Below, in pieces: positions 1-64,000 of a stretch of DNA of 64,000 nucleotides; within the stretch, counting starts at the first letter, position 1; every line of letters starts with the position of its first letter. Below the pieces are notes generated by a model, which worked only from the letters and a program-made list of their open reading frames with translations, was not told the DNA's origin and searched no databases. The DNA comes from Stenocarpella maydis (lineage: Eukaryota > Ascomycota > Sordariomycetes > Diaporthales > Diaporthaceae), in the NCBI GenBank assembly GCA_002270565.1, contig NQMI01000034.1, positions 300,192 to 364,191 on the forward strand, given 5' to 3'. A program made the translations under genes and the position numbers.

Positions 1-1099
1 TATGAAGAGGTCCCGGTGGCGAGGCCTGATGTTTCTGTTTCAAGTCGCATTTCGCATTTCATGGTGTCGGCCGGTTCATCATTGGAGGTTCCAAGAGTAA
101 GCTTCAGCCTTGGATGGTTTTGCATATTGGTGTCGAGGGCGGCGTCTTTCGATGCAACTTATTACTGGCGTTTCAAGGGTGACAATCCAGCCGTATGAGA
201 GAGGATTATGCGGTAGAGACTGGTGGAGGAGCTCGAGTTCAAGACGTGGTGTTGCGGTTTACCTTAGGCGAGAAATAAAGGTTCTGCACCCACTGAACCT
301 CCCCCATTGAGTCGTGACCCCATTTAATTTTCTGTTGGGTCTGGCTACTAACTACACACCTGACGGAAAATCCGGAGACGTAGAGATGCGCAGGTGGCAC
401 AGAGCCAGGCATCACCTAACAGCAGTGGTTGCTGCCACAGACTAGAGTAGCGGCATTTGCTGCTTCAAGCAACACTGCGCTAGCTTCCAGTGGCTCGAGG
501 AGTGACCGCTCAAGTGAAGTGACACCTCGGAGCTTTGGGTGGAACGACCATGGCGCTTCGTGCTAGGCCTGTGGTGAAACCGAGTCACACGGGATAATAT
601 CCCAGTTGCTCGCATGGCGCACCGAAATCATCAAACGTGACGGCAAGCGCGTGGATATCATTTGCATTCCTTTACAGGCGTATTGGATTGCCCCTTCGCC
701 GCCGCCGCGACCTGAGGGCGCGGTGGCCACCCGGCGCGGCTGGCCTCATAGGTTTGCATAAGTAGTCAGAGCTCCCTTGCGAGCTCAAAGGTCCTAGTGT
801 CCATCCAGCTGGGTCAACCCTAACGCTAGCACCACAAACCGAGTGCTGCAGGGTCTGGCTATATTGTGATGGGCGGACCAAGCGGCCAGGTGCAAAAGGA
901 CCTCTCGCCGTGGGGGTAGTCCCTTGCTCTTCTGGCATGCGCTTCACCCATTCGATGCACCACGTCCTCTCATGGACAGTGCCACACCTTGGTGGGGTTA
1001 ACGTCCGTAGGCGCAAACAGAGAGTGGGAGCACCATACCTCCAACCATCACAACGGCCTTGATCATCCGCGCGCCCGTAGAAACACAAGCGCGCATACA
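1..1099. other. Gene-free left edge
   Basis: I see no convincing gene here. The open frames that exist have no recognisable protein character, and the longest merely runs antisense off the end of the cyclophilin gene. The 3' side presumably contains the cyclophilin 3' UTR. Confidence 0.5.
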
Positions 1100-1717
1100 T
1101 CATTCATCCCCGGCGCCCTCCACGACCCTGGCGCGCACAATCTTGACCTCCTGCAAGGGCCTGTCCTCAGAATCCGTCTGCACGAGCCCGAGCCTGCGCA
1201 CGACGCCCATGCCGGCCTTGACGCGCCCAAAGATGGTGTGCTTGCCGTCGAGCCACGGCGCCGGCGCGAGCGTGATGAAGAACTGGCTGCCGTTGGTGTC
1301 GGGCCCGGCGTTGGCCATGCTCAGGATCCCCGCGCCAGTGTGTTTCAGCTGCAGGGGCTTCGCGATCTCGTCGGCGAACTTGTCGCCGTAGATGGAGGTG
1401 CCGCCGCGGCCGGTCCCCGTCGGGTCGCCGCCCTGCACCATGAAGCCCGGGATGATGCGGTGGAAGACCGTCTCGTCGTAGTAGCCGCGCTGCGCGAGGG
1501 TCTCGAAGTTTGTGCACGTCTTGGGCGCGTGTGACGTGTACAGCTCGACTGTGATTGTGCCCTGCGGGTGGGATGTTTTGGTCAGCTGGGTGTTCTGGGC
1601 TGGGGGTTCTGGGCTGGGGGTTCTGGGCTGGGGGACGAGGACGGGGACGGGGACGGTGCTTGCGCTTGTGTGCGTGTGACTTACCATAGAGGTGTCCAAG
1701 GATACCTCTTTGGCCAT
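1100..1717 (-). CDS. Peptidyl-prolyl cis-trans isomerase, PPIL1/Cyp1-type cyclophilin
   Basis: Two exons, 1717-1685 and 1561-1100, give about 164 aa. The 123-nt intron (1684-1562) has a GTAAGT donor and a CCGCAG acceptor. Its length is a multiple of three, so the frame stays open through it, but the intron-encoded stretch is low-complexity Pro/Ser. Splicing restores the usual start of this family, [14 protein letters not shown]. Visible hallmarks are [14 protein letters not shown] (active-site Arg and Gln), NGSQFFI, and [12 protein letters not shown] with the cyclosporin-contact Trp. Length matches the roughly 165-aa single-domain PPIL1 class. In that family the protein catalyses prolyl isomerisation and associates with the spliceosome; the spliceosomal role is inferred from similarity. 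It is divergently transcribed from the signal peptide peptidase gene. Confidence 0.92.
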
Positions 1718-2463
1718 CTTGTCTGTTGGCGCCCGGGCGAGCTGGCTGGCTGGGGTGGGTTGTCAAGATTCGGGCGCGGTGAGGCGGAAAGGCGTAGACA
1801 ATTGGGGACAGCAGAAGGACTGCTGCAACTTTGGCGCGAGGCTGGAATTTGGAGGGGGGCTACTCCCTGTTTGATGACGCCACTGGGCAGCTGCCACTGG
1901 ACCCTTGGGCGGCCACCTCGGCACCTCACCCCTCGTGCAAGGCTGGACCGGGTTCATCTAACAGTCACAAACAGTTTTGGGATTGGGCAGGCAGAAACGA
2001 CCGCGACTCTTTCACAGCACGGCATTCATTCTCCCCACCGCATACCCACATTCTTTGTGTGCTTCTCCCTTTAGCCCAGTTTACTTGCCTCCTTCCCAGA
2101 CCAAGACATCCTAGGTCGAGACTTCCGACCACCATGCTTGCAGCCATTCAGAATCAGCGTCGTTTCTAGGCTGTCGTCTGCAAAGGCCACCTCATCATCA
2201 GACGGGTTTCCTTCCAGCGTCGACCAAGTCTCTCTCTCTCGCCCCATCAACTCACTCTGGGAGCCCGTCCAGCCGCGGAGCCGTGCTAGGCCTCGCATAC
2301 AGCCACCTGACATCATTTCAGAGCAGCCAGATTTAATCAGGCACGCCTCGTTCTCGTTGACACACCATCTGGAAACGCCAGCATTCAAATATACGCCGTG
2401 GACCGGGAACACGGTCCGGAACAGCAAAACTCGGTCTTCTTATCACTCGCAAAACACACCACC
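1718..2463. promoter_or_regulatory. Shared divergent promoter region, cyclophilin / signal peptide peptidase
   Basis: This 746-bp interval lies between two divergently transcribed start codons. It has pyrimidine-rich tracts (for example around 2228-2242) typical of fungal core promoters and 5' UTRs. An in-frame upstream ATG exists at 2398, but the ATG at 2464 sits in a better ACC-ATGG context, so I treat the upstream part as leader. No specific factor site is claimed. Confidence 0.5.
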
Positions 2464-4191
2464 ATGGCTGAGGCAGACCACACTGCCTTGTCGGCAGCTA
2501 CTGCGACGCAGTCTGCCCTCGCAGACGAGCTCACGACCCACCCTATCCCAACAGTTTGGGACATGGTTGTTGCTAGGGACTTCTTCTCAATCGAAATCAA
2601 GATGGTCCTCAGCGCCGTGCTCATCATCTATGTCGGTGCGCACGCCTCACTTCGCAGACCTGCCTCCGCGGCACCGCCCATCAAGCTCAAGAGGAAGCGA
2701 GGCAAGCTCGTCGTGGACGACGAGAAGGAGCATTTTGCCCAGGGCTTCCAGGCCACAGATGCCATCTTGTTTCCCTTCATCGCCGCTGCTGTCCTCATCG
2801 GGCTGTACTACCTCATCAAGTGGCTCCAAGACCCCGCCTTTCTCAACACGATGCTGAGGCTCTACATGGCCATGACGGGAATTGCGTCCATCTCGATCTT
2901 CTTCGGGGACATTTCACAGTTCTTGTTGAGTATCGTCTCGCCCGACTACTGGGCCGACCGGAACGGGCGCGTCTTCGAGATCGACCCAGTCAGCCGCACC
3001 CAAAAACTCATCAAGGCTCCGCAGAAGGACGACTCCGAGAAAGAGGCCGCCCCTGGAAAACGTCTGCCCCTGCCGGGGTTTGCCTCGGAGCTGAATCTAC
3101 CCACTGCCATCAGCAAGGCCGCCTGGGAGATTCGACACCTCCTGAAAGAAAGCTGCGTCTTGAGGATAAAAGTGCCCGGAGACGGCTTCACAGGAGACAT
3201 CAGGATCACAAGCATCATCGGGTTCGGACTTGGCTGTGCTGTCGAGGCCCTGTACTTGTACACAGAATCGTCAATCCTATCCAATCTTATTGGCCTATCT
3301 GTATGCTACATGGCTTTCAACTGGATGTCCGTAACCTCGTTCTCCATCGGCACCCTGGTCCTGGTGGGCCTGTTTTTCTACGACATCGTCATGGTCTTCT
3401 ACACCCCCTTCATGGTGGCAGTCGCCACGCAGATTGACGCGCCGCTGAAACTGACGTACGAGACCTCCGACGGCAGGAGCAGTCTCCTCGGCCTGGGCGA
3501 CATCGTCATCCCCGGCATCTTCATTTGCCTAGCGCTACGGTTCGATCTGTGGAGGCATTACAACAGCAAGACCACGCGCGTGCAGGAGGATCTCGAGATT
3601 GTCACGAGGGAAGACAATGGAGACGAGGCAGCAGGCGAAGTCACCACGGTCAAGACGGCGTACCGCACCGTCAAGGCGCCGTTTGTGGACCCTCGTGGCC
3701 AGTGGGGAAACTTCCTCTGGACGACAAGCCCCAGGGATCTTGTCTCCGGCCGATCTGCCGTCAAGTCATTGTCTGACGCCAACTTCCCAAAGACTTATTT
3801 CCGCATTACCCTTCTGGGCTACCTGATTGGCATGCTCGCGACCCTTGCCGTGCTGGTGATATTCAAGCACGGCCAGCCTGCCCTACTGTACCTTGTGCCA
3901 GGCGTGGCTGGTTCGGCGTGGCTGACAGGCCTAATCAAGGGCAACCTTAAGGACATGTGGGAATATACTGAGGATGGAAGCCTAGATGTTGAGGATGTCA
4001 TTGTTGAGCTCGACGGAGATGGTAATGTCATCGAAAAGAAAAAGGCAGACGCGACGAAAGATGGTGCCAAGGGAAAGGATGATAAGAAGGGGGAGAAGCA
4101 GACAGAGAAGGGGGGGAAGAGGAAAGGCGATTATGAGCTGTTTGTTTTCTCCATCACCATGCCTAGAGAGACGGACTTTAAAGAAGATTAG
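2464..4191 (+). CDS. Signal peptide peptidase (intramembrane aspartyl protease)
   Basis: An intronless frame of 575 aa from the ATG in ACCATGG context. It is a polytopic membrane protein with the three GxGD-protease signatures: YD within LFFYDIVMVFY (Asp307), GLGD (Asp346), and the C-terminal PAL motif in QPALLYLVPG (about residues 472-474). The family cleaves type II transmembrane segments, such as signal-peptide remnants, in the ER membrane. In Aspergillus the orthologue is tied to SREBP processing. A highly charged Lys/Asp/Glu tail precedes the C-terminal ELFVFSITMPRE segment. Nothing suggests a defect. The start could be 66 nt upstream at 2398, but the Kozak context favours 2464. Confidence 0.93.
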   Translation: MAEADHTALSAATATQSALADELTTHPIPTVWDMVVARDFFSIEIKMVLSAVLIIYVGAHASLRRPASAAPPIKLKRKRGKLVVDDEKEHFAQGFQATDAILFPFIAAAVLIGLYYLIKWLQDPAFLNTMLRLYMAMTGIASISIFFGDISQFLLSIVSPDYWADRNGRVFEIDPVSRTQKLIKAPQKDDSEKEAAPGKRLPLPGFASELNLPTAISKAAWEIRHLLKESCVLRIKVPGDGFTGDIRITSIIGFGLGCAVEALYLYTESSILSNLIGLSVCYMAFNWMSVTSFSIGTLVLVGLFFYDIVMVFYTPFMVAVATQIDAPLKLTYETSDGRSSLLGLGDIVIPGIFICLALRFDLWRHYNSKTTRVQEDLEIVTREDNGDEAAGEVTTVKTAYRTVKAPFVDPRGQWGNFLWTTSPRDLVSGRSAVKSLSDANFPKTYFRITLLGYLIGMLATLAVLVIFKHGQPALLYLVPGVAGSAWLTGLIKGNLKDMWEYTEDGSLDVEDVIVELDGDGNVIEKKKADATKDGAKGKDDKKGEKQTEKGGKRKGDYELFVFSITMPRETDFKED

Positions 4192-7100
4192 GCGGTCCGT
4201 ACGTATTGGGAACGGTGTTGACAGGAATGGCCTCATTGGGCGGGGTGCCAGCGGCATTCATAGACGGCTCTCCTACTTGAGAGAACTTCCCTGCCACTAA
4301 TGTTATACAAGCATGGAATCCACAGCTTATCGGGCTTGCGCAAACGGGTGGTCGTTGTGTGGTCTTCTCTTTTTTTTTCAAAAAAGAAAAAAGAAAAGAG
4401 AAAAGAGAAAAATCAACGGAGGAGCAAATGGAACAAAGGCCAAAAAGAACCCTTCCGTAGAGTCACAAAACACCTCCGCCCTTGCAGACCTCCTGTTCAG
4501 ACTATTGATGTTTTACTGATTGCCGACGTGGCTTGAACTTGGGTCACCATCATAGGTCGAAACCTGACACCCTACCAAATGCGCCACCACACCAGTTGAT
4601 ATTTTCCTGAATCGCAATGTTTATATGGCTGCTGCTGGATGGGATGGGCCATAGTTTCCAGGTGGTGGCCCCCACCTGCAGAGCTGGCACGGTGAGGGCG
4701 CCTCCAGTCCTGCCTGCGTTGAGCTCCTGGCCATAGGATGATGACAACAGCTCGCTTGACTTGGGTTTTATGGCCATTTATGAAAAACGGTCAAAAAAAA
4801 TTTCTTCATCTTATATTAGCTGCCTCTGCCATTGATCCTGGCGACTTAACCTGAGTACTGTATACCCACACCTATGATGAGTTTGCATACATACGATGCT
4901 CCGGCCGCATCATCGCTTTCATGATCATCATGCCCAGAAGGACGCGCCACAACCGCTGTGTTACAGTGCGCACATGCAGCGTACGCAATTCTGACAGGAC
5001 AAAAGGTCCGAGTATATGACTGCTTCACTGTATGCGAAATAATCAGTGCGAATACTCGGCGAGCGAATGTACGCAATCTATATGAGTCCATCATTTCCGT
5101 CCGACGGTATGCATCCCATCTAAGTGGACAATGTGTTCCTCTTGAGTCCTCCAGGAGGACCACATCGCGTACCACACATGTCACCCTCAGTGAGACCATT
5201 CACTTTATAGTTGGTAACCACCCGCATCCATTGGAAACGGTACATAGGGCGGGATGTCACGGTTCTTGCTTCGATCGCATACGCAATCCGGTGATCACAT
5301 CAGGTCCTTTGATTTCCCAATCCATCTCTGATGTCTTTGGACAACCTGGCTGGGCCAGTTACTTGAATAAATAATCAGAGAAGCAGATAGTACAAGCCAT
5401 AACCTGTGCCGCTGAGCAAAATTTCAAACTGGGGGCGTCATGGTCTCGCTGTGGGAAGCAAGGAATTCAGACCCTGACATTCAGGTGTCATCCTTCTACC
5501 GGCAGCTCGCGATTCCGTCCTGCCCCCATCGATATCGTTGGCCCGGCAGAACCTCGATATGCAAGTTGCCGTTATGTAGAGGCACCTTCTGGGACAGTCT
5601 GGTACGAGGCAAAGAGGCGAGCCTCACATGTAAGCAGGGCCTCTTGTTGCACACCAATGTCTGGCCCCTTGTCATCGGTTGGGGGCATTTCCAGTCCTTA
5701 GATATATGAAGTATGGTTCTTAATTCCCCTCCCTTTCTCCTCGGTTATGATACCCTAGGGCCCAGTGGCCCCCGGAGAGCGCCACGTGGATGCGGCCGCT
5801 GGAGCAGCGCTCCAAGAAGCCGCCGCCCTGCGCGTTCACCAGGGCGAAGCTCGCGTGCACGGCTGATGCGAAGCTGTTGATTTGACAGGGTCAAGGGCCA
5901 CGGACGGACGGCACGTCTTGACTCTTCACCAGTGTCTGAGTGCAGCTATTTCGTAGACTCAGTCTGGGGATAAGGGGAAAGCAGGACTTTGAAGCCTGTA
6001 GACGTTGCAGTTGTGTGCTTATGATATAGGCTTATACCATTACTGCAATCATCGGTGCACGATGGATAGAAATCCTTCGAAGAAACTAGGAAAGACAACA
6101 GGCAAATCAGTCAAATCAGTCAAACCAGTGTCCATAAGAAGAATGCCAAACACACCACTGCTCAAAGTTGCACAAGTTTGGGATATCCTTGCCAGCGCAT
6201 TGGCTCATAATTAGATTTTGAGCCCACCTTCGATGCCCGTTGTAGTTAATGAATGTGCATTTTTCTGTTGCTTTGCAATTCTTTAAAGATACCGCATATT
6301 AAAATCAGATTAACAATCAAGCTCAGAGCAATCCGAACAGCTTAGAATTGTCATAAGACGAGAAAGACTGAGGAAGCATATCTATTGCTCTGTCAGATGT
6401 ATCCCGCTAATTTCAATTCAATTTTTGGTATTTTTGCCTTGGTAATTCACAGACCAGAGGCCGTAAATCACATCTCAGAGGTTAGCAGTACTGGTATGCT
6501 ATAACTAAGTAATTAGTGGGTACCATAGTCCAACCGAGCTGACATTTGACATCTCGGGTACCTAGATTCCTACCTGCCTAGCGAGGGCTGTAATTGTCAG
6601 TTACATTCCAAGTTGGGTATAACATGTTTTAGTGCGGCAGATGTGTAATCATAATCCTTGGTCTTTCTCCTGGGGCTCAGCCCCGAGGCACAGCTTCAGC
6701 TGGGATACGCTGGCATGTGGTTGTGGACGCTTAATACCACACCAGGGGCTCTAGAAATCATTATTAGGTAAAGGATTGCTTAACCAGGAAATATGACGGA
6801 GGCAATTGAGTTTCAATGGTGCTAACGTCATAGCTTGGCTAGATGCTACTTAGTCATTGTGCCACTGTAGATTTACACGCACAGAGGTTTCCGAGATCCC
6901 TCAAGGGAATAGTCTGGGAATGGGTGAGTCCCCGAGCCGCAGTCTCGATGCAGGTTTACCCCTATGACAGGAATTGGTATGTCTCTCAGGGCGACGTGAG
7001 GTCGGATTTAGCTTAGGTGGGTTTGGTGGGGTGGAGTGTCTCGTTTACTTGCAGCTGACATTGAGGCTCAACCTTTCGGACTCCGTAGCTCGACCGATTG

Positions 7101-7249
7101 TCAGCGGGATCAGCGGATCGGGCCCACTGTTGGGGAACGACCTCAGGTTACTTGAACCCGCGGTCAAGACCGTTTCCATTCCTCGGCGCGCCTCCCATGC
7201 AGACCCAAGCCACCTCTGAATCGCTGGACACAACCTCAACACCCGACCG
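4192..7249. other. Gene-poor intergenic stretch
   Basis: There is no convincing gene in about 3 kb. It includes a purine-rich A/G run at about 4379-4420. A sequence at about 4528-4606 (minus strand) resembles tRNA A and B boxes but does not fold as a tRNA. A short GC-rich island at about 5758-5886 is reported separately. The remainder is AT-rich with only short frames. Confidence 0.5.
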
Positions 7250-8277
7250 ATGGCGCAGACGTCTGGCAAACCCGTGATCGTCCAGTGGATCGTGGACACA
7301 CGGAACCTATGGCCGAGCGCCGAGAAGACGGCACAGCTCGAGACAGCCGTACGTGAGCTATTTCTGCTGATAATGCCCAGGCGATTAATCCTCGCTCACA
7401 TGCTGATGGCCCCGCCGGCACGAGATAGGCCGCGAGAGCCCTCGACCTGCTCACCGAGGATGAGCGGAAGGCAGTGCTGCGGTACCTGTTCGTCCGCGAC
7501 GCCAAGATGTCGCTGGCGTCGCACCTGCTGAAGCACTACGTGGTGAGCAAGCTCTGCGGGGTGCCGTGGCGGGAGACCAAGATCACCCGCAACGCAAAGA
7601 CCAAGCCCGTCTACGTGGACCCGGCGACGGGCAAGTCGCCGGTCGAGTTCAACGTGACGCACCAGGCGGGGCTGGTTGCGATGGTTGCGTCGCACGGCTA
7701 CGAGGGCGTCGACGTGGGCGTGGACATTGTGTGCGTCAGCGAGAGGCGGGACCGCGACCACGGGGCCATCGGGCGGGAGGGGTGGCCGTCGTTTGTGGAC
7801 ATGCACGCGGACGTGTTCGCGCCGTCGGAGGCCAACTACCTCAAGCACCAGGTGCTGAGCGCGGTGCCGGGGCTGCCGGCGGGGGCGACGGCGGCGCAGG
7901 TGGCGGACTTTAAGCTGCGGTGCTTCTACACGCTGTGGTGCCTGCGCGAGGCGTACGTCAAGATGACCGGGGAGGCGCTGCTGGCGCCGTGGCTCAAGGT
8001 GCTCGAGTTCAGGAACTTCAGGCCGCCGCGGCCGACAGCGTCGTTTGAGGCGTCCAACGAGGACGGGTCGGACGTGGTCAGGGAGCACGACATCTGGTTC
8101 GAGGGCGCCAAGGTCGAGGATGCAAACGTGTGCCTCCGGTCGCTGGGGCCCGACTACATGACGTGCACGGCGGTGAGGACGCCTCAGCACAGGGAGGTCG
8201 GGCTGGGCCTGGATCTGGGGCCGTTTGAGGTGCTTCGCATCGAGGACGTGGTGGAGTTTGCCGAGTCCAAGATATAG
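7250..8277 (+). CDS. 4'-phosphopantetheinyl transferase (Sfp/NpgA type)
   Basis: Two exons, 7250-7348 and 7429-8277, give about 315 aa. The 80-nt intron has a GTACGT donor and a GATAG acceptor, and phase is preserved. Family motifs are FNVTHQAGL, VGVDIV with the metal-binding Asp, and WCLREAYVKMTGE, equivalent to the WxxKEA motif with Arg in place of the usual Lys. The enzyme transfers 4'-phosphopantetheine from CoA to carrier-protein serines. In ascomycetes the Sfp-type enzyme serves PKS, NRPS and alpha-aminoadipate reductase. It is more likely a housekeeping gene than part of the nearby peptide cluster, because RiPPs need no carrier proteins. The downstream neighbour is a minisatellite. Confidence 0.92.
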
Positions 8278-8660
8278 ATAGCGGAGGGGGTGGGTGTGGG
8301 TATAGACAGACGGCCGCCTGGCGTTCGGAGGGGCGACATGATGAGTGAGCTGAGCCAGGCCTCGTCGACGGGCCTCGCCGACCACAACGAGCTGTTGCTT
8401 ACACCACCCGAAACGATCGAGGCCGTCCTTGACCTCTGTGGTGGCCTTTGAAACGAAACACGTTGGCCCCCCATGTCTGCTCACATGTCAGCATTGTCGG
8501 CACCTACTTGAGTACCTAGGTACCTAGGTACCTAGGTAGGCAATACTATTATTGGAAATCCCGAGCTGGGAGCAAGTGTTTGCCCTCGTCCACGGCTCGG
8601 CTGTGGCATGCCAGCCATATCTGCAGTGGGTGTGGGTTACACAGTATCCATCACGCACCA
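8278..8660. other. Intergenic spacer after the phosphopantetheinyl transferase
   Basis: No gene is seen. It contains the palindromic TACCTAGG repeat listed separately and leads into the 14-bp minisatellite. Confidence 0.5.
8513..8540. repeat. Short palindromic TACCTAGG repeat
   Basis: Three tandem copies of TACCTAGG followed by a partial fourth. The arrangement is self-complementary. It is a microsatellite-like spacer with no gene role evident. Confidence 0.8.
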
Positions 8661-9251
8661 AGAGAGAGACCTCTAGAGAGAGACCTCTAGAGAGAGACCT
8701 CTAGAGAGAGACCTCTAGAGAGAGACCTCTAGAGAGAGACCTCTAGAGAGAGACCTCTAGAGAGAGACCTCTAGAGAGAGACCTCTAGAGAGAGACCTCT
8801 AGAGAGAGACCTCTAGAGAGAGACCTCTAGAGAGAGACCTCTAGAGAGAGACCTCTAGAGAGAGACCTCTAGAGAGAGACCTCTAGAGAGAGACCTCTAG
8901 AGAGAGACCTCTAGAGAGAGACCTCTAGAGAGAGACCTCTAGAGAGAGACCTCTAGAGAGAGACCTCTAGAGAGAGACCTCTAGAGAGAGACCTCTAGAG
9001 AGAGACCTCTAGAGAGAGACCTCTAGAGAGAGACCTCTAGAGAGAGACCTCTAGAGAGAGACCTCTAGAGAGAGACCTCTAGAGAGAGACCTCTAGAGAG
9101 AGACCTCTAGAGAGAGACCTCTAGAGAGAGACCTCTAGAGAGAGACCTCTAGAGAGAGACCTCTAGAGAGAGACCTCTAGAGAGAGACCTCTAGAGAGAG
9201 ACCTCTAGAGAGAGACCTCTAGAGAGAGACCTCTAGAGAGAGACCTCTAGA
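8661..9251. repeat. Perfect 14-bp minisatellite, about 42 copies
   Basis: The unit ACCTCTAGAGAGAG repeats without a visible mismatch for about 590 bp, giving about 42 copies. Each unit contains the 8-bp palindrome CTCTAGAG. The array ends at a single N (9252) followed by a C-rich run, so its true length is not fixed by this assembly. It lies in the promoter region of the oxysterol-binding protein gene, about 120 bp before its start codon. Confidence 0.95.
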
Positions 9252-9252
9252 N
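9252..9252. other. Single-N assembly join at the end of the minisatellite
   Basis: One N directly follows the last repeat unit and precedes a poly-C tract. Confidence 0.9.
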
Positions 9253-9369
9253 CCCCAACCCCCCCCCCCCTTTCATATGCTACAGCCACCGCAGCCTTAC
9301 TGTTAATCAACCACCAACCACTGGCATTTTTGTGAGACACGTCGAGATTAACAGCACCTCTCTCGAGCA

Positions 9370-12300
9370 ATGTCCGAGTCTGGTGATAGGTATGATGCTA
9401 TTCTGCATTTTTGCTGTCGTCCTTCTTGTTGCTGCTGCCCCGTGCCGAGAGAGCTGTCTGCTAATACGTGGGTCCTTTTTGGGTCTCCAGTTCCCACAAG
9501 CGCTCCAGATCGGCAGCTGCTCTGTCCCTCCTTCGACGTGTCCGCGAGCCCGACGACACTCCTCAAAGCCCTGCCGGCTCCGACTCCTCTCCAGTAGCCT
9601 CCAACCCCCCAGCGCCTGCATCGACCGTTTCCATGTCACAACAACAAGCAAACAGGAGCCAGGGCTCCAGGCTCTCCCTCGCCGGTTCGGTCAGCGGCCG
9701 TGTGCCCTCCTACCAGGCCCAGCCTCAACCCCAGGCCCCGTCGCCAACCACACCGAGGGCCGCCGCCACTACCTCCGTCTACGACAAGGGGAACACTATT
9801 GAACAGTCCGTCCGCAAGTTTCGCATCGTCGAGGCCTTGCGCAGCGGCGATACCGCGTCAATCTCCAGGGCCATCCGCGAGACCTCAGAAGGCGGGCCCA
9901 GGCCCAGCACCTCTTCCATCAACACCCTGTCGGGAGGCGCCCTGGACGACACCACAGTCCTCCATCTTGCTATCCAGGTCGCCGAATTCCCCGTCGTCGA
10001 GTATGTCATATCCGACGGTGCGGGCTACGTCGACATCAACGCCAGGGACAAAGACGGCAACACGCCGTTGCATATTGCTGCCAGCCAGGGGAGGACATCG
10101 ATCGTGAAGCTGCTGCTGGAGCAGAAGGACATCAATGATGCTATCGCAAACAACCAGGGCCGCTTGCCCCTCGATCTCGCGCGCAACGCCGACATCTTCC
10201 AGGTCCTGCAACTGTCCCGCTCTCTCTTCGCAGAATCCAAGATCAAGCAGGTTCAGGAGCTGATCAGCCAACAAGATTACAAGACCCTGGAGCAGGTGCT
10301 GGAGGAGACTCGCCTCAAGACCGTCTTGGACATCAATAGCACCGAATTTGTCCTCGACCCCCTGACCGCCCAAGCTGGCGGCACGCTTCTCCATGAGGCC
10401 GCCCGTCGCAAGAATACCGCCCTCATCCAGATCTTGCTCCTGCACGGTGCAGACCCCTTCAGGCGAGACCGGAAAGGCAAGCTGCCCCAGGACGCGACCA
10501 AGGACGACGTGACTCGTGCTATGCTCAAGAAGTCCCCCGCCGCAGTCGCCGCCCAACGAGGCATCCAGGAGAAGGCCGTGCTCGGGACAGCATCGCAGGC
10601 CGCAGCCGCAGCTCCTGGTGATCCGCTCCTGGGCAAGGAGGCCAGAGAGATGAAGGGCTACCTCAAGAAGTGGACCAACTACCGCAAGGGGTACCAGCTG
10701 AGGTGGTTCGTCCTCGAGGACGGTGTCCTGAGCTACTACAAGCACCAAGACGATTCTGGCTCTGCTTGCCGTGGCGCAATCAACATGCGCATCGCCAAGC
10801 TCAACATGAGCCCCGACGAGAAGACCAAGTTTGAAATCATCGGTAAATCCTCGGTCAAGTACACGCTCAAGGCCAACCATGAGGTAGAGGCTAAGAGATG
10901 GTTCTGGGCCTTGAACAATGCCATCCAGTGGACAAAAGACCAGGCCAAAGAAGAAAGTAGGCAGCGCGCCACCGAAGCCGAGATGCTGAACAAGGCAAAG
11001 GAGAATGTTCAGGGCGCCTCGGGTGGCGAGAGCACGAGCGAGAATGCGAGCTTCCTCGAACCTGGTCCGCGGGCCAGTACGCAGCTCACCCGGCTGCAGT
11101 CTGCTACCAAGTCCGGCAGCAAAGTGACCAGCGCGGGAGGTAGTGTCGCTGAGGAGGACGAGACAGACCGCGACACTAGGGCGGGATTTTCCGTCATGCA
11201 TGACGAGGAGGATGACGACGGCGATGCCTCGAGTGGCCGTGAACAGCCGAGCGCCGCCAAGGACGCCTTCAACATCACTGCGCAGTCGCTGAAGCTACAG
11301 CTGGAAACCATGGCGCAAGTCAACGCCGCTCTTGTCGCAGAAGCCAGCCAAAACCCTAATGTGAAGCTATCGGATCCCAAGACGGCAGGGGCTCTCGCCA
11401 CCTACGATGCCGCTATTCGATCCATGGCAGGGCTCGCTGGCGATCTCATGCGCATCTCTCGTGATAGGGACGCGTACTGGCAATACCGCCTGGACCGAGA
11501 GGTTGACATGAGACGCATGTGGGAAGAGAGCATGGCACAGGTTGCCAAGGAACAGGAAGTGCTGCAGGCCAGGATTGGCGAGGCCGAAGAGAAGCGAAAG
11601 CACACGAAGCGGATGCTCAAAGAGGTAGTGAACAATAACATGACCGAGAGCCAGATGGCTTCCCCGGGTCTGGCTCCTAGCTCCGACACCCAAGGATCTG
11701 GAGAGGCAGAGGATGCCCAAAAGTCACCGGCACGGAGCCTCCCGCTCAGCCGCCACGAGACTGTGTTCACAGAGATCGCGAATCTCTCGGAGGACGAGTC
11801 GGAGGATGACGAGGAATTCTTTGACGCTGTCGATGCTGGAGAAATTGAGGCGAAGCCCTTACCACCTGCCACGGCTACGGACGAAGAGAAGAAGCAACTG
11901 GTGACATCCACCGGGATCGACATCAGCAGCTCCTTCCACGGATACGAGAACGGCATACGGACGAGGCTGAAGATGGATGCGGATGACCGGCCGAAGATCT
12001 CACTTTGGGTAAGCCAACTGTTTCTATAGGCTTACACGCAGAGGACTGACATTCTGGTTTTAGGGTATTCTGAAATCGATGATCGGCAAGGACATGACCA
12101 AGATGACCCTGCCTGTATCCTTCAACGAGCCCACTTCACTGCTTTACCGCTGCGGAGAGGACATGGAATACGCCGACCTCCTGGACCTTGCTGCTGACCG
12201 TACCGACTCAATCGAGCGGCTCCTCTTTATCGCCGCATTTGCAGCAAGTGAGTATGCTTCTACCATTGGTCGCGTGGCCAAGCCGTTCAACCCCTTGCTC

Positions 12301-13251
12301 GGAGAGACGTTTGAGTACGTCAGGCCCGACAAAAACTACCGCTTCTTCATTGAGCAAGTCAGCCATCACCCGCCTGTTGGTGCCGCTTGGGCCGAGTCTC
12401 CGAAGTGGACGTATTATGGCGAGTCGGCAGTCAAGTCCAAGTTCTATGGCCGATCTTTCGATATCAACCCGCTTGGCACCTGGTTCCTGAAACTGCGGCC
12501 TACTTCCGGTGGCGAGGAAGAGCTCTACACGTGGAAGAAGGTGACGTCGTCGGTGGTCGGCATTATCACCGGTAACCCCGTCGTCGACAACTACGGTCCC
12601 ATGGAGATCAAGAACTGGAACACCGGTGAGGTCGCACATCTGGATTTCAAGCAGCGTGGCTGGAAGGAGTCATCGGCATATCAGATCGCTGGCAAGGTTG
12701 TGGACGCCAACGGGCGCGTACGTGTCAGCATCGGCGGCAAGTGGAACTCCAAGCTCTACGCTCGCGTCACACCTGGCTACGAGGCTCCCGTCGAGGCACC
12801 GGCCAACGACAACGATACCATCTTCAGGGGCAGCCTGGGCGAGTCTGATCCTAACAAGGCTTTCCTAATCTGGCAGGCGAACGAGCGTCCCAAGGGCATC
12901 CCGTTCAACCTGACACCATTCGTGCTTACGTTCAACCACATCGATGATCAGCTACGTCCCTGGCTCGCCCCGACCGACTCTCGCCTCAGGCCTGACCAAC
13001 GGGCAATGGAGGACGGTGAGTACGACTTCGCGGCGACGGAGAAGAACCGCCTTGAGGAGGGGCAGCGAGCTCGGAGGAGGGAGCGTGAGGCCAAGGGCGA
13101 GGAATTCGTGCCCGCCTGGTTCACGAAAGCAAGGTGTGAGATCACTGGCGAGGAGTACTGGAAGTTCAACGGCAAGTACTGGGAGCAGAGGGAGAAGGCC
13201 GGCAAGGGTGACAAGAGCGCGTGGGAGGGGCTGGAGCAGATCTATTCGTAG
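9370..13251 (+). CDS. Oxysterol-binding protein, Osh1/Osh2 type (ankyrin-PH-FFAT-ORD)
   Basis: Three exons, 9370-9389, 9491-12008 and 12064-13251, give about 1241 aa. The 20-nt first exon (MSESGD plus two nt) is fixed by a GTATGA donor and a CTCCAG acceptor, which join to [10 protein letters not shown]. Order of parts: Ser/Pro/Gln-rich N terminus, ankyrin repeats (for example [20 protein letters not shown] and [13 protein letters not shown]), and a PH domain starting at [20 protein letters not shown]. An acidic FFAT-like EFFDAVD follows, then the sterol-binding ORD with its signature EQVSHHPP. The family moves sterols and phosphoinositides at ER contact sites; FFAT recruits VAP proteins and the PH domain binds phosphoinositides. 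The 55-nt second intron lies just before the ORD. Codon use and structure look intact. Confidence 0.95.
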
Positions 13252-14001
13252 GATGGCGATATCAGCTACTTGTTTAGCGGGTGGTGATCTGAAGGGGTTT
13301 TTGTATGGGTGGGAGAGTAGACAGAGTAATGAGGCAAGACACGGCTAAAAATAAATTACACAAAGGCCACCTGCGGTAGAGTGCATGCATATGCTAGTAA
13401 ATTCATGGGTGCTATCGAATCTGACATTGGTAAAGGCCATGAAGCTTGCAAGTGGCACCACGTATAGATACTTTATCTACATTCATGCGACACAATTGAC
13501 TTGGATTCTTAAAATGATTGGCTGTTCTCTATATGCTTCAACGTCGCCAGCTACGTAGACTCCCTGGAGGGCAACAAGACAGCTGGAAAGCTTACAGAGC
13601 AATAGAAGAGACATTCACCTATGCTAATATATCATAAACCACCTGGAGGCGTCCGCAGCCGGGCCCAACTGTGGCCAGCCTCCAACACCTTACGGCAGCA
13701 AAAAGGGAAGGGGCAACACGCTCGTTGCGCACTGCTATGCCCACTGGTTCAGATGGCTGAGTCCCTGCTCGTACTGGACGACGATATTGGCACAAGGCAC
13801 AGCAAGATATCGTTGGCGAAGGTTTCCTGGTGACCGTTGAGCAGCCCGCCTGGCTAGGGGACTCCGAGTCTTTCCATATCCTCCGCCGGTATCGAGATCA
13901 ATCACAAGGCTAGCTTCAAATGGTGTGCTCCTTTATCATTTTTGAACAATATTTAAACCATCCAATTGCGAGTACGACCATTTGCCAAACCTCTTATTCC
14001 A
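13252..14001. other. Intergenic, no gene seen
   Basis: About 750 bp between the convergent oxysterol-binding protein and HxxHC-protein genes. It presumably holds both 3' UTRs. No open frame with protein character and no repeat stands out. It marks the left border of the inferred peptide cluster. Confidence 0.5.
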
Positions 14002-14745
14002 TCACTGCTCACCAAGGTGTTTCGCGAATTCTGGGGGCTCTGTATTGCTGCTTTTTAACTCGACATAAGAGAATGCCTCCATGCCAGGATTCATAAACAT
14101 CTCCCCACAGTGTGACACATGCCTTTCATTATCATACCTCGCCTCTATCTTAACGCCCGTGGTTTTAGATCTCTGCAATTTCCGCCAGTAGTAGAAGCAG
14201 TGCATGAAATGCCAGCGGGGAGTCGTCCAGAAGAGCTTGCCAGGTGTGTCTGCGAGGGCGCCAACCTCCACCAAACTTAGCTCTATCGTGTGATTGGCAT
14301 CCGCCCAGTACTGCCATCGCCCGTCTGGCCCGTCGCCGTCCTTGTCGAACTGGGCCATGAGGTCTTTATCAATGCAGTGGGGAGGCAGCCAGGCTGCTGC
14401 CATAGTGTCGTACTCGCAGCCCAACGACCTGGCCTCGGCAACCGAGTCGCCACAGTCACAAGGTCCGAGCTCATCGCTGACGAAGGAGTGACGGTTCGTC
14501 ATGACTATGGCGGACGCAGCGAGCGCAATCAGGGACACATCTTTCAGAGTCGAGATCCACTGTGGGATTGTTCTCTTCCTGCGTTGTGCACGTAACGGTG
14601 GTTTCTGGTGTGCTTCCTCAGCGAGAAACGGTTCATCATCTCCATGGGAGTTTTGTAAGCTAGGTCACAAAGAAAACAAAATGTCAGAAAGAAGGCTGGA
14701 CAAAGTTTGAATATGTCATACTTACGTGCTGTAGGTGGGCGACAT
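14002..14745 (-). CDS. Single-pass membrane protein with two HxxHC motifs (distant UstYa-like)
   Basis: Two exons, 14745-14726 and 14659-14002, give about 225 aa. The tiny first exon (MSPTYST) follows from a GTAAGT donor and a CCTAG acceptor joining in phase. An acidic cytosolic head is followed by a basic stretch (RAQRRKR) and a transmembrane helix near residues 48-62. The lumenal part carries GCEYDTMAAAWLPPHC, then HFMHC (157-161) and HVSHC (187-191). Two spaced HxxHC motifs are the proposed catalytic feature of UstYa-type cyclases. The surrounding sequence differs from the six classical members in this window and matches another widespread, uncharacterised fungal family. Function is inferred only from motif and position at the cluster edge. 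Confidence 0.78.
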
Positions 14746-15886
14746 CTTGCTTTTTGGAATGGTAATCAAAGTGAATTGCAAGTTGCAGTGAGGAATGGCA
14801 GAAAGAAAGCCAGCATGTAATGTTCCTTTACTCGGAAGCTCTTCGGCGCAGACTGCTCCAAATAACCCCAACACTTGCACTTATCTGGGAGAATGCATAT
14901 TCCAATAGGCAGGATCAACTTCATTGCATTTTTGGAAGTTGACAAGCAACAAGCTCTGTTATCACAATTGCCGCTGGAATGGGCGGGCCTGCCAAGGTGA
15001 ATTGCATAACTATCCATGTCAGTTCTCTCAGTCAAGCCTTTTCCCGGAGCTAAGCTTTTCTCCATAATAAGCTGACTGCAAACCTAGGTATGTAGCTAGG
15101 ATATTAATCCATCTGATCCTGAGTGCACACAGTGTGTCTTGGCAAGAGCCCATGCAGCTTACTGACCAGCCGGAAGGATGTTATCCATATGCTATGCTAG
15201 GTGGAGCGACCTTTACACGACACCGCAGCAGCCCTCAAGTGAGCCTATCAATCCAGTGACACTCCCTACTGGGTACATACGTATCCACACCTTATCCAGA
15301 ACTAACTCAACATGCTATGCCGCAGCTGTGCCACCTGCTTAGTCCTAACGCCCAAGGAACACATTGTCCGTGCAGATATGGAAGAATTGATTCCATAGCC
15401 CTCAGCGGTGAAAGAAGCCAAACTTCATCTGTAACCCACATTCCATGTCACCCACCATGGAAGGATCGACTCCATGGCCCTCAGGGGTGAAAAGTAGCCG
15501 AACTTCGGCTGTAATCCACATTCCATGTCACCCGCCCAATGACTCGGCCGTGAACGGGGAAGTCAACTAGTGGGGACTCGAATATGGATGAGGCTGATAT
15601 GGCAGTGGCCTCTAGCTAGCCCCGTCTACGCAGTCAGCCGCCTGTAATCTTTTCAAGATGTATCTACGGAAGGATTGTAACTTGTACGAGAGGATCAGGT
15701 CTTCTTATCTTCACCAATAAATTTGATAATTTGGATTCGTAATTGGTCACCCTTGTTCAGCGCAAGACTGGACTGTGGTAGAATCCCATTGAGGCCCGTC
15801 CGTTCTTCTCACCCTTGGCTGCGCCAGACGACTTGACGAACTCTACTGCCACCACTTGAGACACCAGATACTGCGCTACATACAAC
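14746..15886. promoter_or_regulatory. Divergent intergenic region with duplicated 79-bp segment
   Basis: This region separates the minus-strand HxxHC gene from the plus-strand UstYa-family run, so it probably holds both promoters. It contains an imperfect direct duplication (15378-15536), listed separately. No protein-coding exon is evident. Confidence 0.45.
15378..15536. repeat. Two imperfect 79-bp direct repeats upstream of a UstYa-family gene
   Basis: Copies at 15378-15456 and 15457-15536 share the pattern ATGGAAG-GAT-GACTCCATGGCCCTCAG...CACATTCCATGTCACCC, with scattered substitutions that are mostly transitions. They sit 350-510 bp before the next start codon. Confidence 0.85.
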
Positions 15887-16690
15887 ATGGATACCAAGAT
15901 TCACTACATCCTGTCTTCCTGCATGGTCCTTGCGGCCGGTCTGATATTTGTTTTTGGAGGGAAGCAACATCCTACAGCTTTAGAATGTACTATGAACATG
16001 CATTCATGGTGTAAGTCTGTTTGCCCGATAGCATCAGGCCTCCCCCAACTAAACAATTTTGATAGCTCCAGCATGGGGTGCTGTTGAGCAAAGGTGGGAG
16101 ACTTTCCAAAACGACTTCTCTCAAAAGTCCGTGTTTAGAGGCCAGCCCACGGCCACAATAGAAGCGGCATGGGATTCTATCTTGCCGGGTGAGTCTACGC
16201 TATCGAAGAGGTCAAAGAGTCTCATTTTGAGACTGACTCAACAATCTTAGAGAAGCCTGTTTCAATGTCCGCAGATGACGTGGAACTCCCCAAAGGTTTT
16301 CAACCAAGTTCTCTGGTTGCGGACGAGTCGGGCAATTTACTGGGCCATCTTGAAGTTTTCAGGAATCTGGCCTGTCTCAACTTGCTCCGCCAGCATACAT
16401 TCAGAGATGATTACGACTATGCTAGCCTGCCGGCTTTCCAAGGGACGGAGGGTGAGGTCATGAGCCGCATGGATGGGTGCGTTCAGAGACTGCGAAACGT
16501 TCTAATGTGCGAGGGTGATGCCACTCCTTACCTGATCATGCTCACCCCGGAGAAGAGGGAGAAGGAGTCACCAGATTTCAACACGCTGCACTACTGCAAG
16601 AATTTTGATGGAGTTTTGAATTGGGCTAGAGCAAATGAGGCCCAGGACGGCGTGGAGAGCCCACCTCTTTACAGCTCCGCATACGTATGA
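15887..16690 (+). CDS. UstYa/DUF3328-family protein lacking both HxxHC histidine pairs
   Basis: Three exons, 15887-16010, 16066-16188 and 16251-16690, give about 228 aa. Introns of 55 and 62 nt sit at the positions usual for the family. A transmembrane segment spans about residues 6-24. The family core follows: SPAWGAVEQRWETF, a FRGQPT block, LEVF, FRDDYDYASLPAF, and DFNTLHYCKNFD. Where relatives have HQLHC and HVDHC this protein reads RNLAC (120-124) and RMDGC (155-159). The cysteines remain but all four histidines are gone. There is no stop or frameshift, so it seems expressed yet probably not an oxidative cyclase by the known mechanism. It could be a regulatory or scaffold subunit, or an early pseudoenzyme. 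Confidence 0.88.
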
Positions 16691-16993
16691 TTGGTTGGCT
16701 AGAAATCATAGAATCCACCATGATTCAATTGCCTGATAGCGTCTAAGAATTTGCTTGAATTATTTGGTATTTCTTCAGAATTTGGTATCTAGGGCTCAAA
16801 GGTGCGAATGTGTAGAGGTCCAAAACCCGGTGCAGGTTAATTACCTCAGCAGAGAAAACAACCAGGGGTGGCTTCCTACATCTCTAGCGCTTTATTTAAT
16901 CATCTTTCACCCCTCTATACTCTCCCATCTATATACCTTTGTTATACAGTATCTCAACTCCACCCCAGGCTATATAGCAAGCAGTCCGGCAAA

Positions 16994-17955
16994 ATGAGAA
17001 TCGATCACGACAAGATAAAGGGCATCACTTTCAGTGCCGCCGCCGCAAGCATGCTTTGCGGTGTCATAATAGGCTCGACACTCACACAATTCATTTTCCC
17101 CCGACCAGATTGGCGCACATGCCGCCAAATTGGTCTGGAGGCCAGCGCTACTGGGACCCGTCATAAAAGCGAGGAGGCATGGAATAGATCCGCCTCACAA
17201 GACAAGCCGCATTGTAAGCCTCAAAGCTCCAAAAAAAAATCCGAACTTTTCTTTGTATTCACCAGGACACGCCCTAGCGTTTGAGCTGCTACACCAAAAC
17301 GGCTACCCGACCGACCTGCAGACACTACGTACCTTTGGCACCCACGACGCCTTCACTCCCTTCAAGGGCCCGCCCACCAAAGAGGTCGACGAGGCGTGGT
17401 CCAAATACTGGAAGGTGTGGATGTTCAGCGTCAATGAGGACGCTTTCAAGGCTTCCGTCCCGCAGCACTCGGAATCAGCCGTTCGTGTCCATGACAAGAG
17501 GCACGATGATGGCAGCGCAAGCCCGCGTTATCTTGCAACGTTTGAGGCTACACATCAGCTCCATTGCCTATACAATCTTTTTCGAGCATCGTACCTCGAC
17601 TACTATTCGGATGAAAAGAAGCAATACGATGCAGACCCAATGCAATGGCATGCGCGAGTGGACCATTGTGTAGACATACTGCGCCAGAAACTTGCTTGGT
17701 AAGGTTTCCGCCACCCTGAGCAGTTCTCAACTCCTCCTAAATTTCGCTGTGATCTGACTGACGGGCGAAAGTGACCGTGACACCTCGTTGATCACCTACA
17801 ATTGGGTAAAAGGCAAGAAAGGACCGGTGACAAACTTCAACGTGCAGCGGGTCTGTCCGCGTTGGGAGCATTTGGATGAGTGGGCCGCGAAATACGAGGT
17901 GACAAGCATTCCTACCAAGCCGGAACATGCTGTGCAACTCGATAGTATTCCTTAA
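16994..17955 (+). CDS. UstYa/DUF3328-family protein
   Basis: Three exons, 16994-17213, 17278-17698 and 17772-17955, give about 274 aa. An N-terminal transmembrane segment spans about residues 11-34. The first acceptor is read as the TAG at 17275-17277, because the earlier CAG would create an in-frame stop. The last exon, after a GTAAGG donor, encodes the usual tail (C-DRDTSLITYNWVKG). Site 1 is HQLHC (166-170) and site 2 is RVDHC (200-204), where the first histidine is Arg. The mid-domain is longer than in its neighbours. It starts 300 bp after the previous family member and ends 190 bp before the next, all on one strand. Family members are proposed oxidative cyclases of RiPP cores. Confidence 0.85.
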
Positions 17956-18146
17956 TTGATTATTGGAATAGCGGGGCAAATATCCTCGATAGTGATTAGG
18001 CAAGGTGGGGGGGGGGGTCCTAGCCAGAAAACTGAAGAATAAGCGCTTGCCCGATGGATCTGGGCATTTTTGTTTCGGCATTCTTTCTTGCAGTCTCGTC
18101 GTTTTGTTACCAATAAAAGAATTATTGTTTAGGATTCCGCACCAAA

Positions 18147-19223
18147 ATGGACGACCTGGAGACGAAAGAGCTCCTCACTCCAACTTCACAAGCGTCACAT
18201 CATTTTGAAATCTCCAGCCAGCGCTATGTTCGGAGGGAGCGGCACATGGCAAGCCTGATAGTTTCGTGCATTCTCACCTCCATGATAACCGCCCTATCAT
18301 GTTGGTTTCTATACCAACCATCCACACCCGACGCAGTGGATGACCCTTCGATCCAATTTTATTGTGAGTTCTTTCGAGTGGCCTTGTAAAAGTTCATGCG
18401 GCCGGGGTTAACAGGCATCTGTGCGGCAGCTCCCGCGAACGAATACGTGGAGTATATCCCACACGTCTTTCAAAGGAGTCGCGGGGATGACAAGACTCCC
18501 TTCCAGGGTTGGCCCACAGACGATATCGATAGGACTTGGCAAGAGTCTTATGTTCGTAAGTTAAGACTCTTTCTGTCCCTTGCGGGATCCAGCTAATACT
18601 GATTTTACCAGCCGGGATAGTTTCTGTGATAGATGGTAAGACGGCGTCCTTTCTGCCAGAAAAAACCGAGCGCCTGGCGGTCAAAGGCAGAGAGGACCAA
18701 TTTGTGATGACTCTCGACGTATTTCACCAGATGCACTGCCTAGACGTAGTGAGGATGGCTTTGTACCGTGACCGATACGACAAACATTTCTACTTTCCAA
18801 ATGGAACGGTAGATTATTGTAAATGGTTGCACGTTGGTAAGTGCAGCGCTTCCTGGCCCCGACTAGATTCTCGACCTCACAGTTCCCTTTCATTCTATGG
18901 GTTCAATGTTACAGGAGCTAATAAAGATCGCCATATCAGACCACTGCCTTGATCAGGTACGTCAAGCGTTAATGTGCAGCGCAGACGTCAGCGTTGTGTA
19001 CTACGCTTGGAGCGACATCGTGCAGGGAGTCCGGCCCAGAGTCGACAATCAGCACACGTGCAGGAACTATAGTAAACTCCTCGATTGGGCTTCGGACAGA
19101 ACCATTCCCGAAACCGACTGGCACCCGAGTCGTCGTGTTATCGTTGGTGAAGATGGAGACTTTGAGATCCAGCAAGGCAGAAATCATGCCGTGGACGGTC
19201 AAGGAGAATGTAATGGAATTTAG
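18147..19223 (+). CDS. UstYa/DUF3328-family putative oxidative cyclase
   Basis: Four exons, 18147-18363, 18415-18555, 18612-18836 and 18940-19223, give about 288 aa. All introns are phase 1. The last acceptor (TATCAG at 18934-18939) is chosen because it rebuilds HVDHC exactly across the junction. An acidic cytosolic head (MDDLETKELL) precedes a transmembrane helix at about 34-56. Both motifs are intact: HQMHC (158-162) and HVDHC (193-197). The C-terminal part has the family block ALMCSADVS and TCRNYSKLLDWA, then an unusual Arg/Glu/Gln-rich tail. It lies next to, and convergent with, the precursor gene, about 620 bp away. The most likely role is side-chain crosslinking of the core peptide. Confidence 0.88.
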
Positions 19224-19843
19224 GGTCTAATATAGTTGAATGCAAACGGCTTCAGCGCGCATTCACATGACCATACTGTGTTTTCAAACTGAGCCTATCG
19301 AACAAAACCATAGATCTCCATGAACCCTTTTGGCCATGTGAGATGCTTTGAAGCGCTTTGATGACTTTAAGTTACTAGTATGTTCTGTAAAAATACTTAC
19401 ATATTTACCATTAGAGCTACAGTCTCGGGGACAAATTTAACTGTTAGGTCGATCTGTGAGACCAATTGAGAGGAATGGGTTATTTTCCTGCTCCGGCAGC
19501 ATAGCATCACCGTGCAAGACTTTTTACGACGACTGGCACTGAAGTGCAAGAGAACACACTGATATTCACTGTCTCTAATAAAAGCCATTTTGCTCGGATT
19601 GGTCCATACGCGCAACTATGACATATACTAGATACCTCGGAAGCACTCATTGACGACAATCCACAGATTTCCCAACAATCAGAAATTCAACTCCCGGAAG
19701 CAACAGTTTTAGCTGTGGCAAGAGCGTTTGAACCTGTCGAACTTGGATGCGCGGAGGAGCTAGCTGCAGTTCCGCTGTCAACACCTGCACCCAAGGTCTT
19801 GGTCACTGAGGCAATTACACTCACCTTTAGAGGAAGCTCTTCC
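19224..19843. other. Spacer between convergent UstYa-family gene and precursor
   Basis: The part nearest the precursor (about 19688-19800, minus strand) contains a Ser/Thr/Ala-rich open stretch. It could be a spliced last exon of the precursor and is discussed as a finding. Otherwise I see only the two 3' UTRs. Confidence 0.4.
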
Positions 19844-20413
19844 TTACTCATCGTACTCGCCGTAGTTCTTGGTCCAGGGGATAGCGCATCGCTTCACAGT
19901 GGTGCCGTTCTCATCGACAGAGCCGACGCAGGCGCGCTCATCAATATCCCGCTTCTCGTCGTACTCGCCATAGTTCTTGGTCCAGGGGATGGCGCATCGC
20001 TTCACAGGTGCGCCGTTCTCGTCGACAGAGCCGACGCAAGCACGCTCGTTGAGGACCTCGCGCTTCTCGTCGTACTCGCCGTAGTTCTTGGTCCAGGGGA
20101 TGGCGCATCGTCGCAGCAAAGTGCCATCTTCCTCAACGGAGTCGAAGCAGGCGCGCTTCTCATCATATTCGCCATAGTTTTTGGTCCAGGGGATGGCGCA
20201 TCGCTTCACCTTGTTTCCATCCTCGTCAACAGAGCCGACGCAAGCACGCTCGTCGAGGACCTCGCGCTTCTCGTACTCGCCGTAGTTCTTGGTCCAGGGG
20301 ATAGGGCAACGCCTGACGATGGTGCCATCTTCCTTGGTGGAGCTGGTACAACCGGGAGCTGCCAGCACGGCGGCTGAAGCAGAAAGGACGGTTGCAAGAA
20401 TGCTCAGCTTCAT
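19844..20413 (-). CDS. Repeat-containing secreted RiPP precursor (dikaritin-like)
   Basis: An unspliced frame of 189 aa. A signal peptide is clear (MKLSILATVLSASAAVLA, cleavage near residue 18-20). Five repeats of C-(A/P)-IPWTKNYGEY follow, at residues 36-47, 72-83, 103-114, 140-151 and 176-187. Each is preceded by KR or RR, and the first four are followed by (D)EKR, so a Kex2-like protease would release peptides of the form CAIPWTKNYGEYDE. Spacers of the form ACVGSVDENG are also conserved and carry a second cysteine. Signal peptide, identical cores and dibasic cuts, plus flanking UstYa genes, match ustiloxin/phomopsin-type precursors. The core holds one Trp and two Tyr suited to oxidative crosslinking. 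The last copy ends GEYDE-stop without KR. I do not recognise the core from any known product. An alternative is a repeat hormone or pheromone precursor, but no WC...CW pheromone core is present. Confidence 0.87.
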   Translation of the reverse strand: MKLSILATVLSASAAVLAAPGCTSSTKEDGTIVRRCPIPWTKNYGEYEKREVLDERACVGSVDEDGNKVKRCAIPWTKNYGEYDEKRACFDSVEEDGTLLRRCAIPWTKNYGEYDEKREVLNERACVGSVDENGAPVKRCAIPWTKNYGEYDEKRDIDERACVGSVDENGTTVKRCAIPWTKNYGEYDE

Positions 20414-21752
20414 TCTGAAGTTTAGGGGGCTTCTGATGTATGAATTTAGGGAAAATCGAAGGACTCAAGTGCTTGGAATGACTAGAACAGAGTGCGAATG
20501 CTGGACAAATGGAACTCATTGATGGTAGCAGAGGCGATCCTTTTGTATTCGGACGTGGGAGAAAGTCATCGCGCTGTACCGAACCTTTTGCAGTGCTCAT
20601 TCCTGCTGCGCCCTCATCCTGGCAACATTACTCCGTAACGCGCAAGTGCAAAGCATCACGGCAAATACCCAACCTCCAACGGTCGTAGTCCCATTTGGTT
20701 GTTCTTCGCACTATCTACATACTAGTACACCGTGGATTCAACCCCACACCAGTTTACAAGCATATGGTAGAGTTTTTTCTAGAGAACACAAACCCGTTTA
20801 TTGCACCTCAAAGAGTTCCGCCTCATGCATTTACTCATAACACATTGCATTCAATATATCGGATGCGATTGTGCGGTAGACTGGGAGACCTACACAAAGG
20901 ACGTTGTAATAAGATATGCCTCTTTATCTGGACCCACTGGGTCACACTCAGCAACCTACATACTTGTCTCCATAAGCTTATTGATCTGGACCCACTGGGT
21001 CACACTCAACAACCTACACTACATACTTGTCTCCATAAGCTTAACCGTTGGCTTGTCTTGGCGGAGGATTTGTGGGGTGATTCAGCTGAGTCCGGAGGAG
21101 CAACACACCCATGCTCTTACACAGTGCCTAACCATGTACTTTTGCTGACAACGCAGTAGCCCCGTTCCAGGCCCACTCGGAACATTGAATACACACTACA
21201 AGGGTGGATCCTAGCCTCAGCCTTACCCTCCGCCTCCTCCAAAGCCATCTCCGGCGCTCTTCGATTTTGAAACTCCCGTGGGCGCTGTAGGTAGGTACTC
21301 CGCCCAAAGCACCGCTCGTATTAAGGTCCACCCTGGCATTCTTGCCAGATCCCAGCTTCATGGAGCGCCCGCGCTAGCTGATCGAAGGATCAAACTTGAA
21401 AAATGGCGCAGCGAGCGGGGAGCGATATTCCTTTCACAACTGGAGTTTGGCGCGGCTGCCCTGCCCCGGAGGTGTATGAGGGCGGTATGCATCTATCACA
21501 AATCAGATTTCCGGCTGCCAGAACTCCTTTGTGTGGTCGGCGTATGGTCCTCGTACTGGAATTCGGGCATCCTGCTTGACGTTTGACTGAACGAACCAAG
21601 GTGGCCTGTCTTCCAAAAGCGGTGCTCAAGTGACCCTCAGAGGGAAGCAACATTCTGTGATCGAAGTCCATCCGCATCACTCTCAAAGTTTTCCCAGGTC
21701 GTTGCAGCACTGATCTTTTCTGTCATTCTTACCCCTGTCAAACAAGACTATC
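20414..21752. promoter_or_regulatory. Divergent intergenic region upstream of precursor and UstYa-family gene
   Basis: This 1.3-kb interval must hold the promoters of the minus-strand precursor and of the plus-strand gene at 21753. It includes two 58-bp tandem copies near 20926-21042. Open frames here have no protein character. Confidence 0.45.
20926..21042. repeat. Two tandem copies of a 58-bp segment
   Basis: ATCTGGACCCACTGGGTCA...CTTGTCTCCATAAGCTTA occurs twice, at about 20926 and 20984. The second copy has a small TACAC insertion. It lies 510-630 bp upstream of the precursor start codon. Confidence 0.85.
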
Positions 21753-22809
21753 ATGGCGCCGAATCATCACTACAGCCAACTGGTGCTCAACACCGTTGAC
21801 GACGAAGTTGAGGACAGCTTTGAACCCACAGAGAAACTGGACGGCCCCATCCAGGTACACACTTGTCACAGATGTAAAAGAAACATTTGGCCTTGGGCAG
21901 CAGCGTTCACTTTCCTCTGTCTTGTATCACTACTTGTCCTCACTGCCATCACTCGATCGCCGAGTGAGTCTGAATGCTTGGAAAAGCTCTCAGTTTGGTG
22001 TAAGTACCTTGTACTGTGGTCAATACGTCCTGCATGCTGAGTGTACCATAGCTCCCGCTTTTGAAGCGGTGGAGTACGTCGATGTCCAATTCCAAAACAG
22101 CTTCTTTGAAGAATCAAGATACAGAGGCCGACCGACGCCAGAGTTAGAGAGGGCGTGGTTTGATCTTTGGAACTGTGAGTATGATGCATCTGCACCGTCC
22201 GAGGCAAGGCTTTGGCTGCGAACATGACTTCTGACTCCGGCAGTCGGCCCTGTGAACATCCCGGTGGACAAGCTCGGCGCCTTGAACAAGTCGGAAGACG
22301 ACGACTGGCAGCGAACGAAGCCTGAGGCGGGAGGAGGTGTGATTGGGTCACTGGAAGGTAATTAGAAGAGTCTCTGCAGAAAGGAAAAGTGATCGTCTGT
22401 AGTCAAGACTGTTGACATGTGGAAGTTTTCCACCAAATACATTGTCTAGATCTCATTCGTCAGTACACGTACAGGGACGAATACGACTACAGCAAGCTGC
22501 CGAGCTTTGACGGTTCACCGCGGCTCGTGCGAGAGGTAAGTTAAGCAACCAGATCAGGGTGGGTGTGGGTTAGGCCCTGGAACTAGCTGACAGTCGCAGC
22601 ATGTCGACCACTGCATTAATAGTCTGCGGATTTATTTGCAATGTGCGTCAGATGTGACTCCATACCTCATAAAGCGGGACACACAAAAGCCTTTGGGCAT
22701 CGACCCGGACTTCAACACGCAGCATAAATGTCGCAATTTCGATGCAATACACGCGTGGGCAAAAGGGCACGAGCTCGACACGGATGATTACCAGAACCAT
22801 TTACGGTGA
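21753..22809 (+). CDS. UstYa/DUF3328-family putative oxidative cyclase
   Basis: Five exons, 21753-21999, 22052-22174, 22244-22357, 22426-22535 and 22600-22809, give about 267 aa. This is the most canonical member in the window. It has an acidic head, a transmembrane helix at about 46-68, then SPAFEAVEYVDVQFQNSF, RYRGRPTPELERAW, and DDDWQRTKPEAGGGVIGSLE. HQIHC (164-168) is followed by TYRDEYDYSKLPSF, HVDHC (199-203), and HKCRNFDAIHAWA. Every splice junction keeps phase and rebuilds a conserved block; the acceptor at 22423-22425 is AAG. Both HxxHC motifs are intact. It is divergent from the precursor gene across a 1.3-kb shared region, and is a strong candidate for the core-crosslinking enzyme. 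Confidence 0.92.
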
Positions 22810-23218
22810 AGTTGGCTTTGATATCAGATATTCGTCAGCATTTAGTGGGCGTTACACATCTTACATGATAGTGGCGAGGATACAAATAAATGGCGTAACA
22901 GGCAATAGCTCAGTAGATAGACAAGCCTTGAAAACCAAATCTGACCTTGCTTGCGCATCTAGACTCGTTGTAAACTTGGAAACCCCAGATTTTCCAATCA
23001 ACCTCGGAAGCCCTGCCACCTGGATAATCTTATGTCCTCACGACGTTTGGACTAAGCACAGCCAGGTAGAATTAGTCTCCTGCCAGGGAGGAGCATGAGG
23101 TTTCCTGAAACCTTGGCGCTGCATTGAGGTACTCTCAGGACATTTGCAACAACTTCACGAAATTATCATGACAATAGATTATAGATTCTTATTCCCATGC
23201 GTCTGTTTTACCACTATC
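22810..23218. other. Intergenic, no gene seen
   Basis: About 400 bp between the convergent UstYa-family and acyltransferase genes, taken to be 3' UTRs. Confidence 0.5.
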
Positions 23219-24820
23219 CTATCCACGTTCAGAATTTTGTGATAAAAATCGCTGCGCAGCCATCGCAATGCTAGTTGATGGAAGATCAATCAGGCGCCAA
23301 AATACATCTGCAACCCATATAACCACAGTGACCAACACAACATAGGCTGCGGCAAACCCTACAACGTATCTCCAAACCTCTTGGGTTCCAGAAATTCTCC
23401 AGAAGAAGGGGAACACTGCGTAGCCAACAGTGTGAACCAGCGGGCCATGAACAATATAGAGGCTAAAGCTTATTTTCCCCAGATACTGCAGAAATGCAGA
23501 GTTGAGCACCTTGTTCGCAAGGCTTTTTTCCACTTCCACATGAGTGACTAGCACGATGAGAAGCATGCCTCCTATATTTGGAAGAAACCGAAACGGCGCC
23601 GGGTCAGAAGACGGAATGAGCCGAGAAAGAAGCTGATATCCAGGAGTGTCTGCCATGCAAAAGTCCGGAGAGGACAGCAAGTGCAGGCTCCCAAGGAAGG
23701 CGACCAATCTTGTGGCTGCGAATACAACACGATGACTTGGGCGTCGGTGTATGGCCTGCAGGGCTCCAGAAGATTGAGCCCTGCAGGCTATTGAAGTATC
23801 CGCTGCCAGGAGGCCTGCAAAGAAGAGAGCGACATCCCACCGGTCAAGCAAGTAGACATAAATAATAATGGTTGCCATGAGGAGCTTCCTGACGACTGGC
23901 CTCAAGGAGAGATATGCCGGCAAGACGAGGAAGACCGAGAGCGAACATCTGAATTCGGCTGGAATCGTCCAGAGGTGGACATCGTAGGGATTGTTGAAAT
24001 CTCCCCACCAAAAGACTCGGCACATTTTCCACGTCTGGCGGAGCCAATCCAGTACCTGAGCACCAAGTGATCCCATCCTTTGATGGTGCGTTTCCTGAAT
24101 GACCGGAATCCAATGCGAATGAAGTGCGACTTGGCGTCCTGGCTCATACGCACCCAGGTGGATTGCGACCATGGTCGCCATGGTCGCAACTATTGGGGGG
24201 AGATAAATACGGATAGGTCGACGAAGCAGTCTTGCGGCGGTGGTCGCTGCCGCTCTGGAGGACGTCGATTCCGAGGATGAATTTGCCTCAAGAATCGGTT
24301 TGTAAGACAGCACGTATCCAGACACGACGAAGAATACAGAAATTGGCCACGTGCCACTGTAAATAAGTCGTAGAATTGGTAACTGGTGAAACCAATTTGT
24401 TGCTGTTCCTAGATCTTCAGGCCGTCCACACGACTGCATTGAATTGTAGGATAACCCGTAGCCGTAGAAGACGAAAGATTGAAACGCGTAGAGAATGTGA
24501 TAATTCATGACCGAATACGCCGCAAGGCCTCGAAGTCCGTCCAGCGATGATGTTGAAGAAGGCCTCCGTGCTGACGCAGATTGATGTCCGTTTCCATCCG
24601 GCAACAAGAAACTTGGTAGTAAGATGGAAAGCGACTTTCGAAATGTGTTTAACATATCGAGAGGAGAGCGCTTCCCATCGCCCGGAGGGTTTCCCTTTTC
24701 CTCGTCTTCTTCCGACCGCGACTCCGATGTCATCAGAAGCTCTAACTCATCTCTGACACGGTTCTTCCAGAACAGACGGAGAGACCCATGCGGAGCTGCC
24801 CACTTAAGAGCGTCGAACAT
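23219..24820 (-). CDS. Membrane acyltransferase, acyltransferase-3 family (NodX/OafB type)
   Basis: The frame gives 533 aa from the first ATG (24820). It stays open to 24997 with no other ATG and is bounded upstream by TAA, so either the start is 24820 or a short upstream exon is missing. The family opening is clear: SLDGLRGLAAYSVMNYHIL, with the conserved Asp-Gly-Leu-Arg-Gly and His. About ten hydrophobic helices follow, including SVFFVVSGYVLSYK and a C-terminal ISFSLYIVHGPLVHT. Such enzymes move acyl groups onto hydroxyls of sugars, terpenoids or peptides at membranes. Its place between UstYa-family genes suggests a tailoring role, for example O-acylation of the peptide, but this is inference. 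Confidence 0.85.
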   Translation of the reverse strand: MFDALKWAAPHGSLRLFWKNRVRDELELLMTSESRSEEDEEKGNPPGDGKRSPLDMLNTFRKSLSILLPSFLLPDGNGHQSASARRPSSTSSLDGLRGLAAYSVMNYHILYAFQSFVFYGYGLSYNSMQSCGRPEDLGTATNWFHQLPILRLIYSGTWPISVFFVVSGYVLSYKPILEANSSSESTSSRAAATTAARLLRRPIRIYLPPIVATMATMVAIHLGAYEPGRQVALHSHWIPVIQETHHQRMGSLGAQVLDWLRQTWKMCRVFWWGDFNNPYDVHLWTIPAEFRCSLSVFLVLPAYLSLRPVVRKLLMATIIIYVYLLDRWDVALFFAGLLAADTSIACRAQSSGALQAIHRRPSHRVVFAATRLVAFLGSLHLLSSPDFCMADTPGYQLLSRLIPSSDPAPFRFLPNIGGMLLIVLVTHVEVEKSLANKVLNSAFLQYLGKISFSLYIVHGPLVHTVGYAVFPFFWRISGTQEVWRYVVGFAAAYVVLVTVVIWVADVFWRLIDLPSTSIAMAAQRFLSQNSERG

Positions 24821-25700
24821 GGCTGCAAACGCTTGGATTGTCCGTTTTGATTTCAATTGACTCCTTGCCGTAGTAGTATTTCTGAAGACTGTCCTTGCGT
24901 ACAAGTCAGTCCTGAGTAAGGCAATGGCAAAATCTGGGAGTGGCACAATGCACGAGGGCGGATCGATGGCGCTGCCGGCCTCTGAGCTCAAACCCAACGT
25001 TTAAGGGATGGGAGGAGGTGAGAGAAGGAGCCACTGCTGTCAACTGGTCTCTGGTCTTGGTTGTCCGCCTGACTGTAAACAGGTAGCTGCGCGACGAGGA
25101 CCAAAACTCCAGTGATTGTCACGGTTCGGTGGAATGTCTGTCCACGTGCCTCGTTTTGGCGGGTCTTTTTTTTTGGGGGGGGGGAGGGTTCTTTCAAGAA
25201 CCAGGAATAGCCATGGAGATCGCTAGTCGTAAATCCTTCAGATACTACCGTGTAAACTGGGGTGCAAAGGAGCTGTATATCGCAGGATGGACACCAGTGA
25301 TGGTGTCCTTCCTTGAACCCGGCGGTGAGGGCCCTGACCAACTGCTTGACCCTTGCATCTAGTGGAGCTGACTTGACCCCACTAGCAGGCGCAACATTGG
25401 AGTGTAAGCGCCAAATTCTTACATATTCTTAACAGCTATTATTACTAGTAGTGAGTTATCGAGTTACCAGGTACATTGGTTGAGGCAGGGCACATGGTAA
25501 GTGACGGGTCAAGGGAAGCCTTGGTACTCGTACCAGAGCCCCCAGAGACCTAGGCAGACCGGAACACGTCAGCTCAAAAACATAGGAGCATTGCTGCGAG
25601 GAATCCTCGAATCTTAACCTCTGCTTAGAAGGCTAATTCACCAGGGACCGACCATAGCCACCCTTCCCCTTCGAGAGTATTCCCCTCTCTACTCTTCAAC
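24821..25700. other. Intergenic between acyltransferase and UstYa-family gene
   Basis: It contains the ATG-less extension of the acyltransferase frame (to 24997) and a T-run followed by a G-run at about 25168-25188. Divergent promoters are expected here. No further gene is supported. Confidence 0.45.
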
Positions 25701-26731
25701 ATGTTCAAGATTTTCCAACGCAATAAGGCCCCATCGTACACGTTGGTCAAGAGTCCCGAAGGGGACGAAGAAGACCCTGTTTCTTCTCAAGTCCCGCAAA
25801 AAGACCGTCCATGGGCCGCCGTGGGGATCCTGTTAGCAAGCGGCATCTTACTCTTCCTCTCAGTCTCGCGATACGCATATCTTAGGACAAGTTACCTCAC
25901 AGACACAATATGCACGCATGCGACATCGGCTCCAAGTGAGTCAATCAACCGGGCGCCTGTCGCCTATGGGAATCCTTGAAGCGTTAGCCGGTTGCCAGAC
26001 TGACAGTAAATGCTGTGGCATCAGGTCCTGCTTTGGAAGCTGTGAGCTTGTCCTGGACCACGTTCCGTGACGAGTTCGAGCCGGACATCTACAGTGGCTA
26101 TCCAAACGCAGCCTCAGAGAAAGCATGGGCTGATTTATGGGACTGTAAGTTTGCCTTCAGATAGCTCTTAGAGCCTGTGGACCTGACACGCAATACAGTC
26201 GGCGCCTTTGCTGTGCCTGTGAGCATGCTGCCTGGGCTCAACAAGTCATCATCCAACGGCGCGTTCCGGACAGTCAACGATGGCTCAAGTGTCGGCGGTC
26301 TTCTTGAAGGAGCACACCAGATCCATTGCTTGGTGGGTACACCATTTCTCTTTCTCCCACACTCCTGGCTCACTTATCGCCGATTGATGCTATTCAGTGG
26401 CTATAGGCAGACAGATGGAAATACTGACGGTTTTTGGCCCTCAAAATAGAATCTTGTTCGCCAATTTATCTATCGGGAGCACTGGGACTACAGCCAAATC
26501 CCGTCTTTCAGCGGTGGCGAAAAGACGCGACGGCATCATGTAGACCACTGCATCGAGACACTGAGAACTGTGTTTATGTGCCAAAGCGATGTTTCCCCCG
26601 TCTTTTTCGAGAAGGTCAAGATAGGCTCCAAGGACAGAATGGTACCAAGTAGCTTGCCTAAGAAGTGCCGCGTGTACTCGGGCCTGGTCAGTTGGGTCAG
26701 AGATCACTCTGTGTTTGATACAGTTGAATAA
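25701..26731 (+). CDS. UstYa/DUF3328-family putative oxidative cyclase
   Basis: Four exons, 25701-25935, 26025-26144, 26199-26332 and 26450-26731, give about 256 aa. A cytosolic head (MFKIFQRNKAPSYTLV) and acidic stretch precede a transmembrane helix at about 37-57. SPALEAVSLSWTTFRDEF and AWADLWD are the family block after the helix. The motifs are HQIHC (158-162), directly before the third intron, and HVDHC (193-197). The segment between them, VRQFIYREHWDYSQIPSF, is also standard. The tail after MCQSDVSP is divergent and lacks the usual C-x-N-F/Y block, reading KKCRVYSGLVSWV instead. It is upstream of, and codirectional with, the amidase gene, 212 bp away. Confidence 0.88.
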
Positions 26732-26943
26732 AACAGAGCACAAGTCACGGCTTATTGCATACTTGTGTTTGCAACAGTGGTGCAGACTACCCGCTAGATG
26801 CATGCTGAGCGGTCTCTAAACAAATCAAACACTAGCTCCAAATTCAGTCGCAAGAGACCAACGTTTTTGCTCACGCTTTTGTCAACGTGCCAATTCCCTT
26901 TCCCTTCATTCCTAAATCCGCGTCCGACAATCACCGCAGAGCC

Positions 26944-28866
26944 ATGGCAACTGCAGGTCTCAACGTCCTTTCCGCGACCGCTACAGATCTGCAGGACCTG
27001 TTGCAGGCAAAACAAGTCAGCAGCGTGCAGCTGGTGAAAGCATACCTGAGCCAGATTGCTCAGCACAATGCAGCGCTAAATGCATTCATTTGTTTGGCAC
27101 CTGAACAAAAGGTGATCGCGACAGCTGCCTTGCTGGACAAAGAGAGGCTCGAAGGCCGCGTGCGCGGGAAGCTGCATGGAATACCTATTGTGTTAAAGGT
27201 GCGAACCAGTTGCGAGCCCCAAATCCCGTTCCGAATGCCCACGATCTCATTCTGATTATCGGAAAGGATTGCTTTGTCAGCGCTGCTGATCTTGGAATGT
27301 CAACCACGGCTGGATCATGGGCTCTCGTCGGTGCCAAGAGCAACAGGAATTCCGCCATGGTGCAGAAGCTGGTCGATGCTGGCCTTATAATACTTGGGAA
27401 GACAAACATGACGGTAAGAAAATCGACAGCCTCTTGAGACATTTACGGCCATGCTAAGCCAAGCAGGAGTTTGCAGGCATGAAAATGACCATGATGATGC
27501 CAGGATGGTCGGCCTACGGTGGCCAGACTATCTCTCCTTATGCCGGCAAAATCGAGGACGGTGACACGATACTGGGCCACTCGGTAAGTCCTCACTGGGC
27601 ATGCACACTATTACTTTTCCTCACGCATTGCTAGGCACCTGGCGGGTCGTCAACTGGGTCTGCTGTAGCAGTCGCCGCAGGGTTCTCACCACTTGCGATA
27701 GGAGCAGAGACCATTGGCTCCATCATCACGCCTGCATCGAGGGCTGCCCTATATGCCCTGAAGCCAACAGTCGGAGTGCAAGATGTGACCGGGTCGTACT
27801 CATTGACAGACTTCTTTGACAGCCCCGGACCGATGGCAAAATGTGCCTCAGACGTTCAAGCCCTGCTGGAAGTTATGCTGCGCAGAGACTTCCTTCCCAC
27901 TGGGCTTTGGGACTGGAAAGATGTCTCTATAGGCTTTGCCGACCCACAAGTGTGGAAAATGGCCGGGGCAATGTGTCGGCAGCATGAAGGAACAGCGGAA
28001 GAAATGGTGAGTTTGGAATGGAATACGACAGGGCGGACCTTTTATTGACAAATATTTTGCAGGAATCGAAGTACATCTCATGCGTAGATAACTTAAAATC
28101 TACCGCCTGCCAGCTGCAGTACCCGATCTCCATCCCGGACATCTCCGTTCTCACGGTCGATGAAGAGGATGCCATCATGCCTATCGCCTGTAAGTGATTG
28201 CCCTGATGCTGACAGCTTTTGGACTGAAGCTGATAATGAGAAGTCTGGGAGTTCAAGAATATTTGCATTCCTAGATTCCTTGCAGCTTTTGACGAATGTC
28301 CAGTCCGGAACTTGGAAGACATCGTCCTATTCAACCGGCAAAACAAGGACAAAGCAATGCCTGAGCGTCGGTTTTAGCCTCCAATCCAGTCCTGTAATTC
28401 TTTGAATGTTAACATGACCCCAGCCTATACGGAACAGAACGACATCATCAAGGCGTTCGAGAATGTAGATACGGAAGAGAATGTTGCACGACTCAGAAGT
28501 GGTTTGCGCAAGAAAGCAAGATCTGTCCTTGAACCTGTCTTCCATGACAATGGGATCAACATCATCGCTGCCCCTGCTGATTCTTCGCTATGTATCCACG
28601 CAGCAGCCGCCGGTAAGCACAGAGGCACAAGCTAGACACGATGACCAATTCACCAGGCCAGAAAGACGCCTACGTACTGACGACACACTTTGTTAGGCTA
28701 TCCAATTGCAACAGTGCCCTTGGGACAGCTGACATACAACCAGCGCCCTTTCGGGCTGTGCATAATGGCTCGGGATGGCTACGAGGAGGCCCTGCTCCAG
28801 TTCATGCATCTCTACGAGTCGGCGGCCCCCCCTCGCCCGATTCCACAGGGGCTGGATTGCGCTTGA
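26944..28866 (+). CDS. Amidase-signature family hydrolase
   Basis: Eight exons: 26944-27198, 27267-27413, 27467-27583, 27635-28006, 28063-28189, 28244-28366, 28424-28612 and 28697-28866. They give about 499 aa, the normal size for fungal members. The Ser-cisSer-Lys triad is visible: Lys85 in GIPIVLKD, the serine pair in PGGSSTGSA (178-179), and the nucleophile Ser202 in GAETIGSI, followed by PASRAALYALKPTVG. The donor of intron 6 (GTCGGT) is unusual, but phase and alignment support it. The family hydrolyses amide bonds of small molecules or peptides. Being embedded among UstYa genes, it could trim or deamidate the peptide product. It has no obvious signal peptide, so it may act in the cytosol; it could also be an unrelated catabolic gene. 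Confidence 0.87.
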
Positions 28867-29645
28867 AGGATTAGGCGATAGAATATGTCGCTTAGGCGAC
28901 TTTCAGGAGGTTAGAAGTTGGCGCAGAACTGATGCGGTGAAACGTAAGAGTTGGGCGGAGGCAGTGGGACATGCCACCTCGAAAGCTCACGCTTTGCCAG
29001 CTGAGCTAGTAGGGCCTTTGATCTTATCTTGAGCCCATTTAGGAAGGTAGAAATACAATGCTGACTTACCGGACTCCAATTGTTTTGAGTACGAGACTAG
29101 GGTGATGACGTTGGTGACCTGGAGATCCTTCAGCAAAATTGAAGGAGGATCGCGAGCGGAGCTGAATGATCGCAAGATCACCGCTCTAACGTTGTGGATT
29201 TGGCCAAGACACGATATCAGCGGATTCGTAGTGTACAGTGTAAACAGTTACTGAATCATCTGGATACCTAGCCACGTAGTTGTTTTACTGGGGAAAGCTG
29301 CTCGATCGCCAGGTGGACATGATCAGCCCCTGAAGGCGACCGGGGCAGAATCCTTTGCGGGGGTGCATGAATGCCGAGGTGGACCTTTTATGATAGGTAT
29401 GTACCGGTTCGCACGGATTATTGCATCACCTGGAATCGAGCGATATTCGAGAATATTACGTAAAACGGGTTCTCGCAAAATACCTAGGCATCATAATTTC
29501 AAGACTTGGTGACTTCCGACTCAACCAAGTCTGGAAAAGCGACACACCTCTCGACACTGCTATGCCCTATTATTGTCAGCAGGCGGCAAAATTTATTTTC
29601 AAAATTTAGTCGACAGACAAACTCCTGTTGAGACTAACAGCCACA
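28867..29645. other. Intergenic, no gene seen
   Basis: About 780 bp. A fragment at about 28980-29030 (minus strand) resembles a tRNA D-arm (TAGCTCAGCTGG) but has no T-arm or closing stem. Nothing else is supported. Confidence 0.45.
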
Positions 29646-30809
29646 ATGTTTGGTGCGTTTAAGAAGCATCACCAAAGTGATAACGCAGCAGGCTCCGACG
29701 AGGAGGAGACGTTCCTCCCCAAGTCCAACTCGAAGATCAAATCCATCGGGCAAGGTTCATCTTGGACGGACCATGTGTGGAAAGCAAGCACTCTTCTTTT
29801 CGCAATCCTCTTTGTCATGTCTCTCTTCCTTCCTCGGCCTCTTTTTCAACCAAGGGGTACATACGAGACCGGTTTCGATACCGACTTGGGTACGTACTTC
29901 CACCAACTCGGTGATAACACAGAGATTTTCCTTACCAACCTGCTACAGAGCCAGCGATTGCATCAATCAAGATGCAACGGAAAAAGTTCCCAGGCGGAAT
30001 TATTGTAAATGGTTCGAATGCCTTCGAACTCGTGCTGGACCGAGAAGTGCCACTGTACACGGGCCATCCCACACAAAAGCTTGACGACAACTGGGACAGA
30101 CTGGTTGGTAAGAACACCTGGCTTTCAGACCCTTTACGAAATTTTAGATCACTGATCCTATTCTCCAGGCGGATACCTGGCTCTCACACAGGCTGAAGCC
30201 GCCAAAATCCAGGGCGATGTTTCCGTGGATGGTGGCAGCTACTTCGTAGTACCACGTAAGCAGCTTTCGGATACATTTCAGCCCTCTTCGGAAAAGCAAT
30301 TTCCGATCTGTAGCCTGTAACTTAAATAAACTGTCCGGGTGCAGGTTTTGGAACAAATCATGCCCATTCTGTGGCCTGGTCCTCCCTATAACCGAACGGA
30401 ACTTCTTCCTCGGTGCTCTGGTAGCTGACTCCTTTTGCTGCAGATGTGCGACATAGCCTCCACTGTGTGAACTACCTCCGAAAGGTGGCATATGAGAAGT
30501 GGTATCCCACCATTCGCACCGAGAACAAACCCACTGTGCCGACATTTTGGCAGCACGTCGGTGGGTCTGGTCCTGGAACTCTTTTATGAAAATCTGCTAA
30601 CCTCGAAAGCAGACCATTGCATCGAGACTTTGAGGCAAACTGTGCAGTGCCAGTCGGATCTTACACCAGTTCCTCATGTCTGGTCAGAAGGGAAGCAGAT
30701 GTATTTGGCAGACACGAGCCTGGAACATACTTGCAGAAATTACGAGGCCCTTATGGAGTGGCAGGACAAACGCGAAGACGCTTTCAAGGGCAAGATAGGC
30801 CACAAGTAG
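29646..30809 (+). CDS. UstYa/DUF3328-family putative oxidative cyclase
   Basis: Five exons, 29646-29889, 29949-30107, 30169-30255, 30444-30560 and 30613-30809, give about 267 aa. The 188-nt third intron is long for this region. The start at 29646 has a CACAATG context; an in-frame ATG 18 nt upstream is less likely. An acidic head (SDEEETFLP) precedes a transmembrane helix near 48-68. The motifs are HSLHC (167-171) and HVDHC (201-205, rebuilt across the last intron). The tail TCRNYEALMEWQDKRED is typical. The middle differs from the other members (GGIIVNGSNAFELVLD), suggesting a different substrate preference. It is the right-hand member of the cluster. Confidence 0.87.
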
Positions 30810-32045
30810 AATCACGATGATTCGAGTCTGTTCGGCATATCTTGAAGAGAGTGTGCTCAGGGTGGATGAGACCGCGAACGGCCTCCAGACCGCAAGAGTT
30901 TACATATTTATATGAGAATTGCCCTTCATCTCCGCGAATTTTCTACAAATTGAAGTGCAACAGAACTTCGACCTATTAAGTTTGATCAGACAGCCCAGCA
31001 GACTCACACTCGAGCAACTATTCACAGTAGGCCGTGGCCTGTTTTTCGGTCCTAAGCTTCAGCGGTTGAAATCTGTATTCCCTTGCCCGTTCCAGAAATA
31101 GGTTCCTTACAGTATTGGCCAAATTTCACAATTCCAAAGGGGACAATGAAACCATCTCCAGGGCTGTCTTCTGTCAGATAGTCGATACCTACCCTAGGGT
31201 AGGCACTCTCAATTTTCGTAACACTTCTTCACAAGGGACATGCAACAAATCAGGCAGGGCTTCTAATTGGCAAGACTTTATGCGATTACGCTTAACGCAT
31301 AGGCTCCATGAACTCTAGCCTCGATGCTTTTCATGACTAGGCCCAACTGCTGAGCGTCTTGTCTCCCTGTGCGACCAGCACCCTCGGGCTGTGCCTCGAT
31401 CCATCATCATAACTCCCCAATCACGCCGATCACTTTGGAATCTTTGTTGGCCTTGCTGGCCCTGTATGCTGAAGGATCAAAGAGTCAGCAAATAGGCGGT
31501 GCTAGGGTAGTAATGCCTGGGCTGGAATGGGGGCCGTCAGACCTTGTGGACCCGGCACGGGGTAAGTGTTTACCAGCCCAAAGATTCAAGAGTCACTGTA
31601 TTGATGCGCTGAATCACGAATTACCGTAGTAGGCACGTCCGAAATGCGACCCACAGGCTGCATTCTCACCCATGCAGAAGGATTTCAGTTTTTAAGGGGC
31701 TGTCGCTCAGCACTAGGCATAGAACACCCTTGCAAGGATACTTACGTGTGAGTACGTTGGCACTGTGTGTGATCGGGTTGAACTACGGCTGACTGTGGAG
31801 ACGTTGGAATATCATAAGCTTTTGAGGCTGGCAGCGCCCCCGTATCGGGGCTAGCCAGGGCCTTTTGCGTTTAAAGTGATGCCTTGATGCATTTTACGGG
31901 GAGCAAGTTCCTCTGGCCATAATGTGCAATAAACGGGAGATGCATACCAAACGGCTCAAACATTAAGAGGGGGGGAAGGTGGCCATCATTGCATTTGGCA
32001 TCTTGTATTCACTCTTGCTGGTTTCTCTCAAAATCCATCGCAAAA
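30810..32045. other. Intergenic, no gene seen
   Basis: About 1.2 kb with short frames only. It contains the promoter of the 7-TM protein gene. I see no further UstYa-type exon, so the cluster appears to end before this point. Confidence 0.45.
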
Positions 32046-33455
32046 ATGGCACCTACGTCGCGTTCGTTCAAGTGTATGATGTGGTGGTCTGCTGCTACGC
32101 TGTTCAGGTCAGCTGTCGCTTTCTCACAAATCTTCCCACTCGACGAGACCTGGCCAAATCATCAACAATGTGTCGACCTGTACGGACAAGATGCTTTTGA
32201 TCCACGGTCGGAATCGTCCATCATGGTCATCCTGGAGCCCCAGGATCGAGCGGGCATTGTGAGCGTGGTGATTTTCGAGCTGGGCGACGAGCATCTCGGC
32301 GGCATAGTGCGGCCAGGCACACGTGAGGTATGTTGCCCAGGGCAATCAACCCCTGCATTTCGTTCTCAATATGCGCCCGCCTCCTCGCTGACTCCGATCC
32401 AGAAAGAGGTTTTGTGCAGTCAAGAAGCCGCTCGGGAGGGTCTGTGCGACGAGTCCCTGCTGGGCGAGTTCCTGATCTCTGATGCAGCCAGAGCGGCTGC
32501 CAAGTACCCAATGATGACCCGGGCTATTGACGTTTCTAAGCCTATTCCTCTTGTATATCCGGTCAGGAAGCCGGGGTTCTACTGCGTTGCGACCTTTAGC
32601 TTTTCAGTCGACAGATTCACTGGGGCGATGAGCACCTCGGAGCCAGCCAGCAAAGGGCCTGCTTTCAAGAGGAAGTTGGCCGGTGTCTATGAATACTTGA
32701 CCCCGTTAATCCTGATCATATCAGCCATCTGGGCTTGCTGCGAGGCCTGGAAAGGCTCCATTGGACAATCAAAACTTGCGATCTCGCTGGTAGCTCTCTC
32801 GGTTCTGGAGACAGTGGTACGATGGGCTCAGCTGGGAGAGAGCAACAAAACCGTGGCAGATTTCCTCAGTGCATCCTGGACCCTGATGCAAGTGGGTCTC
32901 GCCGCCCTAGTCATCATAGCCACATCGACACTTGCGCGGAAGCATGGCGTCTGGCTATCACCATTGGTGGTGACGGTCACGACGCTAATCCTGACGTCCA
33001 CGTGGGCCTTGTGGATCTGGGCGGAAAACATTGCATCAAGCACAGATTTCCGTTCTGTTTATCTGGACTTGTTGATATCCTGCTTCTTGAGCTTCTTCTT
33101 CTTTGGCTGTGGCATCGCATACTGCAGGAGAAGGAAAGAATCTAAGCGGGGAATGCGCGCCGAGGTGGCTTTCGGGCTCTGCTTATTGATTCCTTGCATG
33201 GCCTTTGTCACTATTGCCGCAGCTAATATGTGGCTTTTGACTCGGAAGATGGACCGCGTCGACTTTGGGAAGCGGTATTGGAACTACAGATTATGGCTTG
33301 TCGATGTGCCATTCGAGATCGTACTTCCAGTATGGGCTGTATTTACTGCACTGCTGATGAGCGATAAATCTGCGCGGAACGAATGTACACTTGGGCTGAA
33401 CCCTTGCGTTGGAGAGATGCAGGAGTTCAGAGAGGAGAGGGCTATAGGAATATAA
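32046..33455 (+). CDS. PTM1/GOST-like seven-transmembrane protein
   Basis: An intronless frame of 469 aa from the ATG in AAAAATGG context; an upstream in-frame ATG at 31989 is less likely. A signal peptide (about residues 1-27) precedes a cysteine-containing lumenal domain of about 180 residues that ends in KPGFYCVATFSFSV. Seven hydrophobic helices follow, from YLTPLILIISAIW to LPVWAVFTALLM. This layout and the short C-terminal tail fit the PTM1/lung-7TM (GOST) group, whose members sit in the Golgi or plasma membrane and affect trafficking or signalling. Similarity is judged by eye and is modest. No link to the peptide cluster is evident beyond adjacency. Confidence 0.65.
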   Translation: MAPTSRSFKCMMWWSAATLFRSAVAFSQIFPLDETWPNHQQCVDLYGQDAFDPRSESSIMVILEPQDRAGIVSVVIFELGDEHLGGIVRPGTREVCCPGQSTPAFRSQYAPASSLTPIQKEVLCSQEAAREGLCDESLLGEFLISDAARAAAKYPMMTRAIDVSKPIPLVYPVRKPGFYCVATFSFSVDRFTGAMSTSEPASKGPAFKRKLAGVYEYLTPLILIISAIWACCEAWKGSIGQSKLAISLVALSVLETVVRWAQLGESNKTVADFLSASWTLMQVGLAALVIIATSTLARKHGVWLSPLVVTVTTLILTSTWALWIWAENIASSTDFRSVYLDLLISCFLSFFFFGCGIAYCRRRKESKRGMRAEVAFGLCLLIPCMAFVTIAAANMWLLTRKMDRVDFGKRYWNYRLWLVDVPFEIVLPVWAVFTALLMSDKSARNECTLGLNPCVGEMQEFREERAIGI

Positions 33456-34470
33456 AACACACCTAGGTAGCTAGGCTGAATCATGTACCTACTATGGGAG
33501 GGGTTGTATTAACCAGGTACTTCAAGAATCGTGATATTTTGCATGAAGCTTGAATACAACACTTGTACACAAATGGGTACTACAGCCTAAATATCATTTC
33601 GAGAGCAAACAAGTCCCGACCAAGAAGAAAATGCAAACCGGGGAAGAACTCATCTTGACAGGGAACGACGAGGCTGCGCACTACAAGCTCCGACGTTGAA
33701 TTTCTGCCACAGGCATGATAACTGACGGCCTCTTACTGGGCTGGAAGAATCAAACATCATCCACAGAAAGATGGCAGGCCATAGACTCTGAAATTCAAGT
33801 TTATGCACACGGATGTCCGCTGTAACCAAGAGCCTGCTATGAGGATAGTCGGGCTGGGTTTTCGTCATTGCCTAGGTTAGACATCAGGGTGGAAGACATT
33901 GTTTCCCACGCTGAGCGGCTTCGAAATGGGCTCATAAAATACAATCTATCAAACAAATCACTTCACGAATTCAAGGCTCTCAGTAATCTTCAAGATCAAG
34001 GTGGTCCATGGCCATGCCATTCTCTTTGATTATTATTACATGTTTCTGAATGAAGAAGACTGGTGCTATCCCAAACCAGGTAGGTTATGGTTTTTCCCTC
34101 CGGGATCTTGACCGTTTCCTTCCGCTGCCCCCCCCTAGTCTTAAGTGTCTCAGAGAGTAAGGAAAAAGTTTGGTTTGGTTTGCAAGCGAGGAACCTCCGG
34201 GTCCAGAGTCCTTCATCTCTATTACATGTTTGTGTTGTGTGCAAAAAGAGGCAAGTCTTGCCTCCTGCACCTGGTATCAGACCGCGATGCGCTTCGCAGA
34301 AATAAAAAAACCCAGGACCACTGTAAATGCTATCGTAAGGATCGTAAGAAGGAAATGTTTGTTTTGATGCTAATCAGGTATTGATTGCGTGGCCACTCAA
34401 GTCGTGCCCGAGGCAGAGTGAGTGGTATGCGGGTATAATGTTGGTACACTTTCTCGCCGACTCGGCTCGT
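33456..34470. other. Intergenic, no gene seen
   Basis: About 1 kb between convergent genes. Frames are short and without recognisable features. Confidence 0.5.
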
Positions 34471-36606
34471 CTACAGGGCGAGGACAGCAGCGATGGCCAG
34501 CAAGGCAGCGCCGAGGCTGGCTCCGGTCTTTCCAGCACCGGCGGTGACGACGGTAGTCGGGGAGGTGGAGGGCACGAGGGCGGTTGTGCCCTGGGCAACA
34601 CCCGACACACCAGCTGAGCTGCCGGTGGGGTAGAGGGGAGTCTCGCCGCCTGGGGCAACGGCAGATGGGGAGACAGGGGAGGGGGTCTGGACCGAGGTGA
34701 CGTAGCTCGTGACGGGCACAACACCCACCTCGGTGGTCGAGGCGGCAGTGTAGGTGGTCAGAGCAACCTGGGGCACGGTGAGGACGGTGGAGATGGTAAC
34801 GGTGGAGGAGGATGATGGCAGGGTCGAGCCAGCAGAGTTGGTGCAAGGAACGACAGTGGTATCGTGGACGATGATGGTGGTAGCAGATGCAGGAGGAGTG
34901 GCAGTGACCGTCAGGTAGGTGGTCTGCGTAGCACCAGTGGCGACGGCAGGGTTGCCGGGAGCGTAGGCGCCGCAGATACCCTGGAAGTACTGGATGGCCT
35001 CGGCGACAGTCTCGTCAGAGTCACCATAAGCGTAGAGGCACTCGTAGACGTTCTGGACGAAGGTGGAGTCAGGGCAGTAGCAGGAAGAGTCGGCGTTGTC
35101 GACACAGCCGACGATGAAGTTCCAGGTGCTGATGCAGGCAGGGACGATGGTAGGGCAAGGCAGGGTCTCGGTGGGAGCAGCAGGGCTCCTGGAGGTGGTG
35201 CTGGCAACAGGAGACACCTCGGAAGGCGAAGACGAAGGCGAAGACTCGGCAGGCACGCTCTCGGCAGGAGAGCTCTCGCCAGCAGGAGGAACCGCACCAG
35301 TGGCGGTGGTCTCAGCAGGAGGAACCGCGCCAGTGGCGGTGGTCTCAGCAGGAGGCACAACCTGAGACTGGGTGACAGCGTGGCTGGTGGTGAAGACGGA
35401 GGTCTGGGTGGCCGTCACGGGGCAGATGGTGGTGCTGATGGCAACAACCTGAGGGTGGTTGTTAGTACTTGGGCGTGCTAGAGGACGATTGCAGAGGGGC
35501 ATATTATAAGAGCCAACTTACAACGGTGGTAGTGGCAGTCTTGCCCTCGGAAACACCGGCAGGGCAGCTGACGATCTCGGGTCCGCAGCTGGTGATGGTC
35601 TGGATGGAGGTGCTGTAGACGGTAGAGGTGGTCTGGAAGCTGGTGATGGCGGTGCTGGTCACCTCGTAGGTGGTCGACACGACGGAGCTGGGGACCTCGA
35701 CCGAGGACGCAGCCGTGGTCGTCTTGGCGGACGAGGGGCTAGGAGGGGTTCCGGAAGCAACAGGGGGAGTCTGCGAGCCAGCTGGTCCAGAGGGGCCAAC
35801 AGGGACAGATGGCTTAGGCCCGGTCTCAGCAGGAGACGTGGGCTTGACACCGGTGGGCCCTGTAGCAGAGGGCACGCCGGGGGTGGTGTGCACCGCCGTG
35901 GTCGAGGTCTTGACCTGGGTGGACTTGGTGTGCGTGTACTTGGTGGTGGTGCTGGAGGCGGAGCTGCAGTCGAAGGAGACGGTGGGAATGGAGACGCCAC
36001 AGGTGGAGGACTGCTTGGGGATCTTGGGGCCGGTCTGGCCGGATGGGTACACAATGGTCACGTTCTTGGCACCACCGCACTGGGTGTTCTTGACGGTCGA
36101 GCCCTCGGAGGAGCACGAGCTTCGCTGCTTGCACGTGGAGCCATCGCCCATGGAGAAGTGGAACTCAAGGTCGCAGTCGAACTCGGCGATGACATCGATG
36201 GTGCTGACGGAGAAGGCCTGCACGTCCGAGTCCTGGCCGCAGCCGAACGAGGGCGAGCTCTGCTTGTCGTGACCGCAGCTTCCCTTGACCGTCTTGAGGG
36301 TGCGTGGGGCAAAGCGGCTGCCGGGCTCACGCTTCGCGAAGCCCTCCTCGCATTGGAACCCGCCGAAGTTGAAGCCTCCGTACGACGAGAAAGAGCCGAT
36401 GGCCAAGCCACTCCAATCCCACCCACTCTGCTGCTGGGGATTGCACTTGTTGTCTGTGTTGTCGGGGCACTTGAAGCCGCCAAAGTCGTTCCAGCCCTGA
36501 GAGAGCGTTAGCATATCCTGTGGCCCCAGCCGGAACATGTGAGGTTGTCATGACATACAGTGGCTGATGCGGTTGCCGCGAGGGCGAGGATAGAAATGGA
36601 CTTCAT
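34471..36606 (-). CDS. GPI-anchored Ser/Thr-rich cell-wall protein with CFEM-like domain
   Basis: Three exons, 36606-36559, 36496-35522 and 35448-34471, give about 666 aa. Exon 1 is a signal peptide (MKSISILALAATASA). A cysteine-containing N-terminal domain with Gly/Phe repeats (GGFKC, GGFNFGGFQC) is followed by long Ser/Thr/Pro linkers with two copies of VPPAETTATGA. A cysteine-rich module begins at LPCPTIVPAC and includes the CYC pair typical of CFEM, but I count seven cysteines rather than eight. The hydrophobic C terminus (ASLGAALLAIAAVLAL) is a GPI-attachment signal. CFEM proteins act at the cell surface, some in haem binding or host interaction. The specific role here is unknown. Confidence 0.82.
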
Positions 36607-39600
36607 GTTGTATGGATGTCGAACGTGTTTCTACCTGTGTGAATAATGATAGCGGCAGTGATACCAAAGAATGAAGACAGTCGATGTGTACTCAGTACAG
36701 GACGAGTGTGAATTGTGGGTAAAGAGTGTTGGATGGAGTCAAGTATAGCGAGTGACTTGAGACCCCTCGACAGAAGGAAATATAAAAATGATCACAGTTG
36801 ATTTTGGCGAGAAGAAGCCGACTGTTGATGAAGAGGAAACCTGAAGGAGAGGGAGGTCAAGACTATACCTTTCATGAAGCATGGGAAGCAAAGCAGATAT
36901 ATACAGATGCGGCGGCAGTGCAGAGACTCGCTAGCACGGCGCGTGTGGAGGGTGATCCCACCCCCCCCCCGGCGTCTTGTTGATGGTCATGACCATGATG
37001 AGTGTGGCACGGTGGGTCGAATATTTGCAAGGGGTTCCCAAGACGCAGCCGCACCCCTGGTATTTTCCCTTAGTTTTGTTTGTGTGCGGTGGTCGACCCA
37101 CTGCGCACCTGGCAGGAGTGGCCACTAGGCTCGAACTGTAGCCCTGGCTGTTTCTGATGCTCAAAAGGGAATGGGAGATTCAAGGTGGCCAACCAGGGCG
37201 GCACCGGCCAACGGGCATGTACTATGTAGGCATCGTCCCTCTGGCGGCCCAGAAGGGGGAATCACACCAGACAGACGCGGGACTGAAATAGCAGCGCGGG
37301 CATCTGCAGCCTTGGGGGCGTGCTGACAGGCGCTCATTCACACGGCCCCGAATCCTCATGGCTGTCTGATATTGAGGCTGGGCTGGCTCGAGGCCCGGCC
37401 GCCGCTGGAGATGGCCGCGCCACGGCAAAGGAGAGGCGCAACAAGAGCATCTGGCGGCCAGCGCACAGAGCATGGCAATCTCTCGATCGGACGAGCTGGG
37501 GCTCATAGTGTTGTAGTGTCGACCGGATATGGGGACAGAGTTTGGGAGAGCAGGTGTCAGGTGAGCCAGATGAGGACAAGATGGAGGAGGGGTCCGAGTG
37601 CTGCCGATGGTAGGGGGCTGCAAGCGAGTGGGTGTACCTGCCGGCTGCTGGCACCGAAAAAAGAAAAACCAGACAGGACATCAAGGCAGGCTTGCCTGAT
37701 CGAGGCGGGCTCGCGGTGGAGGTGCAGAGTTGGCCCGGCAAGCCCTGGTTGCGCGCGGCTCGGGGTGCCAGATGGAGGTGGTGTCAAACCACAGGTCAGG
37801 GGCAGCCGCTCGCAAATGCACCGGCCGTGAGGGAGAGCAGGGGGGTTCCAGGTACTGCACCACACTAGTGTATGCATGTACCGCCTGGGCAAATCCCACA
37901 GACCTTTCCGCCCAGCCCCTGTTCAGGGGATGGGGTCCGGGTCAGCCAATCAGCTTACACGGCCCGACGTGGAGCCCCCATGGGTTCGCCCCAAATGGGG
38001 CGAGAGTCGAGAGCCGAGAATCGAGAATGCTCGCTTCGACCCCAGGTCTGATGGGTAAAGAGCAATCTGGTGCAGGTGTGGACATGCCCAGTGCAGATAC
38101 ATACACAGTATATATCTCCGAGGAAATGGGGGCCACCATGTGGTGCGAGGGAGACACACAGGGCAAGACCCCACAACCTTGAGTCTCTTACCCTGCAGGC
38201 TGAGCAGAGAAGGGCTGGCTTTTTTTTTTGTCTCTCGTCATCGTCGTCGAATGAGGAGCCGGAGCATCGGCAGCCCCAAATGAAACGGTGTGCTGGATGC
38301 AATGCAGAGGGTCCTCAGGGCCCGAGGAACTGACCAACAGGAACGGCTCTGGGCTCCTGAAACAAGCTCGACCTGCTCAGCCACCCCGCGACCACCAGTC
38401 AAGCGTGCGTTCCCTCTTCCCTTTTCTACCTAGTAGGGATTATAGTACACTACTACATACACTATAGTATACTGCAGGACACGGCACCCCCGCTAATGCA
38501 GGAACGAAAAGCTGCCAGTGGGGATCGGCAAGCCTGCGGTAGGCCAGCCGTTGCCTTCCTCCACACCTGGCCGGCCGGACCCAGATTCCCAGCATACACT
38601 CCACTACATAGACTACAAATAGTCGACTACACACATACACCACAGCGCCACGATGGCTGTCATCACATGCAGTCATTGTACATTATGGCACATATCAATC
38701 ACCGGACCTCCTCAACAACTGTCTCGTCTGCTCAGCTCGTCTAGTCTGGTCCTGAGACAGGGCTCTTTTTTTCCCTCGACCAGGCCGGACCAGACCGGAC
38801 CAGACCATGCCTGGCCGATGTCCGCCTACCACCATGACCCATGAGTGAGGTTGCAGCGTCCGTCATTCATGGTTGGATCGGGGATTTTGGCCTCCACACC
38901 ACCCAGGAGCACCCGTTATCTTGGCAGCCATTCCCTTTTGGATCTCTGCAACGGCGCCATGCCCTTCTCACAGAACCCCCAGGCCCACATCGAGTCCCCA
39001 CACGAGAAACTGCCCGGGCTAGTGTACGTAGTAGCACATCATGTCCGCCCAGACCCAGACCGTCCACTCGCTTACCTTTCGTATTTGACCAATTCAATAC
39101 CTACAATACACTACAACCTACTCAACCCTCGCCACCCCGCCTCCGACTCGTGCGCTGCTGCCCCATATGTAGCTTCGGATCTGGATAACATGGGGGCATA
39201 CATAGATGCCATGACGAGCTGCTCAGGGTGCCCCCAGTCGATCCATCGCGGGTCCATCACCCTCTCAGCCGTCATGCTGCCCTACTCAACACAAGCACTG
39301 TCATCAGAGTCCTTGCCAACTTCTTCAGAACTAAATCCCGTTAGCGCCAAAGACCGCTGACGGGCCGTCGTCGACGCATCTGGACGGGGTTGGCCAGTTG
39401 TTTCATGTTTCAGCCATCCCGTGTTCGTCCCTTTTCTTCCTCTTGTCGTCGTCTTGGGACGCCTGCAGGCCGGGTATGCATGCACACTGGCTCTGTCCCA
39501 AACCAGTGCAGCCGAGGGCGGCCACACAACCTCCGGTCTTGGCAGCAACGGTTCTTGCCATCTTGCCCGGTGGAATGCGATGTACACTACTGCGTAGGAA

Positions 39601-42273
39601 GAGAGCGCCTGTCCCGGATCTCGACCCGACTGCCGCATCAGCCGGTTGTGTAATCGCAACTTGGTTTAATCTACGGTGGGCCGAACTGGAGCACGCTCTC
39701 GACAGGTCCGGAAGTCTGGTGCATTGCGGCCCGAGGCTGTGGTCACGCCCTTTAATTTCCGGTAGATACCCCTGCACCGGCTCAACACCATCCAGCTCGG
39801 AGTGCTCTCTTTGCGCGAGATGGCGTAAGCCATCTGGCCATCTACGGGCATTCGTCCTGGGTACCCCGTAGCCAGCACACTAGGCTCGACAGAGGTCTGT
39901 TGCTGGCTTTTCCGCGGGGAAGACAAGCAGCGTTCAACACCTTGAACGGCCAAGGCCAAGCAGGTAGGTCCCACGGTGCACTTGGGCTTCGGGAAGCTGG
40001 GCACGACCGTGCCAAGTCTTGGGGGCTCAGCATGCTCGACCAGATCGGATGACTAGACCATAGATATCCTCCAGCCTGTTCTCAGACGTTTTCCTCAAGT
40101 CGACGGCATTTAAATCAGTACCTCGGGCGTTTGCGTTTCGCACTTCCGTCCACCATGCATTTGCTCTGATACTCAGATCTCACTCGGCCTCGCAATGTAG
40201 CTTTTGATCCTCCTTCTTCAGTCCTAAACGGCCTTTGCCTAATCGCTCTCAAAGAATTGGACTTGCTCCCTTAATCGAAGTTTTGAGGTGATTGTGTACA
40301 GAGGCCTCCACGCTGTTGGGGCCAAGTCTCTTACACCTATCGACCGGCGCATCCTGGTAATGCATCAACTCCTCACAGCCGACTAGACGGGTTCAACCTC
40401 TTGTCGACACCATGCAAGGAGTCGATTTTGAGAAAGGAAGAAGCTTGTCGAGTATTATTTTCCCCCTTCTCCTTACCTGTCCCTGTAACTTTAGGGCCAC
40501 ATGAAGTATTGACGTCTGCGCAGCAGGGCTGATCGGCAGAGTGGAATGGAGCCGCCCAGCAGCCCGGGAAAATCTGGAGATGATCGACACTTGGTCCCGC
40601 ACCATCATGGCCCGCAGCGCAAACCAGTGCGCTGGTTGGTAGTTTTGTCCCGATTTGTTGAACCACCACGCTGATGACTCTGCTTATTATAGACCACATG
40701 CAAAGAAGAAAACCATTGATGGGCATTTGAGCTAGAGTCGGACTTGTACTACACTATGCAGTCAGCCGCCCCCCCGGACTTTGCGACATCCGGTGAAGAC
40801 TTTTTCTCCTCAGTGTGCAGTAATCAGGAGAACTTGCAGCCACGCTCATGCACGTCGGTGCTCCCTCGACTGGCACCATCACACTGCAGATGTTCCCCGA
40901 CGCGCATCTGCCAGACCAGGCTGCACCCGAGGTGGGCAGTGGCCCTCGAGCAGCCCGTGAACGGCACTCGGCACCGAGAGCACTTGAGGGCTTGCAGGCC
41001 AGGCCCCGTGAAGCAACTGCGCCTCTTGATGGTCTGATGTCGCGATCCCGTCGGACCAAGGACGCGACACTCACTCCAGCGTGGTGGCTCAGACAAATCA
41101 GTCGTGTGTGGGGCTTGTCGTGGTGAACCAGCCGAGGGCGCAGATCAAGGGTCCAGTGCGAAACATTTACCGTCAAGGTTGGGACTAGGACTGCTGGAAA
41201 AGCGTCGTGGTGCTGACGTTGTCCCTGCGATCGCGGGTTCGTATTCACCACAGCAAAAAAACCCAAACAGTAGGGCATCCCGTCCTTCTAGAGTGCAGAT
41301 CCATTTATTAGCGGAGGATCTTCCTGGCCCCCCACAAACTCAATGCCCCTGATCGGGTTCATCTAAACGTCTAATGCATTTCCATTTTTGTAAGAACTAT
41401 CATGCAGCGGCCATTCTTCGACGTCCGCTTAGGATACCTTTGGTTTCTGGGCCATGGATAATTCCCAGATCATAGTAACAACCTCTTTGCTTAGTATAAA
41501 CGACAATGCCGCGCCGGGCGAGAGGTCCACACGAGCCCCAGAATAGCCTTGCCCAATACAGACAGGTCTCGCCCGGGTGGGGGCCCCCAGGGGGGTATCC
41601 AACTGCAGCGTCGAGCTCTCCCCGGCCCCTAGCCCTTGTACTTCCCGTGTTTCGAAAAATGATGGTGTGGTATAGCAGAATGGAGGCCGGCTCCAAAAGT
41701 TGTCGCTGAAGATCCTCTGCTACACCATGGAGGTGGCTGAGCCTCTGTGCGAGCTATCAAGAGCCTCATGCTCCGACACATGGTGCGGTGTGACCACTCA
41801 GGTGTCCAACAGGATTGGGTAACATGCTGGAAGATACGAGGCCGCGGGCGAGCATGACTCCTGTAAACCTGCTTGTTGCTTGGAAGGCGTCGTTGGGCTT
41901 GTCTGGTCAGAGGCAGTTGATGCATGGCTTGCTTCATCGTCAACCAAGACCCGGCCAGGTCAGGTGCACCGTCGAGAGAACCCCCCAGAGCGCCGACCTG
42001 GCGAGGACTGGGAGCAGTCCTCATCGGTTTTGCACTCCAGATCGTAAGTAGTCGACCACCGGTGAGACCCACCTATCATGAGATTGCCCGTCTCAAGCGG
42101 GTTACCGCATGTCTTGCCTTGGCAGCGACCCCGAGCACTGTCGTCTTCTGCGGATGGCCTCATCTCCATCCCCCGTCTTCCTACTGAGGCGACGGGACCC
42201 GTCGACTATTGGCCTCATGAATGAAACTTCATCTCGTGAACGAGCTTTCATTCTGTCTTCACAAGCCCCTGCC
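36607..42273. other. 5.7-kb gene-free stretch
   Basis: Many medium-length frames exist on both strands because the base composition is GC-rich, but none has a plausible domain, splice pattern or protein-like composition. Short homopolymers occur (C-run near 36959, T-run near 38220). The part next to 36607 must hold the cell-wall protein promoter. A non-coding RNA gene cannot be excluded by eye. Confidence 0.45.
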
Positions 42274-44294
42274 TCAACCGCCGGCTTGCAACCTCCGCAG
42301 CCTCTCCTCCGCCGCCCTGGCCCTCCTCTCCCGCTCCAACCTCATCCTCTGCTCAGGCGTCAGCCCCCTAGCCTCCTCCTGCCTCTTCTCTTCGGCGCTC
42401 TTCTCGACACCTCCCCCCAGGACGCCGCCGCCCTTCCGCCCCGCGCCGTCGACGACCTTGGGCCCCTGCGTCCTCAGCCTCTCCTCCTCGGCCCTCCTCC
42501 TCTCGGCCTCCTTGCGCTCCGCCTCCTTCCTCTCGCGCTCCCCGCGCTGGTCCGCCTCCTCCTTCCGCATCCCTGGCGGCACCTTTGCGGCCTCCCAGTC
42601 CCACGCACCCTCGCCCAGCTCGTACCGCGCCACGCGGAACGCGTCCCGCGTCGCCCGGTCCCCGGCGAGCTCGAACGCCGTCCTCCCCTCGCCGCTGGCC
42701 AGCGTCGGGTCCGCGCCGCCGCGCACCAGCAGGCCCCCGATCAGGGCAGCTGCGTTCTGCGCCGCGGCAAGGTGCAGCGGCGTCGGGGCGTGGTGGTTCG
42801 CGTCGGCGGGCTGGAAGCGGAAGCTGGCGTCGACGGAGCTGGTTTTGAGGTAGGAGAGGAGGGCTGGGAGCTTCGACCGCCGGATGAGGGCCTGGATCTG
42901 CTGCGTGTGCAGCTGGGCCGTCTCCTCCTCCTCACTGAGCTTCGGCGTGGCAGGCTTGGGCGGCTTGTTCGGTGCCTGCGACTTTGCGGCCGCATCGGCG
43001 GCGGCGCTTGGGTCCATTGGCAGTAGCTCTCTCACCTTGAGCCGGGTCAGCTCGATGAACGAGCGCATGAGCTCGTTCTGTGTCGCCCGCCGTGTGCTAA
43101 AGGGGAACCCGCGTATTCGCGGGTCGTTCGCCCGTAGGACTTGCCCATCGTAGGGACCGTAGAGCGTCCGCCTATTTGTCATCCCAGTAGCCCGGATGAA
43201 GAGTACATCAGCCGTGTCCAGGAGGCCCTTCCAGTCCGTCAGGAGCTGCCGCACGTCGTCGACCAGCGCCTGTTCGTTGTACCGACGCAGGCTCGAGCCG
43301 GCCGAGTGCGCGGCGCCCTTTGCGTTGTCGTTGGCTGACTGCGAACCGCCTTGCTTCCTCCGCGTGGTGTACCTGTGGTAGGTCTTGTGCGCCAGGACCG
43401 TGGCCTCGCGGTTCATGGGCCCGGACCCGGGCTTTGCTGTCTGCCGCGGTGACAGCGCGACCACCATCGCAGCGAAGTGGCCGCCGCCGATCATGCAGAG
43501 GAAGATGTGAGGCCCCTTGTATGCGGGCGGGGGCTGCGACCCGTCCTTGCTGGGTTTTGGGGCTGCTAGTGGCTGTAGCTGGCGCTTCTTGACGGCCTCT
43601 ATTATGCTGTCCTCCTTCCCGAGCTCCTCATTTGTGAACAGCGCCCGGTATATTCCAAAGTAGTTGTTTTCCGGCAGGACGGGGGAGGAAAACCACATCA
43701 TCGGCGGCTTGCCCGCGCCTTTCCTCTTCCCTCTGCCCCATTCCTCTCCGTCGTCGCCATCGTCCCCGGCGCGCTTCTCTGCAAGGGTAGCCTGCTTCTT
43801 CAGGAGTGCTGTCAACGTCGAGTCCTTCTTGGAATCGTCCTCGCCGTCCTCAGAGTCTTCCGAGTCGGACCCCGACAGACTCTCGTCCAGGTCGCCAATC
43901 AACTTCTCGAATTCCGCCTCGGACACGGGCTTCTGCCCCCTCAGCTTCTGCTTGAGGTTGTAGTTGTGCAGGTCGGATTTCTGGTGGCCGCGCTGGTCGC
44001 GCACGTTGGCGAATGTGAGACCGCATAACGAGCAAGCTGGCGACCCGACTGCGGTCTCGGAGGGTGTTTGCGACGGCTCGGGTACAGGTTCTGAGGGCGA
44101 GTCTGGGTCCGGCTGTTCTTGCGCCTCAGTGTCTAGCTTGAGCTTCAGCGTGGCCAGAACCTCAGGAGGGAGGTCATAGACTGCGGCATGTTTGTGTCAG
44201 CGCTGGTCGGCAGGAAGTCTCGCGTTGAAGCGCATCACATACGGTACAGAGGACGGCGGAGAAGATCGTCCTGCTTTTTGGGATCTGTCGCCAT
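42274..44294 (-). CDS. vms1: Vms1/ANKZF1-type peptidyl-tRNA hydrolase of ribosome quality control
   Basis: Two exons, 44294-44243 and 44180-42274, give about 652 aa. The 62-nt intron splits the codon joining RRPLY to YDLPPEVL. A C2H2 zinc finger (CSLCGLTFANVRDQRGHQKS) is followed by the VLRF1 domain with GGGHFAAMV and the catalytic-loop glutamine in RRKQGGSQSANDN. Ankyrin repeats (TPLHLAAAQNAAALIGGLL) come next, then a charged coiled coil and a C-terminal VIM-like helix (RRARAAEERLRRL) for Cdc48 binding. The family releases nascent chains from stalled 60S subunits and responds to mitochondrial stress. All key parts appear present. Confidence 0.93.
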
Positions 44295-45193
44295 GGCGGG
44301 CCTCGCTAGCCGTGGGGAGCCTGCTTAAGGAATGGAAAGATTTGTCTTCCGTTGCGGAGCTTGGAGCAGGATCAGCGGGCCTGATATAGCACAGCAGCTT
44401 GCACCAAAAGTTTGTCTCGGCGTGACTGACGACGCCTACCAACGGCAGATGACGACGGATGACGGCTGCTCTTCGGCGACCAGTTTGGGCACTTATCGAT
44501 AGAAGGGTCAATGGCAGCCTATCCATTCAGGGTTAGGGGAGATCCTCCAGACAACTTGCAAGCAACCTGATGTTATTAGTTGAGCAGGCTGTAAGCAGGG
44601 GAGGGCGTAAGCAGGGGAGGGCGTAAGCAGGGGAGGGCTTGGGTCTCTCGACATTTTTATAAACGGGAGGCTAGATTTCTTTTCGCCGCATGACTGTTCG
44701 CTAGTGCTTTAGTTTACGCGCGGCTCAAAGTCAGTCTCAACTAGCCTTATCATGATGCTATTACTATTTTACTAGTGACAGGCTATTATGTTTTGAGATT
44801 TATTTATTATCGGTATTATTTTTTCATCAAACGCTGGGTCTTTTCAGCCTTTGCAACTATATAGAGGGACTGCTTCGGCTAATTCTTTTTTGAAGGGAAT
44901 TGTGGGCAGATTAAGAACGAAACCAGGTCCATTAGTTGAGCAGGTTAAGGTAGTAAGTAATAGCTTGCAGTTTGAAAATTACGAAAATAGCAACAAAGCA
45001 CGGTACAGCAAGAAAATATTAAATATATGTTTCATTGCCTAGCTTGCATAAATAAACATGAGGTAATTTGAATTCTGTGGCCGTGCTTCTCAACCTCGAA
45101 CTCATGTACAATGACTTCCTTTATTCACTTCCAGATTATGACGAGACTCCCACCAGAGTCCTAGAATCAGGACATGGAAGCAGGTAATTACTT
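44295..45193. other. Intergenic with short tandem repeat
   Basis: The Vms1 promoter region, then three 16-bp repeats (44591-44638), then an AT-rich stretch at about 44700-45070. No gene is seen. Confidence 0.45.
44591..44638. repeat. Three tandem copies of a 16-bp unit
   Basis: GTAAGCAGGGGAGGGC occurs three times in perfect tandem, about 300 bp upstream of the Vms1 start codon. Confidence 0.95.
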
Positions 45194-45436
45194 TCAACTG
45201 GTGGCGTTCTGGTACGTGGTCATGCCGGCGAGCTTCTCGAAGTCAGGCTATCAGATAAGAACATGTCAGTCTCGCATCCCATAAATTATAATGATGAGAC
45301 GGCACTCATGTGTCATTACAAGGCTGCTATGGGGATAGCTGCTTACCTTGGTTCCACTCTCCAGCATCGTGATCATAGCTTTGATGGTCAGGTCAACCTC
45401 ACCAGGAGTGAGTCCGTAGTTGGGAGCTCCAGACAT
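45194..45436 (-). CDS. Small hypothetical protein, truncated paralogue of the 47.0-kb gene
   Basis: Two exons, 45436-45347 and 45247-45194, give only about 47 aa. The start (MSGAPNYGLTPGEVDLTIKA) and intron position match the gene at 47017-47545 (GLTDSDVKVALCALKAM...DGK, then intron). The second exon reads PDFEKLAGMTTYQNATS-stop, the start of the homologous block IEKGRLASLTGHNNPDS. A stop falls where the relative continues with HRVWYMAKKK. A further out-of-frame segment (RLWWESRHNLEV) follows after a spacer too short for a normal intron. It is either a short gene or a decaying copy. Small fungal proteins of this type have no known function. Confidence 0.55.
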
Positions 45437-47016
45437 CTTGACCGGTTGATTTTTGAGGGCTAATGGTTGATTGATGCTGGTGTTGAGCACGCATAGTGTA
45501 CAGTCGATCCGAGGCAGGATAGGTGAATGCGTAACGTGTTCGAGTTGTGGTTGTTTGCTCAAGTGCTGCTGTGGAAGGGAAGGGAAGACAGGGTGGGGAA
45601 GCTTAGAATGATGCAAGCGGCTCGGAAGCAGTCGGGAAGGTACAAAACGTTTGGATCGAGACCTTTCCATGGCAGTATCCAGGGTGCATGTATTTTCAAA
45701 TTTAATACGGTGGGACACAACTACGGCTGACACGAGGCTGAGGGCGAGGCTGCGCCCGCGGCTGAGGGCACACCTGGCGGGCAGATCCTAGGGTCAGTAG
45801 CCACCAACAAGGTAGGGGACACATCAACACGAGACTGGTGGTCTTTCTCGCAGTATTATGGTAGTTCTCACCACTCCAAGCTTAGACTTGATGCTACTTC
45901 CCGAAATATGGCGCTCCAAGAGGCAAATATATTGATAAAATCAACAGACACGCCACGCATATTTTCAATGAAAAAAATTTGGAATAAGGCGCATTAGGCT
46001 GGCCGTCAGCCAAAGGAGCTCAAAACTACTGGATATTGCCTTAGCAAGCACTTACCAGACCTGGGAATCAGCCATAATCACGAAATAGGCAGTTACGCAG
46101 GCTTTGAGTCAATATTTCAACAATGCCAGTGGGCTTTGATCAGGTCGAGCTCAGCACTTGTGCTTGTACCTTCCGCCCGATCATACGGTGCGGGCCAGTT
46201 CTCTGTGTAGGATTAATACCCATGTCTCTCTGACATGTGAGTGAGTTTCTGATATCCAGGTAACGGTTGGACCCATAACGAAACTCGGGGATTCTGACAG
46301 TATATGTATCGTCTTATAGAGCACCGGTATCGTGGTGGGCATGGAAACCGGGGTGATCAAGTTCAGTGCTCACACTGGTTTGGTACCAAGTGCTGAGGCT
46401 TGTCCCAAGGGAACTGGATCCCACAATGCAGTCGACGGTTGTGCATCCGACCCGTTCGTCAGTGAAAAGTGAGAGCCAAGGCTTCAGTCTGAATCGCAGA
46501 AAACACTGCATGCTGAAAGCGCTGCCTGGTGTGGTACTTGCTCAGGGATTGTTTGGGCGATTCAAAGTCATGGGATGTAGGTGGTCGGTGTCGAATTCAG
46601 TTGGATGAAAAGATCCTTACAAGAGTTCCCGCTGCTTGGGGCCAGGGCAACTTTATGTATGCACAGGCTCCAAAACACAGGCATCACTGCCAAAATGCCA
46701 TTTTGCTAACCTCATGCTATCTCAAGGAGCCAAGATCCGTTCTTGGTTTCGTCTAAAAGCATCAGTTGCTTGCTGTGTTACGTACTTATGTCGGAGAGTG
46801 ATGACGATCATGAATGAACGTGTATTCACTGTCCCGCGCGCTGCTTATCGCAAAAAGTGAGGAGTGTGTCTCAAAATGACAAGAGCCAAAACCAATCAAC
46901 AAAGCTCGAGTTCCAGCTCTGTCTCAAGAGAGCGGTACCATGACTGAGTTCTGTGACCCTCAGGCAACGAGCAACGCGGTGCTTGTCCCGTTCTTCAGAG
47001 AGCGCGATCCGACCGA
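45437..47016. other. Intergenic, no gene seen
   Basis: About 1.6 kb between the two small paralogous genes, with only short frames. The immediate upstream side holds the 45-kb gene's promoter. Confidence 0.45.
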
Positions 47017-47545
47017 CTAAACCTCGTCTAACTCGTTCTTGACGCACTTGGTCGGCTTTCTGTCCAGCTCCTCGTCAGAATTGTCCTCAGCAGCCTGCTT
47101 CTTGATGCGCTTGGCCGGCTTCTTGTCCAGCTCCTCATCGGAATCATCCTCAGTAGATTGCTTCTTGGCCCGCTTCTTGGAGTTTGGAGTGCGCATCTTG
47201 GTAGAGGTCTTCTTGGGTCCTTTGGTCGGGGTATCGACATCAACAAGAGTGGCGGCAGATCCAGAGGGAGAGGAATCGGTCTCCATGATCTTTTTCTTGG
47301 CCATGTACCAGACGCGGTGAGCCGAGTCGGGGTTATTATGGCCGGTGAGGCTGGCGAGGCGGCCCTTCTCGATCTGGGGCGATCAGTCTCAGTGTTAGAA
47401 TTGAAGGCTCATCTGGGCTGTGTCTCTGTGATACACGGGCAGGTGAGTGAGCGCGTACCTTTCCATCCATCAGCATGGCCTTCAGGGCGCAAAGTGCGAC
47501 CTTGACATCAGAATCGGTGAGACCAAAAACGTTGCCTGTAGACAT
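47017..47545 (-). CDS. Small hypothetical protein with basic-acidic repeat tail
   Basis: Two exons, 47545-47459 and 47373-47017, give about 147 aa. The N-terminal globular part (MSTGNVFGLTDSDVKVALCA, then IEKGRLASLTGHNNPDSAHR) is a compact, probably helical domain found in many small fungal proteins. It precedes a disordered Lys-rich tail with three imperfect units built around EEDSDEELDKKP-type sequence, starting with KKRAKKQS. Such a tail suggests a nuclear or nucleic-acid-associated protein; that is inference. The intron sits at the same place as in the 45.2-kb paralogue. Confidence 0.72.
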
Positions 47546-49829
47546 CTTGATTCTTCCCTCAGTCAGCACTAGGGGTCTTGGAAGCGAGTTGGAATTTTGA
47601 GCCACCGCAAGACTGGAGCAGAAACGGAAATCGAGAGGTCTCGCCGGAGGGCTTGTGGTGAGCATAAACAAGCAGCCCCATCTGGCACGGTGGCGCACAG
47701 AGCTTGGAGAGCTTCGCTGCTTCGTGGGTTGCAGCAGGGAGAGATTCAGGCAGCTAGCTACTTAAGTACTCACGATTGTCGTGATCAGTGCGGTGTTTAA
47801 TGATTGCTCGTCGACGAACGCTTCTCTGTGGCACTGCCGATGTTTCAGTAACGGTGGATTATTGGATACAGAAACGGTGAAATGGAAGAGGTGCCAAAAA
47901 GAAAAGAAGAGGAAGGGTTATGGATGCTAAAGGAGAGATAAGAGCTGGCAGCTGATTCCATTCCTTGGGACCGCCCTCACATTTGTAGCTTGCTCAAACT
48001 GGAGTCAAATTCGTCCAGGAGAATGAGTTGAAAGATACTGGAGGGGTCAAGCGGAGAAGAACAGAAGCAAGCAAGAAGGAAGGATGGCTTACCTCAACCT
48101 GCCCTTGGGTCTTAGGCTGTGACTAGAAGATGGAAAGTTCTGGTGCGCTTTTTGATCGAGGAAGTCCAGGAGGCACGGTGAAAGGTGGTCGCGCGTCAGC
48201 AGATGGTGGAAAAGGTGGGGTTAGTATCCAAGAAAGCTGGGGGCGTTCAAAAGCTCATCATGCTTGCTCAAGCAGTGAGTCACTCATAGCTGTTGAATCA
48301 GAGAGACCGAGGGGTTGGACCGGTTCATCCTTGATCCATTAATGCAGTGATTCTAAGATGGGATTTTTTCTTTTTAGAAACAAGAAACCAGTTATGGGAA
48401 GGACAGGCCAGCGCATCATATTGCTTGGTGCCACATGATTTGAGTATTCAAAGGCGCTGCAAAATAAGCTGGGAATAACTCCCCGTCTTAAAGTGTAGAC
48501 AGTGAGCTTCTCTGAGTCTGTTCTAGATTTGAGATGTCTCGCAGCAGCGAAGATCAACGCCTGTCGAGGTTCATTCATCGGGCCATTGCCATTGTGCCTT
48601 TATCTTAACCTGTGTTTAGCAATCATAAGTCCCACAATATGTGAACGCCTGAGGCACAGATATGTGTATGGTTGAAGAAAACATGGCCATGGCAATCCAT
48701 TACCACCTGTTGGAAATCTACATATGAAATATGTGAAAAGCCAATAAATGTCGATCAAGTGTTTGAAAGTGCTCTCTGCAGAGCTCTTCATTTAGCAAAT
48801 TCCCCACACCTCCAAGCCCATACAACCCAATAAAATGAAGGTAAAAACAAAGAGAAGAAAAGGAAAACTAAAAAGAAAAAAAGTCATATCTACATTGCCC
48901 TCTTATGGATCTGGCTTCGACGGGAAATTCCACATAGGTGCGGATGCCCCAAATGTTCATTGTCTTTGGATTAATTACAGCCTTCAGGGATTGCGCTACT
49001 TACTTGAATGGTTCTGTTGGGCAAACGCTCACTTGAGTTTGCACATGTCCCCTTAGGATAGGTTGGCTTATATCTTCCTCTTTGATTGGTACGGATCATT
49101 TGCAGATGGAAACGCTGTGCTTGAATTCGCAACTGTGAGACCAACCGTTGAATCCAGGAAGCCACTATATGAGGGCCAAATCACACTCAGAGGTGTGGGT
49201 GTATCCATTTTCCTCTGTAGTGTAGCACCAACACATGGAGGTATATTAATCTGAGGTTTCCTTGCCTTCTCTATGAATCTTGTCCCGTGGCCGGGGAAAC
49301 AATTGCATAGATGCAGGCCATAGCACTCGTTCAGATGTCTTGTCTATGATGCACTGCTGCTTCAATGCTTTTCAGACCACAAGTCTGCAGGCCTCAGAAG
49401 GCCTTTCTTTTACTAACCAGTGCCTGGAAAAGCGTGCTGGCTCCCTAAAACCGCACTCAGACAGCATCGCAAACGCAATAGTGTCTAACGGCGTCTGTGT
49501 TACGGCCACTCCCAGAAAGCCTCTCTGGAAAGACATACAATAATCTCGGTACAAGTACACGTTTGAGCACTGGTGTGATGGTCTGAAGGACTCAGTCTGA
49601 GTGTGGTTGGGATACCAAACCCTAGCCTCTCGAGGTCCTCGGCAATCATGAATGGGATTTGGCATGAGTATCATATTCAGCAAGGGGATTTAGAATTTGC
49701 TCTAGGCTGGTAGCTATTGATGACTTGACTGATACAGGAGTGAGACGTATCAAGTGGGGATATGCTACACTGCAGTCAGGATCGGGGCCCAGATTTGTGT
49801 GTCAAGAGACAGATAGTCACGTCCTTCTG
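47546..49829. other. Intergenic, no gene seen
   Basis: About 2.3 kb with short frames only. It separates the last intact gene from the transposon-rich region. Confidence 0.45.
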
Positions 49830-50287
49830 CTGTGTCGGAAAAACGAGACTGAGCCCCCCCCCGGCTAAATTAGCATTTGCCGCACTAACCACCCAAATTT
49901 TGGTGCAAAGTCAGGAAACTCACAATTCTCGCCTAGACAACAACTTCAACCCTATTCACATCGCCAACACCCCTAAATAGGCAAATATAAGGGTCTTATA
50001 ATATGCCGTTATTGCCTAATAAGTAATAAGCTCCAGCGGTTAGAGTTCTATTTGCATTCTAACCCAATACTACCTAATAAGTAGCTATAGGCTGAATTCT
50101 GGGTTAGTTGTATAACTATTTAAATGTACCATCAGAGGGTTGCCACCAGCCGAACCATCACCTTATGCATACCATCACTATCGCTATTAAATGCAGTTAA
50201 GCTAGAGCAATGGGCCCTAGAGGTTTATTAGCCTGATTACTCGGAATAAGGCTATAGAGCTTAACTAATACATATATTATATAGGGT
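49830..50287 (+). mobile_element. Partial copy of a Tc1/mariner-like element (left part)
   Basis: The sequence from CTGTGTCGGAAAAACGAGA onward runs parallel to 50793-51250, with many C/T and G/A differences. It is cut off by the run of 25 Ns. No coding capacity remains. Confidence 0.7.
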
Positions 50288-50312
50288 NNNNNNNNNNNNN
50301 NNNNNNNNNNNN
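50288..50312. other. Assembly gap (25 N)
   Basis: Twenty-five consecutive Ns inside the repeat copy. The missing length is unknown. Confidence 0.99.
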
Positions 50313-50792
50313 AAGGAGGTTCGGATAGGTGCCCATGAAGCGCAGTCACAGTGGACCACAGGCTTGGTGCAATTTTACTGGTCAAGCCAACCAAAAGAAC
50401 TTCCAAATTCGCGCGAATGGTACCAGACGCTGCAGGGAACCAAGCGAAAGGCTGTTAGAGTAGCAATACTGTGTAGCATCTGTTGGTTCTGTCGAGCAGA
50501 GGCACGGATGCTCTGCAGCCAAATTCCTCGTGATACCAAGACAGGCGTTCGAGTTACATTGGATTAAGGGGCCCGCAATATGATGGCAAATGCACAGATC
50601 TTACCTTATAAAGTAGGCGGAATCAATGTCGGTGTCCTGTTGGTATCCTGTTGGTATCTTGTTGGTGCAGTCGATGCACATGCATGTCCATATCCGTCCC
50701 CAAATATGCCTCGGTCTAGTCTACGCCCTTGCAAGCCACTTCTGCAGTCCCAACAAAAAAGTCGATTTACTTGTTGGTAATAAGTTGCTGCG
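50313..50792. other. Unclassified sequence between gap and second transposon copy
   Basis: About 480 bp of less AT-rich sequence with no recognisable gene. It is apparently unrelated to the flanking repeat copies. Confidence 0.4.
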
Positions 50793-52060
50793 CTGTGTCG
50801 GAAAAACGAGAGTTACCCCCCCCCCTGGCTAAATTAGCATTTGCCGCACGTGCCACCCAAATTTTGGTGCAAAGTCAGGCAACTCACAATTCTCACCTAA
50901 ATAACAATTTCCGCCCTATTCACATCGCCAACGTCCCTAAATAAGCAAATGTAAGGGTCTCACAATATACCATCATTACCTAACAAGTAAGGAGCTCCAG
51001 CAGTTAGAGTTCTATTTGCATTCTAACCCAGCGCCACCTAACAAGTAGCTCGAAGCCGAGTTCCAGCTAAGCCATATGATAGTTAAGAGATATCATCAGA
51101 GGGTTGCTACCAGCCAAACAGTCGCCCTAGGCATACCATCACTATCGCCATTAAATGCAGTTAAGCTGGAGCAATAGGCCCTAGAGGTTTGTCAGCCTAA
51201 TTGCTCGGAATAAGGCTATAGAGCTCAACTAATATATATATCATATGGGATAGGAGCTTAAAGATCTTTTGTTTATTAAGCCAGACCTATACCTTAACGA
51301 AATATAGTATTTCCTTGCTAAGTAGTTCTAAATTAATATTATTATAAAGATAATAGGTAATGCTCTTAGGGCCTATAGCTGGAATAACAAATGGATATAC
51401 ATACTAGCCCGCTAGCGGGATAAGGGCATTCACAACTACTATCTCTAATGGGCAAACCAGGCAGGCTATATAGTTAATATATTTATTTTCCTTAATAAAT
51501 CAGGTCTTAATAAGTATAATAATGCTAGGAGGACAGGTTAAGTACCTCTTAAGTACACTCTATAGGTGGAAAGTCTTCTTAAATAAGGCACTCGCTACTA
51601 TATCCTCCCAGTAATTACAATTAACAGCTTGCTTACCGTTATAGTATATAAGGGCTATACAGTAAAAGAGTTCTTCCTATAGTAGCTATAGGAAAGTGTT
51701 TTGCTAAAGATAAGCCTATACCCAGGCCTAAGGTCAATTATCATAATGGGTAATGCTTCCTAGCACTACAATAGAGAGATCTATAAGGCAATTAGTTAGA
51801 TAAATATAAAATTTAAGTATCTACCCCCATATTCACCTAATTTTAACCCAATTAAGGTATATTTTTGTAATCTAAAGCGTTATTTGCATCATTAGTACCA
51901 GTATAAGGTGTCTAACTATAACTTAGATGAGTAATTCGCGCAGTTCTTATATTCTTATACTTAAGAGGTTAGGTTAAGAGTTAAGGCGATTTAGGGACAT
52001 TTCCACTATACGTGAGTACTATAAGAAAGAGAAAAATAAGGCAATTATAATAGTATTAGT
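50793..52060 (+). mobile_element. RIP-degraded Tc1/mariner-like DNA transposon (DDE_3 transposase relic)
   Basis: The 5' part repeats the segment at 49830. Further on, conceptual translation with many stops shows transposase landmarks: SGLNKYNNARRTG (about 51503-51540), GNAS where MDNAS is expected (about 51748), and LPPYSPNFNPIKVYF (51821-51865). These are the family's catalytic-domain blocks. The sequence is rich in TA and poor in intact glutamine or tryptophan codons, as RIP produces. No intact frame remains, and element ends are not resolved. Confidence 0.78.
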
Positions 52061-53508
52061 TAGAAGTTATAGGGATAAAAGTTAAGGAAGTTCTAATTAA
52101 GTATTTATAGGTATATAGAAGAGTATTTCTTGTAAATTAGCTAGTAGCTAGTTAATATAGATGAATTAGTACCTTCCTATGGGCAAATATACCTAATTAA
52201 TTAGGTGCCCTATATAGGGCACTAAATTCCTTAAATTTGCTATATTTCTACTTAAACTAAATAACTTTCCTCCTTTAGACTGCTTCTTATTACTAACTAT
52301 ATCTTTTTATATGCTTAATTACTAATTTCCTTGCTTAAGAAGCTCCTTAATGATTTATTGAATAAATCCTTTACCTCAGCAGGCTATAATAGCAGGCTTC
52401 TAACCCTCTAATTAAGTATTTAACCTATTCGCAAGGCCTAGTATTAGATAAAGCTAATCAGTTAATCAAGTAACCCTTACGGGCTTAATAGAATATATAC
52501 TATTGATATCTGCCTAACAGTTAACTTGCTGGCTGTTTAGCAGGCCCTAGTATAGCAGAAAGTTCTCCTCCTTACTGCTACTATTAAAGAAGCCGCTAAG
52601 GTCCTCCTTCCCCTTTAAATACAACTTAACAAGCATTCTAACCCTCATGATATCTAATAGACCCTACTCAGCAAACTACATCTTCTCTTTCCTATGAGGC
52701 TATAAAGGTTAAGACCTTGCTGCTTTATAATCCTATAAAATTACTTAAGCTGCTCCTTCTCTAATAGCTACCTAAAGTATATCTAAAGCGCTTTTATAAT
52801 AAATTTATAATATAAGACTTTCTTATCCCTATCTACCCATAGTAATAATAATAATAGAATTACAGGCAGTCTCCACCACTATAGTGGGCTCCCTAGCGCC
52901 ATTATCATCACTAGCGCCAGCAAGAGCAGAGCTGGCAGCCCGTCAAACCCGTGAGAAGAAGCAGGCGCTGCTAGCAATAGCGGTGGCCCCATCGAGGCTA
53001 TATAGCTGTACCCAACTGCAGGCAAGTTAATATTAAATAATGGGTTAATAACTATATTAACGCCACTTTCCCTCTATTTTTATTTCCTCTGCTTCTTCCT
53101 AAATGGGATAAGGCTAACTTCATTATTATTGAACTCCTTATTAACTTTAACCTAAGCACTTTAGCATTTAATAATGGCTTCTAGCAGCCTCTATAGTATA
53201 GCTTCCTCTAAAGCTATTACATTTAACTAGTCTCTTATATCTTAGTTTGTTAGATTAACGTATATGCTATCATTCTTAATAAAATACTACTACTATAGGA
53301 CATCCCCCTTATTATAATAGCAATAATTTGCCGTATAGTAAGGCTCTAGTATATAGTATTATATCCCTATTAGCTTCTTATATATTACCTATATAGGATC
53401 TGCTTTTATATTAATATTACTTAGTTAATAAGTAGTAACTAACCCAACTTAAGTATTCCAAAGGACTGGGCTTCCACTTAGTATTATAACACTTATTAGC
53501 CATTCTGA
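52061..53508. other. AT-rich, RIP-like sequence with one GC-richer island
   Basis: Mostly stop-dense AT-rich sequence with no classifiable element. A GC-richer block at about 52870-53030 translates to an Ala/Leu/Arg stretch (ARAELAARQTREKKQALL), which may be a fragment of a retroelement protein. Confidence 0.4.
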
Positions 53509-54101
53509 TGAATTTGTGCTATAAAATAGCATTCAGTTCAGCGTGTGTGTGTTTCGGCAGGGTCGCAGTATGGTGCTCTGAAGCGAATTGGGACGATTGA
53601 CAATGGTCTGGACAACTTTGTATTGAATTAAGTTGGGCTTCTGTAAGCCCTCCTTATATACCCTCCGACGTCGTCTCACCCCTGGGCACGCTGCGGTAGG
53701 CTCTGGTGCAAATTTGCAAATGCCGGAAAATTCGCCCTTCCAACACACCATCTTTGGTTCCAAGCAACTAGCCAACCATAGCCCTAGCAATGCCCAAATT
53801 AAGTACATACAAACTTCAGAAATCAGGCTATCCAATGCACTAAGTCATATACTTTTTGGGTAAGAAATAAGGGTAATGCAGAGGTCTGAATTAAGGTGCA
53901 AATGCAGGCCAAAATAATCGACTCACGGCCACCAAACTCATCTTGCGTCACGCACGCACTGGGCGTACTTAGCGAAAATCGCCTGACTCGCAAGTCTAGG
54001 GTAACTCCTTGCTAGGAAGTCTAGGGTAACTCCTTACAACGAAGTCTAGGGTAACTCCTTGCACGGAGTACCAACGCCCTGCTGAGCGGTTCCGTTTAAC
54101 A
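53509..54101 (-). repeat. Solo copia LTR (copy A)
   Basis: A 593-bp LTR with TG...CA ends, in minus orientation (starts TGTTAAACGGAACC). It is nearly identical to the LTR at 63409-63997. It contains three tandem 25-bp units built on AAGTCTAGGGTAACTCCTT. No internal domain adjoins it, and the 5-bp flanks do not match, so no target-site duplication is visible. Confidence 0.85.
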
Positions 54102-55256
54102 AGGTTGAATACTCAAACCAGTTGCTATTATTATTACTACCTGGAATACCTATAGCAGCTTGCTATTAGCTGAGGAAGGCCTGAGTTGGTTGTATAGGGT
54201 CTAGGATCTCACCGTGGCAATGCTAGTACTAGTACTCACGCTGCTTAGCAAGATAATAATCATAAGCATACTGCTTAGCATCAATATATCCTTTAATGCA
54301 TCCATAATAGTAGAACAGCTTAGAGAGCCTACAATAAATACTAGTCTAGCATTTAAAGATCTAAGAAGTAAGCTTATTATAATTAATGCTAGAACCTAAT
54401 ATACCTCAGCTAGGAGGATCACCCCGCATAGGGATAATAGCCGATAGGCAAAGTGCTATAAACTATACCTTGGGCTGCCTAGTTAGGACTCCATCTGAAA
54501 CCTTACTATAGCAGATTAGCGCGTAATAGTAGGCAAACCTTTAATAACTTCCATATTATAGCTCAGCAAGTAAGATAATACTAGAAGCAGTAGGCTCCCC
54601 TTATGCTAACTGGGTTGTATAGTAAGACTAGGTGCTAGGAAACGGGGCTAAAGATAAGCCGGGTGCTAGAACTCTTAGCATTTAATAGGGTTAGCACCCT
54701 TAAGAGGGGATATTAATTCTATAGCTTCCCAACAATAAGGCAGAGAGAGGGCAAAAAAGGCCCGCTAAATAGCAGATCCTTAGGATTATAGAGTAATTAG
54801 CAGAAATTTCTATAAATAAGAATGGGGGGTCTTATCTTTAAAGCCTAATAAGCAGACTAATAGGTAAAGCAGTTCTTTATTAGCTGCTTATTGCACTTTA
54901 GGGCAAACTATATAAGAGATTTAATATTCTAGTAGCTATACTGCTTAGGTAATTGCCTTAATCTCATTAACATAGATTCTACCCGCTATTATTATAAGCA
55001 TTGCGTTTATAGGGTTTAAAAAGGTCCTCACCACCGCCCAGCGGGTCAGGAGGAGGAGGGCCAGCAGCAGCCAACATACCTGAGCATCAGCTGCAAGATA
55101 TAGGAGGATATTTTAGTAATGGGAATCACTTCTAATGATTGGAATTAGTTGATAAGGAAAGAATTGAATGTGGGTTAGAGGAAAAAAGTTGATATTAATA
55201 GTTAATATTAATATAAATTAGTATATGTAAGAAAGCAAACTATCTATAGCAGGCTC
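54102..55256. other. Unclassified RIP-degraded repeat sequence
   Basis: AT-rich and stop-dense. It is presumably remains of another transposon, but I could not recognise a diagnostic domain. Confidence 0.4.
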
Positions 55257-55818
55257 TGATATTGAGCTATAGAATAGATTTAGTTCAGCGTGTGTTTTTT
55301 CGGCAGGGTCGCAGTTTGGTGCTCTGAGGCGAATTTGTACGATTGACAATGGTCTGACAACTTTGTATTGAATTAAGTGTGTCTTGTAAGCCCCTCCTGA
55401 TATATTACCTCCCGGGACCTTTTTCCTCCACCCCGGGCCACGCTGTAGGTGGCCCTCGGCAAATTGCAAGCCGGAAAATTCGCCCTTCCCACACACCATC
55501 TTTAGTTCAAAGCAACCAGCCAACCAAAGCCCTAGCAATACCTAAATTAAGTACACACAAACTTCTGAAACAAAGTATCAAGCACTAAGTATATACTTTT
55601 TTGGTAAGAAATAAGGGTACTGCAGAGTCTGAATTAAGGTGTAATGTAGTAAATATAATAACTACAGCCCACCAAACTTATCTGCATCACGCGCATGCAT
55701 CTGTGCGTACATAGCGAATCAGGCCTAATTGTAAGTTCTAGGGTAACTCCTTACAACGAAGTCTAGGGTAACTCCTTGCACGGAGTACCAACGCCCTGCT
55801 GAGCGGTTCCGTTTAACA
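55257..55818 (-). repeat. 3' LTR of the copia element (copy B)
   Basis: It aligns to the other two LTR copies over its whole length but is shorter (562 bp). It has many single-base gaps and only two of the three internal 25-bp units. It is adjoined by the polypurine tract, which fixes it as the 3' LTR. Confidence 0.85.
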
Positions 55819-55830
55819 CCCCTTCTGTTG
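55819..55830 (-). other. Polypurine tract of the copia element
   Basis: On the minus strand CAACAGAAGGGG directly precedes the LTR start TGTTAAACGG, the expected primer site for plus-strand DNA synthesis. Confidence 0.8.
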
Positions 55831-55849
55831 AAGATATAGGCCTAATAGG

Positions 55850-56816
55850 CCTATAGCATTTAACCCTTACTCTTAAAATGGAAACGTGAGAGAGAAATAT
55901 AAGTAAAGAAAAGCCCCCCTTATAGAAAGAAATCTATCTACTGAAGAAATAGTGGCTAGAGGGCCCTATTGGCCCTCTTCTAATCTACTAACTCTGCTAG
56001 ACCTAGTAGGCCTAGAAATACCTGAAATTTAGGTGCTGGAAGGGCTTTTGTAAGCCCGTCTGCTACCATTTTACTGGTCTTGAGGTATTTAACTTTGAGG
56101 GTCCCCTTCTGAACTTTAGTATGTAGGTAGTGGTACCTAAGAAGCGTATGCTTAGTTCGTTGATGGTGTGAAGGGTCCTTAGCAGTGGAGATAGCGCCTG
56201 TATTATCTCTATAGAGGATCGTTGGCCTAGGAATAGGCCTATTTAGTTCTATATAGAGCCCTTGAAGCCACTGGATTTCCTGAGTAGCCTTTATAAGCCC
56301 TATAAATTCAGCCTCTAGCGTTAATAATGCTATAGTGCTTCCTCACTTTAATTTCCAGGAAATGGGCCCTCCTCCTAGGGTAAATATATACCTATATGTT
56401 GATTTAGAGGAGGCCTTATCCCCAGCATAGTTGCTATTAGAATAGCCTATAGGCTCTAGGAGAGAGCTCTGTAGGGAGTCTTTAAGACCCCTAGCAGAAT
56501 ACCTAATAGTAAGGTATTGATGGCTATTTAGGTACCTAAATAGGTTCTATACAGCTACTAAATGCTGAGATTTAGATGCTTGGAAGGCTCTAGCTAGCTA
56601 CTAGACTGGGAAGCTAATATTAGGCCTAGTTTGGGTAACTAAATATATAGCGGTACCCACTATAGCCTGAAAGCGCTTGTGTTGAATTCGGTTGAGTATA
56701 GGCCCTTTAATAGGGCCTAAGTTAACTAAGTTTGGCTGGAGAGGAACTGAAATAGGCCTAGAACCCTCTAAGTTGAAGGTTCTAATAGCTTCCTTAATAT
56801 ACTGGCTCTGGGAGAG
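55850..56816 (-). pseudogene. Copia RNase H domain relic
   Basis: Translation with several stops shows the usual copia C terminus: a GYSNSNYAGDK block, RDNTGAISTAKDP, and RTKHTLLRYHYLHTKV followed by KTSKMVADGLTKAL. It is separated from the reverse transcriptase by a TAG where CAG is expected (56817). Confidence 0.8.
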
Positions 56817-57921
56817 CTATAGGGTTCGATTAGGGCGGTCCCTAATGATTTGAATACCTAGAAAGAAGCTTGCAGGGCCCCTGTCTTCTATAGCATATGC
56901 CTTGTGGATTTGGCGTTTTAGGGCCTGAATTTTGGAGATTCCAGGCCCTATTATTAGGCAGTCGTTAATGTAGGACACTATAAATAGGCCTGATGCCCTG
57001 CTGTAGAAGACGGCGGAGTCTGAGAGTAGCGGTTTGAAGCCTAGACCTTTCAGAAGGTCAATAACTATCTGTTGCCACTCCCTAGGGGCCTGCTTTAGGC
57101 CATATAGAGCTTTATTTAGCCGAATTATCTGCTGATCAGAGGGGTTATAGCCAGCCCTAGTTAATAGCCGATGAATTTGGCTACTAGTTTGGGCGGCAAA
57201 TTCTTTGAACCCCTCTGGAAGCTCCATAAAGACCTGTTCTTTCAGCGTACTATTTAGGAAGGCACCTATAAAATCGATCTGCTCGATTTCCCAGTCAAGA
57301 ATAGCAGCTAGTGCTAGTAGTACCCTCCAGGTAGGAGGGCTAGAGGTTGAGGCGAAGGTCTCGGTAAAATCTACCCCTTTCCTCTGTTGAAATCCTCTGA
57401 CTACTAATCGGGCTTTAAATTTAAAGACCCTATTATTCTCGTCCTTTTTCTCTCGTAGGACTAGTCGACTGGTTATAGGCTTTCGACCTTCTGGAAGCTG
57501 ATTTGCTGGCCAAAATTCGAGGGTATTTTGCAAAATTAATTGCTCAAATTCGCTATAGATCGCCTGTAGCCATTTAGCCCTATTAGGGCTTTTTAGCACC
57601 TGTTTCCAGGTCTGGGGGGCTGCAGCGTTTGTAGTACTAAACGCTATTTGGCGTGCTCTTTTGAAGATAGAGTAGACGATCTGTTTGGCGTATGATAGGT
57701 CCATTTCTTCAGGTAGAGTTGGCCCTATACCCTCTGGGGACGACTTTGTAGGGCCTAAATTAGGCCCTATATCCTCTAATTCCCCGGAACCCACAGTGGG
57801 GTCCCCTTCTGCAGAAAGTGCAGGTAAGCCTGAGAGAGGCTCTTCTGGGGGGTCTATTTGAGACCCAGCAGGTATTGTAGGGCCTGAGAGAGGCCCTCCT
57901 AGGGGGTCTATTTGAGACCCA
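56817..57921 (-). pseudogene. Copia pol fragment, left duplicate (reverse transcriptase, YIND)
   Basis: An open frame across linker and reverse transcriptase (KWLQAIYSEFEQL, ARLVVRGFQQRKGVDFTETF, LYGLKQAPREW). The catalytic YVDD is YIND here, from two G-to-A changes on the coding strand, so this copy should be inactive. 56905-57921 is almost identical to 57923-58939. Confidence 0.88.
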
Positions 57922-57922
57922 N
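57922..57922. other. Single-N assembly join between duplicated pol segments
   Basis: One N separates 56905-57921 from 57923-58939, which are 1,017-bp near-identical copies in direct orientation. Confidence 0.9.
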
Positions 57923-60900
57923 TGGATTTGGCGTTTTAGGGCCTGAATTTTGGAGATTCCAGGCCCTATTATTAGGCAGTCGTCGACGTAGGACACTATA
58001 AATAGGCCTGACGCCCTGCTGTAGAAGACGGCGGAGTCTGAGAGTAGCGGTTTGAAGCCTAGACCTTTCAGAAGGTCAATAACTATCTGTTGCCACTCCC
58101 TAGGGGCCTGCTTTAGGCCATATAGAGCTTTATTTAGCCGAATTATCTGCTGATCAGAGGGGTTATAGCCAGCCCTAGTTAATAGCCGATGAATTTGGCT
58201 ACTAGTTTGGGCGGCAAATTCTTTGAACCCCTCTGGAAGCTCCATAAAGACCTGTTCTTTCAGCGTACTATTTAGGAAGGCACCTATAAAATCGATCTGC
58301 TCGATTTCCCAGTCAAGAATAGCAGCTAGTGCTAGTAGTACCCTCCAGGTAGGAGGGCTAGAGGTTGAGGCGAAGGTCTCGGTAAAATCTACCCCTTTCC
58401 TCTGTTGAAATCCTCTGACTACTAATCGGGCTTTAAATTTAAAGACCCTATTATTCTCGTCCTTTTTCTCTCGTAGGACTAGTCGACTGGTTATAGGCTT
58501 TCGACCTTCTGGAAGCTGATTTGCTGGCCAAAATTCGAGGGTATTTTGCAAAATTAATTGCTCAAATTCGCTATAGATCGCCTGTAGCCATTTAGCCCTA
58601 TTAGGGCTTTTTAGCACCTGTTTCCAGGTCTGGGGGGCTGCAGCGTTTGTAGTACTAAACGCTATTTGGCGTGCTCTTTTGAAAATAGAGTAGACGATCT
58701 GTTTGGCGTATGATAGGTCCATTTCTTCAGGTAGAGTTGGCCCTATACCCTCTGGGGACGACTTTGTAGGGCCTAAATTAGGCCCTATATCCTCTAATTC
58801 CCCGGAACCCACAGTGGGGTCCCCTTCTGCAGAAAGTGCAGGTAAGCCTGAGAGAGGCTCTTCTGGGGGGTCTATTTGAGACCCAGCAGGTATTGTAGGG
58901 CCTGAGAGAGGCCCTCCTAGGGGGTCTATTTGAGACCCAGCAGGTACTGTAGGGCCTGAGAGAGGCCCTCCTAGGGGGTCTATTTGAGACCCAATAGGTA
59001 CAGCGGTTGTAGGGTCTACATCCCTATGTAGAGGGTCTAGGGGACCCTCTAATACCCCTTCTGGCCCAAAACCGCTACCAGTATCTATACTGCTTAATTC
59101 CTCATAGATCTTGAGAATAGAGGTCTTTAGAACAGTATGCCGTTTAGGGATATATACTTGATATGTATTATTCCCTAATACCGCTAGCAAATAGCCCGTC
59201 TCCGTCCTCGGGGCTAGCTTGTAGCCCTTCTGACGCTTTTCTTCAGGCAGGAAGACCTCACAGCGAGCCCCTATAACCCTGTACCTCTTTAGCAGTGGTT
59301 TATGGGTTTTAGAGGGCTCTAGCCCATCGTACAGTTCCTGATAGGCTGTAAGGTCTCTATTTGTTAGGGCAGTTGAGTTAACTAACTCAAGTACGGCAGG
59401 TATAATAAAACACCATAGATATAGCGGTAGGCCTGCAGCAAGCATAGTAGCCCTAAGACGGTCTAGAATCACTCGAATAGAGCGTTCTATTAGACCGTTT
59501 TGCTCGTGAATATAGGGACTACTTGTTGAAAAGGCTATGCCCTTATGCTGTAGCCAGGCCTGTAGCTGGGCACTTATCTCCTTCCCGCCATCAAAATGGA
59601 AGCCCCTAGGGTACCGCCCAAATAGGGCCTTCAAGGACCTAAAGAAGCCCTTGATAGTATCCATCATTAGGTCCCCATCTCGATTTTTTAGCAGGAAAAG
59701 CCACCTAAACCTAGATTTTCTATCCACTATTAGTAGCCCAATAGGGCACTTATTATAGGGCATAGGCTTAATAGAAAAGGTATCCCCTTCTAAAGAGTCT
59801 AATACACCCTCTGGATCATCAATAGGCTTGTGATTTAGCCTACGAACAGCCTTAGCCCTATCACAGGCTAGGCATAGAAAATCCCCTTCTGAGATCGAAT
59901 CAAAATTAGGTACCCCTTGGGCTATTTTAGCCGTCTTCTTTAGCAGACGAAGACTAATATGCCCCAATCTCTTGTGCCAGAGATAGGCTAGTTTGAGTAG
60001 CTTAGGGGACCCTTCAGAAGGTCTAGTGGCCTGTATAGGCCGTTTAGTGGCTTTTTTAGAAGGCGAGAGGCCCTCTAAAAGAAGATCTTCTAGGTCCTCT
60101 GTGGCCCTATCCCCCCTATTTCCTACAGGCGGTTCTACCCGCGGGGAAGGACCTGTAGAAGGGGGCGTGCGAGGGACCCGTACCGGAAGACCCTGTAACT
60201 CAGAAATAGGCGAAGCTGGCCTAGGTTCTGAGGCAATAGAGCCTGTAGAGGACCCAGAAGGGCCTAATTCTTCCCTTGTAAGAATAGGCTCTTGAGGGGT
60301 AGGGATCTTCTCATAATCCCTAGCTGCTTCCCTATTAAAAGGGGGCAGCACTATCTCCAAGGCGTTCGTACTACTACTGGGGACGTAGTATATACTATTA
60401 GCCTGAGTAGTATAGGTCTCTGGGGCCTGTATCCCCTTCTGAGGGATAAAAAATCCCGTTTTAGAAGGGTCTAGGTGCACGATCGGTTGCTCATCAGCCC
60501 TATATAGGGTATTCCTTGAGAGGTAACCCCCAGCACTATAGTGGCGAAGGCCACTAAAAATACTGATATCCATAGAGGGCACATACAGTGCCTCCTTTAG
60601 GACTAGACGCTTGGTCTTGGCTGGGCTTTCAGGGCTAATTACCTGAAATGTAGCAGTGCCTCTACCTGAGGGGTATACCCTACCCCCACCTGTTTGCAGG
60701 TACCCAAAATCGCCGGTTGTCACTAAATTAGTGAATAAAGAACGGCTATTTACTATTTGTACTGTAGAACTAGTATCGTATAGCAGGGCAGTAGGCCTGT
60801 TAGGCCTAGAAGGCTTAGGGCCCTTCTTGGGGGGCCCTTTTGATTGTGAACCCCTATAGCAGAGCTTATAGGGGCTTTCTGAGGCTATAAACGAGCTGTC

Positions 60901-61026
60901 TGAATCCCTAGCCTCATCACCTAAAGAATAGCTCTTGCTAGGAGCCGATTCTTCATCATTATAGGCTGAATAGCCTAACGCACAGGCATAGTCCCCTGAA
61001 TTTTCAGGGGGCTTCCCACTGGGCGG
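57923..61026 (-). pseudogene. Copia pol, right copy (protease-integrase-reverse transcriptase)
   Basis: An open frame of about 1,030 codons from just after a TAA (61029-61027), cut at N 57922. It shows a protease-like YDTSSTVQIVNSRSLF, and the integrase zinc region HKRLGHISLRLL...CLACDRAKA. The integrase core has acidic residues in LEGDTFSI, HFDGGKEI and NGLIERSIR. A low-complexity linker with GSQIDPLGGPLSGP repeats follows, then the reverse transcriptase with intact YVDDCLI. The long intact frame implies fairly recent activity or selection, unlike the neighbouring gag and RNase H parts. It is listed as a pseudogene because it is truncated at the assembly join. Confidence 0.87.
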
Positions 61027-61635
61027 TTAGTCTCTGTGGATTTTTTCTTGCCACTAGAGCCCCTGGATCCCCTATTAGGCTTATTTTCTCCAGCCTTTTT
61101 AGGGTCCTGCCCTTTGTTTCCAGTCTTTTTAGGCCTTTTAGAGCCTAAAGACTGATTTTTAGGCCCCTAAGGGCCTAAAGGAGGTTTCTATTCCCCCTTA
61201 GCAACCTGATAGAATGCTAAAAACGGATTTCTAGTTTCTTCTAGTATATCTACCATAAGGAACTGTAGGTTTAGTCTATTAATAGGCTGGCCCATAGCTT
61301 TTAGCATACGGATAGTTCCTTTAAGCCGCTCTACCTACTGTAGAAATGCTCTTTCCAAGGAGCCTAGGTACTAATTTATCAGGTTAGTTGGCTCTATTTA
61401 GGCCCCAGCAAGATATAGCCTAGAGATTAAGCTATTAAACCAAGCATTAAATTCCACTAGGTTTGTACCAGAAGTATATTTTAGGAAGTAAAATTCCCTA
61501 TATAGCAAATCTCTCTATAAACCTATAGAATGAGAATACTAGTCCTTTAGTAGCTTATAGGCTTCTACAGGGCCTGAGATCTAAGCAATAGCAGCCTGTA
61601 GGCTTAAAGATAGGCTATCTCTTAAGAGTATTAAG

Positions 61636-62228
61636 AGAATAGCCTAATTACTATTACTTAGACTATTAGCTACAGAAGGGTTTGCAAGAAATTGGCTATA
61701 CCCTATAGCCCATAGCATAATAGCAAACGCTTGCTTCCACTAGTCAAAATTTTCAGGGCCTTTCAGGTGATACGTCTCTAGGAAGGTATATACCTTCTTA
61801 GAGAGCTCCTTACTAAAATCCGAACTAAATCCAGTAGGTTCTGGCTGCCTTCCAGGGCCCATAGGCCTCTGATCAGAGCCCATAGGCCCCTAATCAGGGC
61901 CCGTAGGCCCTATAGAAGGACTTTCAACATCCATAGGCTCCAAGGGGGCCGTCTGGGGCACTTGAGGCGCTGGAGGCGCTGGAGGCGCCGGCTGGGGCGC
62001 CTGCTGGGCTACTAGGGCCGATAGGCCCTGAATAGCAGTAGCTAATTCCCCTAGCGTACCTTGAAGGGTATTGCTAGTGGCTACTTGCTGAGCTAATAGC
62101 TCTTGTACAGACTCTAAACGGGTGTTTAGGTCTAAAATCTGCTGATTTTGCAGATCTAGGCGCTCTGCTAGAGCCCTATTCCCCCGGGAATTAGGGGTAG
62201 TCCCCTCTGCAGGGGCACTAGAAGCCAT
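61636..62228 (-). pseudogene. Copia gag relic, left copy
   Basis: Starts MASSAPAEGTTPNSRG, with a coiled-coil-like LDLQNQQILDLNTRLESV and a Pro/Ala block, then a TAG where the other copy has CAG (about 61890). The downstream gag block near 61740-61830 is degraded. A 21-bp unit is present twice here and once in the right copy. Confidence 0.8.
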
Positions 62229-62379
62229 ATTGGCTGTTGAGGAAGACTAAATACACCTAGAGAATAGGTATATAAGGGGCAGAATATTGCTAGAAAGTGT
62301 GATTCGTAGCAACCCAATAGTATAGTCGTATATTTCCTCAGTGCCTATTCCGTAGAAATCCTAGGCGTGACCCTCTGAC

Positions 62380-62380
62380 N
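62380..62380. other. Single-N assembly join between duplicated gag segments
   Basis: One N separates 61636-62379 from the related segment starting at 62381. Confidence 0.9.
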
Positions 62381-62952
62381 AGAATAGCCTGATCACTATC
62401 ACTTAGGCTATTAGCTATAGAAGGGTCTGCGAGAAATTGGCTGTACCCTATAGCCCGTAGCATAATAGCAAACGCTTGCTTCCACTGGTCGAAATTTTCA
62501 GGGCCTTTTAGGCGATACGTCTCTGGGAAGGTATATACCTTCTTAGAGAGCTCCTTACTAAAATCGGAACTAAATCCAGTGGGTTCTGGCTGCCTTCCAG
62601 GGCCCATAGGCCCCTGATCAGGGCCCGTAGGCCCTGTAGAAGGACTTTCGACATCCATAGGCTCCGAGGGAGCCGTCTGGGGCACTTGAGGCGCTGGAGG
62701 CGCTGGAGGCGCCGGCTGGGGCGCCTGCTGGGCTACTAGGGCCGATAGGCCCTGAATAGCAGTAGCTAATTCCCCTAGCGTACCTTGAAGGGTATTGCTA
62801 GTGGCTACTTGCTGAGCTAATAGCTCTTATATAGACTCTAAATGGGTGTTTAGGTCTAAAATCTGCTGATTTTGCAGATCTAGGCGCTCTAATAGAGCCC
62901 TATTCCCCTGGGAATTAGGGGTAGTCCCCTCTATAGGGGCACTAGAAGCCAT
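62381..62952 (-). pseudogene. Copia gag relic, right copy
   Basis: Begins at the ATG at 62952. It has a TAA inside the coiled-coil region where the left copy has CAA (about 62830). It then stays open through MDVESPSTGPTGPD and the gag block KVYTFPETYRLKGPENFDQW to the N. Confidence 0.8.
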
Positions 62953-63379
62953 ATTAGCTATTAAGGAAGACTAAATACACCTAGAGAATAGGTATATAAG
63001 GGGCAGAATATTACTAGAAAGTATAATTCATAGCAACCCAATAATATAGTTGTATATTTCCTTAGTGCCTATTCCGTAGAAATCCTAGGCGTAACTCTCT
63101 AACATATAGTCTCTGAAGTGAAACTTTCCCTCGTACAAAATTGCTAGCGTTTGAGTTGCAATTATAAGAAATGGTGTCTGCAGCACAATGTGCGCTAAGG
63201 GCCATGGGTTTAAATTACCTAGCAAGCAACTTTTTGCTCTTTTTGCAGTTATTTCTGGGCATTACAGGCCCAAACCAGCAATATTTTTGGCTGGTCCGCT
63301 AATCAGTGCAAATAGCGCTATAGCATACAGATAGGTAGGCTTGTTTAAGGTCTGAATTCAATATTGTTTCAGGGCGCTA

Positions 63380-63408
63380 ACTGCTAGAGCCAGGCTCATA
63401 ACCTCTAA
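63380..63408 (-). other. Putative primer-binding site complementary to initiator tRNA-Met anticodon region
   Basis: Immediately inside the 5' LTR the plus strand reads GCTAGAGCCAGGCTCATAACC. This resembles the initiator tRNA-Met anticodon stem-loop (GGCTCATAACC). Copia-type elements can prime from a 5' half-tRNA(iMet) ending in this loop. Confidence 0.55.
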
Positions 63409-63997
63409 TGAATTTATGCTATAAAATAGCATTCAGTTCAGCGTGTATTTCGGCAGGGTCGCAGTATGGTGCTCTAAGGCGAATTCGGATGATTAACAAT
63501 GGTCTGGACAACTTTATATTGAATTAAGTTAGGCTTCTATAAGCCCTCCTTATATACCCTCCAACATTATCTTACCCCTGGGCACGCTGCGGTCGGCTCT
63601 GGTGCAAATTTGCAAATGCCGGAAAATTCGCCCTTCCAACACACCATCTTTGGTTCCAAGCAGCCAGCCAACCATAGCCCTAGTAATGCCCAAATTAAGT
63701 ACATACAACCTTCTAAAATCAAGCTATCCAATACACTAAGTTATATACTTTTCGGGTAAGAAATAAGGGTAATACAGAGGTCTGAATTAAGGTGCAAATG
63801 CAGGCCAAAATAATCGACTCACGGCCACCAAACTCATCTTGCGTCACGCACGCACTGGGCGTACTTAGCGAAAATCGCCTGACTCGCAAGTCTAGGGTAA
63901 CTCCTTGCTAGGAAGTCTAGGGTAACTCCTTACAACGAAGTCTAGGGTAACTCCTTGCACGGAGTACCAACGCCCTGCTGAGCGGTTCCGTTTAACA
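63409..63997 (-). repeat. 5' LTR of the copia element (copy C)
   Basis: 589 bp with TG...CA ends and three internal 25-bp units. It is nearly identical to the solo LTR at 53509-54101. Confidence 0.9.
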
Positions 63998-64000
63998 ATA

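Follow-up and report, generated by a model that had tools for sequence, protein, structure and literature searches.

A gene found by genome search to be single-copy in the 53.5-Mb, 312-contig genome of Stenocarpella maydis encodes a precursor with five copies of a twelve-residue block, and the locus that holds it is, judging from its sequence, likely to be a fungal UstYa-type RiPP gene cluster. The window analysed here is the 64,000-nucleotide stretch from position 300192 to 364191 of the contig, and its relevant features are collected in Table 1. The block had been marked in the first-pass annotation as an unrecognised RiPP core, a proposal that is supported by a signal-like N-terminus, Kex2-type cleavage sites, six UstYa genes around the precursor, selection on the core and homologues that keep it. 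The block is very probably an undescribed RiPP core, and we read the system as a new UstYa-type (dikaritin-like) RiPP family.

Table 1. Features of the precursor gene and its surroundings. Positions are those of the window.
Feature	Position	Strand	Description
Gene A	14002–14745	-	HFMHC and HVSHC; 2 exons, 225 aa; no Pfam match of its own
Gene B	15887–16690	+	UstYa (E 1.6e-33); motifs RNLAC and RMDGC; 37% identical to gene F
Gene C	16994–17955	+	UstYa (E 2.4e-36); HQLHC and RVDHC; last exon joined by hand
Gene D	18147–19223	+	UstYa (E 5.7e-46); HQMHC and HVDHC, second motif spanning a predicted splice site; adjoins precursor
Precursor gene	19844–20413	-	Single open frame, 189 aa; ATG at 20413, stop 19844–19846; signal-like N-terminus and five spacer-core units
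Core 5	19853–19888	-	CAIPWTKNYGEY; C-terminal
Core 4	19961–19996	-	CAIPWTKNYGEY
Core 3	20072–20107	-	CAIPWTKNYGEY
Core 2	20165–20200	-	CAIPWTKNYGEY
Core 1	20273–20308	-	CPIPWTKNYGEY; sole A-to-P copy
Probable signal peptide	20360–20413	-	MKLSILATVLSASAAVLA; by eye
Gene F	21753–22809	+	UstYa (E 4.3e-57); HQIHC and HVDHC
Acyltransferase 3 family open frame	23219–25000	-	PF01757, E 1.1e-23
Gene G	25701–26731	+	UstYa (E 2.1e-39); HQIHC and HVDHC
Amidase	26944–28866	+	PF01425, E 1.3e-21 for scanned piece 27635–28048; approximate ends
Gene H	29646–30809	+	UstYa (E 2e-34); HSLHC and HVDHC; splice site at second motif uncertain

The precursor is a chain of units with the layout spacer-KR/RR-C(A/P)IPWTKNYGEY-(D)E. 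As the first-pass annotation had described, four copies of the block are CAIPWTKNYGEY and one, with an A-to-P change, is CPIPWTKNYGEY. KR or RR stands directly before all five cores and KR follows cores 1 to 4, while core 5 forms the end of the protein. The N-terminus is probably a signal peptide, and its MK start is also present in 17 of the 22 homologues compared. The spacers had been described as varying, which is correct for their sequence; they are not free, however, as each has one Cys and an acidic E/D-D/N-G pattern. Tandem Repeats Finder covers the open frame with two arrays (scores 407 and 237).

The five units also carry a record of selection. The five 14-codon core units have a pS of 0.38 and a pN of 0.035 (ratio 0.09; 28 synonymous and 12 replacement differences summed over pairs), against a pS of 0.57 and a pN of 0.25 for the 16-codon spacers (ratio 0.44), the values being sums over ten non-independent pairs with small counts. 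Purifying selection on the core is therefore supported, in line with the first-pass annotation, which had suggested selection on the released peptide. Since silent sites have drifted (pS 0.38) while the core residues stayed, the copies do not reflect fresh DNA duplication.

Two Pfam matches of the precursor were rejected, namely Omega-toxin (26.8 bits, cut-off 22) and LodA_C (25.9 bits, cut-off 25), whose best stretches, of 15 and 36 residues respectively, both fall within the repeats. Because none of the ten homologues scanned, out of 25, reaches any cut-off, we attribute both to repeat inflation. An NCBIfam match at 17.4 bits, where the cut-off is 193, was due to chance, and no relative of the precursor was found among PDB sequences. 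Other repeats of the window include 42 perfect copies of a 14-base unit, AGAGAGAGACCTCT, at 8661–9251, with an unread codon at the end, an array that may be an assembly feature. Retroelement frames, Copia-like by eye, lie at 56817–61026; two of them share near-identical polymerase stretches, and some bases are unread. They are flanked by one 25-base unit that is present in 2.9 copies each at 53992–54063 and 63888–63959, about 9.9 kb apart.

Homologue searches, bounded by length, words and annotation, returned three matches with the full precursor protein and 23 with an alignment profile, one being common to both, which gives 25 proteins and, with that of the window, a family of 26 with 42 core copies from two fungal classes. 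Eleven of the 25 homologues are named to species, coming from Purpureocillium lavendulum, Gnomoniopsis, Penicillium rolfsii, Xylaria arbuscula, Trichoderma harzianum, Fusarium nematophilum (two), Podospora and three species of Aspergillus (affinis, melleus and steynii). Fourteen members have one core, ten have two, one (P0035) has three and the window's protein has five, these counts being lower bounds where gene models are partial. Pattern searches of bacterial/archaeal and viral contig collections gave 53 and 42 matches, respectively, none of which was confirmed as a relative.

The core is present in all 26 proteins. In the 25 relatives the core is kept and the spacer sequence varies, the opposite of what the first-pass annotation had named as a refutation, namely homologues that conserve the spacers and not the core. 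Among the 42 copies, W, T and N are present in every one, Y9 and Y12 in 41 each, G in 40, and E and K in 39 each; the flanking positions are less constant, with Cys in 36, P in 35 and I in 34. The Aspergillus core has a single substitution in WTKNYGEY, from K to Q, and positions outside the core are variable except for the spacer Cys and D-G. It can be seen that the twelve-residue block, which had been called invariant, is so within the window's gene, whereas across the family the near-invariant part is the octapeptide WTKNYGEY. Because the search words include the core, this conservation is partly built in and overstates natural fixity; the pN/pS comparison above is independent of that bias. 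The emphasis that had been placed on the Cys start and the internal I-P is weakened by the same alignment. The first position is C in 36 copies, N in three, T in two and V in one, and never Tyr, and S replaces P in seven of the 42. Since they are missing in 6/42 and 7/42 copies, Cys and P are dispensable, and it is W, Y and Y that stand out as the constant crosslink candidates.

The family also bears on whether the precursor is cut at all. A dibasic site directly precedes 28 of the 42 cores, and the core is followed by such a site no more than 12 residues on in 22 copies, by the protein C-terminus in 16 and by neither in four. If the product were instead a repetitive secreted protein that acts uncut, with the core conserved for its fold, the conserved Cys pairs and signal-like N-termini would be accommodated, but the dibasic sites on either side of the cores, together with one-core members as short as 58–64 amino acids, make this very improbable.

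All six UstYa (PF11807) genes, B, C, D, F, G and H, lie at 15.9–30.8 kb, and so fit into the 15-kb stretch that holds the precursor, with Pfam E-values from 1.6e-33 to 4.3e-57. Gene models were built by script and by hand, ten selected window proteins were scanned against Pfam, and most of the region from 36 to 64 kb was judged by eye; no relative of gene F was found among PDB sequences. A search of the whole genome gave 62 UstYa exon matches at 43 merged loci, and the most in any 20 kb are on the precursor's own contig, with five merged loci (six by gene model, as genes C and D fell together in the merged count), followed by contigs with four, whose groups were counted from exon matches. By the same merged count, the 53.5-Mb genome has no other UstYa group as large as that around the precursor. 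The acyltransferase is putatively assigned to the cluster from its position only.

CctR, a DUF3328 protein, is a binuclear copper oxidase that loses its activity when HxxHC residues are changed to alanine (PMC12435403). In gene B, which is intact, all four motif His are replaced and both motif Cys are kept. Given the effect of alanine changes at motif residues of CctR, gene B is probably a pseudoenzyme, inactive by itself; that it serves as a partner subunit is perhaps the case, but a guess. Gene C has lost one motif His.

Gene A, which probably belongs to the cluster, has two HxxHC motifs that are invariant in all 24 aligned relatives. At E up to 0.1, gene A itself gives no match to the Pfam UstYa model, and three of the 24 relatives match it weakly (best 2.3e-4). 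A profile of gene A compared with one of 15 UstYa sequences (the six window genes and nine of 14 genomic stretches, the five without both motifs in one frame having been dropped) aligned over the motif region with a probability of 78.7% and a score of 43.5, whereas control scores did not exceed 19.4 when the columns were shuffled (40 shuffles) and came to 12.9 with the profile reversed; against the six window UstYa genes alone the probability was 48.6%. In the predicted model of a gene A relative, P0004 (pLDDT 84), there is one long helix at the N-terminus and the two motifs sit on helices next to each other, a topology that CctR is also described as having (PMC12435403). Of the 16 matches (E up to 10) from a Foldseek search of this model against the PDB, none had an E-value of 0.001 or below, and the suggested fold assignment is drawn from the predicted topology and the motifs. 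We take gene A to be a remote UstYa relative and not a formal member of that family.

The closest match to gene A overall is 92% identical; the best named one is from Diaporthe eres (86%) and the next from Gnomoniopsis (72%), which, like Diaporthe, belongs to the Diaporthales. Relatives of gene A occur together with the precursor in five of the ten named species that have a precursor match. A single gene model joins the two in Purpureocillium lavendulum, where they are accordingly neighbours, while their locus tags in Gnomoniopsis, N0V82_001977 and N0V82_001979, are two apart and in Podospora PSN243 they lie on contigs of equal size. Trichoderma harzianum and Xylaria arbuscula have both genes, on contigs of different size that give no evidence of nearness. 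Protein searches bounded by length, words and annotation found no gene A match in Penicillium rolfsii, Fusarium nematophilum, Aspergillus affinis, A. melleus or A. steynii and, within the same bounds, no precursor match in ten of 15 named gene A species, Diaporthe eres among them. The sequences thus indicate an association between gene A and the precursor that is real but, because of these two sets of species, not strict.

The same genome has ten further gene A matches, of which six, including four from a single contig, are no more than 5 kb away from a UstYa match; ground of this kind makes up 0.6% of the genome. Gene-A-family matches near UstYa were seen at C274:75978-82220, C23:682275-682739 and C100:83710-84063, and the repeat-precursor filter let through no frame in the stretches around them. 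At C225:5461-5949 the genome has another repeat precursor of the secreted type. Its (V/I)EPFAGI units, about eight in number, are bounded by KR/RR sites, and a gene-A-family match (C225:3799-3984) is found about 1.5 kb away, on a contig that has no UstYa match. The divergent HxxHC family of gene A offers a second handle for finding such clusters.

These neighbours weigh on a further reading, in which Kex2 processing of the precursor yields a signalling peptide that resembles a pheromone or hormone and stays unmodified, and the UstYa enzymes act elsewhere. Near-invariance across two fungal classes is what a receptor ligand would display, and 78% of Kex2-processed repeat proteins are without DUF3328 neighbours, the remaining 22% (1758/7878) having them (PMC7329392). 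Annotated mating factors, in the same survey, almost all lack such neighbours, with three exceptions (PMC7329392). The ascomycete alpha-pheromone has as a rule no DUF3328 neighbours, whereas the present precursor has six UstYa genes around it; no other secreted Kex2 precursor on which they might act is among the best six repeat frames listed for the window, and gene A relatives accompany the precursor in other genera. We therefore regard a signalling peptide as unlikely, albeit less so than an uncut protein.

For a UstYa-type RiPP, published work on such systems (PMC6514808, PMC9233826, PMC12435403, PMC7329392) suggests cutting by Kex2 and oxidation by UstYa enzymes. The precursor would enter the secretory pathway, where cleavage at KR/RR by a Kex2-type protease would release five nearly identical peptides, each about 14 residues long (CAIPWTKNYGEYDE), along with acidic spacer peptides. 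The calculated masses of the linear peptides without modification are 1687.719 Da for CAIPWTKNYGEYDE, 1443.649 Da for CAIPWTKNYGEY and 1059.466 Da for WTKNYGEY, and each crosslink would lower them by 2.016 Da. Membrane-bound copper oxidases (UstYa/DUF3328; the products of genes C, D, F, G and H, and probably of A) would oxidise the WTKNYGEY part, with gene B perhaps as a partner. The most likely outcome would be that the side chains of Trp5, Tyr9 and Tyr12, proposed as crosslink sites because they are invariant in the family, are joined together or added to neighbouring carbons; trimming or decoration of the product may be the work of the amidase and acyltransferase. We infer these steps, and a bioactive secreted product at their end, from the sequences.

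The spacer Cys residues go together with those of the cores. Cys were counted in the spacer preceding each core, the N-terminal spacer being cut at residue 17 (P0003 and P0041 were left uncut). A spacer Cys accompanies 35 of the 36 Cys-bearing cores (exactly one in 33 cases, three in two); the lone exception, P0041, is a truncated Fusarium nematophilum model that starts inside the spacer, and the other model from that species, P0003, has the spacer Cys. By contrast, all six Cys-less cores lack it, apparently as two lineages, one made up of P0035 and P0036 and the other of the second core copy in P0034. Because the pair is gained and lost jointly, as a disulfide would produce, a disulfide probably links the Cys of the spacer with that of the core, on counts that ignore shared descent and include only about two independent joint losses.

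Such a bond could make the product a two-chain peptide, in which the spacer-core disulfide forms, Kex2 cuts inside the loop and an acidic A chain (for example ACFDSVEEDGTLL) stays attached to CAIPWTKNYGEYDE, where it would serve as a tethered leader or be retained in the final product. For ACFDSVEEDGTLL and CAIPWTKNYGEYDE the pair, if otherwise unmodified, has a calculated mass of 3083.305 Da. Besides the tracking of spacer Cys with core Cys (35/36 with, 6/6 without), a dibasic site lies between the paired Cys in 32/35 and the loop is 13 residues long in 23/35 although its sequence is variable. Three members (P0042, P0043 and P0049) have no dibasic site in the loop, so that the role of the bond could be just to fold the precursor; members without the Cys imply that not every product requires it, and the sequences are related, with about two joint losses between them. 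We consider a two-chain peptide, which is compatible with UstYa oxidation, a serious possibility that falls somewhat short of an even chance. Rather more doubtful is the combined proposal of a new RiPP class, whose disulfide-closed hairpin units would keep the spacer attached as a leader after Kex2 nicks the loop. In this proposal the Trp and two Tyr of a fixed pharmacophore, WTKNYGEY, would be crosslinked by copper UstYa enzymes, including one that belongs to a second HxxHC family not named by Pfam. To our knowledge a disulfide-tethered leader has no precedent among UstYa RiPPs, and if the one suggested here by the paired Cys is real it would be new for them.

Dikaritins in the broad sense are defined by a DUF3328/UstYa enzyme in the cluster (PMC12048977), and here there are six PF11807 genes, together with a signal peptide (by eye) and KR-flanked repeated cores. 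Like the ustiloxins and phomopsins, the present system combines a signal-like leader, several KR-flanked cores and UstYa/DUF3328 enzymes in the cluster (PMC6514808). In those peptides, however, an N-terminal Tyr is joined to Ile (YAIG, YVIP), whereas the present core starts with Cys or another residue and never Tyr, and the EDYXI motif (PMC6339444) is absent from the present precursor family. Their clusters contain a tyrosinase (UstQ/PhomQ) and an S41 peptidase, besides a methyltransferase and flavin monooxygenases, while the 27 tyrosinase (PF00264) and three S41 peptidase (PF03572) matches of this genome all lie away from the precursor's contig. They have two and five UstYa genes, compared with six here (PMC7329392), and the present core further differs in being nearly fixed across two classes.

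Asperipin-2a (FYYTGY) is similar in its aromatic-rich core, its UstYa-family cyclase and the lack of a tyrosinase among its four listed genes (PMC6514808). It differs in having one UstYa gene and an unrelated core with no Cys and no Trp. We know of no sequence relation between the present core and those of the epichloecyclins and victorin. Trp-Tyr chemistry is known from asperigimycin. Epichloecyclins and victorin resemble the present system in having Kex2-type repeat precursors with side-chain crosslinks (PMC9233826), and the word disulfide is absent from that review of them. Neither WTKNYGEY and four other core strings nor four homologue locus tags were found in the literature searched, outside which lie subscription papers and supplements, survey tables included, and the available text of PMC7099791 contains nothing on the WTKNYGEY core.

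The repeat sequences of fungal Kex2 precursors have been characterised as highly diverse (PMC7329392), whereas the present core is nearly fixed from Gnomoniopsis and Trichoderma to Penicillium, which suggests a constant, searchable target. Its recurrence in distantly related moulds suggests a family of modified fungal peptides that has gone unstudied. Both large KEP surveys require at least three repeats, a number reached by the five-copy window gene and the three-copy P0035, while 24 of the 26 family members as modelled, with one or two cores as lower bounds, fall below it. The single-core members in particular are relevant to the apparent lack of a precursor in UstYa clusters that have no repeats, a possibility raised in PMC12048977.
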